A DNA stretch of 64,000 bases from Gallionellaceae bacterium (GTDB lineage Bacteria > Pseudomonadota > Gammaproteobacteria > Burkholderiales > Gallionellaceae), in contig VFLG01000035.1 in NCBI GenBank assembly GCA_009885195.1, forward strand, positions 18,531 to 82,530, in the 5' to 3' direction. Numbering within the stretch: the stretch's first letter is position 1; every line of letters starts with the position of its first letter. Below the pieces are notes generated by a model that did no database searches, was not told the DNA's origin, and saw only the letters and a list, made by a program, of their open reading frames with translations. Both the position numbers and the translations under genes were made by a program. Shown piece by piece: positions 1 to 64,000 of this stretch.

Positions 1-1035
1 TTCGGTTTCCGCATCAATTTCCAGCGTCCCTCCCCCGATGTTGAGCATCATGTGCCGGATCAGGTCGCCGATGTCGCTACGGCGCTCGCGCAGCGGCGGT
101 ATATGGATATGAAACACGCTCAAGCGGAAATAAAGATCCTCGCGAAATTTTCCTTCTTTCACCATCTCTTCCAGATTGCGGTTGGTGGCGGCAATGATGC
201 GCACATCCACGCCCCGCGCCTGCTCGCCGCCAACCGGACGAATCTGCTTATCTTCGATCACATGCAACAATTTGGTCTGCAAATGCAGCGGCAGTTCCCC
301 GATCTCATCCAGAAAAATAGTACCGCGATCAGCCTCGGTAAACAGCCCTTTGCGTGCTTTATCTGCGCCAGTAAACGCGCCCTTGGTGTGACCAAAAAAT
401 TCGCTCTCCAGCAGGTTCTCGGGAATCGCACTGCAATTGACCGGAATGAACGGGAAGGTGGAACGCGGACTTTTTTCGTGAATCAAGCGTGCGACTATGC
501 CTTTGCCAGTGCCACTTTCACCGGTAACAAGCACGGTGCTGTTGGTGACGGCAACTTTTCCAACCAAGCGATCAACTTGCTGCATGGAAGGCGAACTGAA
601 TGTGTACAGCCCCTGCCCTCCCACAACCAAGTTGCGGAGCGCCTTGTTTTCCGCGAGCAGGCCGGTCATCGCGTCGATCTGTGCCAATTTGTGCAGCAAC
701 TCTTCGCTGTGTACCGGCTTGACGATATAGTCTGTGGCGCCCGCCCGCAGCGCCTCCACCGCCGTTTCCATCGAAGCAAACGCCGTCACCATGATAAATT
801 GGGTGTCGATTGTGGCACCTGACGCATCTGACGTCTTGAAGCTACGCACCAGCTCTATCCCATCACCATCGGGCAAGCGCACATCGCACAGCGCCACGTC
901 AACATCTCCGCGCACCAGTTTGGCGGTCGCTTCAGCCGCAGTTGCCGCCACGTCGACCGAATAGCCGGCGCGACTAACCAGCGCCGAAAGAATCTGGCGT
1001 ATGGCCGCTTCGTCGTCGATCACCAGCACATGCAT
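1..1035 (-). CDS. sigma-54-dependent response regulator, NtrC family (C-terminus runs off the window)
   Basis: Reverse-strand translation from ATG at 1035: MHVLVIDDEAAIRQILSALV...ALCDVRLPDGDGIELV...VLVTGESGTGKGIVARLIHEKSPR...ESEFFGHTKGAFTGADKARKGLFTEADRGTIFLDEIGELP; receiver plus AAA+ GESGTGKG and GAFTGA motifs. Confidence 0.93.
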   Translation of the reverse strand, partial: MHVLVIDDEAAIRQILSALVSRAGYSVDVAATAAEATAKLVRGDVDVALCDVRLPDGDGIELVRSFKTSDASGATIDTQFIMVTAFASMETAVEALRAGATDYIVKPVHSEELLHKLAQIDAMTGLLAENKALRNLVVGGQGLYTFSSPSMQQVDRLVGKVAVTNSTVLVTGESGTGKGIVARLIHEKSPRSTFPFIPVNCSAIPENLLESEFFGHTKGAFTGADKARKGLFTEADRGTIFLDEIGELPLHLQTKLLHVIEDKQIRPVGGEQARGVDVRIIAATNRNLEEMVKEGKFREDLYFRLSVFHIHIPPLRERRSDIGDLIRHMMLNIGGGTLEIDAETE

Positions 1036-1036
1036 A

Positions 1037-2710
1037 TCATTCCTCCTTAAGACCGTATGCAACACCATCCGTAACAACAGGAAGCTGCACGGTTACCGTC
1101 GTTCCAACTCCCGGCTCCGATTCAACGCCGATGAGACCGCCATCCGATTCGATCAGCGACTTGGAAACTGCCATACCTATTCCGCTCCCCTTGCCCGGGA
1201 GTTTGGTGGTAAAAAATTCCTCGAATACCCGCGCCAGCGTATTCTTGTCCATCCCCGTGCCGTTGTCGGTGACGGTCACCACGGCATGTCCCTGCTGGAG
1301 ATGGGTCGATACGGCAATACGTGGTTTGGGATCGGTTCTGCCCTCCATAGCATCCGCAGCATTGACCAGCAGGTTCATGATCACCTGGGTAATATGGTCG
1401 CCCACGGCGCGCACTGCAGGCAGGTTCGGGTCGAGATTAAGCTCCATATCAACAATACTGAAGCGCCGGTCAAAGCTGATAAATCTGACGGTACTGCGAA
1501 TCAGATTATTCAGGTCCAGCAGTTCCCGCTCGGTCGATTGGGGCACAGAGAACTCGGAGATCTGGCGTGTAATATTCATCACCCGCCTGGCCTGCTCGAA
1601 GATCACCTCGGACAGGTTGTGATCGTCCCGACGATCGCCGTGTCCGGCACGCTGCTCCAACATCGCTTGCGCCGCCCCCATGATGGCCGACAACGGATTG
1701 TTTATCTCATGCGCCACGACGGCGGCAATCGAGCCTACCGCCGCCATCTTTTCCTTGTGGAATCGCTGCTGCCGGATGCGCTCTATCTGTACCTCGTTTT
1801 GGCGCAACTCGAACTGCATCTTGTTGATCGCCGCCATGAGCGAACCCAGTTCATCACGGCGCGTCACTTTCAGCGGCTGACCGCGGTATCCTTCGACGAT
1901 TTCCAGTGCGCGATCCTGAACGCGCCTGACATCCACGGCAAGTCTGGTAACAAAAAACATCACCAGACCGCCGAGAAACACAATGCCGATGGCCGCAGTA
2001 ACCGACCACACCAGCGATAGCCGGCTGAACGTAGCACGATATTGCTCCAACAACTCTTGTTTGCGGCCCCGTATCCGCTTGGTGACCTGATCCAGATCGA
2101 AGACCAGCTTGTGCAAATTGGTGCGGACGTCAGCAATCACTTCCCGGTTCAGCGGCCTGATGCTCTTGGTCAGCCCCCCCGGTGCAAGCTGCGGTTCGGC
2201 AGCGCTGCCGGAAAGCTCAGGATTATCCCCCGCCACCTTACCCGGACTCGTCCTGGTCAACTCACCCAGATTGATCTGAAGCGCAACAATACTATCGAAC
2301 AGCTCAGGATGGCTCTTCACCACCTTGCCCAAACCCGTCAATACCGCCTCGACCTGCACACTAACGCTACGCGCAGCAGCCTCAATGCCCGCAGTGGTTC
2401 CCAAATCCGCAGAATAGTAATTGTCATTCACGACGAGAATGGCTCTCGTCACCAGCATATTGAGGGCGAACTGATCCCCTTCTTCCGCATGCACCGCTTC
2501 CAGTTTCTGAACGTCCGAGTAAAGAATGTTGCGCTCCACTCCCAGGACAAACCCGACCGCGAGGGTATAAATCAAAAACAGCAGCAGCATCCAGACGCCC
2601 TTGATCCGCAAAGACATGCCTTGAAGCGGCTGTGGCTGCGCGCCATGCAAGGGGGTTTGCTGGTGATTTTCTTCGCTAACCTTGTCCGGCAATGAACTCA
2701 TGCTCTCCAA
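1037..2710 (-). CDS. membrane sensor histidine kinase (HAMP, HisKA, HATPase)
   Basis: VVAHEINNPLSAIMGAAQAM H-box, DNGTGMDKNTLARVFEEFFTTK and GSGIGMAVSKSLIES motifs; two TM segments; stop abuts the response regulator start. Confidence 0.93.
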   Translation of the reverse strand: MESMSSLPDKVSEENHQQTPLHGAQPQPLQGMSLRIKGVWMLLLFLIYTLAVGFVLGVERNILYSDVQKLEAVHAEEGDQFALNMLVTRAILVVNDNYYSADLGTTAGIEAAARSVSVQVEAVLTGLGKVVKSHPELFDSIVALQINLGELTRTSPGKVAGDNPELSGSAAEPQLAPGGLTKSIRPLNREVIADVRTNLHKLVFDLDQVTKRIRGRKQELLEQYRATFSRLSLVWSVTAAIGIVFLGGLVMFFVTRLAVDVRRVQDRALEIVEGYRGQPLKVTRRDELGSLMAAINKMQFELRQNEVQIERIRQQRFHKEKMAAVGSIAAVVAHEINNPLSAIMGAAQAMLEQRAGHGDRRDDHNLSEVIFEQARRVMNITRQISEFSVPQSTERELLDLNNLIRSTVRFISFDRRFSIVDMELNLDPNLPAVRAVGDHITQVIMNLLVNAADAMEGRTDPKPRIAVSTHLQQGHAVVTVTDNGTGMDKNTLARVFEEFFTTKLPGKGSGIGMAVSKSLIESDGGLIGVESEPGVGTTVTVQLPVVTDGVAYGLKEE

Positions 2711-2797
2711 ACGTGAAAGGTGAAACGTATGTTTCCCGGTCGTTAGACGTTAGTCGCTGGTACATTGGAACATTATTTATTTCGTGTTGCTGGTTTT

Positions 2798-2921
2798 GTA
2801 GGTTGGGTTAGGCGGGTGTATGCCGTAACCCAACATTACCTAGCCGATGACCTTAATGGCTGTTGGGTTACGTCCGTCGGTGGTGAGCCTGCCGAACCAT
2901 GAAGCCGCTAACCCAACCTAC
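2798..2921. repeat. REP-like palindromic element, family A (GTAGGTTGGGTTA...TAACCCAACCTAC), with a second REP-type core in its right hairpin loop
   Basis: gtaggttgggttag...gtaacccaaca...tgttgggttac...ctaacccaacctac; second copy of the same family at 40163-40246. Confidence 0.85.
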
Positions 2922-2973
2922 GAAAAAACAGGTGTCACAGGGTACTAGCGACTACATCGGGTGTGCGAGTATT

Positions 2974-4218
2974 TTACTTGACCTCTGAATCAATGATAAT
3001 GCCAATACCTTTTGACCCGACTGTCACCGGTTGCGACAATCCTTGCAAATCTCCCGGACTGGGAGTGGCATTCCCGGATTTCGATATACGCGCACCCACC
3101 ACGACCCTGGCTGCGGAAGATAATTTCAAACTCGGCATCACCGCCATACTGTCATCCAGCGTGAAAGTCAGCGGCAGATCCTTTACCGTTTTGCGTATTA
3201 CTGCCAGCGGCATGCGCGGCCCCTCTGCTGCCCGGGCAAAAATGAAGACCGCGTCTGTATCCGCGACCTGATCCTTGAGCGCGGGATCAAGCCCTACCGT
3301 TCCACTCACCGACCCACCCGCCGCACCCGGCTGGGCAGGGGCTTGCCGCTCGCCCGCCTGCGGCTTTATGGGGGACAGGCCAACCTTGGCCCGCGCCTCA
3401 TTGATGCTGGCGGTGATAGAGGTTGCGCCCTGGGAATCCGGCGGCACCAGCTTGAGTATCTTTTCCCACCACTTGATGGCGCTGCGATAGTCCTTGCGCT
3501 CGAAGGCTGCCGATCCCGCCAGCGATAACGCCTTGAGGTTGTTAGGATCAATTTTCAACGCCCGCAAAATGAATTTCTCCGGCTCACCCTGTAGCGTCTG
3601 CTTAACCATGGCCAGCATATCAGCGTGATCAGTCAGCAAAAAGGCGTTGTTCGGCAGCAATTCCACCGCACGGGTATAGGCGGCGCTGGCATCAGGATAA
3701 CGACGCAGGGCGGTGTAAGAGCGGGCGAGCATCACCCAGCCTTCCGCGTTGTCCGGCTCGGACTTAAGTTTTTGCGCCAGCCCCGCTACCATCGCCTCGA
3801 TTTGCTCCGGTGTGGTCTGATGCGTTTGCTCAACTTCGGTTGCCTGGGGCTGCGGCTCCAATCCCGCCGGCGTACCCAGCCAAAAATACAATGCAACCGC
3901 CAATAGCGGCACTGCGGTTGCCACCACCACAACCGGCCAGCGGCTTGCGCTTGGTTGCACGACAAGGGTATCGGGAGTGGCCGACTCTTCCAGCACCCGC
4001 CTCTCCAAATCGCTGCGCGCGCTGGCATGCTGCGCTTCATCCAACGTGCCGGATGCCAGATCCGCGTCCAACTCACTTAACTGGTCGCGGTACACCGACA
4101 GGTTGACCTCGGAGCGTGTAGCGGATGCCGCATGTTTGCCCCGGCCCAGCAACGGCGGCAACAGCAGTAATAACGCGCCAGCAATCAGAATAGCAACTAC
4201 AACCCAAAACATAATCAT
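2974..4218 (-). CDS. ccmI: c-type cytochrome biogenesis protein CcmI (TPR)
   Basis: N-terminal TM, LSVYRDQLSELDADLASGTLDEAQHASARSDLERRVLEE, TPR region; position downstream of ccmFGH. Confidence 0.9.
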   Translation of the reverse strand: MIMFWVVVAILIAGALLLLLPPLLGRGKHAASATRSEVNLSVYRDQLSELDADLASGTLDEAQHASARSDLERRVLEESATPDTLVVQPSASRWPVVVVATAVPLLAVALYFWLGTPAGLEPQPQATEVEQTHQTTPEQIEAMVAGLAQKLKSEPDNAEGWVMLARSYTALRRYPDASAAYTRAVELLPNNAFLLTDHADMLAMVKQTLQGEPEKFILRALKIDPNNLKALSLAGSAAFERKDYRSAIKWWEKILKLVPPDSQGATSITASINEARAKVGLSPIKPQAGERQAPAQPGAAGGSVSGTVGLDPALKDQVADTDAVFIFARAAEGPRMPLAVIRKTVKDLPLTFTLDDSMAVMPSLKLSSAARVVVGARISKSGNATPSPGDLQGLSQPVTVGSKGIGIIIDSEVK

Positions 4219-4694
4219 GAACGATCCCCTTTATTTTTTCCAGACAACAGCGATGCGGCGCGGACATGCTCCTCGGCGCTCATAACCTGCGCCTGCCCCA
4301 TCAGTTTGCGGCGCTGGCGCAGCATGACAATCAGCACGCCGACACCCAGCACCACCAACAGCAACGGCCCGAACCAGAGCAACCAGGTGGTGGACTTTAC
4401 CAGCGGCTTAAACAGCACGAAGTCGCCATAACGGCTCACCATGTAATTCAATATCTCCTTCTCCGATTCTCCCTGCTTCAACTTTTCGCGTACCTGGTTT
4501 CTGAGGTCAACAGCAAGTTCGGCATTGGAATCGGCTATCGTCTGGTTCTGGCAAACCAAACAGCGGAGATTATGGGACACTTCCATGACGCGCTTTTCCA
4601 ATGCCGGGTCTTCCGCGGTCGGCACCGCCTCGCCCGCATGAGCCAACGGCAGCAGCATGGAAAGCAGAAGTGCGAAGGGTAATGTCTTATTCAT
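4215..4694 (-). CDS. ccmH: cytochrome c-type biogenesis protein CcmH
   Basis: LRCLVCQNQTIADSNAELAVDLRNQVREKL (CcmH LRCxxCQ motif). Confidence 0.95.
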   Translation of the reverse strand: MNKTLPFALLLSMLLPLAHAGEAVPTAEDPALEKRVMEVSHNLRCLVCQNQTIADSNAELAVDLRNQVREKLKQGESEKEILNYMVSRYGDFVLFKPLVKSTTWLLWFGPLLLVVLGVGVLIVMLRQRRKLMGQAQVMSAEEHVRAASLLSGKNKGDRS

Positions 4695-5211
4695 CGTTAA
4701 GCTCCTTAATGAGCGGAAGTAGCAGTGCCATGTCCTCTGGCTTGATCGCCCCGATCACCTTATGGCGAATGATGCCCGCCTTGTCGATAAGAAAGCTTTC
4801 CGGCACACCATAAACACCCCAGTCGATGCCGACCTTACCCTCTATATCATAGGCCGCCAGAACATAGGGGTCGCCGTGCATATTGAGCCAGGCGATACCG
4901 TCTTCGCGCTTGTCTTTGTAGTTGAGCCCGTAAATCGGCACGATGTTGCGCCGCGACATCTCTCTCAGCAAGGGATGCTCCTGCAAACAGGTTGCGCACC
5001 ACGAAGCCCATACATTGAGTAGCCAAACCTTGCCCCGCATATCCTCGGGGGAAAAAGTCTTGGAGGCATCATGCAATTGGGGTAGCCGGAACGTCGGCGC
5101 CGGTTTGCCAACAAGGGGCGAAGGCACCTCCCTGGGATTGAGCGAGAGCCCGATCCACAGGAAGACGACCAGGGTAACAAAAATCCCCAACGGAATAAAA
5201 GCGCGTTTCAT
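4687..5211 (-). CDS. ccmG: thiol:disulfide interchange protein DsbE/CcmG
   Basis: Thioredoxin-like WASWCATCLQEHP; likely start MKRAFIPLG at about 5211, not the ORF-track start at 5337. Confidence 0.9.
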   Translation of the reverse strand: MKRAFIPLGIFVTLVVFLWIGLSLNPREVPSPLVGKPAPTFRLPQLHDASKTFSPEDMRGKVWLLNVWASWCATCLQEHPLLREMSRRNIVPIYGLNYKDKREDGIAWLNMHGDPYVLAAYDIEGKVGIDWGVYGVPESFLIDKAGIIRHKVIGAIKPEDMALLLPLIKELNDE

Positions 5212-5222
5212 CTGGCTCTCCT

Positions 5223-7199
5223 TTACGCCTGCGCCGCCGGTTTTGATGCCCCAGCTTTTGATGCCAAGGGCAGGCGGTAGCGACGATCGCATATAGCCAG
5301 CAAGCCGCCGAGCGCCATCAGCAGGGCGCCGCCCCATATCCAGTAAACCATCGGTTTATGCAAGATGCGCATGACCCACTCGTCCATGCCCACCTGCTCG
5401 CCGAGCGCCAGATAAAGATCGCGGAACAGGCTGGAGTCTATGGCTCCTTCAGTCATGTCTGAGGCCTGCTTGGTGTACTTGCGCTTTTCTGGATACAGCG
5501 TGGCTACTTTGTCATCACCACGCGTTATCTCCACCATCGCCTGAGCCGCAACATAATTCGGCCCTTGCACCTCCCGCACCCCGTGGAATTTGAAAGTGTA
5601 ACCATCCAGCGTGGTCGTGTCGCCGGTGCGCATGCGCACTTCGGTCTCACTTTGGTAACCGTTGACCAGGGTCACGCCAAGAACAAACACACCTACGCCG
5701 GCATGGGCAAGCAACATGCCATATGTGGCGAGCGATGTGGCGCGCAATTTCGCCCACACACCGCTCGCACTGGTCGACTCACGCACTCGCGCGACCAGGT
5801 AGGCCAGGCCTGCAAGAATCGCCCACATCCCTAGCGCAACCCCCGCCACTATCGGCGCCGACCAACGGCCAAACAAGTAAGGAATAAGCAAACCTAAAGC
5901 TACGCTGGCTACCAGCCACGGCCATACACGCCTCACGATTTGTGCCAGGGTATCCTGTTTCCAACGCGCGAACGGCCCAAAGCCCATAACGAAAACGGCT
6001 ACCATCATGATTGGTGCGAATACCGCCTCAAAATAGGGTGGTCCGACCGAGATCTTGCCCATGTTCATCGCATCCAGGAACAGGGGGTAGAGCGTACCAA
6101 GGAACACGGTACCGGCGGCGGCGACCAGCAGCACGTTGTTCAGCAACAGCATGGATTCACGCGAAACCACCTCGAACCCGCCGCCCATGCCCACCTTCTG
6201 TGCGCGCCAGGCGAACAACACCAGCGAGCCACCGACCACCACGCAAATGTAAATCAGAATAAACAGACCGCGTGTCGGATCTGATGCAAAAGAATGTACC
6301 GATGTCAAAATACCGGAACGCACCAGGAAGGTTCCCAGCAGGCTCAACGAAAAAGCAGAGATAGCCAGGATCACGGTCCAGCTCTTGAAAGCGCCGCGCT
6401 TTTCCGTCACCGCCAGCGAGTGGATCAGCGCCGTGCCCACCAGCCAAGGCATGAACGAGGCGTTCTCGACCGGATCCCAGAACCACCAGCCGCCCCAACC
6501 CAACTCGTAATAGGCCCACCAGCTTCCGAGCATGACGCCCAAGGTGAGAAACATCCACGCCACCGTAGTCCATGGCCGCGACCAGCGCGCCCAGGCAGCA
6601 TCCAACTGGCCACCGATAAGCGCCGCGACGGCGAAAGCAAAGGCCACCGACATGCCCACATAACCCATATACAGCAGGGGCGGGTGGATGATCATGCCAA
6701 AATCCTGCAACTGCGGATTGAGATCAAAACCGTCCAGCGGGCTTGGCAGCAAGCGTTCGAACGGATTAGAGGTAAACAGTATGAAAGAAATGAAACCGAC
6801 GCTGACCAAGCCCAGCACACCCAACACACGCGCCACCATCTCTTCCGGCAGGCGCTTGCTGAACAGGGCCACCGCTGTCGTCCATCCCGCCAGCATCATC
6901 ATCCACAGCAGCAGCGAGCCCTCATGCCCGCCCCATACCGCCGCGATGCGGTACTCCAGCGGCAGCAGCAAATTAGAATGCTGGGCGACGAACTTGACCG
7001 AAAAATCGTAAGTAATAAAAGAATAAGCGAAAGTGACGAAAGCAATAATGACACAAGCCATCTGCCCAAAGACCGCCGGCTTGGCCACCGCCATCAGCCG
7101 TTGATTACCATTCAAGCTGCCGAGTATGGGTAATACGCCCAACACCAGCGCCAACACCAGCGCCAGCATCAGTGAAAAATTGCCGATCTCAGGTATCAT
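5223..7199 (-). CDS. ccmF: heme lyase CcmF/NrfE family subunit
   Basis: 658 aa multi-TM; WGGHEGSLLLWMMMLAGW and WWFWDPVENASFMPWL tryptophan-rich motif. Confidence 0.96.
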   Translation of the reverse strand: MIPEIGNFSLMLALVLALVLGVLPILGSLNGNQRLMAVAKPAVFGQMACVIIAFVTFAYSFITYDFSVKFVAQHSNLLLPLEYRIAAVWGGHEGSLLLWMMMLAGWTTAVALFSKRLPEEMVARVLGVLGLVSVGFISFILFTSNPFERLLPSPLDGFDLNPQLQDFGMIIHPPLLYMGYVGMSVAFAFAVAALIGGQLDAAWARWSRPWTTVAWMFLTLGVMLGSWWAYYELGWGGWWFWDPVENASFMPWLVGTALIHSLAVTEKRGAFKSWTVILAISAFSLSLLGTFLVRSGILTSVHSFASDPTRGLFILIYICVVVGGSLVLFAWRAQKVGMGGGFEVVSRESMLLLNNVLLVAAAGTVFLGTLYPLFLDAMNMGKISVGPPYFEAVFAPIMMVAVFVMGFGPFARWKQDTLAQIVRRVWPWLVASVALGLLIPYLFGRWSAPIVAGVALGMWAILAGLAYLVARVRESTSASGVWAKLRATSLATYGMLLAHAGVGVFVLGVTLVNGYQSETEVRMRTGDTTTLDGYTFKFHGVREVQGPNYVAAQAMVEITRGDDKVATLYPEKRKYTKQASDMTEGAIDSSLFRDLYLALGEQVGMDEWVMRILHKPMVYWIWGGALLMALGGLLAICDRRYRLPLASKAGASKPAAQA

Positions 7200-7592
7200 T
7201 CGCCTCTCCCTTGCCCGCCATCGCCACGGCTATCCGACACCAAAGTACTCAATCCAGCCGCGTTCGGCTGTACTCGTTTATACCTATCCATCATTCCCCA
7301 TCCTTTCATCGTGTGCCATCTCCCAATCCGCGTTTTAAGATGCCCGTAGCGCTACCCAGTCCGTCTTTAATATCATTCAACTTTTAAGTTTAACATGGCC
7401 GTTATAATTATTACAAACTTGTATAAAACCTGTCCAGCTCAATGGTAATCCCCGCCATCTTGCAATTGCGTATCGCTTGCAAGGTGGCGATATGCAGCGT
7501 GATGCATCGCATCTGTTGAAACTATTTCAGCCAGCCCTGTGTTTCCCAAAAATAATTCGACTCCGGTACCGCTGGTTCTACCACTCAACACA

Positions 7593-7755
7593 TCACGTTT
7601 TTGTTTTCCGTTTTGTCGTTTTCTTTTCCGTCGGCAGCAGGCTGGTGAGTTGCTGGTAACGCTCGAATAAAAACTCCACGCGCTGTGCGTCGCTGGTGAA
7701 GGCGGCTTTGCGGTAGCAGGCATCCACGGCGCGGTCGTGGGGTGATGTAGTCTTG
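7593..7755 (-). pseudogene. C-terminal remnant of a type II(L/G)-like restriction-modification / DNA methyltransferase protein
   Basis: Reverse-strand PYNKTTSPHDRAVDACYRKAAFTSDAQRVEFLFERYQQLTSLLPTEKKTTKRKTKT*; frame is closed upstream by TAA, so only about 55 codons remain. Confidence 0.5.
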
Positions 7756-7794
7756 TTATACGGTTATTGCACTTGGTAATTGAAACCGCACACA

Positions 7795-10263
7795 CTATCC
7801 CAAAACCGCCACCATCTCCGCTATTACCCTTAGCTCCCCCGCTTCCTGCCCATTCAAAACAATAGGCTCGTAACCTGGTGATGTTGTATCGGGTTTAAGT
7901 ATTATTTTTTTGTGCTGCCAGCCGCCATCGTCATGGCTTGATTTTTCGCTCTCATACACTTTGATTGTGTAGTGGCCACCTGTGTCTATATCATCGATAT
8001 CCCGATGCTGCACCAATACAACCTTGCCTTGCCGGGTGCCACTCGGCGCAAGTTTAAACAAGCACCATGATCCGTTTGGTATACGCCGATTCATTGATTC
8101 GCCCACTACTTTTGCTACAAACAACCCGGCTTGGGGTCTAAAAGCCTCCGGTAGCTCTACCCAGTCATACTGCTCGATTGCACCATCTTTTGGCACTTCA
8201 TTTACTTCCTGTGAACCACTGAACTGACCTGCGGCAATCGCCAAGTCATAAATGGGCACGCTGTTCTGGTAAGGTTTTACATCCTTCGCGTTCAATATTC
8301 TTAAAGTTAAACCGGGGAATGTACTGACGACTTCCTGTTGCGCAACATCAAATGTGTGTGCGGTAGCTACTTGATCAATAATTTCACTGCTTTCATGTTC
8401 CGCACCTATTCGCTCTTTGAAATATGCATTGGTCTCTGGGTCTGTGCAAAAAATGTAACATCCCTTGCTGCCTCGCGTCATCAAGGTTCTGTATGTATTC
8501 TTGATGATGACTTCCGCCTTTTCCTTCGCATCGGCAGGATTTTCCTTGAAAAGTTTTTTGAAGCCCTTGATGGATGAATCGGTTTTAGCGCGCTTTTCTG
8601 CACTAACTGCTACCCGCCCTTCCCGTACTATAAAATCAGGCCCGATGATTACGCCTACATAATCCATCTCCAGCCCTTGGCATGTATGGATGCACCCAAC
8701 CTCAGTGACAGATTCCGGTTTAAGTATCCACAGATTTCCATCGCTTGCCAGATTCCACTTCATCGCAAAATCATGTTCTTTAATGGTGATATCTTTTAGC
8801 GAATTATCATTTTTGTTTTTACTTATCCAGTCCCAGCAATATCCCGCAACTAGCCGTGCCTTGTTATTGATCCGATTCTTTCTGTAGATCGCATCTCGCA
8901 GCTCATTTGGCGAATCAAAAACCTTGAAATCATAATTAATTCCGTCCAGCGTTTCATTTGCTGTCTCTTTTATTTGCAACGAATTGTCCACCCATGCAAG
9001 GTAGCCATCTGATCCGTTGCAGCGAAACTGTGATTGCAGCACCAGCTCGTGAACTCGCGCCCCTAATTTAATAGCCCACTTTTTGATCTCATCGTTTTCA
9101 CCAATATCTCGCATCGTCACTCTTTGATCTTCATCAAGAAAAAATATGCTGAATTTAGAGGACGCAATAATTTCCTTTATCTGGTTCTCGCCCAAGTTTT
9201 GAAACATGCCAGATTTTTCATTGAGCCTGTGCGCTTCATCAACAATAAGCACATCAAATGTGTTCGCCTCGGTTTCGGTGAATGAGCCAGAGCCTTTGAA
9301 GAGGTTGTTGATATGGCTTTTCTTGAAGGAGCCAACCAGCTTGCTGGCGTATACATCGCGGGGTGCGGAATTCTTGGTGACATATTGAGCGAGCAGCTGT
9401 CTTTTGGTGAACTCGACAAGCAAGTTCACAGCAACAACTGATTTACCGGTGCCAGGCCCGCCTTGAACAATCAAAACATGTTTGTTTTTAACTGTGGATT
9501 TGTTGGATAGATCTATAGCAGTTTCATAGACAATCTTTTGATCATCTATCATCAAAAACTCTTGATTGCCTTTAAGCAGGGATTCAAGTTTGTCGGCAAG
9601 GTTCTTGGATGGCCTGATCTTGCCGTTATCAATCCGATACATGATGTTATCGGAGTCGCCATATTTGACGTACTTCTTGATGAATTCAGTGAGCTTCTTT
9701 GCATCCTTTCTTAAGAATGCTGGCGCCTTTTCAGTATGCTCATTGTAAAAATGATCATTAATTGCCTCATCGGATATGCAGTTATGAAGATATGCACAGG
9801 GTTTAAGCAGGATATTTTCTGTTGTTACCGCTTCATTGAAGTCTTCCAGCAATGCGGCATATACCCATGCCTGATATGACGGGTGGCTAACCTCGCGCAC
9901 CCCTTTCCCCATAAATGTAGTAACAATGCCATCTTTGCTGGTGGCTTTTGCTTCAGCCCATTGCTTAAGCTCAATGATGATCGCGGTATTGACCTTATTT
10001 TCACCTTTCCCGGTCAAGATAAAATCGATGCGCTTGGAAGTTTGAGGCAGCCGGTATTCAATAGACACACCGGCATCATTGGGAATGCCGCCGTCCATAA
10101 TAATCTGGCTCATATACATCATGGAGTTTCTCCATGATGCTATTTCATTAGCAGATGTTGAATGACCGAGGTTGCGCTTGAAGGCTTCCAGAATTTTTTC
10201 TTCGATGATATTGGACTGGACATCGTCCATGAAATCCAGCTTGTTGGCTGTATAGACCAACAT
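7795..10263 (-). CDS. DUF2075 (Schlafen-type) helicase-nuclease fused to a C-terminal S24/LexA-like peptidase
   Basis: PD-(D/E)XK-like IDFILTGKGENKVNTAIIIELKQW; Walker A VLIVQGGPGTGKSVVAV; Walker B VLIVDEAHRL; C-terminal VVGESMNRRIPNGSWCLF...HYTIKVYESEK...KKIILKPDTTSPGYEPIVL typical of LexA/UmuD/phage repressor peptidases. Confidence 0.88.
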   Translation of the reverse strand: MLVYTANKLDFMDDVQSNIIEEKILEAFKRNLGHSTSANEIASWRNSMMYMSQIIMDGGIPNDAGVSIEYRLPQTSKRIDFILTGKGENKVNTAIIIELKQWAEAKATSKDGIVTTFMGKGVREVSHPSYQAWVYAALLEDFNEAVTTENILLKPCAYLHNCISDEAINDHFYNEHTEKAPAFLRKDAKKLTEFIKKYVKYGDSDNIMYRIDNGKIRPSKNLADKLESLLKGNQEFLMIDDQKIVYETAIDLSNKSTVKNKHVLIVQGGPGTGKSVVAVNLLVEFTKRQLLAQYVTKNSAPRDVYASKLVGSFKKSHINNLFKGSGSFTETEANTFDVLIVDEAHRLNEKSGMFQNLGENQIKEIIASSKFSIFFLDEDQRVTMRDIGENDEIKKWAIKLGARVHELVLQSQFRCNGSDGYLAWVDNSLQIKETANETLDGINYDFKVFDSPNELRDAIYRKNRINNKARLVAGYCWDWISKNKNDNSLKDITIKEHDFAMKWNLASDGNLWILKPESVTEVGCIHTCQGLEMDYVGVIIGPDFIVREGRVAVSAEKRAKTDSSIKGFKKLFKENPADAKEKAEVIIKNTYRTLMTRGSKGCYIFCTDPETNAYFKERIGAEHESSEIIDQVATAHTFDVAQQEVVSTFPGLTLRILNAKDVKPYQNSVPIYDLAIAAGQFSGSQEVNEVPKDGAIEQYDWVELPEAFRPQAGLFVAKVVGESMNRRIPNGSWCLFKLAPSGTRQGKVVLVQHRDIDDIDTGGHYTIKVYESEKSSHDDGGWQHKKIILKPDTTSPGYEPIVLNGQEAGELRVIAEMVAVLG

Positions 10264-10301
10264 GATATTAGAGCCGCCTATTGACCAATTTGAAGATCAT
10301 G

Positions 10302-10652
10302 TCATTTGTACTCGGTATATTTCCTGGAGCTGCCACGGACTTTTTCATGTGGATATTTCACAGCATTGGCATCCATCTTTTTGCTTGCCGCGTCCAGCAG
10401 GTCAATATTTAGTTTGTCTGCAATTCTAATCAGGTAAATTTGAATATCAGCCAACTCGTCCTGCACTTTTTTTAATTGTTCTTGCTCAAGCGATCTGGAT
10501 TGCTCTTCTGTGAGCCATTGGAAATGCTCAACAAGCTCTGCCGCTTCAACTATTAAAGCCATTGATAAGTTTTTTGGGGAATGGAATTGATCCCAATCCC
10601 GATCTTCAGCAAACTGCCGAAGGCGCACTTTAAGTTGCTCAACTTCATTCAT
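10302..10652 (-). CDS. MazG-like nucleotide pyrophosphohydrolase
   Basis: MNEVEQLKVRLRQFAEDRDWDQFHSPKNLSMALIVEAAELVEHFQW...DELADIQIYLIRIADKLNID; ExxE and ExxD-type MazG motifs. Confidence 0.9.
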   Translation of the reverse strand: MNEVEQLKVRLRQFAEDRDWDQFHSPKNLSMALIVEAAELVEHFQWLTEEQSRSLEQEQLKKVQDELADIQIYLIRIADKLNIDLLDAASKKMDANAVKYPHEKVRGSSRKYTEYK

Positions 10653-10724
10653 AATTAATTTTCCAGTTCTCAATTTTATTAGAGATAAATGGGGAAGTTT
10701 TATTAACTCGTTACGACTATCCTT

Positions 10725-12263
10725 CTAACTAACCGCGCGCCGCGAAAAATCCTTGGGCCTGAAACCCAGTGCCCAAAGCACAGAGAAATAAACCACGACA
10801 CCACCGATAACCAGTACAGACAACCGCAAAATGCGCGACCAGCCCGAACTGGTCAGCCAGCTTTGCTCGCTGCCCATGCCGAACCACAGCGTGAGCCCCA
10901 AAACCAGCATAGCGATGCACACCTTGAGGAAAAATTTCGCCCAGCCCGGTTCGGGTTGGTAGATGCCATGTTTGCGCAGGTAATAAAACAGGATCGCGGA
11001 ATTCAGGCACGCGCCCAGGCCGATCGACAAGGCCAGTCCGGCATGTTGTATCCAGCCGATGAACAGCGCATTCATCGCCTGGGTCGCCAGCAAGGTGACG
11101 ATGCCGATCTTCACCGGGGTCTTGATGTCCTGCCGCGCGTAAAAACCCGGCGCGAGTATTTTCACCAGTATCAACCCGACCAACCCGATGCTGTAGCCGA
11201 TCAACGCCCGGCTGGTCATCATGACATCGTGTGCAGAAAACGCGCCGTGTTGAAAGAAGGTCGCCAGCAACGGCACGGAGATCATGCCCAGCGCCAGCGC
11301 GGCGGGCAGGGTCAACATGATGGTCAGGCGCAAGCCCCAATCCAGCAGCCGGGAATATTCCACCGTGTTGTTGCTGGCATAGCATTGGGATAGCGAGGGC
11401 AGCAAAATCGTGCTGATAGCCACACCCAGAATACCGGTGGGGAACTCCATCAGCCGGTCCGCGTAATACAGCCAGGACACGCTGCCCGCCACCAGGAACG
11501 AAGCGAAGATGGTGTTGATGATCAGGCTGATCTGGGCGATGGACACACCGAATACTGCCGGTCCCATTTGTTTGATGACGCGCCGCATGCCTGGGTCTTT
11601 AAGGCTGAAGCGGATGCTCGGCAACATACCGATTTTTTTCAGGAACGGAATTTGAAACGCGAGCTGCACAAAACCCGCGATGAACCATGCCCACGCCATA
11701 CCCATGATAGGCTGGTCGAAATAAGGCACCGCCCACAACGCACCGCCTATCAAACAGGTATTCAAAAGTATCGGCGCAAATGCGGGAACCCAGAATTTAT
11801 TATAGGTGTTGAGTATGCCCGCCGCCACCGCCACCAGCGAGATGAAGAAGATATACGGCGAGGTGATTTGCAACATCTGCACGGTGAGGTCGAACTTGGC
11901 GGCATCTTTAACGAAGCCAGGCGCACTGATGTACACCAGTAGCGGCGCAGCGAGAATGCCGATCAGCGTGACCACAAACAGGATAATCGCCAGCATGGTG
12001 GTGACGTGATCCACCAGCAGCTTGGTGTCATCGTACCCGCGGCGGTTCTTGTATTCGCCGAAGATCGGCACGAACGCCTGAGAAAATGCCCCCTCGGCGA
12101 ACAACCGGCGTAACAAATTAGGAAGCTTGATGGCCACGAAGTATGCATCCGTCACCATGCCCGCACCGAATATCCGCGCGATCAGCACGTCGCGCGTAAA
12201 CGCGAGGATGCGCGAAACCAGCGTCAGGCTGCTGATGGTACCGAGAGCTCTAAGCAGGTTCAT
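10725..12263 (-). CDS. murJ: lipid II flippase MurJ (MviN)
   Basis: MNLLRALGTISSLTLVSRILAFTRDVLIARIFGAGMVTDAYFVAIKLPNLLRRLFAEGAFSQAFVPIF; 512 aa multi-TM. Confidence 0.96.
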   Translation of the reverse strand: MNLLRALGTISSLTLVSRILAFTRDVLIARIFGAGMVTDAYFVAIKLPNLLRRLFAEGAFSQAFVPIFGEYKNRRGYDDTKLLVDHVTTMLAIILFVVTLIGILAAPLLVYISAPGFVKDAAKFDLTVQMLQITSPYIFFISLVAVAAGILNTYNKFWVPAFAPILLNTCLIGGALWAVPYFDQPIMGMAWAWFIAGFVQLAFQIPFLKKIGMLPSIRFSLKDPGMRRVIKQMGPAVFGVSIAQISLIINTIFASFLVAGSVSWLYYADRLMEFPTGILGVAISTILLPSLSQCYASNNTVEYSRLLDWGLRLTIMLTLPAALALGMISVPLLATFFQHGAFSAHDVMMTSRALIGYSIGLVGLILVKILAPGFYARQDIKTPVKIGIVTLLATQAMNALFIGWIQHAGLALSIGLGACLNSAILFYYLRKHGIYQPEPGWAKFFLKVCIAMLVLGLTLWFGMGSEQSWLTSSGWSRILRLSVLVIGGVVVYFSVLWALGFRPKDFSRRAVS

Positions 12264-12307
12264 ACCTTAGCCGCAACAAATGCTCCACCCGAAATACGCA
12301 CATAGAA

Positions 12308-12667
12308 TTACCAGTTGTTGCGACGCGGGTCGCGACGATCTTTGCCGAAGGCCAAGTACTTACCGGTCCTTTCGCTATCACGGCTACCGCGCCCGGCGCG
12401 CACCATGAGACCATTGTCGGAAATATACCGCTTGATTATGCCGAAGGCCTCGGGGTTAACATCTTTCAGGGCAATGCGCACCACCAGAGACACATCCCCC
12501 TCGATTATATCCGTGCGAACATAAGAAGAATAATCCATGCTCCCACTCGACCCCGCTTTGGGCAAAGAGTCACGCAAGCGCTCGGCCCAGTCAGACGGCT
12601 CGAATATTTCCCCTTCCACAGTTATACCTTGCACCACGAATTCAGCAACATCGGATAGCATGTCCAC
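12308..12667 (-). CDS. DUF3579 family protein
   Basis: 119 aa; VQGITVEGEIFEPSDWAERL...GDVSLVVRIALKDVNPEAFGIIKRYISDNGLMVRAGRGSRD. Confidence 0.75.
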   Translation of the reverse strand: MDMLSDVAEFVVQGITVEGEIFEPSDWAERLRDSLPKAGSSGSMDYSSYVRTDIIEGDVSLVVRIALKDVNPEAFGIIKRYISDNGLMVRAGRGSRDSERTGKYLAFGKDRRDPRRNNW

Positions 12668-12849
12668 CTCTCTAAAATACTAAAGTTTGAATTATTTGCG
12701 CGGATACCATTGTTTTCTATCATACCATTACTGTCACTCACGGCAGCGGAGCAGCTCCACCAATGCGCCAACCCGCTTGTTTCAACCCGTAAATCTGGTA
12801 TTGTTGCCCGCCTTTACAATAAAGAATTAGGGCGAGAGATTATAGTCAA

Positions 12850-15486
12850 ATGGCTGAAGTAAGCGCAAAAAACACCCCTATGATGCAGCAGTACTTAGGC
12901 ATCAAGGCGCAGCACCCCGACATGCTGCTGTTCTACCGCATGGGGGACTTTTACGAGCTATTCCATGAGGATGCCGTGCGCGCCGCCAGGCTGCTCGACA
13001 TCACGCTCACCCAGCGCGGCGCCTCCAATGGCCAGCCAATCAAGATGGCGGGCGTACCCTATCACGCCGCCGAGCAATATCTGGCGCGGCTGGTCAAGCT
13101 GGGGGAGTCCGTTGCCATCTGCGAACAGATCGGCGACCCCGCCACCAGCAAAGGTCCGGTCGAGCGCAAGGTAATGCGCATCGTCACGCCCGGCACGCTG
13201 ACCGACTCCGCGCTGCTGGATGAGAAGCGCGACAGCCTGCTGCTGGCTGTGCACGAACGTCATGGCAAGCTAGGATTGTCCTGGCTGAACTTGGCTTCGG
13301 GGCAATTTTTCGTGTGCGAGACTTCCCCTGAAAACCTGTCTGCCGAACTGGAACGTCTGCAACCTTCCGAAATTCTGCACGCGGAAAATACTCGCCTGCA
13401 AACCAACAATCATGCGTCTCTCAAAATGCTGCCCGACTGGCATTTTGAACTGGACACCGCGCGGCGCGCGCTGTGCCAGCAATTCGCCACGCTCGACCTG
13501 GCCGGATTCGGTTGCGACGATTACAGCGCAGGACTGGAAGCGGCCGGGGCATTGCTTGGTTACGCCAGGCTCACGCAGGGTCAGGCCATCAGCCATATCC
13601 GCGCCTTGCAGGTGTACAGCGCGGACCGCTACGTTCGCATGGACGCCGCGACAAGGCGCAATCTGGAGATCACCCAGACGCTGCGCGGCGAGACTGCGCC
13701 TACCCTGCTGTCGCTGCTCGACACCTGCGCCACCAATATGGGCAGCCGCCTGCTCGCCAACTGGCTGCACCATCCGTTGCGCGATCGAGCTGCTTTGAAT
13801 GCAAGGCTGGATGCGGTAGATAAACTCGGCGAACTTCACCTCAAGGTGCACGAGCATCTCAAACCCTGCGTGGACGTGGAGCGCATCACCGCGCGCATCG
13901 CGTTGCGCAGCGCCCGCCCGCGCGACCTCTCCGGCTTGCGCGACACACTGCAAACTTTGCCGCAACTGCACGCCACGCTAGCTGGCTGCAATGTATCAGG
14001 TAGGGTGGGCAACCTCGTTGCCCACGCGGAATCCCGCACTAACGAACGCGTGGGCACAGAAACATGCCCACCCTACGCTGCCTGCGATGCTCCGCTCATT
14101 CAAGCGCTGGCCGACGCGCTGAAAGCCGATGCGCAGCTCGTCTCTATCCTGCAACGCTCGCTAAAACCCGAACCCTCCAGCGTATTAAGAGAGGGGGGCG
14201 TAATCGCCGACGGCTTCGACCCCGATCTGGACGAACTGCGCGGCATTCAGAACAACTGCGGCGATTTTCTGCTGCAACTGGAAGCGCGCGAGCGGGCGCG
14301 CAGCGGCATCGCCACGCTGAAAGTGGAATACAACCGCGTGCACGGTTTCTACATTGAGGTGACGCATGCGCAAAGCGCCAACGTGCCGGACGACTACCGC
14401 CGCCGCCAGACACTGAAGAACGCCGAGCGTTACATCACGCCGGAGCTCAAGACCTTCGAGGACAAGGCGTTGTCCGCCAACGACCGCGCGCGGGCACGCG
14501 AAAAATTTCTCTACGAACAACTACTCGACCAGCTCGCACCGTTCATCCCGCAACTGCAACGCATTGCTGCCGCCATCGCCGAGCTGGACGTGCTGACCAC
14601 CTTTGCCGAGCGTGCTGCCACGCTGAATTTCAGCGCGCCGCGATTCGTGGACGAACCCGTGCTGCGCATCAGCAAAGGACGGCATCCGGTGGTGGAAGCG
14701 CAAGTCGAGCAATTCACGCCGAACGATGCCACGCTCTCGGATGCGCGGCGCATGCTGCTGATCACCGGCCCGAACATGGGCGGCAAATCCACCTACATGC
14801 GCCAGGTCGCACTGATCGCGCTGCTCGCGCATGTCGGGTCTTTCGTGCCCGCGCAGCAGGCGGTGCTCGGCGAGATCGACCAGATATTCACCCGCATCGG
14901 CGCATCCGACGACCTCGCCAGCGGACGCTCCACCTTCATGGTCGAAATGACCGAGGCCGCCAACATCCTGCACAACGCCACCGAAAAAAGCCTAGTGCTG
15001 GTGGACGAAATCGGGCGCGGCACCTCCACCTTCGACGGCCTCGCCCTCGCTTACGCCATCGCGCGCCACCTGCTGGAAAAGAACCGCAGCTACACGCTGT
15101 TCGCCACGCACTATTTCGAACTGACGCGACTGTCGGAAGAATTCGCACAACTGTCCAACGTCCACCTCGCCGCCATCGAACACCAGCACAGCATCGTGTT
15201 CCTGCACAGCGTGAACGAAGGCGCGGCCAGCCAGAGCTACGGCCTGCAAGTCGCCGCGCTCGCAGGCGTGCCCAACGACGTCATCCGCGCCGCGAAGAAA
15301 CAACTGCTCAAGCTGGAACAAAACAGCGCCGCGCAGAGTCCGCAGGGCGACCTGTTCGACAGAAAACCGGAGATGCCAGAACCGAAAGAGCATCCGGTGT
15401 TGCAGTCATTGCGCGAGATGCAACCGGATGAGTTGAGTCCGAAGGAAGCGCTTGAGAGGCTGTATCAGTTGAAAAAACTGGTGTAG
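12850..15486 (+). CDS. mutS: DNA mismatch repair protein MutS
   Basis: [28 protein letters not shown]...[31 protein letters not shown]...[20 protein letters not shown]. Confidence 0.98.
14000..14076. repeat. REP-like double-hairpin element, family B (GTAGGGTGGGCA...TGCCCACCCTAC), in frame within mutS
   Basis: Perfect 12-bp outer inverted arms; inner hairpins GTGGGCAAC-ctc-GTTGCCCAC and GTGGGCA-cagaaaca-TGCCCAC. Confidence 0.9.
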
Positions 15487-15556
15487 CGCCAACCACTTGA
15501 TCTTCTTTCTGCACAAGTGTAAATTGCCGCATCGCCATCGATCAGGAATTCGTAAA

Positions 15557-15766
15557 ATGAGCACTGCCACCTTATCCAGCAAATATCAGCTTTCGCTGCC
15601 CAAGGCTCTGCGTGAAGCCATGCATCTCCAGCCCGGACAACAGTTTGAATTGATACCCACGGGTTCTGTTATCCAGCTAGTCCCTAAAACCTCCATCAAG
15701 AAACTGCGCGGCATTGCACGCGGGGCGAACCCTTCGCATTACCGGGATCGCAAGGATCGCGCCTGA
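15557..15766 (+). CDS. AbrB/MazE-type antitoxin (VapB)
   Basis: MSTATLSSKYQLSLPKALREAMHLQPGQQFELIPTGSVIQLVPK; overlaps the PIN toxin start. Confidence 0.88.
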   Translation: MSTATLSSKYQLSLPKALREAMHLQPGQQFELIPTGSVIQLVPKTSIKKLRGIARGANPSHYRDRKDRA

Positions 15767-16143
15767 TGTATCTGGTGGATACCTGCGGCTGGATCGAATG
15801 GATGACCGATTCGCCGCTATCGAAAAATTATTCGCGCTACCTGAACGCACCAGATTCCCTAATCGTCCCGACGCTCGTACAACATGAACTCTACAAATGG
15901 CTGTGCCGGGAAATAGACCAAACGGTCGCCTTATCCGCCATTGCGGCAACACAGACTGCGATCATTGTTCCGCTTGATACATCCATCGCGTTACTCGCGG
16001 CGGATATCGCCAAGGAATTCAAACTGGCGACAGCAGATGCCATCATCTACGCCACTGCGCGCCAATACCGCGCCACATTGGCCACCAGCGATGCGCACTT
16101 TGCCAATTTGCCACAGGTAAAATATTTTGAGAAGGGAAGCTGA
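15766..16143 (+). CDS. PIN-domain toxin (VapC)
   Basis: MYLVDTCGWIEWM...ATADAIIYATARQYRATLATSDAHFANLP. Confidence 0.93.
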   Translation: MYLVDTCGWIEWMTDSPLSKNYSRYLNAPDSLIVPTLVQHELYKWLCREIDQTVALSAIAATQTAIIVPLDTSIALLAADIAKEFKLATADAIIYATARQYRATLATSDAHFANLPQVKYFEKGS

Positions 16144-16268
16144 CCCTGTTAGCCTACCATCGCCAGCCGTGTGTACGCCGATGCCGACGCAACCGCTCGG
16201 CGGCATGTGGAAGTTGAGATTCATCGGTACGCAGCTTAGGAAAATACCGTGGTCTGTCCCTGAATATT

Positions 16269-17468
16269 TTGGAGATGCCTGAAATGAAACTCATTACCAC
16301 TAATGCCGAGCTAAAAAGCAACCTTTCTCGGCTTACGAAAAAGTACCCAAATATTGCATTTGCGGTCGCATGGGCATCGGCTGGCACAGAGATATTCGAA
16401 GAGTTAAGCGCAAACCGAAATCGCATCCGCAAAGCGGTAATCGGTACCCATTTCTATCAAACACATCCCGACGTTCTCGATACTTTCGTTGAATCAAATG
16501 ACGTTCGCTTCATCCTGCAACCGAGGGGCGTATTCCACCCAAAGGTTTACATCTTCTGGAATGAAAAGCACTGGGAAGTGTTGATGGGAAGTGCAAATCT
16601 AACTGCTGGAGCATTAAACAGGAACTCGGAAGCGATGGTCTTGTTTTCAAATGCCGATCAAGATGACTCATCTCTAAAAAATGAAGTCATAGATTTGATC
16701 GAGAACTATTGGGATGATGCTCGCACTATTAGCAAAGCTGGGGCAATCTCCTATCGCGCACTTTGGTCGAAACAGCAACCAGCCTTGCAGCGGCTATCTG
16801 GCCAGTATGGGCAAAGCACAAAGAACAAAGCACCGGCTGACTCCGCAATAATGTCTATGCCATGGACGCAATTTTTTGCCTCAGTTCAAAAGGACGCGCA
16901 TCACGGATTTGAGAAACGCTGTGACTTGCTTAAGCTAGTGCGCACTGCATTTGAAACCACCAAACAGTTTCAGAAAATGGAGCTTGGCTTACGGAAAACC
17001 ATCGCCGGGCTACCTACCGACTTTAATGAACACTGGGGTTGGTTCGGAAGTATGAGTGGTGCTGGCTACTATCATCAGGCCGTGAACGAAAACAACGCTC
17101 ACCTCTCGAATGCGCTGGATGAAATTCCACTAAATGGTTCTGTATCGCGAGAACACTACGAAGCCTATCTTGCAGAGTTCGTTAAAGCATTTCCTAACGG
17201 TAGGCATGGCATTGGTATTGCCAGTCGTTTGCTGGCGCTAAAACGACCAGATTACTTCGTTTGTTTTGATTCAAAGAACAAGAAGGAACTTTGCCAAGAC
17301 TTTGAGATAAAACAATCGGGCATGGACTACGAGCGTTATTGGGAAGAGATTATTGAGCGCATTATTGATTCTGCTTGGTGGAACGAACCTCGCCCAAAAA
17401 ATCCTTTGGCTCGCACCGTCTGGGATGGAAGGGCAGCAATGCTCGATGCCATCTTCTACAGACCGTGA
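16269..17468 (+). CDS. phospholipase D-family (nuclease-like) protein
   Basis: FHPKVYIFWNEKHWEVLMGSANLTAGALNRNSEAMVLF (HxK...GSxN); probable start MKLITTNAELK at about 16284. Confidence 0.75.
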   Translation: MEMPEMKLITTNAELKSNLSRLTKKYPNIAFAVAWASAGTEIFEELSANRNRIRKAVIGTHFYQTHPDVLDTFVESNDVRFILQPRGVFHPKVYIFWNEKHWEVLMGSANLTAGALNRNSEAMVLFSNADQDDSSLKNEVIDLIENYWDDARTISKAGAISYRALWSKQQPALQRLSGQYGQSTKNKAPADSAIMSMPWTQFFASVQKDAHHGFEKRCDLLKLVRTAFETTKQFQKMELGLRKTIAGLPTDFNEHWGWFGSMSGAGYYHQAVNENNAHLSNALDEIPLNGSVSREHYEAYLAEFVKAFPNGRHGIGIASRLLALKRPDYFVCFDSKNKKELCQDFEIKQSGMDYERYWEEIIERIIDSAWWNEPRPKNPLARTVWDGRAAMLDAIFYRP

Positions 17469-17479
17469 GGTACAGCCCG

Positions 17480-17552
17480 CGTAGGGCGCAATCGTTATTG
17501 CGCCGAATGAAAAACATCCGGTGCAATGCGCTTCGCTTATTGTCACCCTACG
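17480..17552. repeat. REP-like palindromic element, family C (GTAGGGCGCAAT...)
   Basis: cgtagggcgcaatcgttattgcgccg...cggtgcaatgcgcttcgcttattgtcaccctacg; begins about 12 nt after the PLD stop codon. Confidence 0.8.
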
Positions 17553-17877
17553 CCCAAGCCCGCGTCAGCAACTCATCCAGCGCGCCAGTGATGCGGTCGC
17601 CTTCTTCAGCGAATGTGGCTACCTTTTCGCCTAACTGATCGGTGGCGACGGATACGATTTCCAACGGGTGCAGTACCACTTCTATTCCTTCCACCGTAAA
17701 AGCCGGATTCAGCGCCGAGCCAACCAGCGCTGCGGCGTTATCCAGATTGCTACGGCGCACCAAAGGAATCACGACTCGGCGACGGTAGCTGTCGAACAGG
17801 GAAGATTGAACGATGACGACATAGGGAATGGCTTCCCGTTGTTTTCCGATATTCCGGTGAACGTCGAACTGTGCCAT
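17548..17877 (-). CDS. ccdB: CcdB family toxin
   Basis: MAQFDVHRNIGKQREAIPYVVIVQSSLFDSYRRRVVIPLVRR. Confidence 0.92.
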   Translation of the reverse strand: MAQFDVHRNIGKQREAIPYVVIVQSSLFDSYRRRVVIPLVRRSNLDNAAALVGSALNPAFTVEGIEVVLHPLEIVSVATDQLGEKVATFAEEGDRITGALDELLTRAWA

Positions 17878-18128
17878 TACAGTGTGGTGTGTTCGTCGGC
17901 AAACGAACCGGAGCGTTCGTTGAAGGTATTCCACGCTTGCGCCGCGACTTCTGCGCAATGCGCTTTTTCTTGCCGGGCGTTGTTCTGCTTCATCACGTAA
18001 TCGGCCAGTAGCTGCTCGACCACACCGGAGAGGTTGGTCGTCATTCCTTTTGCCTGAGACACCAAATCTTCATTGAGCGTCAGGTTGACCGGGCGCTTAC
18101 GTGCTTGATTGCTGTGCATTGATTTCAT
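17877..18128 (-). CDS. ccdA: CcdA family antitoxin
   Basis: RKRPVNLTLNEDLVSQAKGMTTNLSGVVEQLLADYV...WNTFNERSGSFADEHTTL; stop overlaps ccdB start. Confidence 0.92.
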   Translation of the reverse strand: MKSMHSNQARKRPVNLTLNEDLVSQAKGMTTNLSGVVEQLLADYVMKQNNARQEKAHCAEVAAQAWNTFNERSGSFADEHTTL

Positions 18129-18142
18129 GGGGAACCTCCATG

Positions 18143-18159
18143 TGCGCATAGTATGCGCA
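18143..18159. promoter_or_regulatory. palindromic candidate operator upstream of ccdAB
   Basis: TGCGCATA-g-TATGCGCA perfect 8-bp arms, 15 bp upstream of the ccdA start. Confidence 0.55.
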
Positions 18160-18293
18160 TTGTGCGTGTTTGTGAAGTAGTAAATTTGCAATGGACTCAA
18201 GCAACCCTATCATCTGCGCAGAAGTAATTTCCCTTACCATCACGCAACCATGCCAAAATTCAAACTGACTTTTGCGCAAGAATGAGGTGCGGC

Positions 18294-19208
18294 ATGAAAA
18301 TACGAGTGTTGATTCTGGGCTATGGCGAGATGGGGCATGCCATGGAGTATCTGCTGGCGGCGCGACACGATGTGCGCATCTGGAATATGGGCGTGGTGGT
18401 GAAGGGCAGCCATGCGACGCTGGAGGATGAGGTCGCCGAGGCGCAGGTGATTTTGTTCTGCTTGCCGGTGAATCCGCACCATGAGATCGCCAGCCGCATC
18501 GCGCCGCATCGCGCAAAAGACAGCCTGTGCCTGACCATCGCGAAGGGGCTGGATGAATCGGGGCGGACGGCGGCGCAAGTATTCGAGCGCGTGTTCGGCG
18601 GCAAGCATCACTACGGGGTGGTGTATGGCCCGATGATTTCGGAGGAACTGAGGGCGGGGCGGCATGGCTTTGCCGATGCGGTGCTGTCCGACGCAGCGGA
18701 TTTCGAGGTGATGCACAACCTATTCCGGGGCAGCATGCTGGTGTGCCAGCAGACTGCTGATATGCACGGCAGAAGCTGGTCGGTGATCCTGAAGAATGTG
18801 TATGCGATCCTGTTCGGCGTGGCGGATGAGATGAAGCTGGGCGACAACATGCGCGGGCATCTGATGGTCACCGCGATTGCGGAGCTATCCGGCATCGTGC
18901 AAACGTTCGGCGGGCAGGCGCATACGCCTTACAGTTATGCCGGGCTGGGCGACCTGATGACGACGGCGACCAGCGAGGGTTCACATCATCATGCGCTCGG
19001 ACAACAACTGGTGCGCGGCGAGTGGTCGGACATCTCCGGCGAGGGGGTTCATACCTTGCGCATGGTGGAAAAATATCACTTGTTCGATTGGCGCGCCTAT
19101 CCCTTGTTCGCACTGGTGTATGACATCGTCATCGCGCCGGAGACGATGCATGAACGAGTGGAGGATTATCTGAAGCGGTTGCGGGAGATAGTGAGTTGTG
19201 CGATTTGA
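18294..19208 (+). CDS. NAD(P)-dependent glycerol-3-phosphate dehydrogenase-like protein
   Basis: MKIRVLILGYGEMGHAMEYLLAARHDVRIWNM...LTIAKGLDESG...YGPMISEELRAGRHGFADAVLSD; GpsA-like fold. Confidence 0.75.
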   Translation: MKIRVLILGYGEMGHAMEYLLAARHDVRIWNMGVVVKGSHATLEDEVAEAQVILFCLPVNPHHEIASRIAPHRAKDSLCLTIAKGLDESGRTAAQVFERVFGGKHHYGVVYGPMISEELRAGRHGFADAVLSDAADFEVMHNLFRGSMLVCQQTADMHGRSWSVILKNVYAILFGVADEMKLGDNMRGHLMVTAIAELSGIVQTFGGQAHTPYSYAGLGDLMTTATSEGSHHHALGQQLVRGEWSDISGEGVHTLRMVEKYHLFDWRAYPLFALVYDIVIAPETMHERVEDYLKRLREIVSCAI

Positions 19209-19283
19209 GTTCGTACCCGTCCCACTGATAGCATGAATGCCACCTCTTAAAAGACGAAAAGCCGAGAGAACATCATGGGTACC

Positions 19284-19820
19284 TCATGCCGACTTGGGAC
19301 GAAATGCGGTAATGATTTCAGGATTAGTTTCTATGGTTGGCCCGCCGATTAAATCTATGCAATAAGGCACCGCCGCAAAAATCCCGTCCAGTGTTTCCTT
19401 GATGGCTTTCGGCTGCCCCGGCAAATTCAGAATCAACGACTTGCCGCGTATCACCCCCACCTGGCGCGACAGAATTGCGGTGGGAACGAATTTCAAACTA
19501 ACCGCCCGCATCTGCTCGCCGAAACCGGGCATCACCTTGTGCGCCACCGCCAGCGTGGCTTCCGGCGTGACATCGCGCGGCGCGGGGCCGGTGCCGCCGG
19601 TGGTCAATATCAAGTGGCAAGCCTCGCGGTCGGCCAGTTCAATTAACGTCGCTTCAATCAGCGCCTGTTCGTCCGGTATCAAACGCGTAATGGATTGCCA
19701 CGGACTGCGTAGCGCGCGCGTGAACCAATCGTGCAAGGCCGGCAGGCCGGCATCCTGATAGACGCCACTGCTGGCACGGTCGCTGATGGATACAAGGCCG
19801 ATTTTGAGTGTGGTGTTCAT
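19284..19820 (-). CDS. mogA: molybdopterin adenylyltransferase
   Basis: KIGLVSISDRASSGVYQDAGLPALHDWF...LILTTGGTGPAPRDVTPEAT...LPGQPKAIKE. Confidence 0.95.
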   Translation of the reverse strand: MNTTLKIGLVSISDRASSGVYQDAGLPALHDWFTRALRSPWQSITRLIPDEQALIEATLIELADREACHLILTTGGTGPAPRDVTPEATLAVAHKVMPGFGEQMRAVSLKFVPTAILSRQVGVIRGKSLILNLPGQPKAIKETLDGIFAAVPYCIDLIGGPTIETNPEIITAFRPKSA

Positions 19821-19830
19821 TTTTTTTAAG

Positions 19831-20400
19831 TTATTGATGCGTCCGATTGGCTATGCGCAATTCATCCAGCGAATTAATATTGGCAAACGCGGCGGCATCT
19901 TCAAACACCACTTCGCTTACGTGTAAGGTGTTGAGCCAATCGCCGACCTTGCGCGCACACGATCCGAGGTAGGCATCCAGCTTGGGCAGGACGTCTTTGC
20001 GATACAACGCAATCGCGGGTTGCCGCTGCCCTTCCACCACTGCTACAGCAACTTCAGTTGCTGGTTTGATAGCCGTCCATAGTCTGCTAATTAAATCATC
20101 CGGCAAGAATGGCGTGTCGCACGGCACGCAGGCAACCCATTCATATCGCGCGTTGCGCAAGGCGGATTGCAAGCCGGCCAGCGGTCCGGCCCATCCTAGC
20201 AATTGATCCGCGATGATACGGCAGTTGCGCGCTGCATAATCATCGTGATTTGCATTGGCGTTAATCAGCACCTCATCACTCTGCTGGCTGATGACATCCA
20301 ACACCCAGTCGATCAGCGCTTTGCCGCGCAACAGTTGCAAGCCCTTGTCGCCACCGATGCGCGTGCCTTTTCCTCCGGCAAGAATAACTGTGGTGATAGG
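19831..20400 (-). CDS. mobA: molybdenum cofactor guanylyltransferase MobA; 5' boundary uncertain because no canonical start codon precedes the GTP-binding motif
   Basis: Reverse-strand frame PITTVILAGGKGTRIGGDKGLQLLRGKALIDWVLDVISQQ...; the ORF track starts at an internal TTG (20340) that would remove LAGGKGTRIGG. Confidence 0.85.
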   Translation of the reverse strand, partial: PITTVILAGGKGTRIGGDKGLQLLRGKALIDWVLDVISQQSDEVLINANANHDDYAARNCRIIADQLLGWAGPLAGLQSALRNARYEWVACVPCDTPFLPDDLISRLWTAIKPATEVAVAVVEGQRQPAIALYRKDVLPKLDAYLGSCARKVGDWLNTLHVSEVVFEDAAAFANINSLDELRIANRTHQ

Positions 20401-20435
20401 CGCCCCTTCGACTGAACTCAGGACAGGTTCCAGGA

Positions 20436-21440
20436 TTAGCCCCCGGTGCGCGACATGAAACGAATGATGCGGGGTTTACTTTGAGTCAAATCGAATTCAT
20501 GGCCCGCAGGTTTATCGGCCACGGCCTGGATAATCAGTTGGCGCAGTTGATCCACATCACCCGCACGTACTGCGGGTAGCAAATCCACCATACCTTCGTC
20601 ACCCAGACAGGGGAACAGTTCGCCACGCGCCGTGACTCTCATGCGGTTGCAATCGGCGCAGAAATTCTGCGAGTGCGGCGAGATAAAACCGATGCGCGTG
20701 TCATGGCCGGGAATGCGCCAATAGCGCGCCGGCCCACCGCTGCTTTCTACGCTGGCGACCAGCTCATAATGTTGTTTGAGTTGTGCCAACGCCTCCTGGC
20801 TGCTGTAGAACGAGCGGGCATAATCATGCCCGCTTAGTCCCAGCGGCATTTGCTCGATGAAGTTGATGTTGATTTTCTGCGCCACGGCAAACTCAACCAT
20901 CGCGGGCAATTCTTCATGATTTATATTGCGCAGCATCACGGTATTCAACTTGATACGATGGCCACCGAAGGCAGCTATGGCGGCATCAACGCCAGCCCGC
21001 ACCTGATCCAGGTCGCCGGTGCGCGTGATCCGTTTAAAAATTCCCGGGTTGAGACTGTCCAGGCTGATGTTGATGCGATCTACACCGGCCTGCGCCAGCG
21101 GCACAGCGTAACGAACCAGCTGCGAGCCATTGGTGGTCATGGCCAGTTCGCGCAAACCATCCAGCTCGCGTATACGCGCAGCCAGCCACGAGAAATTTTT
21201 TCTGACCAATGGCTCGCCACCGGTCAAACGTATTTTGTTGATGCCTAGGGAAATAAATGTTTGGGCGACCAGCAGGCATTCTTCCAGCGACAAGATATCC
21301 GCGCGCGGCAAAAAATCCATTTTTTCCGCCATGCAATAGGTGCAGCGGAAATCGCAGCGATCAGTCACCGACAGGCGCAGGTAAGAAATTTTTCTGCCCA
21401 ACCCGTCCTGCAATAATGGTCTGTTAACGTCTGTCTTCAT
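20436..21440 (-). CDS. moaA: GTP 3',8-cyclase MoaA (radical SAM)
   Basis: YLRLSVTDRCDFRCTYCMAEKMDFLPR; SHSQNFCADCNRMRVTARGELFPCLG. Confidence 0.97.
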   Translation of the reverse strand: MKTDVNRPLLQDGLGRKISYLRLSVTDRCDFRCTYCMAEKMDFLPRADILSLEECLLVAQTFISLGINKIRLTGGEPLVRKNFSWLAARIRELDGLRELAMTTNGSQLVRYAVPLAQAGVDRINISLDSLNPGIFKRITRTGDLDQVRAGVDAAIAAFGGHRIKLNTVMLRNINHEELPAMVEFAVAQKININFIEQMPLGLSGHDYARSFYSSQEALAQLKQHYELVASVESSGGPARYWRIPGHDTRIGFISPHSQNFCADCNRMRVTARGELFPCLGDEGMVDLLPAVRAGDVDQLRQLIIQAVADKPAGHEFDLTQSKPRIIRFMSRTGG

Positions 21441-21777
21441 GGTGCTCAGTCCTCTGTCCTCTGTCCTCTGTTAACGACAGATACACCGTCTCGCCTTCCA
21501 TTTTAACCGGATAGTGGCGCGCACAGCCTACGTCAGGTGCCACCGCATTACCATCCTCCAGGTTGATGTTCCAGCCATGCAGCGGGCAGGCCACTTTTTT
21601 TCCGAACACGATGCCTTGCGACAGCGGCCCTCCTTTGTGCGGACACTTGTCGCGCAGCGCAAACACTTCGCCCTCCGAGGTGCGGAACAAGGCAATTTCG
21701 CCGTGAGTCGTATGCACCACGCGGCTGCCCAGCGGCGGGATGTCATTCAGGGTGGCGACTTTGGTCCAGTCTTTCAT
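21424..21777 (-). CDS. nirD: nitrite reductase (NADH) small subunit NirD, Rieske-type
   Basis: EVFALRDKCPHKGGPLSQGIVFGKKVACPLHGWNINLEDGNAV. Confidence 0.95.
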   Translation of the reverse strand: MKDWTKVATLNDIPPLGSRVVHTTHGEIALFRTSEGEVFALRDKCPHKGGPLSQGIVFGKKVACPLHGWNINLEDGNAVAPDVGCARHYPVKMEGETVYLSLTEDRGQRTEHHEDRR

Positions 21778-21831
21778 ATGCGTCTCTCTCCCGTGGTTAA
21801 CTACTAAGTATTTTGAATTTATAGGGACACC

Positions 21832-24255
21832 CTAAAGTTCAAGCGCCTCAAATTCGCGCTGATTCACATTGTCTTTCGCCCATGGATCTTTTTCGTCCTG
21901 TAACGCATACAGCAGGCGCTCGTACAGCGCCTTGCGGTTCGCCGCATCCTCCACCATCTGCTGCTTGACGTACTCCAGCCCCACCCGTTCCACATAATGC
22001 ACGGTGCGATCTAGGTAGCGCGCTTGCTCGCGGTAGAGCTGCAGGAAGGCGCCGGTGTATTCCATCACTTCATCGTGCGTTTTGACCTTAACCAGAAACT
22101 GGGCAACCACAGTCTTGATGCCGCCATTGCCCCCCACATAAATTTCCCAGCCAGATTCGACGCCGATCACGCCGACGTCCTTGATGCCGGATTCGGCACA
22201 ATTGCGCGGGCAGCCGGAGACGGCAATCTTGACCTTGTGCGGCGCATACATTTTCCACAACTGCTTTTCCAGATCTATGCCCATCTGCGTGGAATCCTGC
22301 ACGCCGAAGCGACACCACTCGCTGCCCACGCAGGTCTTAACGGTGCGCAGTGCTTTCGCGTAAGCATGGCCGGAAGGCATGTCCAGGTCAGCCCAGACCT
22401 TGGGCAGATCTTCTTTTTTTACGCCGAGCAAATCTATGCGCTGCCCGCCGGTGACCTTGACAGTGGGGATATTGTATTTGTCCGCCACATCGGCAATGCG
22501 CCGCAAATCCTTGGCCGTCGTGACACCGCCGAACATGCGCGGGATTACCGAGAACGTGCCATCCTTTTGAATATTGGCGTGCGCCCGTTCATTGATGAAG
22601 CGCGATTGCGGATCGTCCCTGGCCAAGCGCGGGTGGGCACACAGCACATAGTAATTAAGCCCCGGGCGGCAGCTGGCGCAGCCATTCGGCGTGCTCCATG
22701 CCAGCGCCTGCATGACCTGTGGAATGCTGATCAGCTTTTGTGCGTCAATCGCCTGACGCACTTCTTCGTGGGTCAGTTCGGTGCAACCGCACATCGTCTT
22801 GGTCATATTCAGTGCCGGGGTATAAGCGCCGCCCACCGTCGAGGCCAGCAATTGCTCCACCAGCCCGGTGCAAGAGCCGCACGAAGCGGAAGCCTTGGTG
22901 TGCTTGCGCACATCTTCCAGCGTGAACAAACCCTTTTCTTTGATGGCCTTGACGATCACGCCCTTGCACACGCCATTGCAGCCGCACACCTCCATCGTGT
23001 CCGGCATGCTCGCCGCGCTGCTCTGGCCGAGATGTCCGCTATTGCCCAGATGTGATTGGCCGAACAGCAGGTGATCGCGGATTTCGGCGACGTTCTTGCC
23101 GTCGCGTATCATCTGGAAATACCACGAGCCATCGGTGGTGTCGCCGTACATGACCGCGCCGACCAGCTTGTCATCCTGCAACACTAATTTCTTGTAAACC
23201 CCGCCTGCGGCATCGTGCAGCACAATCTCGTCGGTGTTGTCGTTGCCGGTAAAATCGCCGGCGGAAAATAAATCAATGCCGGTGACCTTGAGCTTGGTCG
23301 AGGTCACCGAACCCTGATAGCGCGCAATGCCCATGCGCGCCAGATGATTGGCGCAAACCTTGGCCATATCGAACAGCGGTGCCACCAGCCCATAAGCCGT
23401 ACCGCGATGCGACACGCATTCACCCACCGCATAAATGCTGGGATCGTAAGTCTGCATGGTGTCGTTGACGACGATACCGCGATTGCAGTAAATGCCAGCC
23501 GACTCGGCCAGTGCCGTGTTGGGGCGTATGCCGACCGCCATCACCAACAGATCGGCGGGGATCTCGCTGCCATCTTTAAAGCGCACTGCCGTAACACGTC
23601 CATCCGGCCCGCCCACCAATTCCTGCGTTTGTTTTTCCAGCAGGAATTTCAGCCCCTTCGCTTCCAAAGAGCTTTGCAGCATTCTGGATGAACTTTGATC
23701 CAGCTGCCGCTCCATCAGCCACGGCAGGATGTGCACCACCGTCACATCCATGCCCCTGAGCGCCAGCCCATTGGCGGCTTCCAGGCCGAGCAGGCCGCCG
23801 CCGATAACCACCGCGTGCTTATATTTTTCCGCTGCGGCGATCATGGCATTGGTGTCCTGAATATCGCGGTAGCTGATCACGCCTTGCAGATCCTTGCCCG
23901 GCACCGGCAGGATAAAAGGGTTGGAACCGGTAGCCAGCAACAGCCGGTCATATTCCGCTTCCGTGCCATCTTCGGCATACACAATTTTTTTTAAGCGGTC
24001 GATACGCACCACTTTTTTGTTAAGGTGCAAGGTAATGTTGTTCTGCTGATACCAATCCAGATCGTTCAGGATAATGTCCTGTATGCCCTGCTCCCCCGCC
24101 AGCACCGGCGACAGCATGATGCGGTTATAGTTGGGATAAGGCTCGGCGCCAAACACGGTGATGTCGTACATATCCGGCATCAGTTTCAGCAACTCCTCCA
24201 GCGTGCGTACCCCCGCCATCCCGTTGCCGACCATAACCAATTTCATTTTTTTCAT
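21832..24255 (-). CDS. nirB: nitrite reductase (NADH) large subunit NirB
   Basis: MKKMKLVMVGNGMAGVRTLEELLKLMPDMYDITVFGAEPYPNYNRIMLSPVLAGEQ; siroheme/4Fe-4S VSGCPRNCAESGIKDVGVIG; start at 24255 rather than 24489. Confidence 0.97.
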   Translation of the reverse strand: MKKMKLVMVGNGMAGVRTLEELLKLMPDMYDITVFGAEPYPNYNRIMLSPVLAGEQGIQDIILNDLDWYQQNNITLHLNKKVVRIDRLKKIVYAEDGTEAEYDRLLLATGSNPFILPVPGKDLQGVISYRDIQDTNAMIAAAEKYKHAVVIGGGLLGLEAANGLALRGMDVTVVHILPWLMERQLDQSSSRMLQSSLEAKGLKFLLEKQTQELVGGPDGRVTAVRFKDGSEIPADLLVMAVGIRPNTALAESAGIYCNRGIVVNDTMQTYDPSIYAVGECVSHRGTAYGLVAPLFDMAKVCANHLARMGIARYQGSVTSTKLKVTGIDLFSAGDFTGNDNTDEIVLHDAAGGVYKKLVLQDDKLVGAVMYGDTTDGSWYFQMIRDGKNVAEIRDHLLFGQSHLGNSGHLGQSSAASMPDTMEVCGCNGVCKGVIVKAIKEKGLFTLEDVRKHTKASASCGSCTGLVEQLLASTVGGAYTPALNMTKTMCGCTELTHEEVRQAIDAQKLISIPQVMQALAWSTPNGCASCRPGLNYYVLCAHPRLARDDPQSRFINERAHANIQKDGTFSVIPRMFGGVTTAKDLRRIADVADKYNIPTVKVTGGQRIDLLGVKKEDLPKVWADLDMPSGHAYAKALRTVKTCVGSEWCRFGVQDSTQMGIDLEKQLWKMYAPHKVKIAVSGCPRNCAESGIKDVGVIGVESGWEIYVGGNGGIKTVVAQFLVKVKTHDEVMEYTGAFLQLYREQARYLDRTVHYVERVGLEYVKQQMVEDAANRKALYERLLYALQDEKDPWAKDNVNQREFEALEL

Positions 24256-24272
24256 AACACCGCTCCTATTTA

Positions 24273-27077
24273 TTAAGCTGCTATCTTTTGACTCGCCAGC
24301 CGCTTCAATTCCGGCAGACATGAGCCGCATTCCGTTCCGCATTTCAGCTTGCCCTGAATGGCGGGCAAATCGAACCCCTGTTTCAACTCGGCCTGAATTT
24401 CCTGCTCCGACACATCCAGACAATTGCACACAATACGACCGCGCTGCGGCTGCCCGGCAGGCGGCGCACTCAATGGTGCCAGCAGCCACGGGCGCAGAGT
24501 TTGTGCGTCGGCGTCCTGCGCGATGATTTCCTTCAACCAGTCGCGCGCCGCCGTTTCTCCGGTCAGGCGCACGCCGTTCAGTTTTCCGTCTTCCATCAGC
24601 GCGCGCTTGGAAATGCCGCGTTTGGCATCGCGATAATTTATCAGTTGTGTTTCATCATCCAGACCGAGTATGGCATCCACCTGTGCCAGCAATTCGTCTG
24701 CGACCGGCGATGAATGCGCTGCGCGCAGCACCACCAGCTCTTGATCGCGCCCATACAAACCCAGCGCGGCATAATCAAACTGTTTCAGCAGCGGCTGCAA
24801 GCGTGACATCCGGTGCAGCACATCGCCTTTGCGCATGGCCACCATCTGCCACGGCAAATTGAGTTTCTCCACCTGCACCGCCGCATGTTTCAGCTCCGGC
24901 TGTTTCGATTGCGGATCGAAGGCATTGATGGTCAGCGCGTTCACCCCCAGCCCATTCATGAACTGGCTGCCCCAGTGCATGGCCATGAACACCTGTCCGG
25001 CGCGCATTTCAGGCGATGCGGCAACACGCACATTGAGCTGGCCGCGACGGCTGGCAAGCCGGACGATATCGCTATCCACCAAACCGCGCCGCGTCATATC
25101 ATCGGCATGCATGGACAGCAGCGGTTCCTCGTCATGGCTGAACAAGCGGCCCACCGTTCCAGTGCGACTCATGCCATGCCACTGGTCGCGCAGCCGCCCG
25201 TTATTTAAATGCAAGGGGTAGCGCGCATTGGTATCTTCTGCCACCGGCACATATTTGGCGCTGACGAAACGCGCCCTGCCACTGGCTGTAGGGAATATGC
25301 CATCTTCATACAAGCGCTTTTTTCCCTGCGCAGCGCCTTGCGGCATAGGCCATTGCTGCGGGCCACTGTGTTCCAGCAACGCATAACTCAAGCCACTAAT
25401 ATCGAGATCGCGGCCAGCAGTCGTGGCGCGATGCTCGTTGAAAATAGCTTCGGGGTTGGCGTAGTCGAATGAAATTCCGGCAGACTGGCGGTCTGGAAAA
25501 ATATCCCCTCCCCCTTGCAGGGGGAGGGTTAGGGTGGGGGTAGAAACATTCGAGCCCTCCACTTCTACCCCCATCCCACCCTTCCCCCTGCGAGGGGGAA
25601 GGAGCAGGCGCTGAGCCAGCCGTTGGGCAAAGTCCACGACGATCTGCGAGTCATGGCGCGCCTCTCCCGCTGGCGCAACGGCCTGGCGTACCCGCGAAAT
25701 GCAGCGTTCTGAATTGGTGACCGTCCCTTCCTTCTCGCCCCAGGTGCTGGCCGGTAGCAGTACATCGGCGTAGGCCACGGTATCGGTGGAGCGGAAGGCA
25801 TCTTGCACCACCACGAATTCAGCCTTTTGCAGCGCTTCATTGACCAGATTAAGATCGGGCATGGACTGCGCGGGATTGGTGCAGGCGATCCAGATAGCCT
25901 TGATCTCGCCGCTACGCACCGCCTCGAACATTTCCACGGCGGTCTTGCCCGGCTGTGCCGGAACATCGGCTATCCCCCACAATGCGGCGACCTCCGCGCG
26001 ATGTGCCGGATTCGCCAGATCGCGATGGCCGGACAACAAATTCGCCATGCCACCCACTTCGCGCCCGCCCATCGCGTTCGGCTGGCCGGTGAGCGACAGC
26101 GGCGCCGCACCGGGCTTGCCGATCTGCGCCGTGGCCAGATGCAAATTGATCAGCGCGGCATTTTTGTGCGTGCCCTGTATTGATTGATTCAAACCCTGGC
26201 AATACAGCGACAGCGTCGGCCCGCGCGCAAACCATTGTGCGGCAAGTACGATGTCGTCCGCCGCAATGCCACACACGGTCGCCGCATGTTGTGGGGTAAA
26301 TTCGCGCACGGTTGCCTTGAGTTGTTCAAAGCCTTCGGTATGCGCCGCGATGTAATCCAGATCGCACCAGCCTTCCCACAGCATTACATGCAGCATGGCG
26401 TTGAACAGCACCACATCGGTGCCGGGCAAAATCGCCAGATGCAAATCCGCCACGCTGGCGGTATCGGTGCGGCGCGGATCAACCACGATCAGCTTCAAAT
26501 CCGGGTTCTTTTTGCGCGCATCTTCAATACGCCGGAACACGATCGGATGCGCATAAGCCGTGTTGGAACCCGCTATGAAAATACAGTGCGCGTGATCGAT
26601 GTCTTCATAGCAGCCGGGCGGCGCATCCATGCCCAGCGTGGCCTTGTATCCGGCCACCGCCGAAGACATGCACAGGCGCGAGTTGGTATCCACATTGTTG
26701 GTGCCGATCAGCCCCTTGGCCAGCTTGTTGAAGACGTAGTAATCCTCGGTCAGCAACTGCCCCGAAATATAAAAGCCCACCGCATCCGGTCCATGCTGCT
26801 GGATGATGGCGGAAAATTTGTCGGCTACCGTATCGAGCGCCTCATCCCAGCTTGCTCGCTGGCGCGCGGCGTTGCGTTGCGTGCGCATTTCCGGATAGAG
26901 TGCGCGCAGTTCATCGCGCGCGGTCAGATGCAGCGTCGAACCCTTGGTGCACAAGCGCCCAAAGTTGGCCGGATGATCCGGGTCGCCCCGCACACCCGTG
27001 ATCTTGCCCGCGTCCGTGGCAATGATGACACCACACCCCACGCCGCAATAACAACAGGTCGATTTAATTTCTTGCAT
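24273..27077 (-). CDS. nasA: assimilatory nitrate reductase catalytic subunit, Mo-bisMGD, with C-terminal BFD-like [2Fe-2S] domain
   Basis: STCCYCGVGCGVIIATDAGKITGVRGDPDHPANFGRLCTKG; C-terminal GRIVCNCLDVSEQEIQAELKQGFDLPAIQGKLKCGTECGSCLPEL. Confidence 0.96.
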   Translation of the reverse strand: MQEIKSTCCYCGVGCGVIIATDAGKITGVRGDPDHPANFGRLCTKGSTLHLTARDELRALYPEMRTQRNAARQRASWDEALDTVADKFSAIIQQHGPDAVGFYISGQLLTEDYYVFNKLAKGLIGTNNVDTNSRLCMSSAVAGYKATLGMDAPPGCYEDIDHAHCIFIAGSNTAYAHPIVFRRIEDARKKNPDLKLIVVDPRRTDTASVADLHLAILPGTDVVLFNAMLHVMLWEGWCDLDYIAAHTEGFEQLKATVREFTPQHAATVCGIAADDIVLAAQWFARGPTLSLYCQGLNQSIQGTHKNAALINLHLATAQIGKPGAAPLSLTGQPNAMGGREVGGMANLLSGHRDLANPAHRAEVAALWGIADVPAQPGKTAVEMFEAVRSGEIKAIWIACTNPAQSMPDLNLVNEALQKAEFVVVQDAFRSTDTVAYADVLLPASTWGEKEGTVTNSERCISRVRQAVAPAGEARHDSQIVVDFAQRLAQRLLLPPRRGKGGMGVEVEGSNVSTPTLTLPLQGGGDIFPDRQSAGISFDYANPEAIFNEHRATTAGRDLDISGLSYALLEHSGPQQWPMPQGAAQGKKRLYEDGIFPTASGRARFVSAKYVPVAEDTNARYPLHLNNGRLRDQWHGMSRTGTVGRLFSHDEEPLLSMHADDMTRRGLVDSDIVRLASRRGQLNVRVAASPEMRAGQVFMAMHWGSQFMNGLGVNALTINAFDPQSKQPELKHAAVQVEKLNLPWQMVAMRKGDVLHRMSRLQPLLKQFDYAALGLYGRDQELVVLRAAHSSPVADELLAQVDAILGLDDETQLINYRDAKRGISKRALMEDGKLNGVRLTGETAARDWLKEIIAQDADAQTLRPWLLAPLSAPPAGQPQRGRIVCNCLDVSEQEIQAELKQGFDLPAIQGKLKCGTECGSCLPELKRLASQKIAA
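25505..25602. repeat. palindromic repeat (CCCTCCCCCTTGCAGGGGGAGGG...CCTTCCCCCTGCGAGGGGGAAGG), in frame within nasA
   Basis: Two strong GC hairpins; encodes LPPRRGKGGMGVEVEGSNVSTPTLTLPLQGGGD on the nasA strand. Confidence 0.88.
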
Positions 27078-27797
27078 GATTCTTGTAAGGTCTCCTGATC
27101 ATTAATTAGCAATACCTGTGCCACCAATCGATGTCAGATGAATCAATCAGTTATGCAAAATAAGTTATCACGGAAAAATAATCGCCAGATATGAGTGCGC
27201 CAGCACCACAACGGCGCATGTAATTGGTGCATAGATCGGGGGGTGGTGCATCGCTCCGGGACTTATCGGGGCTGTGATGAAGCGATACTGGGAAACAGGT
27301 TCAATCAGCTAGCTGACAGTTTAGCTGGAGTAGCTCAGTCAAGAACTCAAAATGGTAATGGTATCTCCATAGTTGTTAAACAGAAATGCTGATTAAGGCG
27401 GGTATTGTGACCAAGTGAGACGGTAAGATTCCCAGAGAATAATTATTGGCCGAGAATCAATGTACATGGCGCACAAATCGTCTCGAGCGCCATGTAGTTC
27501 CACAAACTATTGTTTTTATTTTGGTGCAACCCTGCAACGACGAGAGTGTGACCTCAGCAATCCGCTATAATGGCAGTAATCGCTCTGCACCTGCACAAAA
27601 ATCCCTGACTATCAGCATTCAATGTCCCGTGCCACAAATGGTGGCCGAGGACATGGAAGACTTATTCAGAGGCTTAACTACCGTGTAGAAATAAATCGGC
27701 TTTCAAAGGCGCATTATCGCCTCGACGGAAACCCAGCCTTGCAATTTGTGCAAGGTGAGTGAATATCACTCCCTAACGATAATAATTAAGGATAGCC

Positions 27798-28409
27798 ATG
27801 AACGACAGGATACGACAGATTCTTAACCAGATAAGCACCCTCGAGGCTGAATTGAACGCAGCCGTCGAAGCGCAGGAAAGCCATGTACGCTACCAGATAG
27901 AAGGCAAACGCGTGGTGTTCGAGCACGCCATCAAGGAGTCGCACCGCAAGCTCAAACCCAAGATGAGCTTTTTAATATGGTTTTTTACCGTACACCCGAA
28001 AAATTTTCTCACCATGCCGATCATCTACGGCATGCTCGTTCCGTTGGCCTTGCTTGATCTGTGCCTCAGCCTCTATCAGCTGAGCTGCTTCCCCATATAC
28101 GGCATTACCAGAGTCAATCGTGCCAACTACATCCTGATCGACCGTCAATACCTGGCCTACCTGAACATCATCGAAAAACTGGACTGCATGTACTGCGGGT
28201 ATGCGGTCGGGATGATAGCCTATGCAAGCGAGATCCTTGCTCGCACCGAGCAATATTTCTGCCCGATCAAACACGCGCATAAAATGCTCGGGGCGCATGC
28301 GCGTTATGCTCATTTTCTGGGCTACGGTGAAGCAGAAAACTTCCATGACAAACTCGAAGAGTTCCGTAGTGAACTCGCCAAACAGGCAACAAACGATACA
28401 AGCAAATAG
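27798..28409 (+). CDS. conserved hypothetical protein with a TM segment
   Basis: 203-aa ORF with upstream AAGGA and a hydrophobic central segment (MPIIYGMLVPLALLDLCLSLYQLSCFPIYGI); same strand as nrdJ. Confidence 0.65.
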   Translation: MNDRIRQILNQISTLEAELNAAVEAQESHVRYQIEGKRVVFEHAIKESHRKLKPKMSFLIWFFTVHPKNFLTMPIIYGMLVPLALLDLCLSLYQLSCFPIYGITRVNRANYILIDRQYLAYLNIIEKLDCMYCGYAVGMIAYASEILARTEQYFCPIKHAHKMLGAHARYAHFLGYGEAENFHDKLEEFRSELAKQATNDTSK

Positions 28410-28429
28410 CGATAAAGGAACAACTGTAA

Positions 28430-31264
28430 ATGACGCAAGAAATCAGCACCGAAGTATTGTTGGAGAAGTACGCCGAACCCGGCGAAACATCCGTTGAAGA
28501 TGTGCGCCGCCGTGTGGCGCGCGGTTTGGCCCAGGCCGAAAAACCGGAACAGCGCGCGCAATGGGAAGAAGATTTTTTTCAGGCGCAGCAAAACGGTTTT
28601 ATTCCTGCCGGGCGCATCAACTCGGCGGCTGGATTAAAGAATCAGGCGACGCTGATCAACTGTTTCGTGCAACCGGTGGGAGACTCGATCTCCGGCACCG
28701 TCGAAGGCAAACCTGGAATATATGATGCCTTGCAACAAGCCGCCGAAACCATGCGGCGCGGCGGCGGAGTCGGTTATGATTTTTCATCAATCCGTCCCGA
28801 AGGCGCTCAGGTAAAAGGTACCAACTCACGCGCCAGCGGGCCGATCTCCTACATGCGCGTATTCGACCGCTCCTGCGAGACCGTGGAATCAGCCGGCGCG
28901 CGGCGCGGTGCACAGATGGGGGTGCTGCGCTGCGATCATCCCGACATCGAAAAATTCATCCACGCCAAGGACCAGGGCGATCTGCGCAACTTCAACATTT
29001 CTGTCGGTGTGACCGATGCGCTGATGCAGGCGGTGGAAAACGATCAGGAGTTCGAGCTGGTGCATGCCGCCGAGCCTTCCGCCGCGCTCAAGGAACAAGG
29101 CGCGAGCCAACGCGCTGACGGCAAGTGGATATACCGCAAAGTGCGGGCGACTGATTTGTGGAAGCAGATCATCGAGAGCACCTACGATCACGCCGAGCCG
29201 GGGGTGCTATTCATTGACCTGATGAACCGCGACAACAACCTGTCTTATTGCGAGGTAATTGAAGCCAGCAATCCATGCGCAGAGCAGCCACTTCCACCCT
29301 ATGGTTGCTGCTGCCTCGGCTCGATCGACCTGACCCGCATGGTGGACCAACCATTCACAACACACGCGGCTTTCAACTTCGATCAATTCAAACAACTGGT
29401 GCATGTCGCCGTGCGCATGCTGGACAACGTGCTCGATGTCACCGCCTGGCCGCTGCCCGAACAACAACTGGAAGCGCAAAACAAAAGGCGTATCGGACTG
29501 GGCTATACCGGACTGGGCGACGCGCTGGTGATGCTGGGCCTGCGCTACGACACCGACGAGGCGCGCGCGTTTGCCGCCGACATCACACGCCTCATGCGCG
29601 ATGAGGCTTATCTCGCCTCGGTGGATCTGGCCATCGAGCGCGGCACGTTCCCGCTGCTGGATGCCGCGCAATATCTGGCCGAGCCGCGCTTCGCCTCACG
29701 CCTGCCCAAAGCCATCAAGGACAAGATACGCAAACACGGGCTGCGCAACAGCCACCTGTTATCAATCGCACCCACCGGAACCATCTCGCTGGCGTTTGCC
29801 GACAATGCCTCCAACGGCATCGAGCCGCCATTCTCGTGGTTCTACACGCGCAAGAAACGCATGGCGGATGGCGGCACCAAGGATTACCAGGTGGAAGATC
29901 ATGCATGGCGTTTGTACAAAAAGATGGGCGGCGATATGAACAAGCTGCCGACAGCATTCGTCACCGCGCTGGAAATTTCCGCCCTCGATCACATGAAAAT
30001 GGTGGCCGCCGTCGCGCCGTTCATCGACACCTCGATCAGCAAGACCGTCAACGTGCCCGCCGATTATCCGTATGAGGACTTCAAGCACCTCTATACCGAA
30101 GCGTGGAAGGCCGGATTGAAAGGGCTGGCGACCTACCGTCCCAACAACGTGCTGGGCTCGGTATTGTCGGTCACTCCGGCAGTTAATCCGGCAACAAATG
30201 AAGAGCAGGTACAAGATTTTATTTTCGATCAGGATCGGCGCATCGTGCTGGAAGCCGCCCCCACACCGGCTCTCGCCTCACTGCGCTGGCCGGGTCGACC
30301 GAAATTGCCGAACGGCAGCGCAGGCTGGGTCTCCCAAGTAGTGAAGCATCCGCTCGGTAGTTTTGTGACATTTGTTTCCCACACTTCAAATGGCCGCAAT
30401 CATCCATTCGAAGTTTGGGTAAATGGTTCGGAACAACCGCGCGGACTCGGTGCGCTGGCGAAAACACTGTCGATGGATATGCGCACGCAAGATCCGGTGT
30501 GGCTACGCATGAAGCTGGAAATGCTGATGAAGACCGCAGGTGACGACGCCTTCGACATGCCCATGCCGCCTGACGGTGAAATTAAACGCATGCCGAGTCT
30601 AGTGGCCGCGTTCGCTCATCTGCTGAAATACCGCATCGAAGAATTGGGCGCACTGGAAGCAAGTGCGGACGCAACCACCCCAATGATGGACGCGCTGTTC
30701 GCCAAAAAAGAACCGAAGACCGGCACCGATGGCACGATGAGTTGGACGGTTGATATTTCCAACGCAGGTAGCGGCGACGACTTCGTGCTGGGCTTGAAAG
30801 AACTGGTGCTGCCGGACGGCCAACGCCGCCCCTACTCGATGTGGCTGGCAGGCGTTTATCCACGCGCCCTCGACGGACTGTGCAAAGTGTTAAGCCTGGA
30901 TATGCGCGTCATCGATCCGGCCTGGATCGGCATGAAGCTGCGCAAGCTGCTCAACTTCGGCGAACCGCTGGGCGATTTCATGGCGCGCGTGCCGGGCGGC
31001 ATCAAGATGGAAAGCTACCCCTCGACGGTTTCCTATGTCGCCAGATTGATCCTGCACCGCTACGCCATGCTCGGCATTCTCGACGAGCACGGCTATCCGG
31101 TACAACAAATGGGCGTGCTGGAGATTCCAAAAAATAAAAGCAAAGCCGCCGGATACAAAACGATACCCGGCAAGGTATGCAAGGAATGCGGCAATGCCAC
31201 GCTGATCAAGAAAGACGGCTGCGAGTTTTGCACCAGTTGCGGGGCGATTGGCGCGTGCGGATAA
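28430..31264 (+). CDS. nrdJ: adenosylcobalamin-dependent (class II) ribonucleoside-diphosphate reductase
   Basis: [51 protein letters not shown]; two C-terminal TSCPD-like repeats and a terminal Cys-rich [21 protein letters not shown]. Confidence 0.96.
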
Positions 31265-31535
31265 TGATGCAAAGTTAATGCTGGAATTCTGTTGTTGCGG
31301 GCACAATTTTTCAACGACCGCTTGCAGGAAGGTAATCAGGAAGATTGACGGGCAACGGTGTGCCAAAACCTGCCGCTCGCATTTTTTCCACAAAGGAGAC
31401 ATTCGCTCCCGTCCGTACTATTATGCATATGTGGAACAATAAAAACGGGGGGCTTCAATGAATCCATTGCTTATCGAAAAATATGCATTCCTCACTATTT
31501 TTAATAGTACAGACCGGTGGGTCTGGTGAATAACT

Positions 31536-31891
31536 GTTAGGGTTTAAAAACTCACCGCAGCTTTACGGCTTCGCCCATGAAAAGAGAAACAAAGAAAAAC
31601 ATAGCTCCAATCCAATGCATTGTTGATGCCGCATTGAAACGGCAGTTATATTTAATTGCGGCATTTGCTGAAAGTTCACCAACTTTCCTCGTCGCTGTTC
31701 TAATCACTGTTTCAGTATTTAATCTTCCATTAGCTCATCAAGAGCTGATGTTTTGGTTGCGATCCATATTGTCTATTCTTACTTTTACATTGTGGGCTAT
31801 CATGTTTTACCAATCATATAAAAATGTTAAACCCTAACCCTACTCAAGCGGGCGCAAAAGGGCGCAGCCCATTACTTTTACGTTAAGGGGC
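31536..31891. mobile_element. candidate orphan integron-like gene cassette (boundary GTTAGGG, short ORF, attC-like 3' end)
   Basis: gttagggtttaa at 31536 and ttaaaccctaac at 31827 flank a short ORF; then CCTAACCCTACTCAAGCGGGCGCAAAAGGGCGCAGCCCATTACTTTTACGTTAAGG resembles a short attC. Confidence 0.35.
31577..31837 (+). CDS. small hypothetical membrane protein
   Basis: 86 aa with two predicted TM segments (SPTFLVAVLITVSVFNLPL, WLRSILSILTFTLWAIMFYQ); AT-richer than its surroundings. Confidence 0.5.
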   Translation: MKRETKKNIAPIQCIVDAALKRQLYLIAAFAESSPTFLVAVLITVSVFNLPLAHQELMFWLRSILSILTFTLWAIMFYQSYKNVKP

Positions 31892-31935
31892 ATTAATGCC
31901 GCCGCACACTTCATTGTCTGCACCGTTTCTAAGAA

Positions 31936-31990
31936 TAAAAGGGACGCTACCCTTTGTTAGCGCTTCTTTTAAAGGGTAGCGTCCCCTTTA
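31936..31990. repeat. inverted repeat TAAAAGGGACGCTACCCTTT...AAAGGGTAGCGTCCCCTTTA
   Basis: 20-bp arms with one mismatch. Confidence 0.85.
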
Positions 31991-32010
31991 ATAATAATAT
32001 GAATAGATCA

Positions 32011-32034
32011 GGGCGCGATGAATCGCGCCCCTAC
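32011..32034. repeat. REP-like half-element GGGCGCGATGAATCGCGCCCCTAC
   Basis: Hairpin GGCGCGAT-ga-ATCGCGCC followed by CTAC. Confidence 0.6.
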
Positions 32035-32191
32035 GATATTGCATTATTGATCGGGAAATGGAATAAGGCAGGGAGCAGAACATCCAAACTCCGGGTTAGC
32101 CAAGTCTGCGAAGCGATTAGCGCGTGCGGTTAGTGTAGGCTACAGCTCCATCCGGGCACGGCATTCTCGCGTCAAGATTGATCGTGCCACA

Positions 32192-33097
32192 TCATAGCAA
32201 CGGCATAATACCGGCAATCTTTGCCTGGCTGATGGCTTGCGCCAGCACTGCGATGGCTTGATCGCGCGCGAAGCTTTTGCGCCATGCCAGAGCGATGCGC
32301 CGCGCCGGGGCGGGCTTGGTGAAGGGAATCACTTTCAGCAAACGGTTGCGATAACGCGCACTGTTGGCCGAGGCGGGCAGCACGGTGATACCCAAGCCAG
32401 AGGCGACCATGTTGCGTATAGTTTCCAGCGAAGTGCCTTGCTGAATTTCCGCGCCTTTACGATTGAGATCCGGGCAGGCTTCGGCGACCTGATTGCTGAA
32501 ACAATGACCGGAATCAAGCAACAGCACTTTTTCGGCGGCAAGTTCAGACGGCTTGATGCTGCGTCGGTTGGCCCAGTGATGATCGTTGTTGACCATCACC
32601 TCGAACGGCTCGTCATATAAGGGCTGCGTGAGGATGCCGGTATCGCCGAATGGCAGTGCGATGATGATGACATCAAGCTTGCCATTGCGCAGCAAGGCGT
32701 CCAAATTGGCCGTGATATTTTCTTCCACTTCCAGCGGCATTTTCGGGGCGAGTTTTTTCAGCGCGGGAATCAGATCGGGCAGCAGATAAGGGCCGACGCT
32801 GTAGATGATGCCGACGCGCAAGGCGCCGACCAACTGGTCGTTGCCTTGTTTGGCGATTTCACGGATGCGCCCCGCTTCTTCCATAACCCGCTGGGCTTGT
32901 TCAACGATCTGCACGCCAATGGGCGTGATAGAGATTTCGCTTTTGCCGCGCTCGAATATTTTTACGCCCAGCTCTTCTTCCAGCTTTTGTATCGCCAGTG
33001 AAAGCGCGGGCTGGCTGATGAATGATTTTTCTGCGGCGCGACGGAAGTTTCGTTCCTGCGCCACGGCGATGACATAGCGCAATTCATTTAGAGTCAT
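32192..33097 (-). CDS. oxyR: LysR-family hydrogen peroxide sensor OxyR
   Basis: MTLNELRYVIAVAQERNFRRAAEKSFISQPALSLAIQKLEEELGVKIFER; redox region LLLDSGHCFSNQVAEAC. Confidence 0.88.
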   Translation of the reverse strand: MTLNELRYVIAVAQERNFRRAAEKSFISQPALSLAIQKLEEELGVKIFERGKSEISITPIGVQIVEQAQRVMEEAGRIREIAKQGNDQLVGALRVGIIYSVGPYLLPDLIPALKKLAPKMPLEVEENITANLDALLRNGKLDVIIIALPFGDTGILTQPLYDEPFEVMVNNDHHWANRRSIKPSELAAEKVLLLDSGHCFSNQVAEACPDLNRKGAEIQQGTSLETIRNMVASGLGITVLPASANSARYRNRLLKVIPFTKPAPARRIALAWRKSFARDQAIAVLAQAISQAKIAGIMPLL

Positions 33098-33120
33098 GAT
33101 GACGTCTCCTGGAGCATCTC

Positions 33121-33269
33121 CTGGCAGGGCATTGAAAAACGTAGCGAGCGCAGCCAAGACAAGGCGAAAGTGGGCGAGAAACCGGAGTGTACACAGAAGT
33201 ACACGAGGATTTTGAGCCCATTTTCAACGCAGTATTGGCAAGTGCAGTAGTTTTACAATGCCCTGCCAG
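33121..33269. mobile_element. MITE-like element, 149 bp, about 20-bp terminal inverted repeats
   Basis: CTGGCAGGGCATTGAAAAAC...GTTTTACAATGCCCTGCCAG (one mismatch) plus internal GTGTAC...GTACAC. Confidence 0.8.
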
Positions 33270-33384
33270 TGATTTGCATAATAAATCATCTTGGTTTAAA
33301 CAATCAATTAGATTTATTGATACACAAGCCTTAAATTGCGTCCGTGGGCAGCAAACCACTTAACCAACCTTTAAGGAGAACATT

Positions 33385-33858
33385 ATGCAACGACCAGAAA
33401 TAAAAACCGTCGCCAATCTTGAATCGGCTTTTGCCGGTGAATCCATGGCGCACATCAAGTATCGCTACTTCGCCAAGATCGCGCGTGCCGCAGGCGATGA
33501 GGATACCGCGCGAATATTTGAGGAGACCGCCGCCCAGGAAGTGCAGCATGCGTTCGGCCATCTCGATTTGCTGTACCCGAAGGAAACCATGAGTCCGGCG
33601 CGCTGCTTGCAAATGGCGATAGACGGCGAGACCTACGAGTACACCGAAATGTATCCTGGCTTTCTCAAAACGGCACAGCAAGAAGGTAATGCTGCTGCCG
33701 TGTCTGAAATGAACGAGCAGATCGCCGAATCGAAACAACACGCCGAGCAATTTCAGGCGATGTTGCAAAAGGCGGCGAAACGCTTTGCCGCATTGACCAA
33801 AGTGGAAGAGCGTCATGCCAATCAATATCGCGCCGTGTTGGCGAAAGTTTCAGCTTAA
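33385..33858 (+). CDS. rubrerythrin family protein
   Basis: SAFAGESMAHIKYRYFAKIARAAGDEDTARIFEETAAQEVQHAFGHLD (ferritin-like diiron). Confidence 0.9.
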   Translation: MQRPEIKTVANLESAFAGESMAHIKYRYFAKIARAAGDEDTARIFEETAAQEVQHAFGHLDLLYPKETMSPARCLQMAIDGETYEYTEMYPGFLKTAQQEGNAAAVSEMNEQIAESKQHAEQFQAMLQKAAKRFAALTKVEERHANQYRAVLAKVSA

Positions 33859-33873
33859 ACAAAGGAGAACAAC

Positions 33874-34038
33874 ATGAAAGTTTGGCAATGTGTAGTTTGT
33901 GGTTTCGTATATAACGAAGCACTTGGTTTGCCGGGTGAAGGCATCAAGCCTGGCACGGCGTGGGCGGATATTCCCGATGGCTGGGCTTGTCCGGATTGCG
34001 GTGTAGCCAAGGCCGATTTTGAGATGGTCGAGGTGTGA
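33874..34038 (+). CDS. rubredoxin
   Basis: [54 protein letters not shown]; two CxxCG motifs; missing from the ORF track because it is short. Confidence 0.97.
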
Positions 34039-34086
34039 ACCGCTGACTATTTATTAAGGCAGTTTGTTGAAAAACTAAGGGAAGAC

Positions 34087-35223
34087 ATGAAACCTATTGT
34101 TGTTTTAGGCAGCGGCTTGGCGGGCTATACGCTGGTGCGAGAGTTGCGCAAACTGGATCGCGAGGTGGCGATCACCATGGTGTCGCGCGACAGCGGCGAT
34201 TTCTACTCCAAGCCCATGCTCTCGAATGCGTTCGCACAAGGCAAGGATGCGGCCGCACTGGTCAACACGGCGGCGGCGGAAATGTCCAAGCAGATGAACA
34301 TCACGCTGCTGCAACATACCGAGGTGTTGGGCATAGATCGCCAGAAAAAGCAGTTGCTAACATCGGCGGGCGCGATCGAGTATTCCCGCCTGGTGTTGGC
34401 GTTGGGTGCAGACCCGATACGCTTGCCGTTGCAGGGCGATGCGGCTGATGCCGTGTTGTCGGTGAACGATCTTGCGGACTATGCGAGATTCCGTGGCGCG
34501 CTTACTTCGACAAAGCAGGTCGCGATCATCGGCGGCGGATTGATCGGCTGCGAGTTCGCCAATGATCTGGCGTCCGCCGGATTTGCCGTAACGGTGATAG
34601 ATCCGACCGCTTATCCGCTCTCCGGCCTGATGCCGGAGCAAGCCGGCAAGCAATTGCTTGAACCGCTGGCAAAGCTGGGCGTGACATGGCGATTCGGTGT
34701 AGCGGTGAAAGCGGTGGATAAGCTGGCTACGGGCTATGCGCTGACATTGACCGATGGCTCGACTTTGCACGCCGATGTGGTGTTGTCTGCGGTCGGCTTG
34801 CGCCCGCGCATCGAGTTGGCGCGCAATGCCGGACTCGCGGTGAATCGCGGCATTGTGGTGGATGCGCAATTGCGCAGCAGCGATGTGGATGTTTTCGCGC
34901 TGGGCGATTGCGCCGAGATCGAGGGGCGCGTGCTGCCTTACGTGTTGCCCATCATGCACGCCGCGCGGGCTTTGGCGCGTGTGTTAGCGGGTGAAGATGC
35001 GCGTGTAGAATTTCCCGCCATGCCGGTGGTGATTAAAACGCCCGCTCATCCGGTTGCAGTATTGCCGGTTGCGCGCGATGCGGCAGGCGAGTGGAAAGTG
35101 TTGGCTGAAGGTCAGGGGATCAAGCTGGGATTTGTTGATGCGCAAACTCAGATGCGCGGATTTGTGCTCACCGGAGCATACGCCGCCGAACGCAGCGAAA
35201 TGTCCAAGCAGGTATCAACCTAA
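34087..35223 (+). CDS. FAD-dependent rubredoxin reductase-like oxidoreductase
   Basis: PIVVLGSGLAGYTLVRELRKLDREVAITMVSRD; VAIIGGGLIGCEFANDLASAGFAVTVID; next to rubredoxin. Confidence 0.9.
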   Translation: MKPIVVLGSGLAGYTLVRELRKLDREVAITMVSRDSGDFYSKPMLSNAFAQGKDAAALVNTAAAEMSKQMNITLLQHTEVLGIDRQKKQLLTSAGAIEYSRLVLALGADPIRLPLQGDAADAVLSVNDLADYARFRGALTSTKQVAIIGGGLIGCEFANDLASAGFAVTVIDPTAYPLSGLMPEQAGKQLLEPLAKLGVTWRFGVAVKAVDKLATGYALTLTDGSTLHADVVLSAVGLRPRIELARNAGLAVNRGIVVDAQLRSSDVDVFALGDCAEIEGRVLPYVLPIMHAARALARVLAGEDARVEFPAMPVVIKTPAHPVAVLPVARDAAGEWKVLAEGQGIKLGFVDAQTQMRGFVLTGAYAAERSEMSKQVST

Positions 35224-35236
35224 AAACCGTAATTCA

Positions 35237-35366
35237 AGCCACAGAGTTCACAGAGAACACAGAGAAAGAAATGATTTCTCCCTGTTTCGCGGATTCACCC
35301 GAAAGGTGATTCGCGTTCGTGATAGCCGTTGGTTTCTCCTCTGTGATCTCTGTGTTCTCTGTGGCT
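35237..35366. repeat. palindromic repeat AGCCACAGAGTTCACAGAGAACACAGAGA...TCTCTGTGTTCTCTGTGGCT
   Basis: Long imperfect inverted arms immediately downstream of the rubredoxin reductase stop. Confidence 0.85.
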
Positions 35367-35392
35367 AACTGAGTTTTTTTAGGATCAAGGGA

Positions 35393-37084
35393 TTAAATAG
35401 CCAGCAAATAAAAAAGCAACACATTCGCCAGCAGCGACAGCACGGCTATCCATTGCCACATCAACAGCGGATCGCGCCCGGCAAGCGGCGTGCGCCGTGG
35501 TGACTGAACGAGTTTATGCTCACCGGCTTCCAGCGCCAGCAACATTTCTTCGGCAGTTTCAAAGCGCAATTTCGGATCATGTGCGACTGCCTTGAGCACG
35601 ATGTTTTCCAGCCATTGCGGAATGTCGGGGCGGTAGCGCGTTGGCGGCACCGGGTCGCCGAAGCGCGGGCGCTGGAACGGTTCCACCTCGCCGTAGGGAT
35701 AGCGCCTTGTCAACAGGTGATACAGCGTCACGCCCGCAGCATAGAGATCGCTCTGGGCATTCGCAGTTTCTCCGGCAAATAATTCCGGCGCCATGAAGCT
35801 GGGCGTGCCCGGATTGCCCGCAGGTTGTGCGCCGCTGATACCGGGGCTGGTGGCCACGCCCAGATCGAGGATGCGCAGCTTGCCGTCATCGCCCTGATGC
35901 AGGTTGGCCGGTTTGATGTCGCGATGAATGATATTCAGGCGATGCAGCGCAGCCAGTCCTTTGGCCAGACGCAGGCCGATGCTGGCGACATCGGCGGCGG
36001 AAAAATGCTGGCCGATGTCGAGCTTTTGTTGCAGCGTCGCGCCGGCGTGCCAGCTCATCACGTAGTAAAGACAGCTGCGCCGCTCGGTCGGGATGGGCAG
36101 CACTTGCGAAAAATAATGCGATAACACGCGCTTGCCCAGCCACTCTTCGTTGAGCAGACCGTGGCAACTATCTGCATCTTCCGCCAGCAGCGGTTGCAGC
36201 GTTTTCAGCACGCACACTTGGCCATTGACGATATTCTTGACCTTGTACAGCAGGCTGGCGCGCGATTCGTGCAGCAGCTCCAGCACTTCGAAGTCATCCA
36301 GTTGCTCGCCTACCTTGAGGCGATGCGGCACGCCAAGGCGCTTGGCTTCCGCCACCAGGTCGGCCAGATTTTCTTCGCCCAGATGTTCGATGCGTACCAC
36401 CAGCGCCGTGGCATTGTCCTGGCCGCCCTGCGCCAGAGCGCGCTTGACCAGATCGTCTGCCGCCATCTGCGGGCTATGGTAGAGCTGCAAAATTTCGTGG
36501 ATGTCTTTCTGCTCCAGCCGTTCCCACACGCCATCGCTCATCAATGCAAACACGTCACCGGCGCGCAATTCGCCCTCGGCATAGTCCACCAGCAGTTGCT
36601 GATCCAGCCCGACCGCGCGCTTGAGCACATGCCTCATATCCGGCCTGTCCCACACATGATCGGTGGTGAGCTGTTGCAGCTCGCTGCCACGCAGGCGATA
36701 AATGCGGCTGTCACCGACATGCGCCAGGATGTAGCGTTTGCCGCGCAGAACCAGCAGCGAAAGTGTCGTCGCCATGCCGGCCAGGTCGCGATGCTTGGCG
36801 GCATGCGACTGCACCCAGCGGTTGAGTGCGGCCAGCACCTTGTCCAGCGCGGCAGTGGTTTCCCATGTTTCCGGCGTGGCGTAGTAATCGGCGAGGACGC
36901 CGCGCACGGTCATTTCCGCCGCCTCGCGCCCGCCCGCATTGCCGCCGACACCATCGGCCACGGCCAGCAACGCGCCCTTGGTGGCAAGTTGCTCGTCTTG
37001 CGGCGTGACCGCGCCGCAATAATCTTCGTTGCGCTCACGCAAGCCGGTTTCGCTGGCCTGGCCGATGATGATTTTTAGTGGCAT
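35393..37084 (-). CDS. bifunctional PP2C-type phosphatase / Ser-Thr protein kinase with C-terminal TM
   Basis: PP2C: ASETGLRERNEDYCGAV, LLAVADGVGGNAGG, HVGDSRIYRLR; kinase: LNIIHRDIKPANLHQ, ILDLGVA, YAAGVTLYHLLTRRYPYGE. Confidence 0.93.
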   Translation of the reverse strand: MPLKIIIGQASETGLRERNEDYCGAVTPQDEQLATKGALLAVADGVGGNAGGREAAEMTVRGVLADYYATPETWETTAALDKVLAALNRWVQSHAAKHRDLAGMATTLSLLVLRGKRYILAHVGDSRIYRLRGSELQQLTTDHVWDRPDMRHVLKRAVGLDQQLLVDYAEGELRAGDVFALMSDGVWERLEQKDIHEILQLYHSPQMAADDLVKRALAQGGQDNATALVVRIEHLGEENLADLVAEAKRLGVPHRLKVGEQLDDFEVLELLHESRASLLYKVKNIVNGQVCVLKTLQPLLAEDADSCHGLLNEEWLGKRVLSHYFSQVLPIPTERRSCLYYVMSWHAGATLQQKLDIGQHFSAADVASIGLRLAKGLAALHRLNIIHRDIKPANLHQGDDGKLRILDLGVATSPGISGAQPAGNPGTPSFMAPELFAGETANAQSDLYAAGVTLYHLLTRRYPYGEVEPFQRPRFGDPVPPTRYRPDIPQWLENIVLKAVAHDPKLRFETAEEMLLALEAGEHKLVQSPRRTPLAGRDPLLMWQWIAVLSLLANVLLFYLLAI

Positions 37085-37118
37085 ATTATTGAGCATTCCA
37101 TAATTAGCGACAAACATG

Positions 37119-37264
37119 CCGTTCGGGCTGATGCTTCGCCCTTAGATACCTCAGGAGCCTCAGCACAGGGTACATCCGTTCGTGGTGAGGTATCGAACCA
37201 TAACGGATGTGTCGAAGCCCAATCACTAGGCGGGCAATACCCTTCGATACCTCAGGCTGAACGG
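37119..37264. repeat. REP-like element, family D (CCGTTCG...TCGTGGTGAGGTATCGAACCA...GAACGG)
   Basis: Outer ccgttcgggctga / tcaggctgaacgg plus internal ccgttcgtggtgaggtatcgaaccataacgg hairpin. Confidence 0.75.
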
Positions 37265-37311
37265 TGTAATGAATAACGGAAAGATCAATATTTAAATTTC
37301 AAGACTCGAGC

Positions 37312-38523
37312 TTACACTCTCGCCGTGGTCGCTGTAGTGGAACCCCAGGTAGTGCGCCAGCGTTTCTTGACACTGATCAGGCCAACCATAGCCAGCACCG
37401 CCAGTGCCGCGAATATTATCAGGCCGGTCTGATAGCTGCCGGTGATTTGTCTGGAATAACCCAGACTGGAAGCCAGATAGAAGCCACCCACGCCACCTGC
37501 CATGCCGACCATTCCGGTCATCACGCCGATTTCTTTACGGAAGCGTTGCGGCACCAGTTGAAATACCGCGCCGTTGCCCATGCCGAGCGCGAACATGACA
37601 GCCACGGCCACGGCCAGTGCGACGTAGGCTTGCGACATGCCGAAGCTGAATATGAACAGAAATAGTGCCGCCAGCGCATACATCGCCATCAATGTGCGTA
37701 TGCCGCCGATACGGTCGGCCACATTGCCCCCTACCGGCCGTATAAGCGAACCGGCGAGTACGCAGGCGGCGGTGAAGTAGCCCGCCGTGACCGGAGGTAG
37801 ACCATACTGGTCGTTAAAATAAAGTGTGAGTGAAGATGCCATGCCGACGAAGCCGCCAAAAGTGACGCTGTAGAACAACATGAACCACCAGGCATCCTTG
37901 TCCTTGAGCACGTTCATATACTGGTGCAGCGACTTGGCTGGTGGGCACTCCGGGCTATCCTTGGCGAACATCATATAGACCAGCAGCGCACAAAAGAGTG
38001 GAATCAATGCCATGCCGAATACATTATTCCAGCCGTAAGCCAGCGCCAGCCCCGGCGCAAGAAGAGCCGCCAGCACAGTGCCGGAATTGCCTGCCCCGGC
38101 GATGCCCAAAGCTGTACCCTGATGCTCGGGCGGATACCAGCGCGAGGCGAGCGGCAACGCCACAGCAAACGAAGCGCCCGCCACGCCGAGGAAGACGCCC
38201 AGCAACAGCACCTGATGATAAGTATGCACCCCGCTGAACCAGGCGAACGCGAGCGCCACCAGCACAATGACCTGGCCGATCAGGCCGGCCATTTTAGGCT
38301 TGAGGTGATCCACCAGCACGCCCATCACGATGCGCAACAACGCACCGGACAGGATAGGTGTGGCGACCATCATACCCTTCTGCGCATGGGTGAGTTGCAG
38401 GTCGGCAGCGATCTGCACCGCCATCGGCCCCAGCATTACCCACACCATAAAGCTCAAATCAAAATAAAGGAAAGCCGAGAATAAAGTCGGCTTGTGTCCT
38501 GCGCTCCAGAAACTGCTTTGCAT
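37312..38523 (-). CDS. narK: nitrate/nitrite MFS transporter (NarK/NasA family)
   Basis: LSFMVWVMLGPMAVQIAADLQLTHAQKGMMVATPILSGALLRIVMGVLVD; about 403 aa, 12 TM. Confidence 0.92.
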   Translation of the reverse strand: MQSSFWSAGHKPTLFSAFLYFDLSFMVWVMLGPMAVQIAADLQLTHAQKGMMVATPILSGALLRIVMGVLVDHLKPKMAGLIGQVIVLVALAFAWFSGVHTYHQVLLLGVFLGVAGASFAVALPLASRWYPPEHQGTALGIAGAGNSGTVLAALLAPGLALAYGWNNVFGMALIPLFCALLVYMMFAKDSPECPPAKSLHQYMNVLKDKDAWWFMLFYSVTFGGFVGMASSLTLYFNDQYGLPPVTAGYFTAACVLAGSLIRPVGGNVADRIGGIRTLMAMYALAALFLFIFSFGMSQAYVALAVAVAVMFALGMGNGAVFQLVPQRFRKEIGVMTGMVGMAGGVGGFYLASSLGYSRQITGSYQTGLIIFAALAVLAMVGLISVKKRWRTTWGSTTATTARV

Positions 38524-38810
38524 GATTGTCCTCGCAAGAAATGGTTTTGAAAATAACGCAATCATTTCTTACTGAGCAACCTTTGTGCCAGTACGTCAAA
38601 TCAGGCTCATACCCTGTGTTTATAAGGGTTGTGCATGAATGGCCTGGCAAATGTTTATGCCCCAGCATGGTGCCACATGAAATTTCATGCACTCGAATAG
38701 CGTGATCGTGCGGAGGAGAATAATGTGATTTTGGGATTGGAATTATCGCCAGCAATGGTGATAACTTGGGTGTGGCTTAAAACTGGCAGAGCAGCGCGAT
38801 CTACTCCAGT

Positions 38811-40246
<1,436 letters not shown>

Positions 40247-40256
40247 ATGATATTTT

Positions 40257-41423
40257 TTATTTTAAATCGGCCACGACCCAGACGCCATCCCGCAACACCA
40301 GTTCGCGGTCGCAGTTGAGTTCGTTGCGCAGTGCGGGCTTGCCTAACAAATCCACCACTACGGCGTGTCCTTGCGCGCGCAACTGCGCAATTATTTTCTG
40401 TAGCACGGCATCGTCACGATGCGGTGCGAGTATGCCCTTGGTCTGCGATTGCTGCGGCAGCAGGCCGTGCAACTGGCGCAAATCCATGCTGAAACCGGTG
40501 GCTGGCCGCGCGCGACCAAAGCTCTTGCCCACGTCGTCATAGCGTCCACCTTGCGCGATGGCATCATGACTGCCCGCATGATAGGCCGCGAACACCATAC
40601 CGCTGTGATAGTGGTAGCCGCGCAGTTCGGCCAGGTCGATGCCGATGCTGTGCGCCAGCGGTTGCAGATGCACGGCAGCCTGCTCCAGTTCGTTCAGCGC
40701 TGCCGTCACTTCCGGATACGTCGGCAGCACCTCACGAGCACGCGCGATCACTTCCACCCCGCCGTACAATTGCGGCAACGCCAGCATCGCATTTTTTACT
40801 GCCGGCTTTAATCCACTTACCAGCACTTGCAATGCCGCCATGTCCTTGCCTTGCAGGGCGTTGAATAATTCCGCTTCCAGTTCCTTGGCGATCCCGGCGT
40901 GATTGACCAGCGCACGGAATAGGGCAACATGACCCAGATCGAGATGCACGCCGTCGATGCCGAGCAAGGCCAGCGCCTGGAGCATCAAACACTGCACTTC
41001 CAGATCGCTTTCAAAACCGCCGTGGCCGTATAACTCCGCGCCAATCTGCAACTGCTCGCGCGTGCGCATCACCCCCGCAGGTTGGGTGTGCAGCACGCTG
41101 CCGACATAGCACAAGCGGGTCACGCCCTGGCGATTGAGCAAGTGCGCATCGATGCGCGCCACCTGCGGCGTGATATCGGCGCGCAGCGCCAAGGTGCGCC
41201 CGCTCAGCTGGTCGACCAGCTTGAACGTGCGCAAATCCATATCCTTGCTGCCATTGATTAGCAGTGACTCGGCATATTCCAGCAGCGGCGGCACGACTAA
41301 CTGATAGCCGGACAGGCGCAGCAGTTCGAGCACGCTGGCGCGCATGTGCTCGATGCGGGCGGCCTCGTCCGGCAGCATGTCCTGGATATATTCCGGCAAT
41401 AGCCAATTTGAATGGGTCATCAT
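40257..41423 (-). CDS. hisZ: ATP phosphoribosyltransferase regulatory subunit HisZ
   Basis: MMTHSNWLLPEYIQDMLPDEAARIEHMRASVLELLRLSGYQLVVPPLLEY; HisRS-like; start at 41420/41423 rather than 41594. Confidence 0.93.
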   Translation of the reverse strand: MMTHSNWLLPEYIQDMLPDEAARIEHMRASVLELLRLSGYQLVVPPLLEYAESLLINGSKDMDLRTFKLVDQLSGRTLALRADITPQVARIDAHLLNRQGVTRLCYVGSVLHTQPAGVMRTREQLQIGAELYGHGGFESDLEVQCLMLQALALLGIDGVHLDLGHVALFRALVNHAGIAKELEAELFNALQGKDMAALQVLVSGLKPAVKNAMLALPQLYGGVEVIARAREVLPTYPEVTAALNELEQAAVHLQPLAHSIGIDLAELRGYHYHSGMVFAAYHAGSHDAIAQGGRYDDVGKSFGRARPATGFSMDLRQLHGLLPQQSQTKGILAPHRDDAVLQKIIAQLRAQGHAVVVDLLGKPALRNELNCDRELVLRDGVWVVADLK

Positions 41424-41605
41424 TGAGTCCAATACAGCAACAGCAGCCCGGACAGCATGGCGGTCATGCCCATGAAACGGAGTTGTCCATCGGACAGCAG
41501 CAGCAATTTGCGGAACGCCTCGCGCCACAGGTCGGGAAACAGAAACGGCATGATGCCTTCGATGATCAGCATCAACGCCAATCCAGTCAACCAATAAGTC
41601 AGCAT
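41420..41605 (-). CDS. DUF2065 family small membrane protein
   Basis: MLTYWLTGLALMLIIEGIMPFLFPDLWREAFRKLLLLSDGQLRFMGMTAMLSGLLLLYW; conserved between hflC and hisZ. Confidence 0.85.
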   Translation of the reverse strand: MLTYWLTGLALMLIIEGIMPFLFPDLWREAFRKLLLLSDGQLRFMGMTAMLSGLLLLYWTQ

Positions 41606-41614
41606 GGGAACCTG

Positions 41615-42487
41615 TTATTTTTTGCCGGAACCCTTGAGATATTTGAAGAAGGCGGAACTGGGATCAATCACCATGACATCACTCTTGCTCTTGAAGCTTT
41701 GTTTGTAGGCTTCCATGCTGCGGTAGAACGCGTAGAACTCAGCATTGCGGCCAAACGCAGCAGCATAAATAGACGCTGCCTTGCCATCGCCCTCACCCTT
41801 GATTTTCTGGGCATCGCGATAGGCATTGGCGAGTATCACTTCGCGTTGACGGTCGGCATCGGCGCGAATTTTTTCGCTATCGGCATTGCCGGTGGCGCGC
41901 AGCTCATTGGCCACGCGCTTGCGCTCGGCGTCCATGCGGCGATACACCGATTCACTGATCTCCAGCGGAAAATCCACCCGCTTCAGGCGCACATCCAACA
42001 CCTCTACGCCGATTTTACGCGCATCAAAATCGGCCTTGTTGCGCAGCACTTCCATGATCTTGTCGCGCTCGCCGGATACCACTTCATTAATGGTGCGTTT
42101 GCCGAACTCCTCGCGCATGCTCGAGTTCACCGTCTGCATCAAACGAGTCCGCGCACGCACTTCGTCACCGCCCACGCTGATATAGTATTGCTTCACATCG
42201 GCAATGCGCCACTTGACAAATGAATCCACCATCACGTTTTTCTTTTCCGCCGTGATGAAGCGCTCCGGCTCAACGCTGTCCATGGTCAAGATACGCGAAT
42301 CAAAATAACGCACGTTCTGCACCAGCGGCATCTTGAAATACAGTCCGGGTGCGGTCTTCACTTCAACCATCTCTCCCAGTTGCAACACGATGGCGGTCTG
42401 GCGCTGATCGACCACAAACATGCTCAGGCTGAGCGCGATTAATACAACGACTGCGCCTACCAAAATGCTGTTGAAATTAATTTTCAT
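41615..42487 (-). CDS. hflC: protease modulator HflC
   Basis: SPFH: LSLSMFVVDQRQTAIVLQLGEMVEVKTAPGLYFKMPLVQNVRYFDSRIL. Confidence 0.95.
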   Translation of the reverse strand: MKINFNSILVGAVVVLIALSLSMFVVDQRQTAIVLQLGEMVEVKTAPGLYFKMPLVQNVRYFDSRILTMDSVEPERFITAEKKNVMVDSFVKWRIADVKQYYISVGGDEVRARTRLMQTVNSSMREEFGKRTINEVVSGERDKIMEVLRNKADFDARKIGVEVLDVRLKRVDFPLEISESVYRRMDAERKRVANELRATGNADSEKIRADADRQREVILANAYRDAQKIKGEGDGKAASIYAAAFGRNAEFYAFYRSMEAYKQSFKSKSDVMVIDPSSAFFKYLKGSGKK

Positions 42488-43680
42488 TATCGTGCCTCCC
42501 TATCGCGTCCGCGCAACGTCTCGCGCGCGCGCTGCACCCCTGCCGCAGCCTCATTGATCAGTGTCGCCGCTTGCTCTCCGCCATCTGCTGCCTGAGTGTC
42601 GGGCAAGCCACTTTGTGCCGCGGTGCTTTGAATTAGCTTGTCCAGCGGCAAGTACAACAGGCTATTGCCGCCCTTCTGATCCACCATGACCTTGCTGGTG
42701 CTGGTCAATATCTGCTGCATCATGTCAATGTACATGCGTTCACGCGTCACACCCGGTGCCTTATCATATTCCACCAGCACCTGCTTGAAGCGGCTGGCAT
42801 CGCCCTCGGCATTGGCAATCACGCTCTGGCGATAACCTCCTGCCTCCTCCATCAGGCGCGCGGCTGCGCCCTTTGCTCTGGGCACCACATCATTGGCATA
42901 GGCCTGACCCTCGTTCTTCTGGCGCTCCCTATCCTGCCCGGCTTTCACCGCATCGTCGAACGCGGCCTGCACCTGTTCCGGCGGTTGCGCGTTTTGCATG
43001 GTCACTTTGCTCACCAGAATGCCGGACTTGTAGCGATCCAGAATGTCCTGAACCAGCTTGGTCGTTGCCGCAGCCACCTGTTCGCGCCCTTCATACAACA
43101 CGAAGTCCATCTTGTTCTTGCCCACGACTTCGCGAATGGCCGTCTCCGCAGCATGACGCACGCTCTCGTCCGGAGCGCGATTGTTAAACAAATAATCGGC
43201 GGGGTCCTTGAGGAAATATTGCACGGCAAATTGAATATCGATGATGTTTTCATCATCGGTCAGCATCAGCGACTCTTTCAGCACCTTGTTCTTGACGTTA
43301 TCGCGGTAACCGACTTCCGCCGTCCGCACCTGACTCAAGTTCACCACCTCGACCGATTCGATGGGAAATGGCAAATGCCAGCGCGGGCCGGGCGTCGTGG
43401 CTTCGACATACTTGCCGAAGCGCAGCACCACGCCGCGCTCGCTGGCGTCCACAATGTAGAAACCACTGGCGATCCAAACCAGCACAACAATGACCACGAT
43501 CAGGCCGATGCCGCCGCCGAATTTCATGGGCGACTCTCCGCCGCTGCCGTTGCCGCTGGTGCCGCCACTTTTGCCACCGAACAAGCCCGCGATCTTTTTA
43601 TTGAGGTCGCGCATTACAGCCTCCAGATCGGGCGGTCCGCCACTGTTTTTATTTCCCCATTGCGGATCATTCAATCCCAT
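42487..43680 (-). CDS. hflK: FtsH protease activity modulator HflK
   Basis: GFYIVDASERGVVLRFGKYVEATTPGPRWHLPFPIESVEVVNLSQVRTAEVGYR. Confidence 0.96.
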   Translation of the reverse strand: MGLNDPQWGNKNSGGPPDLEAVMRDLNKKIAGLFGGKSGGTSGNGSGGESPMKFGGGIGLIVVIVVLVWIASGFYIVDASERGVVLRFGKYVEATTPGPRWHLPFPIESVEVVNLSQVRTAEVGYRDNVKNKVLKESLMLTDDENIIDIQFAVQYFLKDPADYLFNNRAPDESVRHAAETAIREVVGKNKMDFVLYEGREQVAAATTKLVQDILDRYKSGILVSKVTMQNAQPPEQVQAAFDDAVKAGQDRERQKNEGQAYANDVVPRAKGAAARLMEEAGGYRQSVIANAEGDASRFKQVLVEYDKAPGVTRERMYIDMMQQILTSTSKVMVDQKGGNSLLYLPLDKLIQSTAAQSGLPDTQAADGGEQAATLINEAAAGVQRARETLRGRDREAR

Positions 43681-43703
43681 AATTTATCCTGTCTTCTGTT
43701 AAC

Positions 43704-44840
43704 TCAGTTCTTGTTAAGGGGATGCCACTCTTGCGCCGCCACATCCTGCCCACTAGCATCGCGCACCTCCGCCAATGCCGCGCGCAATTCATCTATACCC
43801 GCACCGGTCTTGGCGCTCAGATGAATGCCGACAATTCTACCATGTTCGTCGCGCTGCACGCCCGCAGCAATATCCTGCAAATCAATCTTGTTGAACACCA
43901 AAATTTGCGGGATATGTTGCGCGCCAATTTCCAATAATACCTTATTTACTTCAGCAATCTGGTCAAATCGCTCCGAACTGTTGGCATCCACCACATGCAA
44001 CAACAAATCGGCCTGCGCCGTCTCCTCCAGCGTACTGCGGAACGCCGCCACCAGGCCATGCGGCAGATGGCGGATAAACCCGACCGTATCCGACAATACC
44101 ACCTGCCCCGTGCCTTCGATAAACACCTTGCGCGAAGTCGTGTCGAGCGTGGCAAACAACTGATCCGCCACATAGACATTAGCCTGGGTCAGCTTGTTAA
44201 ATAAGGTGGATTTCCCGGCGTTGGTATAGCCGACTATCGACACCGACATCACCTCGGAACGATTGCGCGCCCGGCGCATCAGTTGGCGCTGCCGCGCGAG
44301 TTTTTCGAGCCGCTCTTTCAACAGCTGCACCCGCTTATCCAGCTTGCGCCTGTCCAGCTCCAGCTGCGTTTCCCCCGGGCCGCGCGCGCCTACCGCATAT
44401 TTTTGTTGCCCCATGTCGGTATTCATACCGACCAAACGCGTGGAAAGATATTTAAGCTGCGCCAATTCGACTTGCACCTTGCCTTCATGGCTTTGCGCGC
44501 GCAAGGCAAAAATATCCAGGATCAACATGGTGCGGTCAATCACGCGCGCCTTGATTCTGGCAGTGAGATTGCGCATCTGTGCCGGAGTAAGGTCGTGATT
44601 GAAAATGACCAACGGCACTTCGTGCTGCTCTACCAGCGCGGCAATTTCATCCACCTTGCCGCTGCCCGCAAAGAGCGATGCATCGGGGCGCTGGCGCTTA
44701 CCTTCCACCAGCGCAATGGTCTGCACCCCAGCGGTCTCCGCCAGCAAGCATAATTCTTCCAGACTCTCCGCGTAGTCCGGCGCACCGAAATCCAGACTGA
44801 CTAATATTGCAGTATTAGCCGCCGTCGTACTCTCATGCAT
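43704..44840 (-). CDS. hflX: GTPase HflX
   Basis: GPGETQLELDRRKLDKRVQLLKERL; SIVGYTNAGKSTLFNKLT; DTVGFIRHLPHGLVAAFRSTLEE. Confidence 0.97.
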   Translation of the reverse strand: MHESTTAANTAILVSLDFGAPDYAESLEELCLLAETAGVQTIALVEGKRQRPDASLFAGSGKVDEIAALVEQHEVPLVIFNHDLTPAQMRNLTARIKARVIDRTMLILDIFALRAQSHEGKVQVELAQLKYLSTRLVGMNTDMGQQKYAVGARGPGETQLELDRRKLDKRVQLLKERLEKLARQRQLMRRARNRSEVMSVSIVGYTNAGKSTLFNKLTQANVYVADQLFATLDTTSRKVFIEGTGQVVLSDTVGFIRHLPHGLVAAFRSTLEETAQADLLLHVVDANSSERFDQIAEVNKVLLEIGAQHIPQILVFNKIDLQDIAAGVQRDEHGRIVGIHLSAKTGAGIDELRAALAEVRDASGQDVAAQEWHPLNKN

Positions 44841-45070
44841 TACTCAGCGTCTAGCGGAATGGTTACAGAACGTGCCGGGACAATAGTGGAAATGGCGTGC
44901 TTGTACACCATCTGGGTAATGGTGTTCTTCAGCAACACCACATACTGGTCGAACGACTCGACCTGGCCCTGCAACTTGATGCCGTTCACCAGATAAATAG
45001 CGACCTGCACCTGCTCCTTGCGCAACGCATTCAGGAACGGGTCTTGTAACTGTTGCCCTTTTATAGTCAT
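44840..45070 (-). CDS. hfq: RNA chaperone Hfq
   Basis: [62 protein letters not shown]. Confidence 0.98.
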
Positions 45071-45271
45071 AGTTTTAGCTCTTAATAGTCATGGCGGGGA
45101 GTCACTTTACTGGATTTTCTGCTTATGCGAAAGAGCATTAATTCTTTTAGGCGTGCCAACATTAAACGAAATCACCCCGAATACAATCTGATGGACATTC
45201 GAAGCGTGCCACGGCTATTGAGATATGAATATACTGACGCTCAAACAGTTTTGTGTATGGGTCGTCTTGCC

Positions 45272-45484
45272 CTAGCAAAAACCACCCTTGAAACCCAACT
45301 TTGCCAATATATTATTGAGCGGACAGATTTTGGTGAAGCCGCTCTGAAACAGATTCAAGCCAACGAAAACGGTGAACCACAAAAAGTATTGGCTCACGAA
45401 CAAGGGGCTGCCTGCCACACCCAGCGACAAAGACAGCAGGATAAAAAATCCTGCAATGATACGAACAATGCGTTCAGCGTTCAT
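45272..45484 (-). CDS. DUF2892 family inner-membrane protein
   Basis: MNAERIVRIIAGFFILLSLSLG...WFTVFVGLNLFQSGFTKICPLNNILAKLGFK. Confidence 0.85.
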   Translation of the reverse strand: MNAERIVRIIAGFFILLSLSLGVAGSPLFVSQYFLWFTVFVGLNLFQSGFTKICPLNNILAKLGFKGGFC

Positions 45485-45514
45485 GAATAACTCTCCTTAA
45501 TTAAATTGCAAATA

Positions 45515-48500
45515 TTAGCCAAGTTTTTTATACAGCATGGCGTAGTACAACACCGGAATGACGATCAGCGTCAGCATAGTGGATACCAGTATGCCGAAGA
45601 TCAGCGAAATCGCCAGCCCGTTGAAAATCGGATCATCCAGGATGAACAGCGCCCCCAGCATGGCGGCCAGCCCGGTCAGGATAATGGGTTTGGCACGCGC
45701 GCCGGCGGCGGCGATCACGGCATGTTGCAGGTCCGCACCGTCGCGCAATTGCAGGTTGATAAAATCCACCAGCAAGATGGAATTACGCACGATGATGCCG
45801 GCCAGCGCAATCATGCCTATCATCGAGGTGGCGGTAAATTGCGACCCCAGCAAGGCATGGCCCGGCATCACGCCGATCAGGGTGAGCGGGATCGGTGCCA
45901 TGATGACTAGCGGTACCAGATAACTTTTGAACTGTGCCACCACCAGCAGGTAGATCAAAATTAAGCCGACACCATATGCAATACCCATGTCGCGGAAGGT
46001 TTCGAAAGTCACCTGCCATTCGCCGTCCCACTTCAAGGCATAGGACGCGTAGGGATCGGACGGCTGCTTGAAATAATGGACATTCAGCTTGCCGCCCTGC
46101 TCAAGTTGCGTGCCGCTGACCTTGCTGTTGATGCCAAACATGCCGTACAGCGGGCTGTCCAGCTTGCCTGCCATATCGCCGTACACGTACACCACCGGCA
46201 GCAGATCCTTGTGATAAATCGGGTAGTCGCGTTGTGCCGGAATGATCTGCACCACCTCGGATAGCGGCACCAGCACGCCATCCCGTGCGCGCACTTTGAG
46301 CTTGAGCACATCGTCGATGTGGCTGCGCTTTTCGGCAGACAGGCCCAGACGCAGCGGCGGCGCATACTTTGCCGTACCAACGTGCAGCGAAGTCACGTCC
46401 TGCCCGGACAGGGCAATCTGCATGGCATCCACAATGTCATTGGGCGCTATGCCCAGCAGGGCGGCCTTGCTTTGCAGCACATGCAGCAGCAACTTGGGTG
46501 CCGCTTCCGTCACGCTGTCGTCAATGCCGACGATGTCTGCCGTGCTGGCGAATTGCTCGCGCACCTGTGTGGCCACTTTGCGCATGCCGTCATAGTCCGG
46601 CCCGTAAATTTCGGCCACGATGGGAGACAACACCGGCGGCCCCGGCGGCACTTCGACGATTTTTACATTCGCATTCCAGCGTTTTGCAATCGCCTCGATC
46701 GGCTCGCGCACGCTGCTGGCGATCTGATGGCTGCTGCGGCTACGATGACCTTTGTCTTGCAGATTCACCTGAATATCGCCCTGCTCGGCAGCACTGCGTA
46801 AATAATACTGGCGCACCAAACCGTTAAAATTAATCGGTGATGCCGCACCGGCATAAACCTCGTAGTCGGTCACTTCCGGCACCGTGGCGAGATAGGCGCC
46901 GATTTCACGCATTACTGCCGCAGTCCGCTCCAGCGCTGTGCCACTGGGCATGTCCACCACCACCTGGAACTCGGATTTGTTGTCGAACGGTAACATCTTA
47001 AGCACCACCAGCTTCACCCCCACCAAACCCACGGCGAAAAAGAGCCCGGCCAATATACCCAGCCACAGCTTGCGCCGCGCAGGTTTTCCATACTCGCGAT
47101 TCAGGAACGGTGTCAGGCGCGCCTGAAAAAAACGGGTCAAAGCGGTGTCGCGCTCGTCCTTCACCTCAACATGGTGCGGCGCGGAAAATCTGAGCGCCAG
47201 CCAGGGTGTGACAACGAAAGCGACCGCCAGCGAAATCACCATGCCCATGCTGGCGTTGATCGGGATCGGGCTCATGTACGGCCCCATCAGGCCGCTGACG
47301 AAGGCCATCGGCAGCAATGCGGCAATCACCGCAAACGTAGCCAAGATGGTTGGCCCGCCTATCTCGTCCACCGCCTGCGGAATGATTTCGGATAATGGCT
47401 GGTGGCTGGATAATTGGCGGCGGCGATGAATGTTTTCAACCACCACAATCGCATCATCCACCAGAATTCCGATGGAAAAAATCAGCGCGAACAGCGACAC
47501 GCGATTCAGGGTAAAGCCCCATGCCCAGGAAGCAAACAGCGTGGCGGCCAGCGTCAGCAGTATGGCAATGCCGACGATGAATGCCTCGCGCCGTCCCAGG
47601 GCGATCCACACCAGCGCCACGACCGCGAGGGTGGCCAGAATCAGCTTCTGGATCAGCTTCATCGCCTTGTCGTTGGCGGTCTCGCCATAGTTGCGCGTGG
47701 TGGTGACCTGCACATCGGAAGGAATCACGCTGCCCTTGAGTTCCTGCACGCGCTGCAACAACTGGTCGGCCACATCCACCGCGTTCTCGCCCGGTTTCTT
47801 GCTTATCGAAATAGTGACTGCGCCAAATTCACCCCGACCTTGAATACCTTTGTCGCCCGCCGCCATGCCGGTACCCAGCCAGACGTAGCTGGCGGGCTGG
47901 TCGGCGCCGTCCAGCACTTCTGCCACATCGCGCAAATACACCGGCTTGCCATCGGTCACGCCCACCACCAACCGGCTGACCTCGCTCGCATCGCTCAGAA
48001 AGTTTCCGGTTTGCACCCGCAGCTCGCGGTCGTTCTGCACCAGACTACCCGACTCCTGCGACACGTTGGCGGCCTGCAATACGCCACGGACATCCTGCGC
48101 GGTAAGATGGTAAGCGTTCAAACTTTCCGGATTGAGCAGCACGCGCACGATGCGCGGCGTAGCGCCTAATGTAACCACCTCGCGCGTGCCTGGCACGCGC
48201 TTCAGCTCAACTTCAATGGCATGTGCCACCTGGGTCAGCGCCAGGCCGCCGCCGGACGCTTCATCGCGCCACAATGTAAACGCCACTACCGGTACATCGT
48301 CTATGCCTTTGGCCTTGATGATAGGCTGCGCCACACCGAGCGTGGGCGACAGCCAGTCGGCGTTAGAGTGAATGACATCATACAATTTGACCAGCGCAGG
48401 GATGTGCTGCTCGCCCACCTTGAACTGCACCGTGAGCACCGCCATGCCCGGCTGTGATACCGAATAAACATGCTCCACCCCGGCAATCTGCGACAGCACC

Positions 48501-48718
48501 TGCCCGGCCGGAGTGGCCACGGTGCGCGCCACATCCTGCGCCGATGCGCCGGGATAGGCGATCAGCACATTGGCCATCGTGACATTGATCTGCGGCTCTT
48601 CTTCGCGCGGCGTCACCAGCACCGCGAACAGGCCCAGCAGCAGCACCACCAGTGCCAGCAGCGGTGTCATTTGCGAGTGCAGAAAATACCTGGCGATACG
48701 TCCGGATATGCCCATCAT
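45515..48718 (-). CDS. RND efflux transporter permease subunit
   Basis: 1067 aa; LVTPREEEPQINVTMANVLIAYPGASAQDV, ILVDDAIVVVENIHRR, NSILLVDFINLQLRDG. Confidence 0.95.
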   Translation of the reverse strand: MMGISGRIARYFLHSQMTPLLALVVLLLGLFAVLVTPREEEPQINVTMANVLIAYPGASAQDVARTVATPAGQVLSQIAGVEHVYSVSQPGMAVLTVQFKVGEQHIPALVKLYDVIHSNADWLSPTLGVAQPIIKAKGIDDVPVVAFTLWRDEASGGGLALTQVAHAIEVELKRVPGTREVVTLGATPRIVRVLLNPESLNAYHLTAQDVRGVLQAANVSQESGSLVQNDRELRVQTGNFLSDASEVSRLVVGVTDGKPVYLRDVAEVLDGADQPASYVWLGTGMAAGDKGIQGRGEFGAVTISISKKPGENAVDVADQLLQRVQELKGSVIPSDVQVTTTRNYGETANDKAMKLIQKLILATLAVVALVWIALGRREAFIVGIAILLTLAATLFASWAWGFTLNRVSLFALIFSIGILVDDAIVVVENIHRRRQLSSHQPLSEIIPQAVDEIGGPTILATFAVIAALLPMAFVSGLMGPYMSPIPINASMGMVISLAVAFVVTPWLALRFSAPHHVEVKDERDTALTRFFQARLTPFLNREYGKPARRKLWLGILAGLFFAVGLVGVKLVVLKMLPFDNKSEFQVVVDMPSGTALERTAAVMREIGAYLATVPEVTDYEVYAGAASPINFNGLVRQYYLRSAAEQGDIQVNLQDKGHRSRSSHQIASSVREPIEAIAKRWNANVKIVEVPPGPPVLSPIVAEIYGPDYDGMRKVATQVREQFASTADIVGIDDSVTEAAPKLLLHVLQSKAALLGIAPNDIVDAMQIALSGQDVTSLHVGTAKYAPPLRLGLSAEKRSHIDDVLKLKVRARDGVLVPLSEVVQIIPAQRDYPIYHKDLLPVVYVYGDMAGKLDSPLYGMFGINSKVSGTQLEQGGKLNVHYFKQPSDPYASYALKWDGEWQVTFETFRDMGIAYGVGLILIYLLVVAQFKSYLVPLVIMAPIPLTLIGVMPGHALLGSQFTATSMIGMIALAGIIVRNSILLVDFINLQLRDGADLQHAVIAAAGARAKPIILTGLAAMLGALFILDDPIFNGLAISLIFGILVSTMLTLIVIPVLYYAMLYKKLG

Positions 48719-49761
48719 TTTTTCACTTGTTGCGCCAGCGCCATACCTGCCTTAACCGGATCCAGCGCGACCTGTTCATCGGCATTCAGCCCAGCCAGCA
48801 CTTCAACCTCGTTCTGACCAACAGCCTCACCCAAGCGGATCTGGCGCAATGTCACCTTGCCCTGGTCATCCACCACATAGACCGCGATGACCTCGCTGCG
48901 GCGCAATACAGCGCTGCCAGGAATCAGCATTTTTTTAGACTTGCCCACCACAAAGTGCGCGCGCACATACATCCCCGGATACACGCCCCGCTCCCTGACG
49001 GGCAGGTCTATGCGCACCCGCGTGGTGTGGGTGCGCGCATCAGCCACCGGTTGCACGGTCACCGAAGCAGCTTTCACCCTGAGTTTTATCGAGGGAAATT
49101 CGATCGCGACATCAGGACGCGCGCCGATGTCCTTCAGCTTGTCTTGCGGCACATTGACGATCACCCGCATCTGCGCAGGATCGAAGCCGGTCATCAGCGG
49201 CCTGCCGACCGTGACCATTTCGCCGATCTCTACCTGGCGCGCCGCCACCACGCCGCCATACGGCGCGACCACGGCGGTGTAACCCTGCGCCAGCGCCGCC
49301 TGGCTTTCTCCTGCCTGGCTGGCCGCAGCCTGTGCCGATGCCACTTTGTAATCGGCCTCGGCCTTGTCCAATGCGGCCTGGCTGATAAATTTCTGCGCGA
49401 ACATCTGGCGCGCGCGCTCGTAATTGGACTTGGCATTGTGCATCGCGGCCTGCGCCTGCACCACTTGCGCCTGGCTACCAGCCAAAGCTTGCGCTGCTTC
49501 CCGCTCATCAATGCGCAAAATGATCTGACCCTTCTTCACGTTGTCGCCGACATCGAAATAAATTTCCTTCACTCGCCCGGAAATCTGCGCCGACACGGTA
49601 GATTGCCGCGTCGCCTCAACCACACCATCGGCGCTATAGGTTTGCGCTACCTCTCGCACCTGCACCGGGGCTACGGCCAGCTGCTCCGCCGCCTGCGCTG
49701 CGGTCGCCGCCCAGCCCAAAACAAGGCCACCGGCCAGCAGAGTTAAAATTTTACGCTTCAT
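48715..49761 (-). CDS. RND efflux periplasmic adaptor subunit
   Basis: MKRKILTLLAGGLVLGW...VEATRQSTVSAQISGRVKEIYFDVGDNVKKGQIILRID. Confidence 0.93.
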   Translation of the reverse strand: MKRKILTLLAGGLVLGWAATAAQAAEQLAVAPVQVREVAQTYSADGVVEATRQSTVSAQISGRVKEIYFDVGDNVKKGQIILRIDEREAAQALAGSQAQVVQAQAAMHNAKSNYERARQMFAQKFISQAALDKAEADYKVASAQAAASQAGESQAALAQGYTAVVAPYGGVVAARQVEIGEMVTVGRPLMTGFDPAQMRVIVNVPQDKLKDIGARPDVAIEFPSIKLRVKAASVTVQPVADARTHTTRVRIDLPVRERGVYPGMYVRAHFVVGKSKKMLIPGSAVLRRSEVIAVYVVDDQGKVTLRQIRLGEAVGQNEVEVLAGLNADEQVALDPVKAGMALAQQVKK

Positions 49762-49831
49762 GGCAATCCACCCGATGAGTTGATAATTCATAATATAAGC
49801 ATATTCTAATATTAAATAAAAAGCAACCCCG

Positions 49832-50134
49832 CTAATTGGTGCAGAACACATCGCGCATCATCCCCACCAATTTGAGCGTGCGCGGGTCGCCGATACGATA
49901 GTAAACCCGGTTGGCCTCCTTGCGCGTAATCAGCACGCCTTTGTCGCGCAAAATGGCGAGATGCTGCGAAATATTGCTTTGCGAAGTGCCGACGTCATCC
50001 ACAATGTCCTGCACGCTGACCTCTTTATCCCCCAGCATGCATAGTATTTTCAGGCGCAGGGGATGGGCGATGGACTTGATGGCTAGTGAGGCCTGCAAAA
50101 TATCCTCGTCTTTATCGATTAATTTTTTTGTCAT
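49832..50134 (-). CDS. ArsR-family winged-helix regulator
   Basis: AIKSIAHPLRLKILCMLGDKEVSVQDIVDDVGTSQSNISQHLAILRDKGVLITRKEANRVYYRI. Confidence 0.93.
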   Translation of the reverse strand: MTKKLIDKDEDILQASLAIKSIAHPLRLKILCMLGDKEVSVQDIVDDVGTSQSNISQHLAILRDKGVLITRKEANRVYYRIGDPRTLKLVGMMRDVFCTN

Positions 50135-50246
50135 GTCTTTCCGTTATCCTTTTCTCATCCAGCATCGTGCAACGCCACAAAATCGGCTAAAATATGCAGA
50201 CTAAATAATTAGTCACTTATATTCTAACACTCCCTGAAAATCCGGT

Positions 50247-51773
50247 ATGAAAGTTACCCCTGCCCTTCTGCTCATCCTCGACGGCTTCGGCTATCGCGAA
50301 GACCCCGACCACAACGCCATCGCCCATGCGCACAAACCCAACTGGGACAGGCTGTGGCGCGACTACCCGCACACCCTGATTCAGGCCTCGGAATTATCGG
50401 TGGGGTTGCCACACGATCAGATGGGCAACTCTGAAGTCGGCCATCTCAACATCGGCGCGGGTCGCGTGGTATATCAGGAATTGACGCGGGTAGATGCGTC
50501 CATTCGAGACGGCAGTTTCTATACCAACCCGGCATTCACCCAATCTGTTGCTCAGGCCAAACAACACGGCACGGCGCTTCATATTCTGGGGCTGTTGTCG
50601 CCCGGCGGCGTGCATAGCCACGAAGATCATATCCACGCCATGCTGGAGCTGGCCGCGCGCGCCGGACTGCACAAAATATTCATCCATGTTTTTCTGGACG
50701 GCCGCGACACGCCACCGCGCAGCGCGCAGCATTCGCTGCAACGCTTGCAGGATAAATGCGTTGCACTGGGCGTTGGCCGTATTGCCACCATCGTTGGCCG
50801 CTACTTTGCGATGGACCGGGACAACCGCTGGGAGCGTGTGCAACAGGCTTATGATCTGCTGACCCAGGGCAAAGCGGCGTTCAGCGCGCCTGATGCCGTG
50901 CAGGGATTGCAGCAAGCCTATGCACGCGACGAAAATGACGAGTTCGTCAAAGCCACTGTCATTGGGGAACCGCATGTCATGCAGGACGGCGATGTCGCTG
51001 TGTTCATGAACTTCCGCGCCGACCGCGCCCGCCAGATGACCCGCGCCTTGACCGATGATGCCTTTAACGGCTTCGCGCGTGAGCGCTTCCCCAAGCTGGC
51101 GAGTTTTGTCACGCTGACCAGCTACGGCGAGGACTTTCATCTCCCGCTCGCCTACGCCCCGACCGCCATCCACAATTGTTTTGGCGAATATATTTCCGGC
51201 CTGGGACTGCAACAATTGCGCATCGCGGAAACAGAAAAATATGCGCACGTCACCTACTTCCTCAACGGCGGCAAGGAACAGCCTTATCCAGGCGAAGACC
51301 GCATTCTGGTGCCTTCCCCCAAAGTGGCGACCTATGACCTCAAGCCAGAAATGAGCGCGTTCGAGGTGGCCGACAAACTGGAAGCGGCAATCCGCAGCAA
51401 AAAATACCAGTCCATCATCTGCAATTTTGCCAACGGCGACATGGTCGGACACAGCGGCAACATGGAGGCGGCGGTCAAGGCCATCGAAGCGCTGGATGTG
51501 TGCATAGGCCGCGTGGTGAGCGCGATGCTGCAATGCGGCGGCGAGGTGTTGATTACCGCCGACCACGGCAATGCCGAGCAGATGCTGGATCGCACCACCC
51601 GTCAGGCGCATACCGCACACACGCTTAACCCGGTGCCGTTTCTGTACATCGGCCGCCGCGCACAGATAGCCGACAACGGCGCATTGCAAGATGTGGTGCC
51701 CACCCTGCTGACCATGATGGGTCTGCCACAACCACCGGAAATGACTGGCTCGTCGTTAATCACTATCCAGTGA
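50247..51773 (+). CDS. gpmI: 2,3-bisphosphoglycerate-independent phosphoglycerate mutase
   Basis: [21 protein letters not shown]...[25 protein letters not shown]...[13 protein letters not shown]. Confidence 0.97.
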
Positions 51774-52939
51774 CCGTTCTCATCCGTATCTTGCTGCTAT
51801 GCATCTGCCTGCTGGCGGACACAAGCAGCGTTCATGCCTCACAGCAAGAAAAACTGGACAATCTGCGCCAGCGCATCACCGCACTGCAACATGATCTGGA
51901 AAAAACCAGCGAATCCAAATCCGAAGCGTCCGACGCGTTGCGCGAATCGGAACGCGCCATCAGCAACAGCAATCGCACATTGGCTGCGCTGGCGCAGCAA
52001 CAACGCGCGGCGAAACACTCACTCAGTCAGTTGCAACAACAAACTAAGCAACTGGAAGCTGGCATGCAGGGCCAACAAGCGCTGCTGGGTAAATTGCTGT
52101 TCCAGCAATATCTGGGCGGCCAACAGGAATACCTCAAGCTGCTGCTCAACAATCATGACCCCAACCAGGTCGCACGCGAAATGCGCTATTACCAATACAT
52201 CGCGCGCAGCCGCGCGGCGTGGATAAAAACTTTGCGTGGCAACCTGGAGCAGTTGAACGCGCTCGCCCAGCAGACCCGGCAAAAGGGTGTGGAAATTGCG
52301 GCGCTACAGGCAGAGGAAAAATCACAAAAACAGTCCCTGGAAAAAGACAAGCTTGCGCGCCAGCAAGTGCTCACACAGTTTGCCCGGCAACTCAAACAGC
52401 AACGCCACAAAATCGGTCGCCTGCAACGGGACGAGAACCGTCTGGCGCAGTTGATCGACAAGCTCGCGGCAATGTTGTCGCAGCCGAAAGATGGGGGGGT
52501 ATTCAACAATGACAAGTTGCCCGACAATCGCTTCGACGGCAAACCGTTCGATCAGCTTAAAGGCAAGCTGGTGCTGCCGGTAAAAGGGAAGGTAAGCAAC
52601 AAATTCGGCAGCGTGCGCCCGGACAACACTGTCCTGTGGCGGGGTCTGCTGGTGCATGCGGCCAGCGGGCAGGCGGTCAAAGCCGTAGCGTCCGGGCGTG
52701 TGGTTTTCGCCGACTGGTTGCGCGGCTTCGGAAACTTATTGATCATAGATCATGACCAAGGCTACATGAGCTTGTATGGCAATAACGAAACGCTATACAA
52801 GCAGGTGGGCGATACCTTGAGCGGGGGCGATACGGTGGCTACCGTCGGCAATACCGGCGGAAACGAGGATTCCGGTTTATACTTCGAACTGCGCCACAAG
52901 GGGAAACCTTTGGATCCGATGAAATGGATAAGCCATTAA
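51770..52939 (+). CDS. envC: murein hydrolase activator EnvC family (coiled coil plus M23/LytM domain)
   Basis: [26 protein letters not shown]...[19 protein letters not shown]...[21 protein letters not shown]...[18 protein letters not shown]. Confidence 0.9.
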
Positions 52940-52975
52940 CAGGTTGTTGAGATAATTTAGATATAGAGGACAAAC

Positions 52976-54388
52976 ATGCGTAGTCGTATTGAGAAATTTG
53001 GATTGATTGGATTGGGCTTAATCGCAGGCGTGCTGGTCAGCCTGCAATTCGCTGCTATTGCCGACAAGAACAGCCCCGAGCCGCTGCCGATAGAAGAATT
53101 ACGTGCCTTCTCCGAGGTGTTTGGCCGTATCAAAAGCGATTATGTGGAGCCGGTCGGTGACAAGAAGCTGATCACCGAAGCCATCAATGGCATGTTGAGC
53201 GGGCTGGATCCGCACTCTTCCTATCTGGATGCCGATGCTTTCAAGGAGCTGCAAGTCGGCACGCATGGCGAGTTCGGCGGCCTGGGCATCGAAGTGGGTA
53301 TGGAAGACGGGCTGGTGAAAGTCATCTCGCCGATTGAGGACACCCCCGCTTATATCGCCGGTATCAAGAGCGGCGATCTCATCATCAAGTTGGACGATGC
53401 ACAGGTAAAGGGCTTGTCGTTAAATGATGCGGTCAAGCGCATGCGCGGCAAGCCGGGCAGCAAAATCGTGCTGACCGTGATCCGCAAGGACACGCCCAAA
53501 CCGCTGATCTTCACCATAACGCGCGCCGTCATCAAGGTGAAGAGCGTCAAACCCAAGATGATAGAGCCTGGCTATGGATTTATCCGCATCACTCAATTTC
53601 AGGATCGCACCGGTGAAAATCTCGCCACTGCGCTGGACAATCTGTTCAAGGAAAACCAGGGCCCATTGAAAGGTCTGGTGCTGGATCTGCGCAACAACCC
53701 GGGCGGCCTGCTCAACAGTGCGGTGGCGGTATCCGCCGCCTTCCTGCCCAAGGATGCGCTGGTCGTTTATACCGAAGGGCGCACCGAAAGCGCCAAGATG
53801 CGCCTGACCGCCGCCCCTGAAAATTATGCCCAGAACCAGGCCGATTACCTGAAGGATCTGCCAGCGGCAGTCAAGGACGTGCCTATCGTATTGCTGGTCA
53901 ATGGCGGCTCCGCCTCCGCTTCGGAAATTGTCGCGGGCGCATTGCAGGATCACAAACGCGCGATCGTCATGGGCACGCAAACGTTCGGCAAGGGTTCGGT
54001 GCAGACCGTTCTGCCGCTGGGCAACAACACCGCGATTAAGCTCACCACCTCGCGCTATTTCACGCCCGGTGGCCGCTCCATCCAGGCCACGGGCATCGTC
54101 CCCGACATCATCATAGAAGACCCGGCGACGGCGGAACAAGACCACACCTTCCGCATGCGCGAAGCTGACCTGGAGCGCCACCTGAGCAATGGAAATGGAC
54201 AACCGCCTGCTGACAAGACGAACGACCGCGCAAAACCGGCAGCCCCGGCCAAGCCCGAGGAAAGCGATGCGGTCAAACCAAAATTTACTGAATTCGGCAC
54301 CAAGGACGATTACCAGCTCACCCAGGCTCTAAACCTGCTCAAGGGTATGAATATCCTGCATGGAGCAGGAGACAGTAAAAAACCGTAA
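52976..54388 (+). CDS. ctpA: S41-family carboxyl-terminal processing protease
   Basis: PDZ GGLGIEVGMEDGLVKVISPIEDTPAYIAGIKSGDLI; VNGGSASASEIVAGALQDHKRAIVMGTQTFGKGSVQ. Confidence 0.95.
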   Translation: MRSRIEKFGLIGLGLIAGVLVSLQFAAIADKNSPEPLPIEELRAFSEVFGRIKSDYVEPVGDKKLITEAINGMLSGLDPHSSYLDADAFKELQVGTHGEFGGLGIEVGMEDGLVKVISPIEDTPAYIAGIKSGDLIIKLDDAQVKGLSLNDAVKRMRGKPGSKIVLTVIRKDTPKPLIFTITRAVIKVKSVKPKMIEPGYGFIRITQFQDRTGENLATALDNLFKENQGPLKGLVLDLRNNPGGLLNSAVAVSAAFLPKDALVVYTEGRTESAKMRLTAAPENYAQNQADYLKDLPAAVKDVPIVLLVNGGSASASEIVAGALQDHKRAIVMGTQTFGKGSVQTVLPLGNNTAIKLTTSRYFTPGGRSIQATGIVPDIIIEDPATAEQDHTFRMREADLERHLSNGNGQPPADKTNDRAKPAAPAKPEESDAVKPKFTEFGTKDDYQLTQALNLLKGMNILHGAGDSKKP

Positions 54389-54410
54389 CTTGATTAAAAC
54401 GCGAAGTGGC

Positions 54411-54561
54411 CATATGGGCGCCTCTAAAAATTCAAAACCCTAAGCGAGACAAGGCGCGAAAGAAATTTTAGCGCGCCGCATATGTTTGATATGTAAGCGT
54501 TAAAATTTCTTGAGCAACACAGTATCGCGACGGGGTTTGGATTTTTAGGGGTGCCCATATG
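54411..54561. mobile_element. MITE-like element, 151 bp, about 28-bp imperfect terminal inverted repeats; its right end contains the moeB start codon
   Basis: CATATGGGCGCCTCTAAAAATTCAAAACC...GGTTTGGATTTTTAGGGGTGCCCATATG; inner hairpin AAGAAATTTTAGCG...CGTTAAAATTTCTT. Confidence 0.82.
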
Positions 54562-55320
54562 AATGACCAACAGTTGCTGCGCTATAGCCGCCACATCCTG
54601 CTGCCCGAGATCGGCATTGAGGGGCAGCAAAAACTACTGGATGCACACGCACTGATCATCGGCGCCGGTGGGCTGGGTTCACCTGCCGCCCTGTTCCTCG
54701 CCGCCAGCGGTGTTGCCACGATTACCCTGTGCGACGGTGACACGGTAGACCTTACCAATCTGCAGCGCCAAATCCTGCATCGCACTTCCAGCATCGGCAT
54801 GGCCAAGGCGGATTCTGCACGCGCCGCGCTGGCCGAGATCAATCCAGAGGTACACGTGGTCGCGCTGAACCAGCGCGTCGATCAAACACATTTACTGGAA
54901 CTGGCGGCGCAGGCCGATGTGGTGCTGGATTGCAGCGACAATTTTGCCACGCGCTATGCGCTCAACCAGGTTTGCGTGCAGTTGAAAAAACCGCTGGTAT
55001 CCGGCGCGGCCACCCGCTTCGACGGCCAGGTGGCGGTGTTTGACCTGCGCCACAACGATAGCCCGTGCTACGGCTGCCTCTACCCAGAACAGGCCGATAC
55101 CGAAGAAACGCGCTGCGCGGTGATGGGCGTATTCGCGCCACTGGTCGGCATCATCGGCAGCATCCAAGCCGCCGAAGCGCTTAAACTCTTGCTGGACGCA
55201 GGCACACCGCTTTGTGGAAGACTGCTGGTGATGGATACACTGCGCATGGAACTGCGCACCATCACGCTGAATAAGGATAGCGCTTGCCCAATCTGCGGCA
55301 TACCAAAATCGGCAAGGTAA
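54559..55320 (+). CDS. moeB: HesA/MoeB/ThiF family adenylyltransferase
   Basis: MNDQQLLRYSRHILLPEIGIEGQQKLLDAHALIIGAGGLGSPAALFLAASGV; DTVDLTNLQRQILH. Confidence 0.93.
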   Translation: MNDQQLLRYSRHILLPEIGIEGQQKLLDAHALIIGAGGLGSPAALFLAASGVATITLCDGDTVDLTNLQRQILHRTSSIGMAKADSARAALAEINPEVHVVALNQRVDQTHLLELAAQADVVLDCSDNFATRYALNQVCVQLKKPLVSGAATRFDGQVAVFDLRHNDSPCYGCLYPEQADTEETRCAVMGVFAPLVGIIGSIQAAEALKLLLDAGTPLCGRLLVMDTLRMELRTITLNKDSACPICGIPKSAR

Positions 55321-55351
55321 ATAAGCCAAGCTGACGGCTTGGAGTTTTCAG

Positions 55352-55732
55352 TCAGGCAGCCTGAATTGCGATCTCATCGCGCTGCGCGATGATGCGGTTG
55401 CGCTCGTCGACATAGACAAGCTGGGGATGGAATTTTTGCAATTCCAGTTCGGAATACATCGCGTATGTGGCGATGATCAGTATGTCACCCGTGCTGGCCT
55501 TGTGTGCCGCTGCGCCGTTCACAGAGATAACGCCGGAACCGCGCTGCGCACGAATGGCATAAGTAGTAAAACGTTCACCGTTGGTGACGTTGTAAATATC
55601 AATCTGTTGGTACTCGCGGATGTCAGCAGCATCCAGCAAAACCTCGTCGATCGCGCACGAGCCTTCATAATGCAATTCCGAGTGCGTAACACGCACCCGA
55701 TGCAATTTGGACTTAAGCATGGTTCTTTGCAT
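55352..55732 (-). CDS. panD: aspartate 1-decarboxylase
   Basis: [55 protein letters not shown]; Gly-Ser processing site. Confidence 0.97.
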
Positions 55733-55777
55733 AATTTCACCCCCGCAGGAGAGTTAAGCAGCGCATTATATAAGCGC

Positions 55778-56665
55778 TCACCCCTTAAGACAAACTTCCA
55801 GATTATCAATCAATCGGGTCTGCCCCAGCCGCACCGCAGCCAGAATGACCAGATTGCCCTCATGCTCTTCTGGCCGAGCCAAGCTTGCCTGGCTGCGCAC
55901 AGCTACATATTCCACCTTCCAGCCCCGCGCGGCAAGCGCTTGTGCCGCGCCATGCTCCAGTTTGGAAAAATCTGTCTCACCGCGCAGCAGGTCTTGTCGC
56001 ATCCCAGTCAAGATTTGATACAAAAAAGCCGCTTCGGTTCGCTCCGTAGCACTCAAATACTGGTTGCGTGAACTCAGCGCAAGGCCATCCGGCGCGCGCA
56101 CCGTTTCGCCACCAACGATTTCTACCGGCAAATTCAATTGCGCGACCATCTGGCGAATGATGTGCAATTGCTGATAATCCTTCTTGCCAAACAGCGCGAC
56201 CTGCGGCTGCACGATGTTCAACAGCTTCAGCACCACCGTCGCCACGCCGCGAAAATGTCCGGGGCGCGATGCGCCGCACAAATCGTTGGCGATCAGCGGT
56301 GGCTCGACGAACACAGTTTGCTGCGCGGGATACATTTCGTTTACTGATGGCACAAACACTACATCTACCCCGCACTGTTCCAGCAACGTGCAGTCCTGTT
56401 CCAGCGTGCGCGGGTATGTGGAAAAATCTTCACTGGGGCCGAATTGCAGCGGGTTCACGAAAATGCTCACCACCACGCAGACAACCCCACAACCAGCTTG
56501 CTGGTTAGCGGATTGCGTACCTTTGGTGCATTTACCGTGCTCCCGTGCGATGCGCACCAAATCGAGATGACCTTCATGCAGATTGCCCATGGTCGGCACG
56601 AAGGCGATATTTGTTTCGTTGTGCAGGCGTACGCGCAATTCGGCAACGGTAGAAATGATTTGCAT
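55778..56665 (-). CDS. panC: pantoate--beta-alanine ligase, with an unusual insertion of about 18 aa
   Basis: FVPTMGNLHEGHLDLVRIAREHG[KCTKGTQSANQQAGCGVV]CVVVSIFVNPLQFGPSEDFSTYPRTLEQD. Confidence 0.96.
   Translation of the reverse strand: MQIISTVAELRVRLHNETNIAFVPTMGNLHEGHLDLVRIAREHGKCTKGTQSANQQAGCGVVCVVVSIFVNPLQFGPSEDFSTYPRTLEQDCTLLEQCGVDVVFVPSVNEMYPAQQTVFVEPPLIANDLCGASRPGHFRGVATVVLKLLNIVQPQVALFGKKDYQQLHIIRQMVAQLNLPVEIVGGETVRAPDGLALSSRNQYLSATERTEAAFLYQILTGMRQDLLRGETDFSKLEHGAAQALAARGWKVEYVAVRSQASLARPEEHEGNLVILAAVRLGQTRLIDNLEVCLKG
56474..56520. repeat. palindromic insertion within panC
   Basis: cacgcagacaaccccacAACCAGCttGCTGGTTagcggattgcgtac; hairpin with AACCAGC/GCTGGTT stem and partly paired flanks. 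Confidence 0.55.
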
Positions 56666-57462
56666 CAGAAGCTATATTCCTGTGCCGGGAAAGAACCCGC
56701 CTTTACTTCGGCAACATAATTCGCCACTGCCGCCGCGATACTGCCGACATTCTGCATATAGTTCTTCACGAAGCGCGCCTTTTTGCCCGGATAAATATCC
56801 AGCATGTCGTGCAGCACCAGCACTTGGCCGGAACATTCCGCACCCGCGCCGATGCCGATGGTGGGGATAGTCAACTGCGCGGTGATCTCCGCAGCAAGCA
56901 ACGCAGGCATGGCTTCCAGCACGATCATTCCCGCGCCGGCTTGTTCGAGCGCCATCGCATCTTGCAACAACTGCTGTGCGGCGGCGGATTCTTTGCCTTG
57001 CACACGATAGCCGCCCAACTGGTGTACCGATTGCGGCGTCAGCCCGATGTGGCCGCATACCGGGATGCCGCGTTCGGTGAGGAAACGTATTGTTTCAACC
57101 ATCGCTGCACCGCCTTCGAGTTTGACCATTTGCGCGCCCGCCGCCATCAGTCGTGCGGCATGAGCAAATGTTTTTTCCGGGCTGACCTGAAAAGTGCCGA
57201 ATGGCATATCCGCAATAATGAATGCTTTTTTCGTTCCGCGCGCCACGCACGCCGTGTGATAAACCATCTCGTCCAATGTCACCGGCAAGGTGGTCTCATG
57301 GCCTTGCAACACCATGCCCAGCGAATCGCCGACCAGCAGCACGTCCACGCCATTGGCTTCGAGCAAAGCCGCAAAACTGGCGTCGTAACAGGTCAGCACG
57401 GCGATCTTTTCGCCCTTGTCGCGCATCGCTTGCAAATTCGTCAATGTTGTACGCATCATCAT
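56665..57462 (-). CDS. panB: 3-methyl-2-oxobutanoate hydroxymethyltransferase
   Basis: [51 protein letters not shown]. Confidence 0.98.
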
Positions 57463-58100
57463 GCTCCCATGCTGAAAAATTCGCGCGCTCCACGCATCCC
57501 TGCGATGCGTTGCAGCAACAGTGCAAAATCCTCGTCATTATCCACAAAATTTAGATTCTCACTATTCACAACAAGCACCGGTGCAGCATCGTAATGATAG
57601 AAAAAATCGCTATAAGCTTGCGCCAAGCGCAGCAGGTAAGCGTCCGAAATCTGCCGCTCATAGGCAATGGCGCGACGGCGCACGCGCTCAATCAGGGTTT
57701 CCGGCGAGGCTTGCAGATAAATCACCAGGTCCGGCGGGGGCGCTTGTGGCGCCAGGCTGTGATAAATATTTTGGTACAGCGCAAATTCATCGTCACTGAG
57801 ATTCAGGCGGGCAAACAGCGCGTCCTTGTCGAACAGGTAATCCGCTACAGAACTGGTGCGAAACAAGTCCATCTGCGCCAAATCCCGCACCTCGTTGATG
57901 CGCTGAAACAGGAAAAACAACTGGGTAGGCAAGGCGTGGCGTGCAGGATCCTGATAAAAATGCGTCAGAAAAGGATTTTCTTCCGGCTTTTCCAGCAGCG
58001 CAGTTGCCCCGGAATGCTCAGCCAGGCGATGGGTCAGGCTGGTCTTGCCCACCCCGATCGGCCCTTCGACGACGACATAACGGTATTTATCAGCCAGCAT
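57459..58100 (-). CDS. deoxynucleoside kinase
   Basis: [46 protein letters not shown]. Confidence 0.92.
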
Positions 58101-58581
58101 CTGTAATTCGCTCCAACTGTTGATCTGCGCAGTGCCGCAACGCCTCCGCTGCCGGACCCACACCGGGAATCTCACAATCCGGAGCTATCTCCAGCAACGG
58201 GCGCAATACAAATGCACGCCTGTGCATCTGCGGATGCGGGAGAGTGAGTCCATGTTCATGGTGCTGCAAATTATCATACAGCAGCACGTCCAAATCCAGT
58301 GTGCGCGGGCTATTAAGAAAATCACGCGTGCGTCCATTGTCTTTTTCCAGTCCAAGCAGCGCATCCAGCAGGGCGCGTGGACTTAATTCCGTTTCCAGTC
58401 GTGCCACTGCGTTGATGAAATCCGGCTGTTGCAGATAACCTATCGGCGCGCTGCGGTATAGCGAGGAACGCGCCAATACTTTAGTTTGCGGCAAACTGTC
58501 CAGCATCTGCAAAGCGCGCAACACTTGACTACATGGGTCGGACAGGTTGCTGCCCAGACCGACGAAAGCGATATGCCCCAT
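58090..58581 (-). CDS. folK: 2-amino-4-hydroxy-6-hydroxymethyldihydropteridine diphosphokinase
   Basis: IAFVGLGSNLSDPCSQVLRAL...RTLDLDVLLYDN...LTLPHPQMHRRAFVLRPLLEIAP. Confidence 0.97.
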   Translation of the reverse strand: MGHIAFVGLGSNLSDPCSQVLRALQMLDSLPQTKVLARSSLYRSAPIGYLQQPDFINAVARLETELSPRALLDALLGLEKDNGRTRDFLNSPRTLDLDVLLYDNLQHHEHGLTLPHPQMHRRAFVLRPLLEIAPDCEIPGVGPAAEALRHCADQQLERITDAG

Positions 58582-59975
58582 TAATCGATCGGAAACTCTG
58601 ACTGCACTGGCGACTCTGTCTGTGTTGCCGTTTCGGGCTGGGTTTTCTCATCCTGCTTGGCTGCGCCGGGTTTCTTGCGGCGACGGCGTTTCTTGGGTTC
58701 ATCATCCTGCATCAGCATTTCGGCGCGGCGCTCGTCCGTGGCGTCCTGGAACTCATCCCACCACAAACCCAGTTGCGCGTCCACCTCGCCACTCTCGCAA
58801 CGCAGCAGCAGAAAATCATATGCGCCACGGAAACGCGGCTGTGATAACAAACGTATTGGCCGTTGCCCGCCGCGCTGCTCAAAGCGCGGCTGCAACAACC
58901 ACAATTCCTTCATGATCGCATCGTAACGGCGCGGAATGGCGAGCTGGGCATGTTGCCGCTCCAGCACCTCATCCATGGCCGCATGCAATGCAGCGACCGG
59001 ACTTTCTCCCGCCGCTTGATGCACCTTCCAGGCGGACAACACCTCGTGCCACAACAGCGCAGCAAACAGAAAAGCGGGCGAAACTGATTTCTCCTCGCTG
59101 ATGCGCTGATCGGTATTCTGCAATGCCAGCATGATGAAGCGCTCGCCCATCGGCTGTTCCAGTATCACGTCCAGCATCGGCAACAGGCCGTGATGCAAAT
59201 CCATTTCGCGCAGCTTCTTGACGCATTCCAGTGAGTGACCAGACAGCAGCAGCTTGAGCATCTCATCCAGCAGACGCGCCTGCGGCACGTTGCCCAGCAA
59301 TTCCTTCATGCCGGCAATCGGCGCGCCAGTCGCCTCATCCAGCTTCATGCCCAGCTTGGCCGACAGACGCACCGCGCGCAGCATACGCACCGGGTCTTCG
59401 CGATAACGCACCGCCGGGTCGCCGATCATGCGCAGGGTGTTGGCGCGGATGTCGGCATAGCCGTTGTGATAATCGTGAATTTCTTGGGTGGCCGGGTCGT
59501 AGAACAGTGCGTTGGCGGTAAAGTCGCGCCGCGCCGCGTCCTGCTCCTGGTCACCGAACTCGTTGTCACGCAACAGCCGTCCGTGTTCGTCTGTCTCGGC
59601 GTCTTCTTCCTCGATCATGCGACGGAAGGTGGACACCTCCACCGTATCCTCGCCGAACATCACATGCACCAGCCGGAAACGCCGCCCGATGATGCGCGAA
59701 CGGCGGAACACGCGGCGCACATCTTCCGGTGTGGCGTTGGTGGCAATATCGAAATCCTTGGGGTGGCGGTTAAGCAGCAGATCGCGCACCGCACCGCCCA
59801 CCACGAAAGCCGCGAATCCCGCCGCTTGCAAGCCATCGGTCACCCTACGCGCAGCGTAGCTGATGCCTTCATGACTGACGCCATGCACGTCAAAGGGGAT
59901 GATGTGACATCTACCTTCCACCCGGGTACGGGCGGATTGTTGGAACACACGTTTTAACAATTTTTTTATCATCAA
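58581..59975 (-). CDS. pcnB: polynucleotide adenylyltransferase PcnB
   Basis: VVGGAVRDLLLNRHPKDFDIATNATPEDVRRVFRRSRIIGRRFRLVHVMFG; basic C-terminal tail KKRRRRKKPGAAK. Confidence 0.95.
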   Translation of the reverse strand: MMIKKLLKRVFQQSARTRVEGRCHIIPFDVHGVSHEGISYAARRVTDGLQAAGFAAFVVGGAVRDLLLNRHPKDFDIATNATPEDVRRVFRRSRIIGRRFRLVHVMFGEDTVEVSTFRRMIEEEDAETDEHGRLLRDNEFGDQEQDAARRDFTANALFYDPATQEIHDYHNGYADIRANTLRMIGDPAVRYREDPVRMLRAVRLSAKLGMKLDEATGAPIAGMKELLGNVPQARLLDEMLKLLLSGHSLECVKKLREMDLHHGLLPMLDVILEQPMGERFIMLALQNTDQRISEEKSVSPAFLFAALLWHEVLSAWKVHQAAGESPVAALHAAMDEVLERQHAQLAIPRRYDAIMKELWLLQPRFEQRGGQRPIRLLSQPRFRGAYDFLLLRCESGEVDAQLGLWWDEFQDATDERRAEMLMQDDEPKKRRRRKKPGAAKQDEKTQPETATQTESPVQSEFPID

Positions 59976-60089
59976 TTACCTACAGGCACTCATCATTCCA
60001 GCGGGGGCAACAAGAAACGCGGATTATACACCGGGGACGAAGCAGCGCTGCGCCGACACTTGGAGATTGAAACCGCCCTGCCAAATAAA

Positions 60090-60120
60090 AACAGGTTAGC
60101 CAGTAACGAGCTAACCTGTT
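60090..60120 (-). terminator. intrinsic terminator downstream of the minus-strand tRNA remnant
   Basis: AACAGGTTAGC-cagtaacga-GCTAACCTGTT perfect 11-bp stem followed by a T run on the minus strand. Confidence 0.8.
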
Positions 60121-60126
60121 GTTTAT

Positions 60127-60172
60127 TGGTGGGTCGTGGTGGACTTGAACCACCGACCAAAGGATTATGAGT
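60127..60172 (-). mobile_element. att site: 3' half of a CAU-anticodon tRNA gene (Met or Ile2) at the left end of an integrated element
   Basis: Minus-strand ACTCATAATCCTTTGGTCGGTGGTTCAAGTCCACCACGACCCACCA (anticodon loop to CCA); tRNA homology stops upstream of ACTCATAA. Confidence 0.85.
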
Positions 60173-60290
60173 ACCCGCAAATTGGTATTTTGCCGTGTTG
60201 ATTGTCATATCAAAATAATATAAAACAATGAGTTAATAATTTTAGCCTTGTTTGTTGTGTTGATAGATATTCCGCTATATACTGACTTCG

Positions 60291-60378
60291 TGGTGACATA
60301 TTGGTGACATATTGGTGACATGAGAATGCCAGTAATAGGGCAACGTGTGGGGGTATTAAGGAATTCGTGGTGACATAT
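60291..60378 (+). repeat. direct iterons GGTGACATATT (11-bp period, three copies) plus a fourth copy at 60369
   Basis: tggtgacatattggtgacatattggtgacat ... gtggtgacatatg. Confidence 0.8.
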
Positions 60379-61722
60379 GAGCAAGGGGGAATCATGGCAA
60401 TAGTCAAAGCGGTAGTAAAAGCGGTAAAGGTGAAGCTGACAGCCGGGCGCATAGCTGATTTTCAATGCCCCAAGGGTAAAACACGAGCTTATCTATGGTG
60501 CGATGCAGTGAAGGGGCTGGGCGTTATTGCGACAGCCGCCGGTGCGAAATCCTACATATTCCAAGCCAAGGTTAAGGGTAAATCCATGCGCCTGACTATT
60601 GGTGACGTGGGCGTGTGGAGTATTGCCAACGCCCAAGCCGAAGCACGCCGCCTGCAAATTGTTATAGACACCGGCAACGACCCGCGCCAAGTGAAGGCCG
60701 AACGGGAAGCCGCCAAGGATGCCAAAGCCGCCGCCCTGAGCACCAAGGAAGCCCGCGAAGTGATAACGCTGGGCATAGCATGGCCGGAATATATCGCCGC
60801 CATGAAGCCCGCATGGGGTGCGCTTCACCTGCATGACCACGTTAAGGCCATGCAAGCCGGGGGCGAGAAAAGAACCCGAAGCCGCAAGCTGACCGCGCCC
60901 GGTGCGCTTGCATCGCTGGCAACGGTTCGCCTTGTTGACCTGACACCCGAACTGGTGACGGCATGGGCGAAGGTGGAAGGGGCGAAGCGACCGGCACGCG
61001 CCCGCAATGCCCGAACCCTGTTAAGCACTTTCCTGAATTGGTGCACTGCGCATCCTACCTATAAGGCAATCGTGACCAGCAACGCCGCGCAAAGCAAGGA
61101 AGCCAAAAAGCATCTAGGCAAGCCGCAAAAGAAAAATGACGCGCTCCAGCGTGAGCAATTGCCCGCATGGTTCAAAGCCGTGAAGCAAATCGGAAACCCT
61201 GTTATTTCCGCATACCTGCAAGCCATGCTATTGACCGGCGCAAGGCCTAACGAGTTGATAACCGTTCGCTGGGCTGATGTGGATTTTCAGTGGAACAGCC
61301 TGACCATAAAAGACAAGGTGGAAGGCCTGCGCGTCATTCCCTTAACGCCCTATGTGGCGCACCTGATAGTTGCCTTGCCGCGCCGGAATGAGTTTGTATT
61401 TAGTAGCCTGACTGCCGCATCCGGGCATTTAGTGGAGCCGCGCATAGCACACGATAAAGCCTGCGCTGTTGCTGGTGTGGATGTGACCTTGCACGGGTTG
61501 CGCCGTAGCTTTGCCAGTCTGTGCGAGTGGATAGAAATGCCCGGCGGCATTGCCGCACAAATACAGGGGCACAAGCCGCAAGGGGTGCGTGAGCAACACT
61601 ATATCCGCCGCCCGCTTGACCTGTTGCGGATGTGGCACGTCAAAATTGAAGCGTGGATATTAGAGCAGGCCGGAATCCAGTTTGTGCCAGTGCAAGCAGG
61701 TTTGCGTGTAGTGAATAGTTGA
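60367..61722 (+). CDS. tyrosine recombinase/integrase (P4-type, DUF4102 N-terminus)
   Basis: LTGARPNELITVRWADVDF, LHGLRRSFASLCEW, IQGHKPQGVREQHYIRR (R..HxxR..H..Y); start may be MAIVKAVVK at about 60394. Confidence 0.95.
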   Translation: MVTYEQGGIMAIVKAVVKAVKVKLTAGRIADFQCPKGKTRAYLWCDAVKGLGVIATAAGAKSYIFQAKVKGKSMRLTIGDVGVWSIANAQAEARRLQIVIDTGNDPRQVKAEREAAKDAKAAALSTKEAREVITLGIAWPEYIAAMKPAWGALHLHDHVKAMQAGGEKRTRSRKLTAPGALASLATVRLVDLTPELVTAWAKVEGAKRPARARNARTLLSTFLNWCTAHPTYKAIVTSNAAQSKEAKKHLGKPQKKNDALQREQLPAWFKAVKQIGNPVISAYLQAMLLTGARPNELITVRWADVDFQWNSLTIKDKVEGLRVIPLTPYVAHLIVALPRRNEFVFSSLTAASGHLVEPRIAHDKACAVAGVDVTLHGLRRSFASLCEWIEMPGGIAAQIQGHKPQGVREQHYIRRPLDLLRMWHVKIEAWILEQAGIQFVPVQAGLRVVNS

Positions 61723-61728
61723 TTCATG

Positions 61729-61757
61729 TTGACAAGTGTTAATTAACAGTTTACAGT
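61729..61757 (+). promoter_or_regulatory. sigma70-like promoter of higBA with embedded palindromic operator TGTTAATTAACA
   Basis: TTGACA-17 bp-TACAGT, with the 12-bp perfect palindrome at 61737-61748 in the spacer. Confidence 0.65.
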
Positions 61758-61763
61758 TAAAGC

Positions 61764-62042
61764 ATGATTAAGACGTTCCGTCACAAGGGGCTTGAGACAT
61801 TCTTCCGAAAGGGAAGCAAGGCTGGCATACAACCTCACCATGCCGGAAAGCTGCGCGTAATGTTGACCATGTTGGACAGTGCAAAACGCCCGGATGATAT
61901 GAACGCGCCGGGCTGGAGATTTCACCCGCTGACTGGCAACCTTGCCGGTCATTACTCTGTGACGGTAAATGGAAACTGGCGTATGACCTTCACCTTTGAG
62001 GGTGGCGATGCCGAGCTGGTTGATTATCAGGACTACCACTAG
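61764..62042 (+). CDS. higB: HigB/RelE-family toxin
   Basis: MIKTFRHKGLETFFRKGSKAGIQPHHAGKLRVMLTMLDSAKRPDDMNAPGWRFHPLTGNLAGHYSVTVNGNWRMTFTF. Confidence 0.95.
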   Translation: MIKTFRHKGLETFFRKGSKAGIQPHHAGKLRVMLTMLDSAKRPDDMNAPGWRFHPLTGNLAGHYSVTVNGNWRMTFTFEGGDAELVDYQDYH

Positions 62043-62054
62043 GAGATATTGAAA

Positions 62055-62342
62055 ATGAGCAGAATGCACAACCCCGCACATCCCGGCGAAGTATTGCGGG
62101 AATGGATACCGGAAGATATGACCATAACGAGCGCGGCACAGGCATTGAAAGTATCCCGCGTCACGCTATCCAAAGTGCTGAACGGCAAGGCCGGGGTAAC
62201 GGCGGGAATGGCCTTGCGCCTTTCGGCATGGCTTAGCACTTCTCCCGACGTTTGGCTTGGAATGCAAACACAGTGGGACTTGTGGCAAGCCGAGCAACAG
62301 CCCAGCCAGAAAATAAAGCCGCTGGTAAGACTGGCCGCGTAA
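62055..62342 (+). CDS. higA: HigA-family antitoxin (HTH)
   Basis: MSRMHNPAHPGEVLREWIPEDMTITSAAQALKVSRVTLSKVLNGKAGVTAGMALRLSAWLSTSPDVWLGMQ. Confidence 0.95.
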   Translation: MSRMHNPAHPGEVLREWIPEDMTITSAAQALKVSRVTLSKVLNGKAGVTAGMALRLSAWLSTSPDVWLGMQTQWDLWQAEQQPSQKIKPLVRLAA

Positions 62343-62452
62343 CCGGTTTACCCTCACATACCCTGCGAGAGTGGTCACCAAGGGCGCATAGTCGGCTTGC
62401 GGGTGGTGGCAAAATAACCCTTGAAATCCCCCCCTGCTTACCCATACAATGT

Positions 62453-62776
62453 ATGCCAACTAAAAACATCAAGCCATTCAAGCCGACCGAACAACAGGCT
62501 AAGCAATGGCTCAAGGAAGCTGCCCAAGAAAAACGGCGCCTGCTCTTTTCAAAACACGCCGAACTGCGAATGCGCCAGCGAGGGATTGGGCGCAGGCAGG
62601 TGTTGGAAACGCTGGGGCATGGGATCATCAGCGAGCATCTTCATCTGGATATTTATGGGGATTGGTGCTGCAACATCAGTTGGCAACATGCGGGGCTGCG
62701 CGTTACGGTAGGCGTGGTATTTAAGCTGGATGAAAATGGCGAATGGGTAATCATCGCAACGGTATTCGAGGGGTAA
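62453..62776 (+). CDS. DUF4258 domain protein (putative toxin)
   Basis: MPTKNIKPFKPTEQQAKQWLKEAAQEKRRLLFSKHAELRMRQRGIGRRQVLETLGHGIISEHLHLDIYGDWCCNISWQHAGLRVTVGVVF. Confidence 0.8.
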   Translation: MPTKNIKPFKPTEQQAKQWLKEAAQEKRRLLFSKHAELRMRQRGIGRRQVLETLGHGIISEHLHLDIYGDWCCNISWQHAGLRVTVGVVFKLDENGEWVIIATVFEG

Positions 62777-62780
62777 AGAA

Positions 62781-63230
62781 ATGTTGAAATATGACGACTG
62801 CGGTCTGCGGAATATCTGGCTAAAAAATGGCTACCGTTATGAGGCGATCAAAGGGCATGGCAAGTGCTTGGAGATAGCCGACATAAGCGGGCTGCATCGT
62901 ACCATCGCGCACCAATTGGTAAATTACCGCAAGCGATTGTCCGGCGCGGAAATCCGTTTTCTGCGGGTGGAAATGGGCATGTCACAAAACCGGCTGGCCG
63001 ACTGCATGGGCGTTGACGAGCAGACGATCTCCTTGTGGGAACGAAGCAGACGCCGCCCGACCGTGGCCGCCGAAAGAATGCTGCGCCTGCTTTATCTGGA
63101 ACATGCTGACGGCAAAACCAAGGTGGCGAAAATGATTGCCCAATGGAACGACATAGACCGGCAAGAACTGGAAGAGGAAGCCAAGCAAGTATTTCAAGAA
63201 ACTGATGGTGAGTGGCGCATGGCCGCTTGA
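62781..63230 (+). CDS. HTH XRE-family protein, putative antitoxin partner of the DUF4258 protein
   Basis: LSGAEIRFLRVEMGMSQNRLADCMGVDEQTISLWERSRRRPTVAAERMLRLLYLE (MqsA-like HTH). Confidence 0.8.
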   Translation: MLKYDDCGLRNIWLKNGYRYEAIKGHGKCLEIADISGLHRTIAHQLVNYRKRLSGAEIRFLRVEMGMSQNRLADCMGVDEQTISLWERSRRRPTVAAERMLRLLYLEHADGKTKVAKMIAQWNDIDRQELEEEAKQVFQETDGEWRMAA

Positions 63231-63273
63231 CCGAATACCCCGGCTAAACGCTATGCAACAATAAAAGCAAAAC

Positions 63274-63582
63274 ATGGAAAACCTTTCAGACAAAGCCAAA
63301 TCCTTGGTCGGCTACTGTAGAGAGCAAGGGCGGTTCTGCCCACAACCTAATTACTGGAATCGACTTTGGGAAATGCTGCCACGCAGAAAGCAGGAATCTT
63401 CTGGCGGGTGGACTCCTGCGTTACCTCTTATTCTCGCAGCGTGGTGGCATACCTCCGGCATAGATAAAATGCTCCGCCTGTACGAACACATTCGTTGGGC
63501 GGATGAACATGGCGTAATTGACGAAGTGGATGCGTACCTGCGGAACTTACCGGAAGAGCAGTGGTTCCACGGGAAAGACTGA
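63274..63582 (+). CDS. hypothetical protein of the integrated element
   Basis: 102-aa ORF co-directional with the upstream TA genes, W-rich; no recognised domain. Confidence 0.5.
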   Translation: MENLSDKAKSLVGYCREQGRFCPQPNYWNRLWEMLPRRKQESSGGWTPALPLILAAWWHTSGIDKMLRLYEHIRWADEHGVIDEVDAYLRNLPEEQWFHGKD

Positions 63583-63684
63583 CATAACGAGTTTCCCCCG
63601 CCTAGTTTTAGCGGACAAAAAGCCGGACACCTTCACCGGCCTGACGGGGGTTTCTTATTGAAGATTTGCATGGGAAGGTATGCA

Positions 63685-64000
63685 ATGACTAAAGACAAAA
63701 AACAGGCATTGATAGCCCGCAGCCAAGCCCGCCTGAAAGCGGCAATTCTGCCCACTCAAGGAAGTGGTAGCGCCCACCGTGACAGCCCTACGCCAATCGT
63801 CATCAAGCCGCCTGACTGGTTTGTATGGCGCAATATACCCAGAGTGGAGCCGTGGGAAGCCTGCGCCCTTGCGCTCAATTATGAACCTGATTCAGTGGAG
63901 CATGGCTTCCCCAGCGAGGAAGAGGCAGACAAACACGCCATGCTGGTGAAAATGCTGAATGCCAATCACGACCAGAGGCAACACTTTTCGCAAAACTTCG
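63685..64000 (+). CDS. hypothetical protein, partial (runs off the window)
   Basis: MTKDKKQALIARSQARLKAAILPTQGSGSAHRDSPTPIVIKPPDWFVWRNIPRVEPWEACALALNYEPDSV... Confidence 0.55.
   Translation, partial: MTKDKKQALIARSQARLKAAILPTQGSGSAHRDSPTPIVIKPPDWFVWRNIPRVEPWEACALALNYEPDSVEHGFPSEEEADKHAMLVKMLNANHDQRQHFSQNF

Follow-up and report, generated by a model that had tools for sequence, protein, structure and literature searches.

In the window, our term for the whole 64,000-nucleotide stretch of DNA analysed, ctpA (52976–54388, + strand; ORF list) encodes an S41 C-terminal processing peptidase (PF03572, TIGR00225) and is followed on the same strand by moeB (54559–55320), whose 253-aa product belongs to the ThiF/MoeB family (PF00899, and above the cut-off of the MoeB model NF004281). 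The ctpA-moeB gap begins with what the empty-site reconstruction gives as native spacer (54389–54411, +). At its last position starts an imperfect inverted repeat with arms at 54411–54450 and 54522–54561, 80% complementary in the window sequence. Judged from its sequence, the mobile element within this repeat is a non-autonomous IS5-type miniature inverted-repeat transposable element (MITE) of 141 bp (54416–54556, +), with copies across the genome and the family. It is flanked by the left (54412–54415) and right (54557–54560) copies of a 4-bp target duplication, ATAT. Its terminal inverted repeats (TIRs) occupy 54416–54433 (+; GGGCGCCTCTAAAAATTC) and 54539–54556 (−; GGATTTTTAGGGGTGCCC on the + strand). 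The inner hairpin mentioned in the initial annotation was found at 54460–54474 and 54497–54511 (both +), by inverted-repeat analysis and from covarying pairs.

The limits of the element emerge from its other copies. A genome search with the repeat as query returned dozens of matches, many of which span query positions 12–152, corresponding to window 54416–54556; copy boundaries across the genome fall at the same equivalents, and 141 bp is the modal length (95 of 133 copies). At the moeB copy the apparent repeat is too long because the ATAT/ATAT duplication is self-complementary, the outer CATAT/ATATG being the duplication plus a flanking C and G that are complementary by chance here. The inverted repeats of the 151-bp element initially annotated at 54411–54561 therefore stand, while its limits have to be moved inwards. 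No ORF of at least 80 aa in the ORF list is confined to the element, which is thus short, non-coding and without a transposase.

As DNA, the inverted-repeat stretch has a predicted fold of −43.8 kcal/mol (z −8.4; none of 200 shuffles is equally good), and the leader RNA that includes the element, as produced by read-through, has one of −91.3 kcal/mol (z −8.5). Among 30 non-redundant copies, 94.4% of the palindrome cells are paired. Both sides have changed in 27 of the 48 palindrome pairs, against 14.4 in shuffles (0 of 500 reach the observed value) and 8–11 in a control with slid partners. No Rfam family matched the element, and neither did any of the plasmids and phages searched.

The genome containing the window is partial (1.37 Mb in 86 contigs, 72% complete), and a TIR-pair scan nevertheless finds at least 36 full copies in it, which answers the initial proposal to look for other genomic copies. 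The same scan applied to the first set of fetched loci gave 133 distinct full copies, these 36 included, and a degenerate TIR pattern recovered 102 ends compared with 4 for a reversed-pattern control. A perfect 4-bp direct repeat lies at the ends of 88 of the 133 copies; TTTA, TTAA, TAAA and TTAT are the commonest duplications, giving a preference for T[T/A][A/T]A. The element is present in 29 of the 61 genomes searched (counting the window's own), nearly all of them from Gallionellaceae. A genome of the same genus, of like size and completeness (G002), has zero copies. The window itself also holds, at 21815–21832 on its minus strand, a solitary, diverged TIR-like sequence (GGGTGTCCCTATAAATTC), which adjoins the gene at 21832–24255 on its 3′ side.

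Candidate partners for transposition occur in same-genus relatives, where we found complete IS5-family elements (L176, 1320 bp; L190, 1321 bp; L165) with GGGCACCTCTAAAAA-type ends like those of the MITE and with TTAA or CTAA duplications. The L176 transposase matches the IS5 model NF033581 at 4.5e-85, as well as PF01609/PF05598. Many copies, 4-bp target duplications and IS5-type partners with the same TIR all uphold the original description of the element as MITE-like. Only the outer 16–18 bp are common to the MITE and the complete elements, so we prefer the term IS5-type to that of a simple deletion derivative. Loci matching PF05598 were considered as a longer parent carrying the inner sequence of the MITE and were rejected, because only their outer ends matched. 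IS5-family insertion sequences and MITEs resemble our element in the AT-rich 4-bp duplication and in the ends that it has in common with the NF033581 elements of the genus; it differs in being a 141-bp, non-coding, near-full-length palindrome whose ends double as a complement of the anti-Shine-Dalgarno (anti-SD) sequence. As far as this analysis shows, we provisionally regard it as a new member of the IS5-type MITE families.

According to the initial annotation, the moeB start codon comes from the TIR, as the last three bases of the element, making the protein start transposon-made. In this single copy CATATG...CATATG does resemble repeat tips; however, other copies end at GGTGCCC, each with its own duplication, and the moeB ATG (54559–54561, +) consists of the AT of the duplication plus a native G. 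The native spacer with one ATAT copy restores a pre-insertion gap of 25 nt from the ctpA stop to the moeB ATG. Excising the element and one ATAT in silico yields ...GAAGTGGCC-ATATGAATGACC (in longer form, ...GCGAAGTGGCC-ATATGAATGACC), and the ATG remains intact. Same-genus relatives have an element-free ctpA-moeB junction with a ATGAAYGACSAACA-type start at the same place, a comparison that contradicts a TIR-made ATG. The moeB start is therefore native, with the duplication only re-supplying its first two bases, and we consider a transposon-made start to be virtually excluded. Another relative (G011) also has the native start, in a ctpA-moeB gap that is free of this MITE and contains another palindromic repeat (L320:850-1090; CCACAGAGAACACAGAG ... 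CTCTGTGTTCTCTGTGG), so that one gap has received two repeat families.

What the element may contribute to moeB is a ribosome-binding site. A complete genome of the same genus has a 16S that ends in GGATCACCTCCTTTCT, containing the anti-SD CACCTC; the window's own MAG yielded no 16S. The TIR reads GGGCACCTC and likewise contains CACCTC, so its consensus outward end shows GAGGTG, the perfect complement of the genus anti-SD. The moeB copy carries GGGGTG at 54548–54553 (+), 5 nt from the ATG, and some other ends fused to starts carry degraded versions (GAGATG, GAGCCG). For 14 fused copies from two genomes, the median anti-SD energy is −6.8 kcal/mol at the occupied sites versus −3.1 kcal/mol in the reconstructed leaders (Wilcoxon P = 0.048); comparison medians are −5.5 kcal/mol for native starts in the window and −2.1 kcal/mol for random 20-mers. 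The native SD in the reconstructed leader is weak or absent for moeB, truA, hisH, ilvA and others. In dnaQ, the algR-like gene and L066, a stronger native SD (−8.2 to −10.3 kcal/mol) has been displaced and lies just upstream of the element.

The claimed replacement of moeB's native leader and RBS by the element thus holds anatomically only: the leader lies 145 bp upstream and GGGGTG stands next to the start. In predicted folds of read-through RNA the left arm base-pairs with the TIR SD (P(unpaired) ~0 in 10 of the 14 fused copies), and this SD would become partly accessible (0.17–0.66) if the 5′ end fell in the right arm. A consensus scan of 54300–54700 found no sigma-70-like promoter around the moeB copy. 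We infer that ribosomes may use the TIR as an RBS. A dependence of moeB expression on transposon-derived sequence is plausible, and is complicated by the hairpin, which would mask the TIR SD in read-through transcripts.

The moeB junction has counterparts elsewhere in the genome. Eight of its 36 copies end 0–3 nt before a start codon, those of moeB, truA, hisH, dnaQ, an AlgR-like response regulator, ybeY, ilvA and one unknown gene; Pfam supports truA, hisH (GATase), dnaQ (RNase_T exonuclease), ybeY and ilvA. Two further copies are slightly off, at −1 for a mutM-like gene and at +5 for tatB. As a null we took insertions that spare both neighbours, weighted by the duplication motif, on the simple gene calls of the single 64-kb window. 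This predicts start junctions at 2.8–5.3% of sites (P = 6e-6 to 5e-4 for the observed 8/36), and its strictest form, restricted to gaps of ≤150 bp, predicts 8–9% (P ~0.01). In the relative G011, 6 of 22 copies abut starts; of the G011 copies fetched after the hypothesis had been stated, 5 of 21 do so (P = 2e-4 to 4e-3). The window's genome and G011 together thus have 14 of 58 start junctions against 3–5% expected. Outside the window's genome (G000) and G011 there is no start enrichment, with 5 of 127 matching the null, and we dropped the idea of an enrichment in all lineages. Both counts cover copies from mapped genomes and so exclude L058, where an end abuts a long frame. Five loci in which the duplication is followed by ATG (L109, L003, L100, L127, L150) were rejected as start fusions, since only short frames are opened there.

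Junctions with stop codons, again within 0–3 nt, number 12 of 58 in the window's genome and G011 and 23 of 127 in the others (35 of 185 copies over all lineages), as a TTAA/TAAA-like target motif would lead one to expect. Several start-fused copies lie in gene overlaps or in gaps of a few bp, where a tolerated insertion must be near a start. According to the reconstruction, the upstream stop and the start overlapped in the four bases ATGA at dnaQ and at the AlgR-like gene; duplication of ATGA regenerates both codons, so that the element now separates two intact genes. Target preference and compact gene spacing therefore explain part of the pattern.

Element-free dnaQ and hisH junctions are present in relatives. 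Upstream of hisH, two genomes (G004 and G016; L297, L298) carry a decayed MITE relative whose right end is missing, and these sequences suggest that the hisB-hisH spacer has been hit repeatedly. In the window's genome and in G011, hisH (L030:2040-2150) additionally contains an in-frame, G+C-rich palindromic insertion of ~25–30 codons, of CCCTCTCCCGCTGGCGGGGGAGGG type, which is absent from other relatives and has a weak match elsewhere in G018.

The explanation that we favour, at a probability of roughly 0.6, is that an IS5-type MITE inserted at the native moeB start and that the SD of its TIR makes insertions at start junctions tolerable. The MITE would have been mobilized in trans, with transposase presumably provided by a complete IS5-family element that has the same ends, and would have entered a 4-bp ATAT site that overlapped the native start codon. 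Staggered 4-bp insertion would then have duplicated ATAT, preserving the start and leaving the native leader 145 bp upstream. Insertions at starts normally separate SD and AUG; here they could be tolerated because an end lying 0–3 nt from the start codon would place the GAGGTG/GGGGTG of the TIR at Shine-Dalgarno spacing. In read-through mRNA, use of this SD would first need opening of the hairpin or its cleavage, for example by RNase III.

It is also conceivable, if rather improbable, that an AT-preferring MITE is simply tolerated wherever genes meet and that the TIR SD plays no role. Stop-codon junctions are equally common and fit the target preference, at least 5 of 19 start-fused copies are also 0–1 nt from an upstream stop, and the genomes beyond the enriched pair behave as the null predicts. 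Against this, the start excess in the pair persists after target weighting, and the element lies at the start even though the free gap measured 14–25 nt for moeB, truA and hisH and was wider for ilvA and L066. A split ribosome-binding site, with the hairpin in the mRNA bringing the upstream native SD beside the start and making the TIR SD irrelevant, strikes us as less probable still. There is precedent in genes 38 and 25 of phage T4, where RNA structure lies between SD and AUG (PMC3014915), and the very stable read-through fold, the covariation that keeps the palindrome and the strong SDs directly upstream of the element in dnaQ, the algR-like gene and L066 would all suit it. However, moeB, truA, hisH, ilvA and others lack a strong native SD, the predicted fold pairs the moeB AUG itself within the stem, and the covariation may stem from constraints on DNA or on transposition. 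The T4 structures are small local hairpins and not mobile elements; the ~145-nt hairpin here far exceeds them, and the Gallionellaceae element has an SD-like sequence at its own end. On balance, we retain insertion at a native start, made tolerable by the TIR SD.

Correia elements have a 2-bp TA target duplication, from which the 4-bp duplication of the Gallionellaceae MITE departs. Passages of reviews describe the Correia/NEMIS elements of Neisseria as ~105–155-bp palindromic MITEs that are co-transcribed with genes and whose hairpins are cleaved by RNase III at the TIRs (PMC2229807, PMC10969869); the predicted fold of our element would be compatible with such processing, and start-codon junctions are not mentioned in the passages searched. 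One of these sources portrays the ERIC elements of Enterobacteriaceae, also short mobile palindromes, as lying in transcribed spacers and altering mRNA fate (PMC2229807); the documented effect acts through RNase E on the upstream transcript rather than on downstream initiation. The MITE papers searched report promoters, RNase cleavage, small RNAs and ORF fusions, and not SD-bearing ends at starts; a review of prokaryotic MITEs leaves ribosome and start codon unmentioned, and a paper on Coxiella MITEs reports no insertions at the 5′ ends of genes with known function. The literature searched, whose coverage leaves out most subscription journals, gave no instance of an SD sequence provided by a MITE, and we provisionally consider the start-junction pattern to be new.

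Mobile elements are known for bringing promoters or hairpins. More tentatively, and at odds that we put below even, the ends of this MITE may double as a portable Shine-Dalgarno sequence, allowing start insertions to survive and to change how core genes are translated; the hairpin would then serve as an on/off mask of the SD. Such a reading might extend to the ATGA overlaps, which the 4-bp duplication would resolve into two intact genes, although here too we lean towards doubt. If it is true, transposition would be a simple way of rewiring translation and of splitting overlapping genes without loss. The core genes abutted are dnaQ, hisH, truA, ilvA, ybeY and moeB, and the two species together offer ~14 naturally occupied sites for studying translation past a very stable mRNA hairpin.

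Similar junctions occur in public genomes. The terminal motif followed by NYATG was found in 42 stretches, many from Gallionella, Nitrosomonas and related MAGs, and the ATG opens a long frame in ~16 of them, including, on a by-eye reading of the proteins, ntrC, argD, dinB, comM, rlmL and hisD. At dinB, two genomes (L044/L243, apparently one contig, and L238) have a MITE-type end directly before the start, with identical offsets but with the left end at differing distances.
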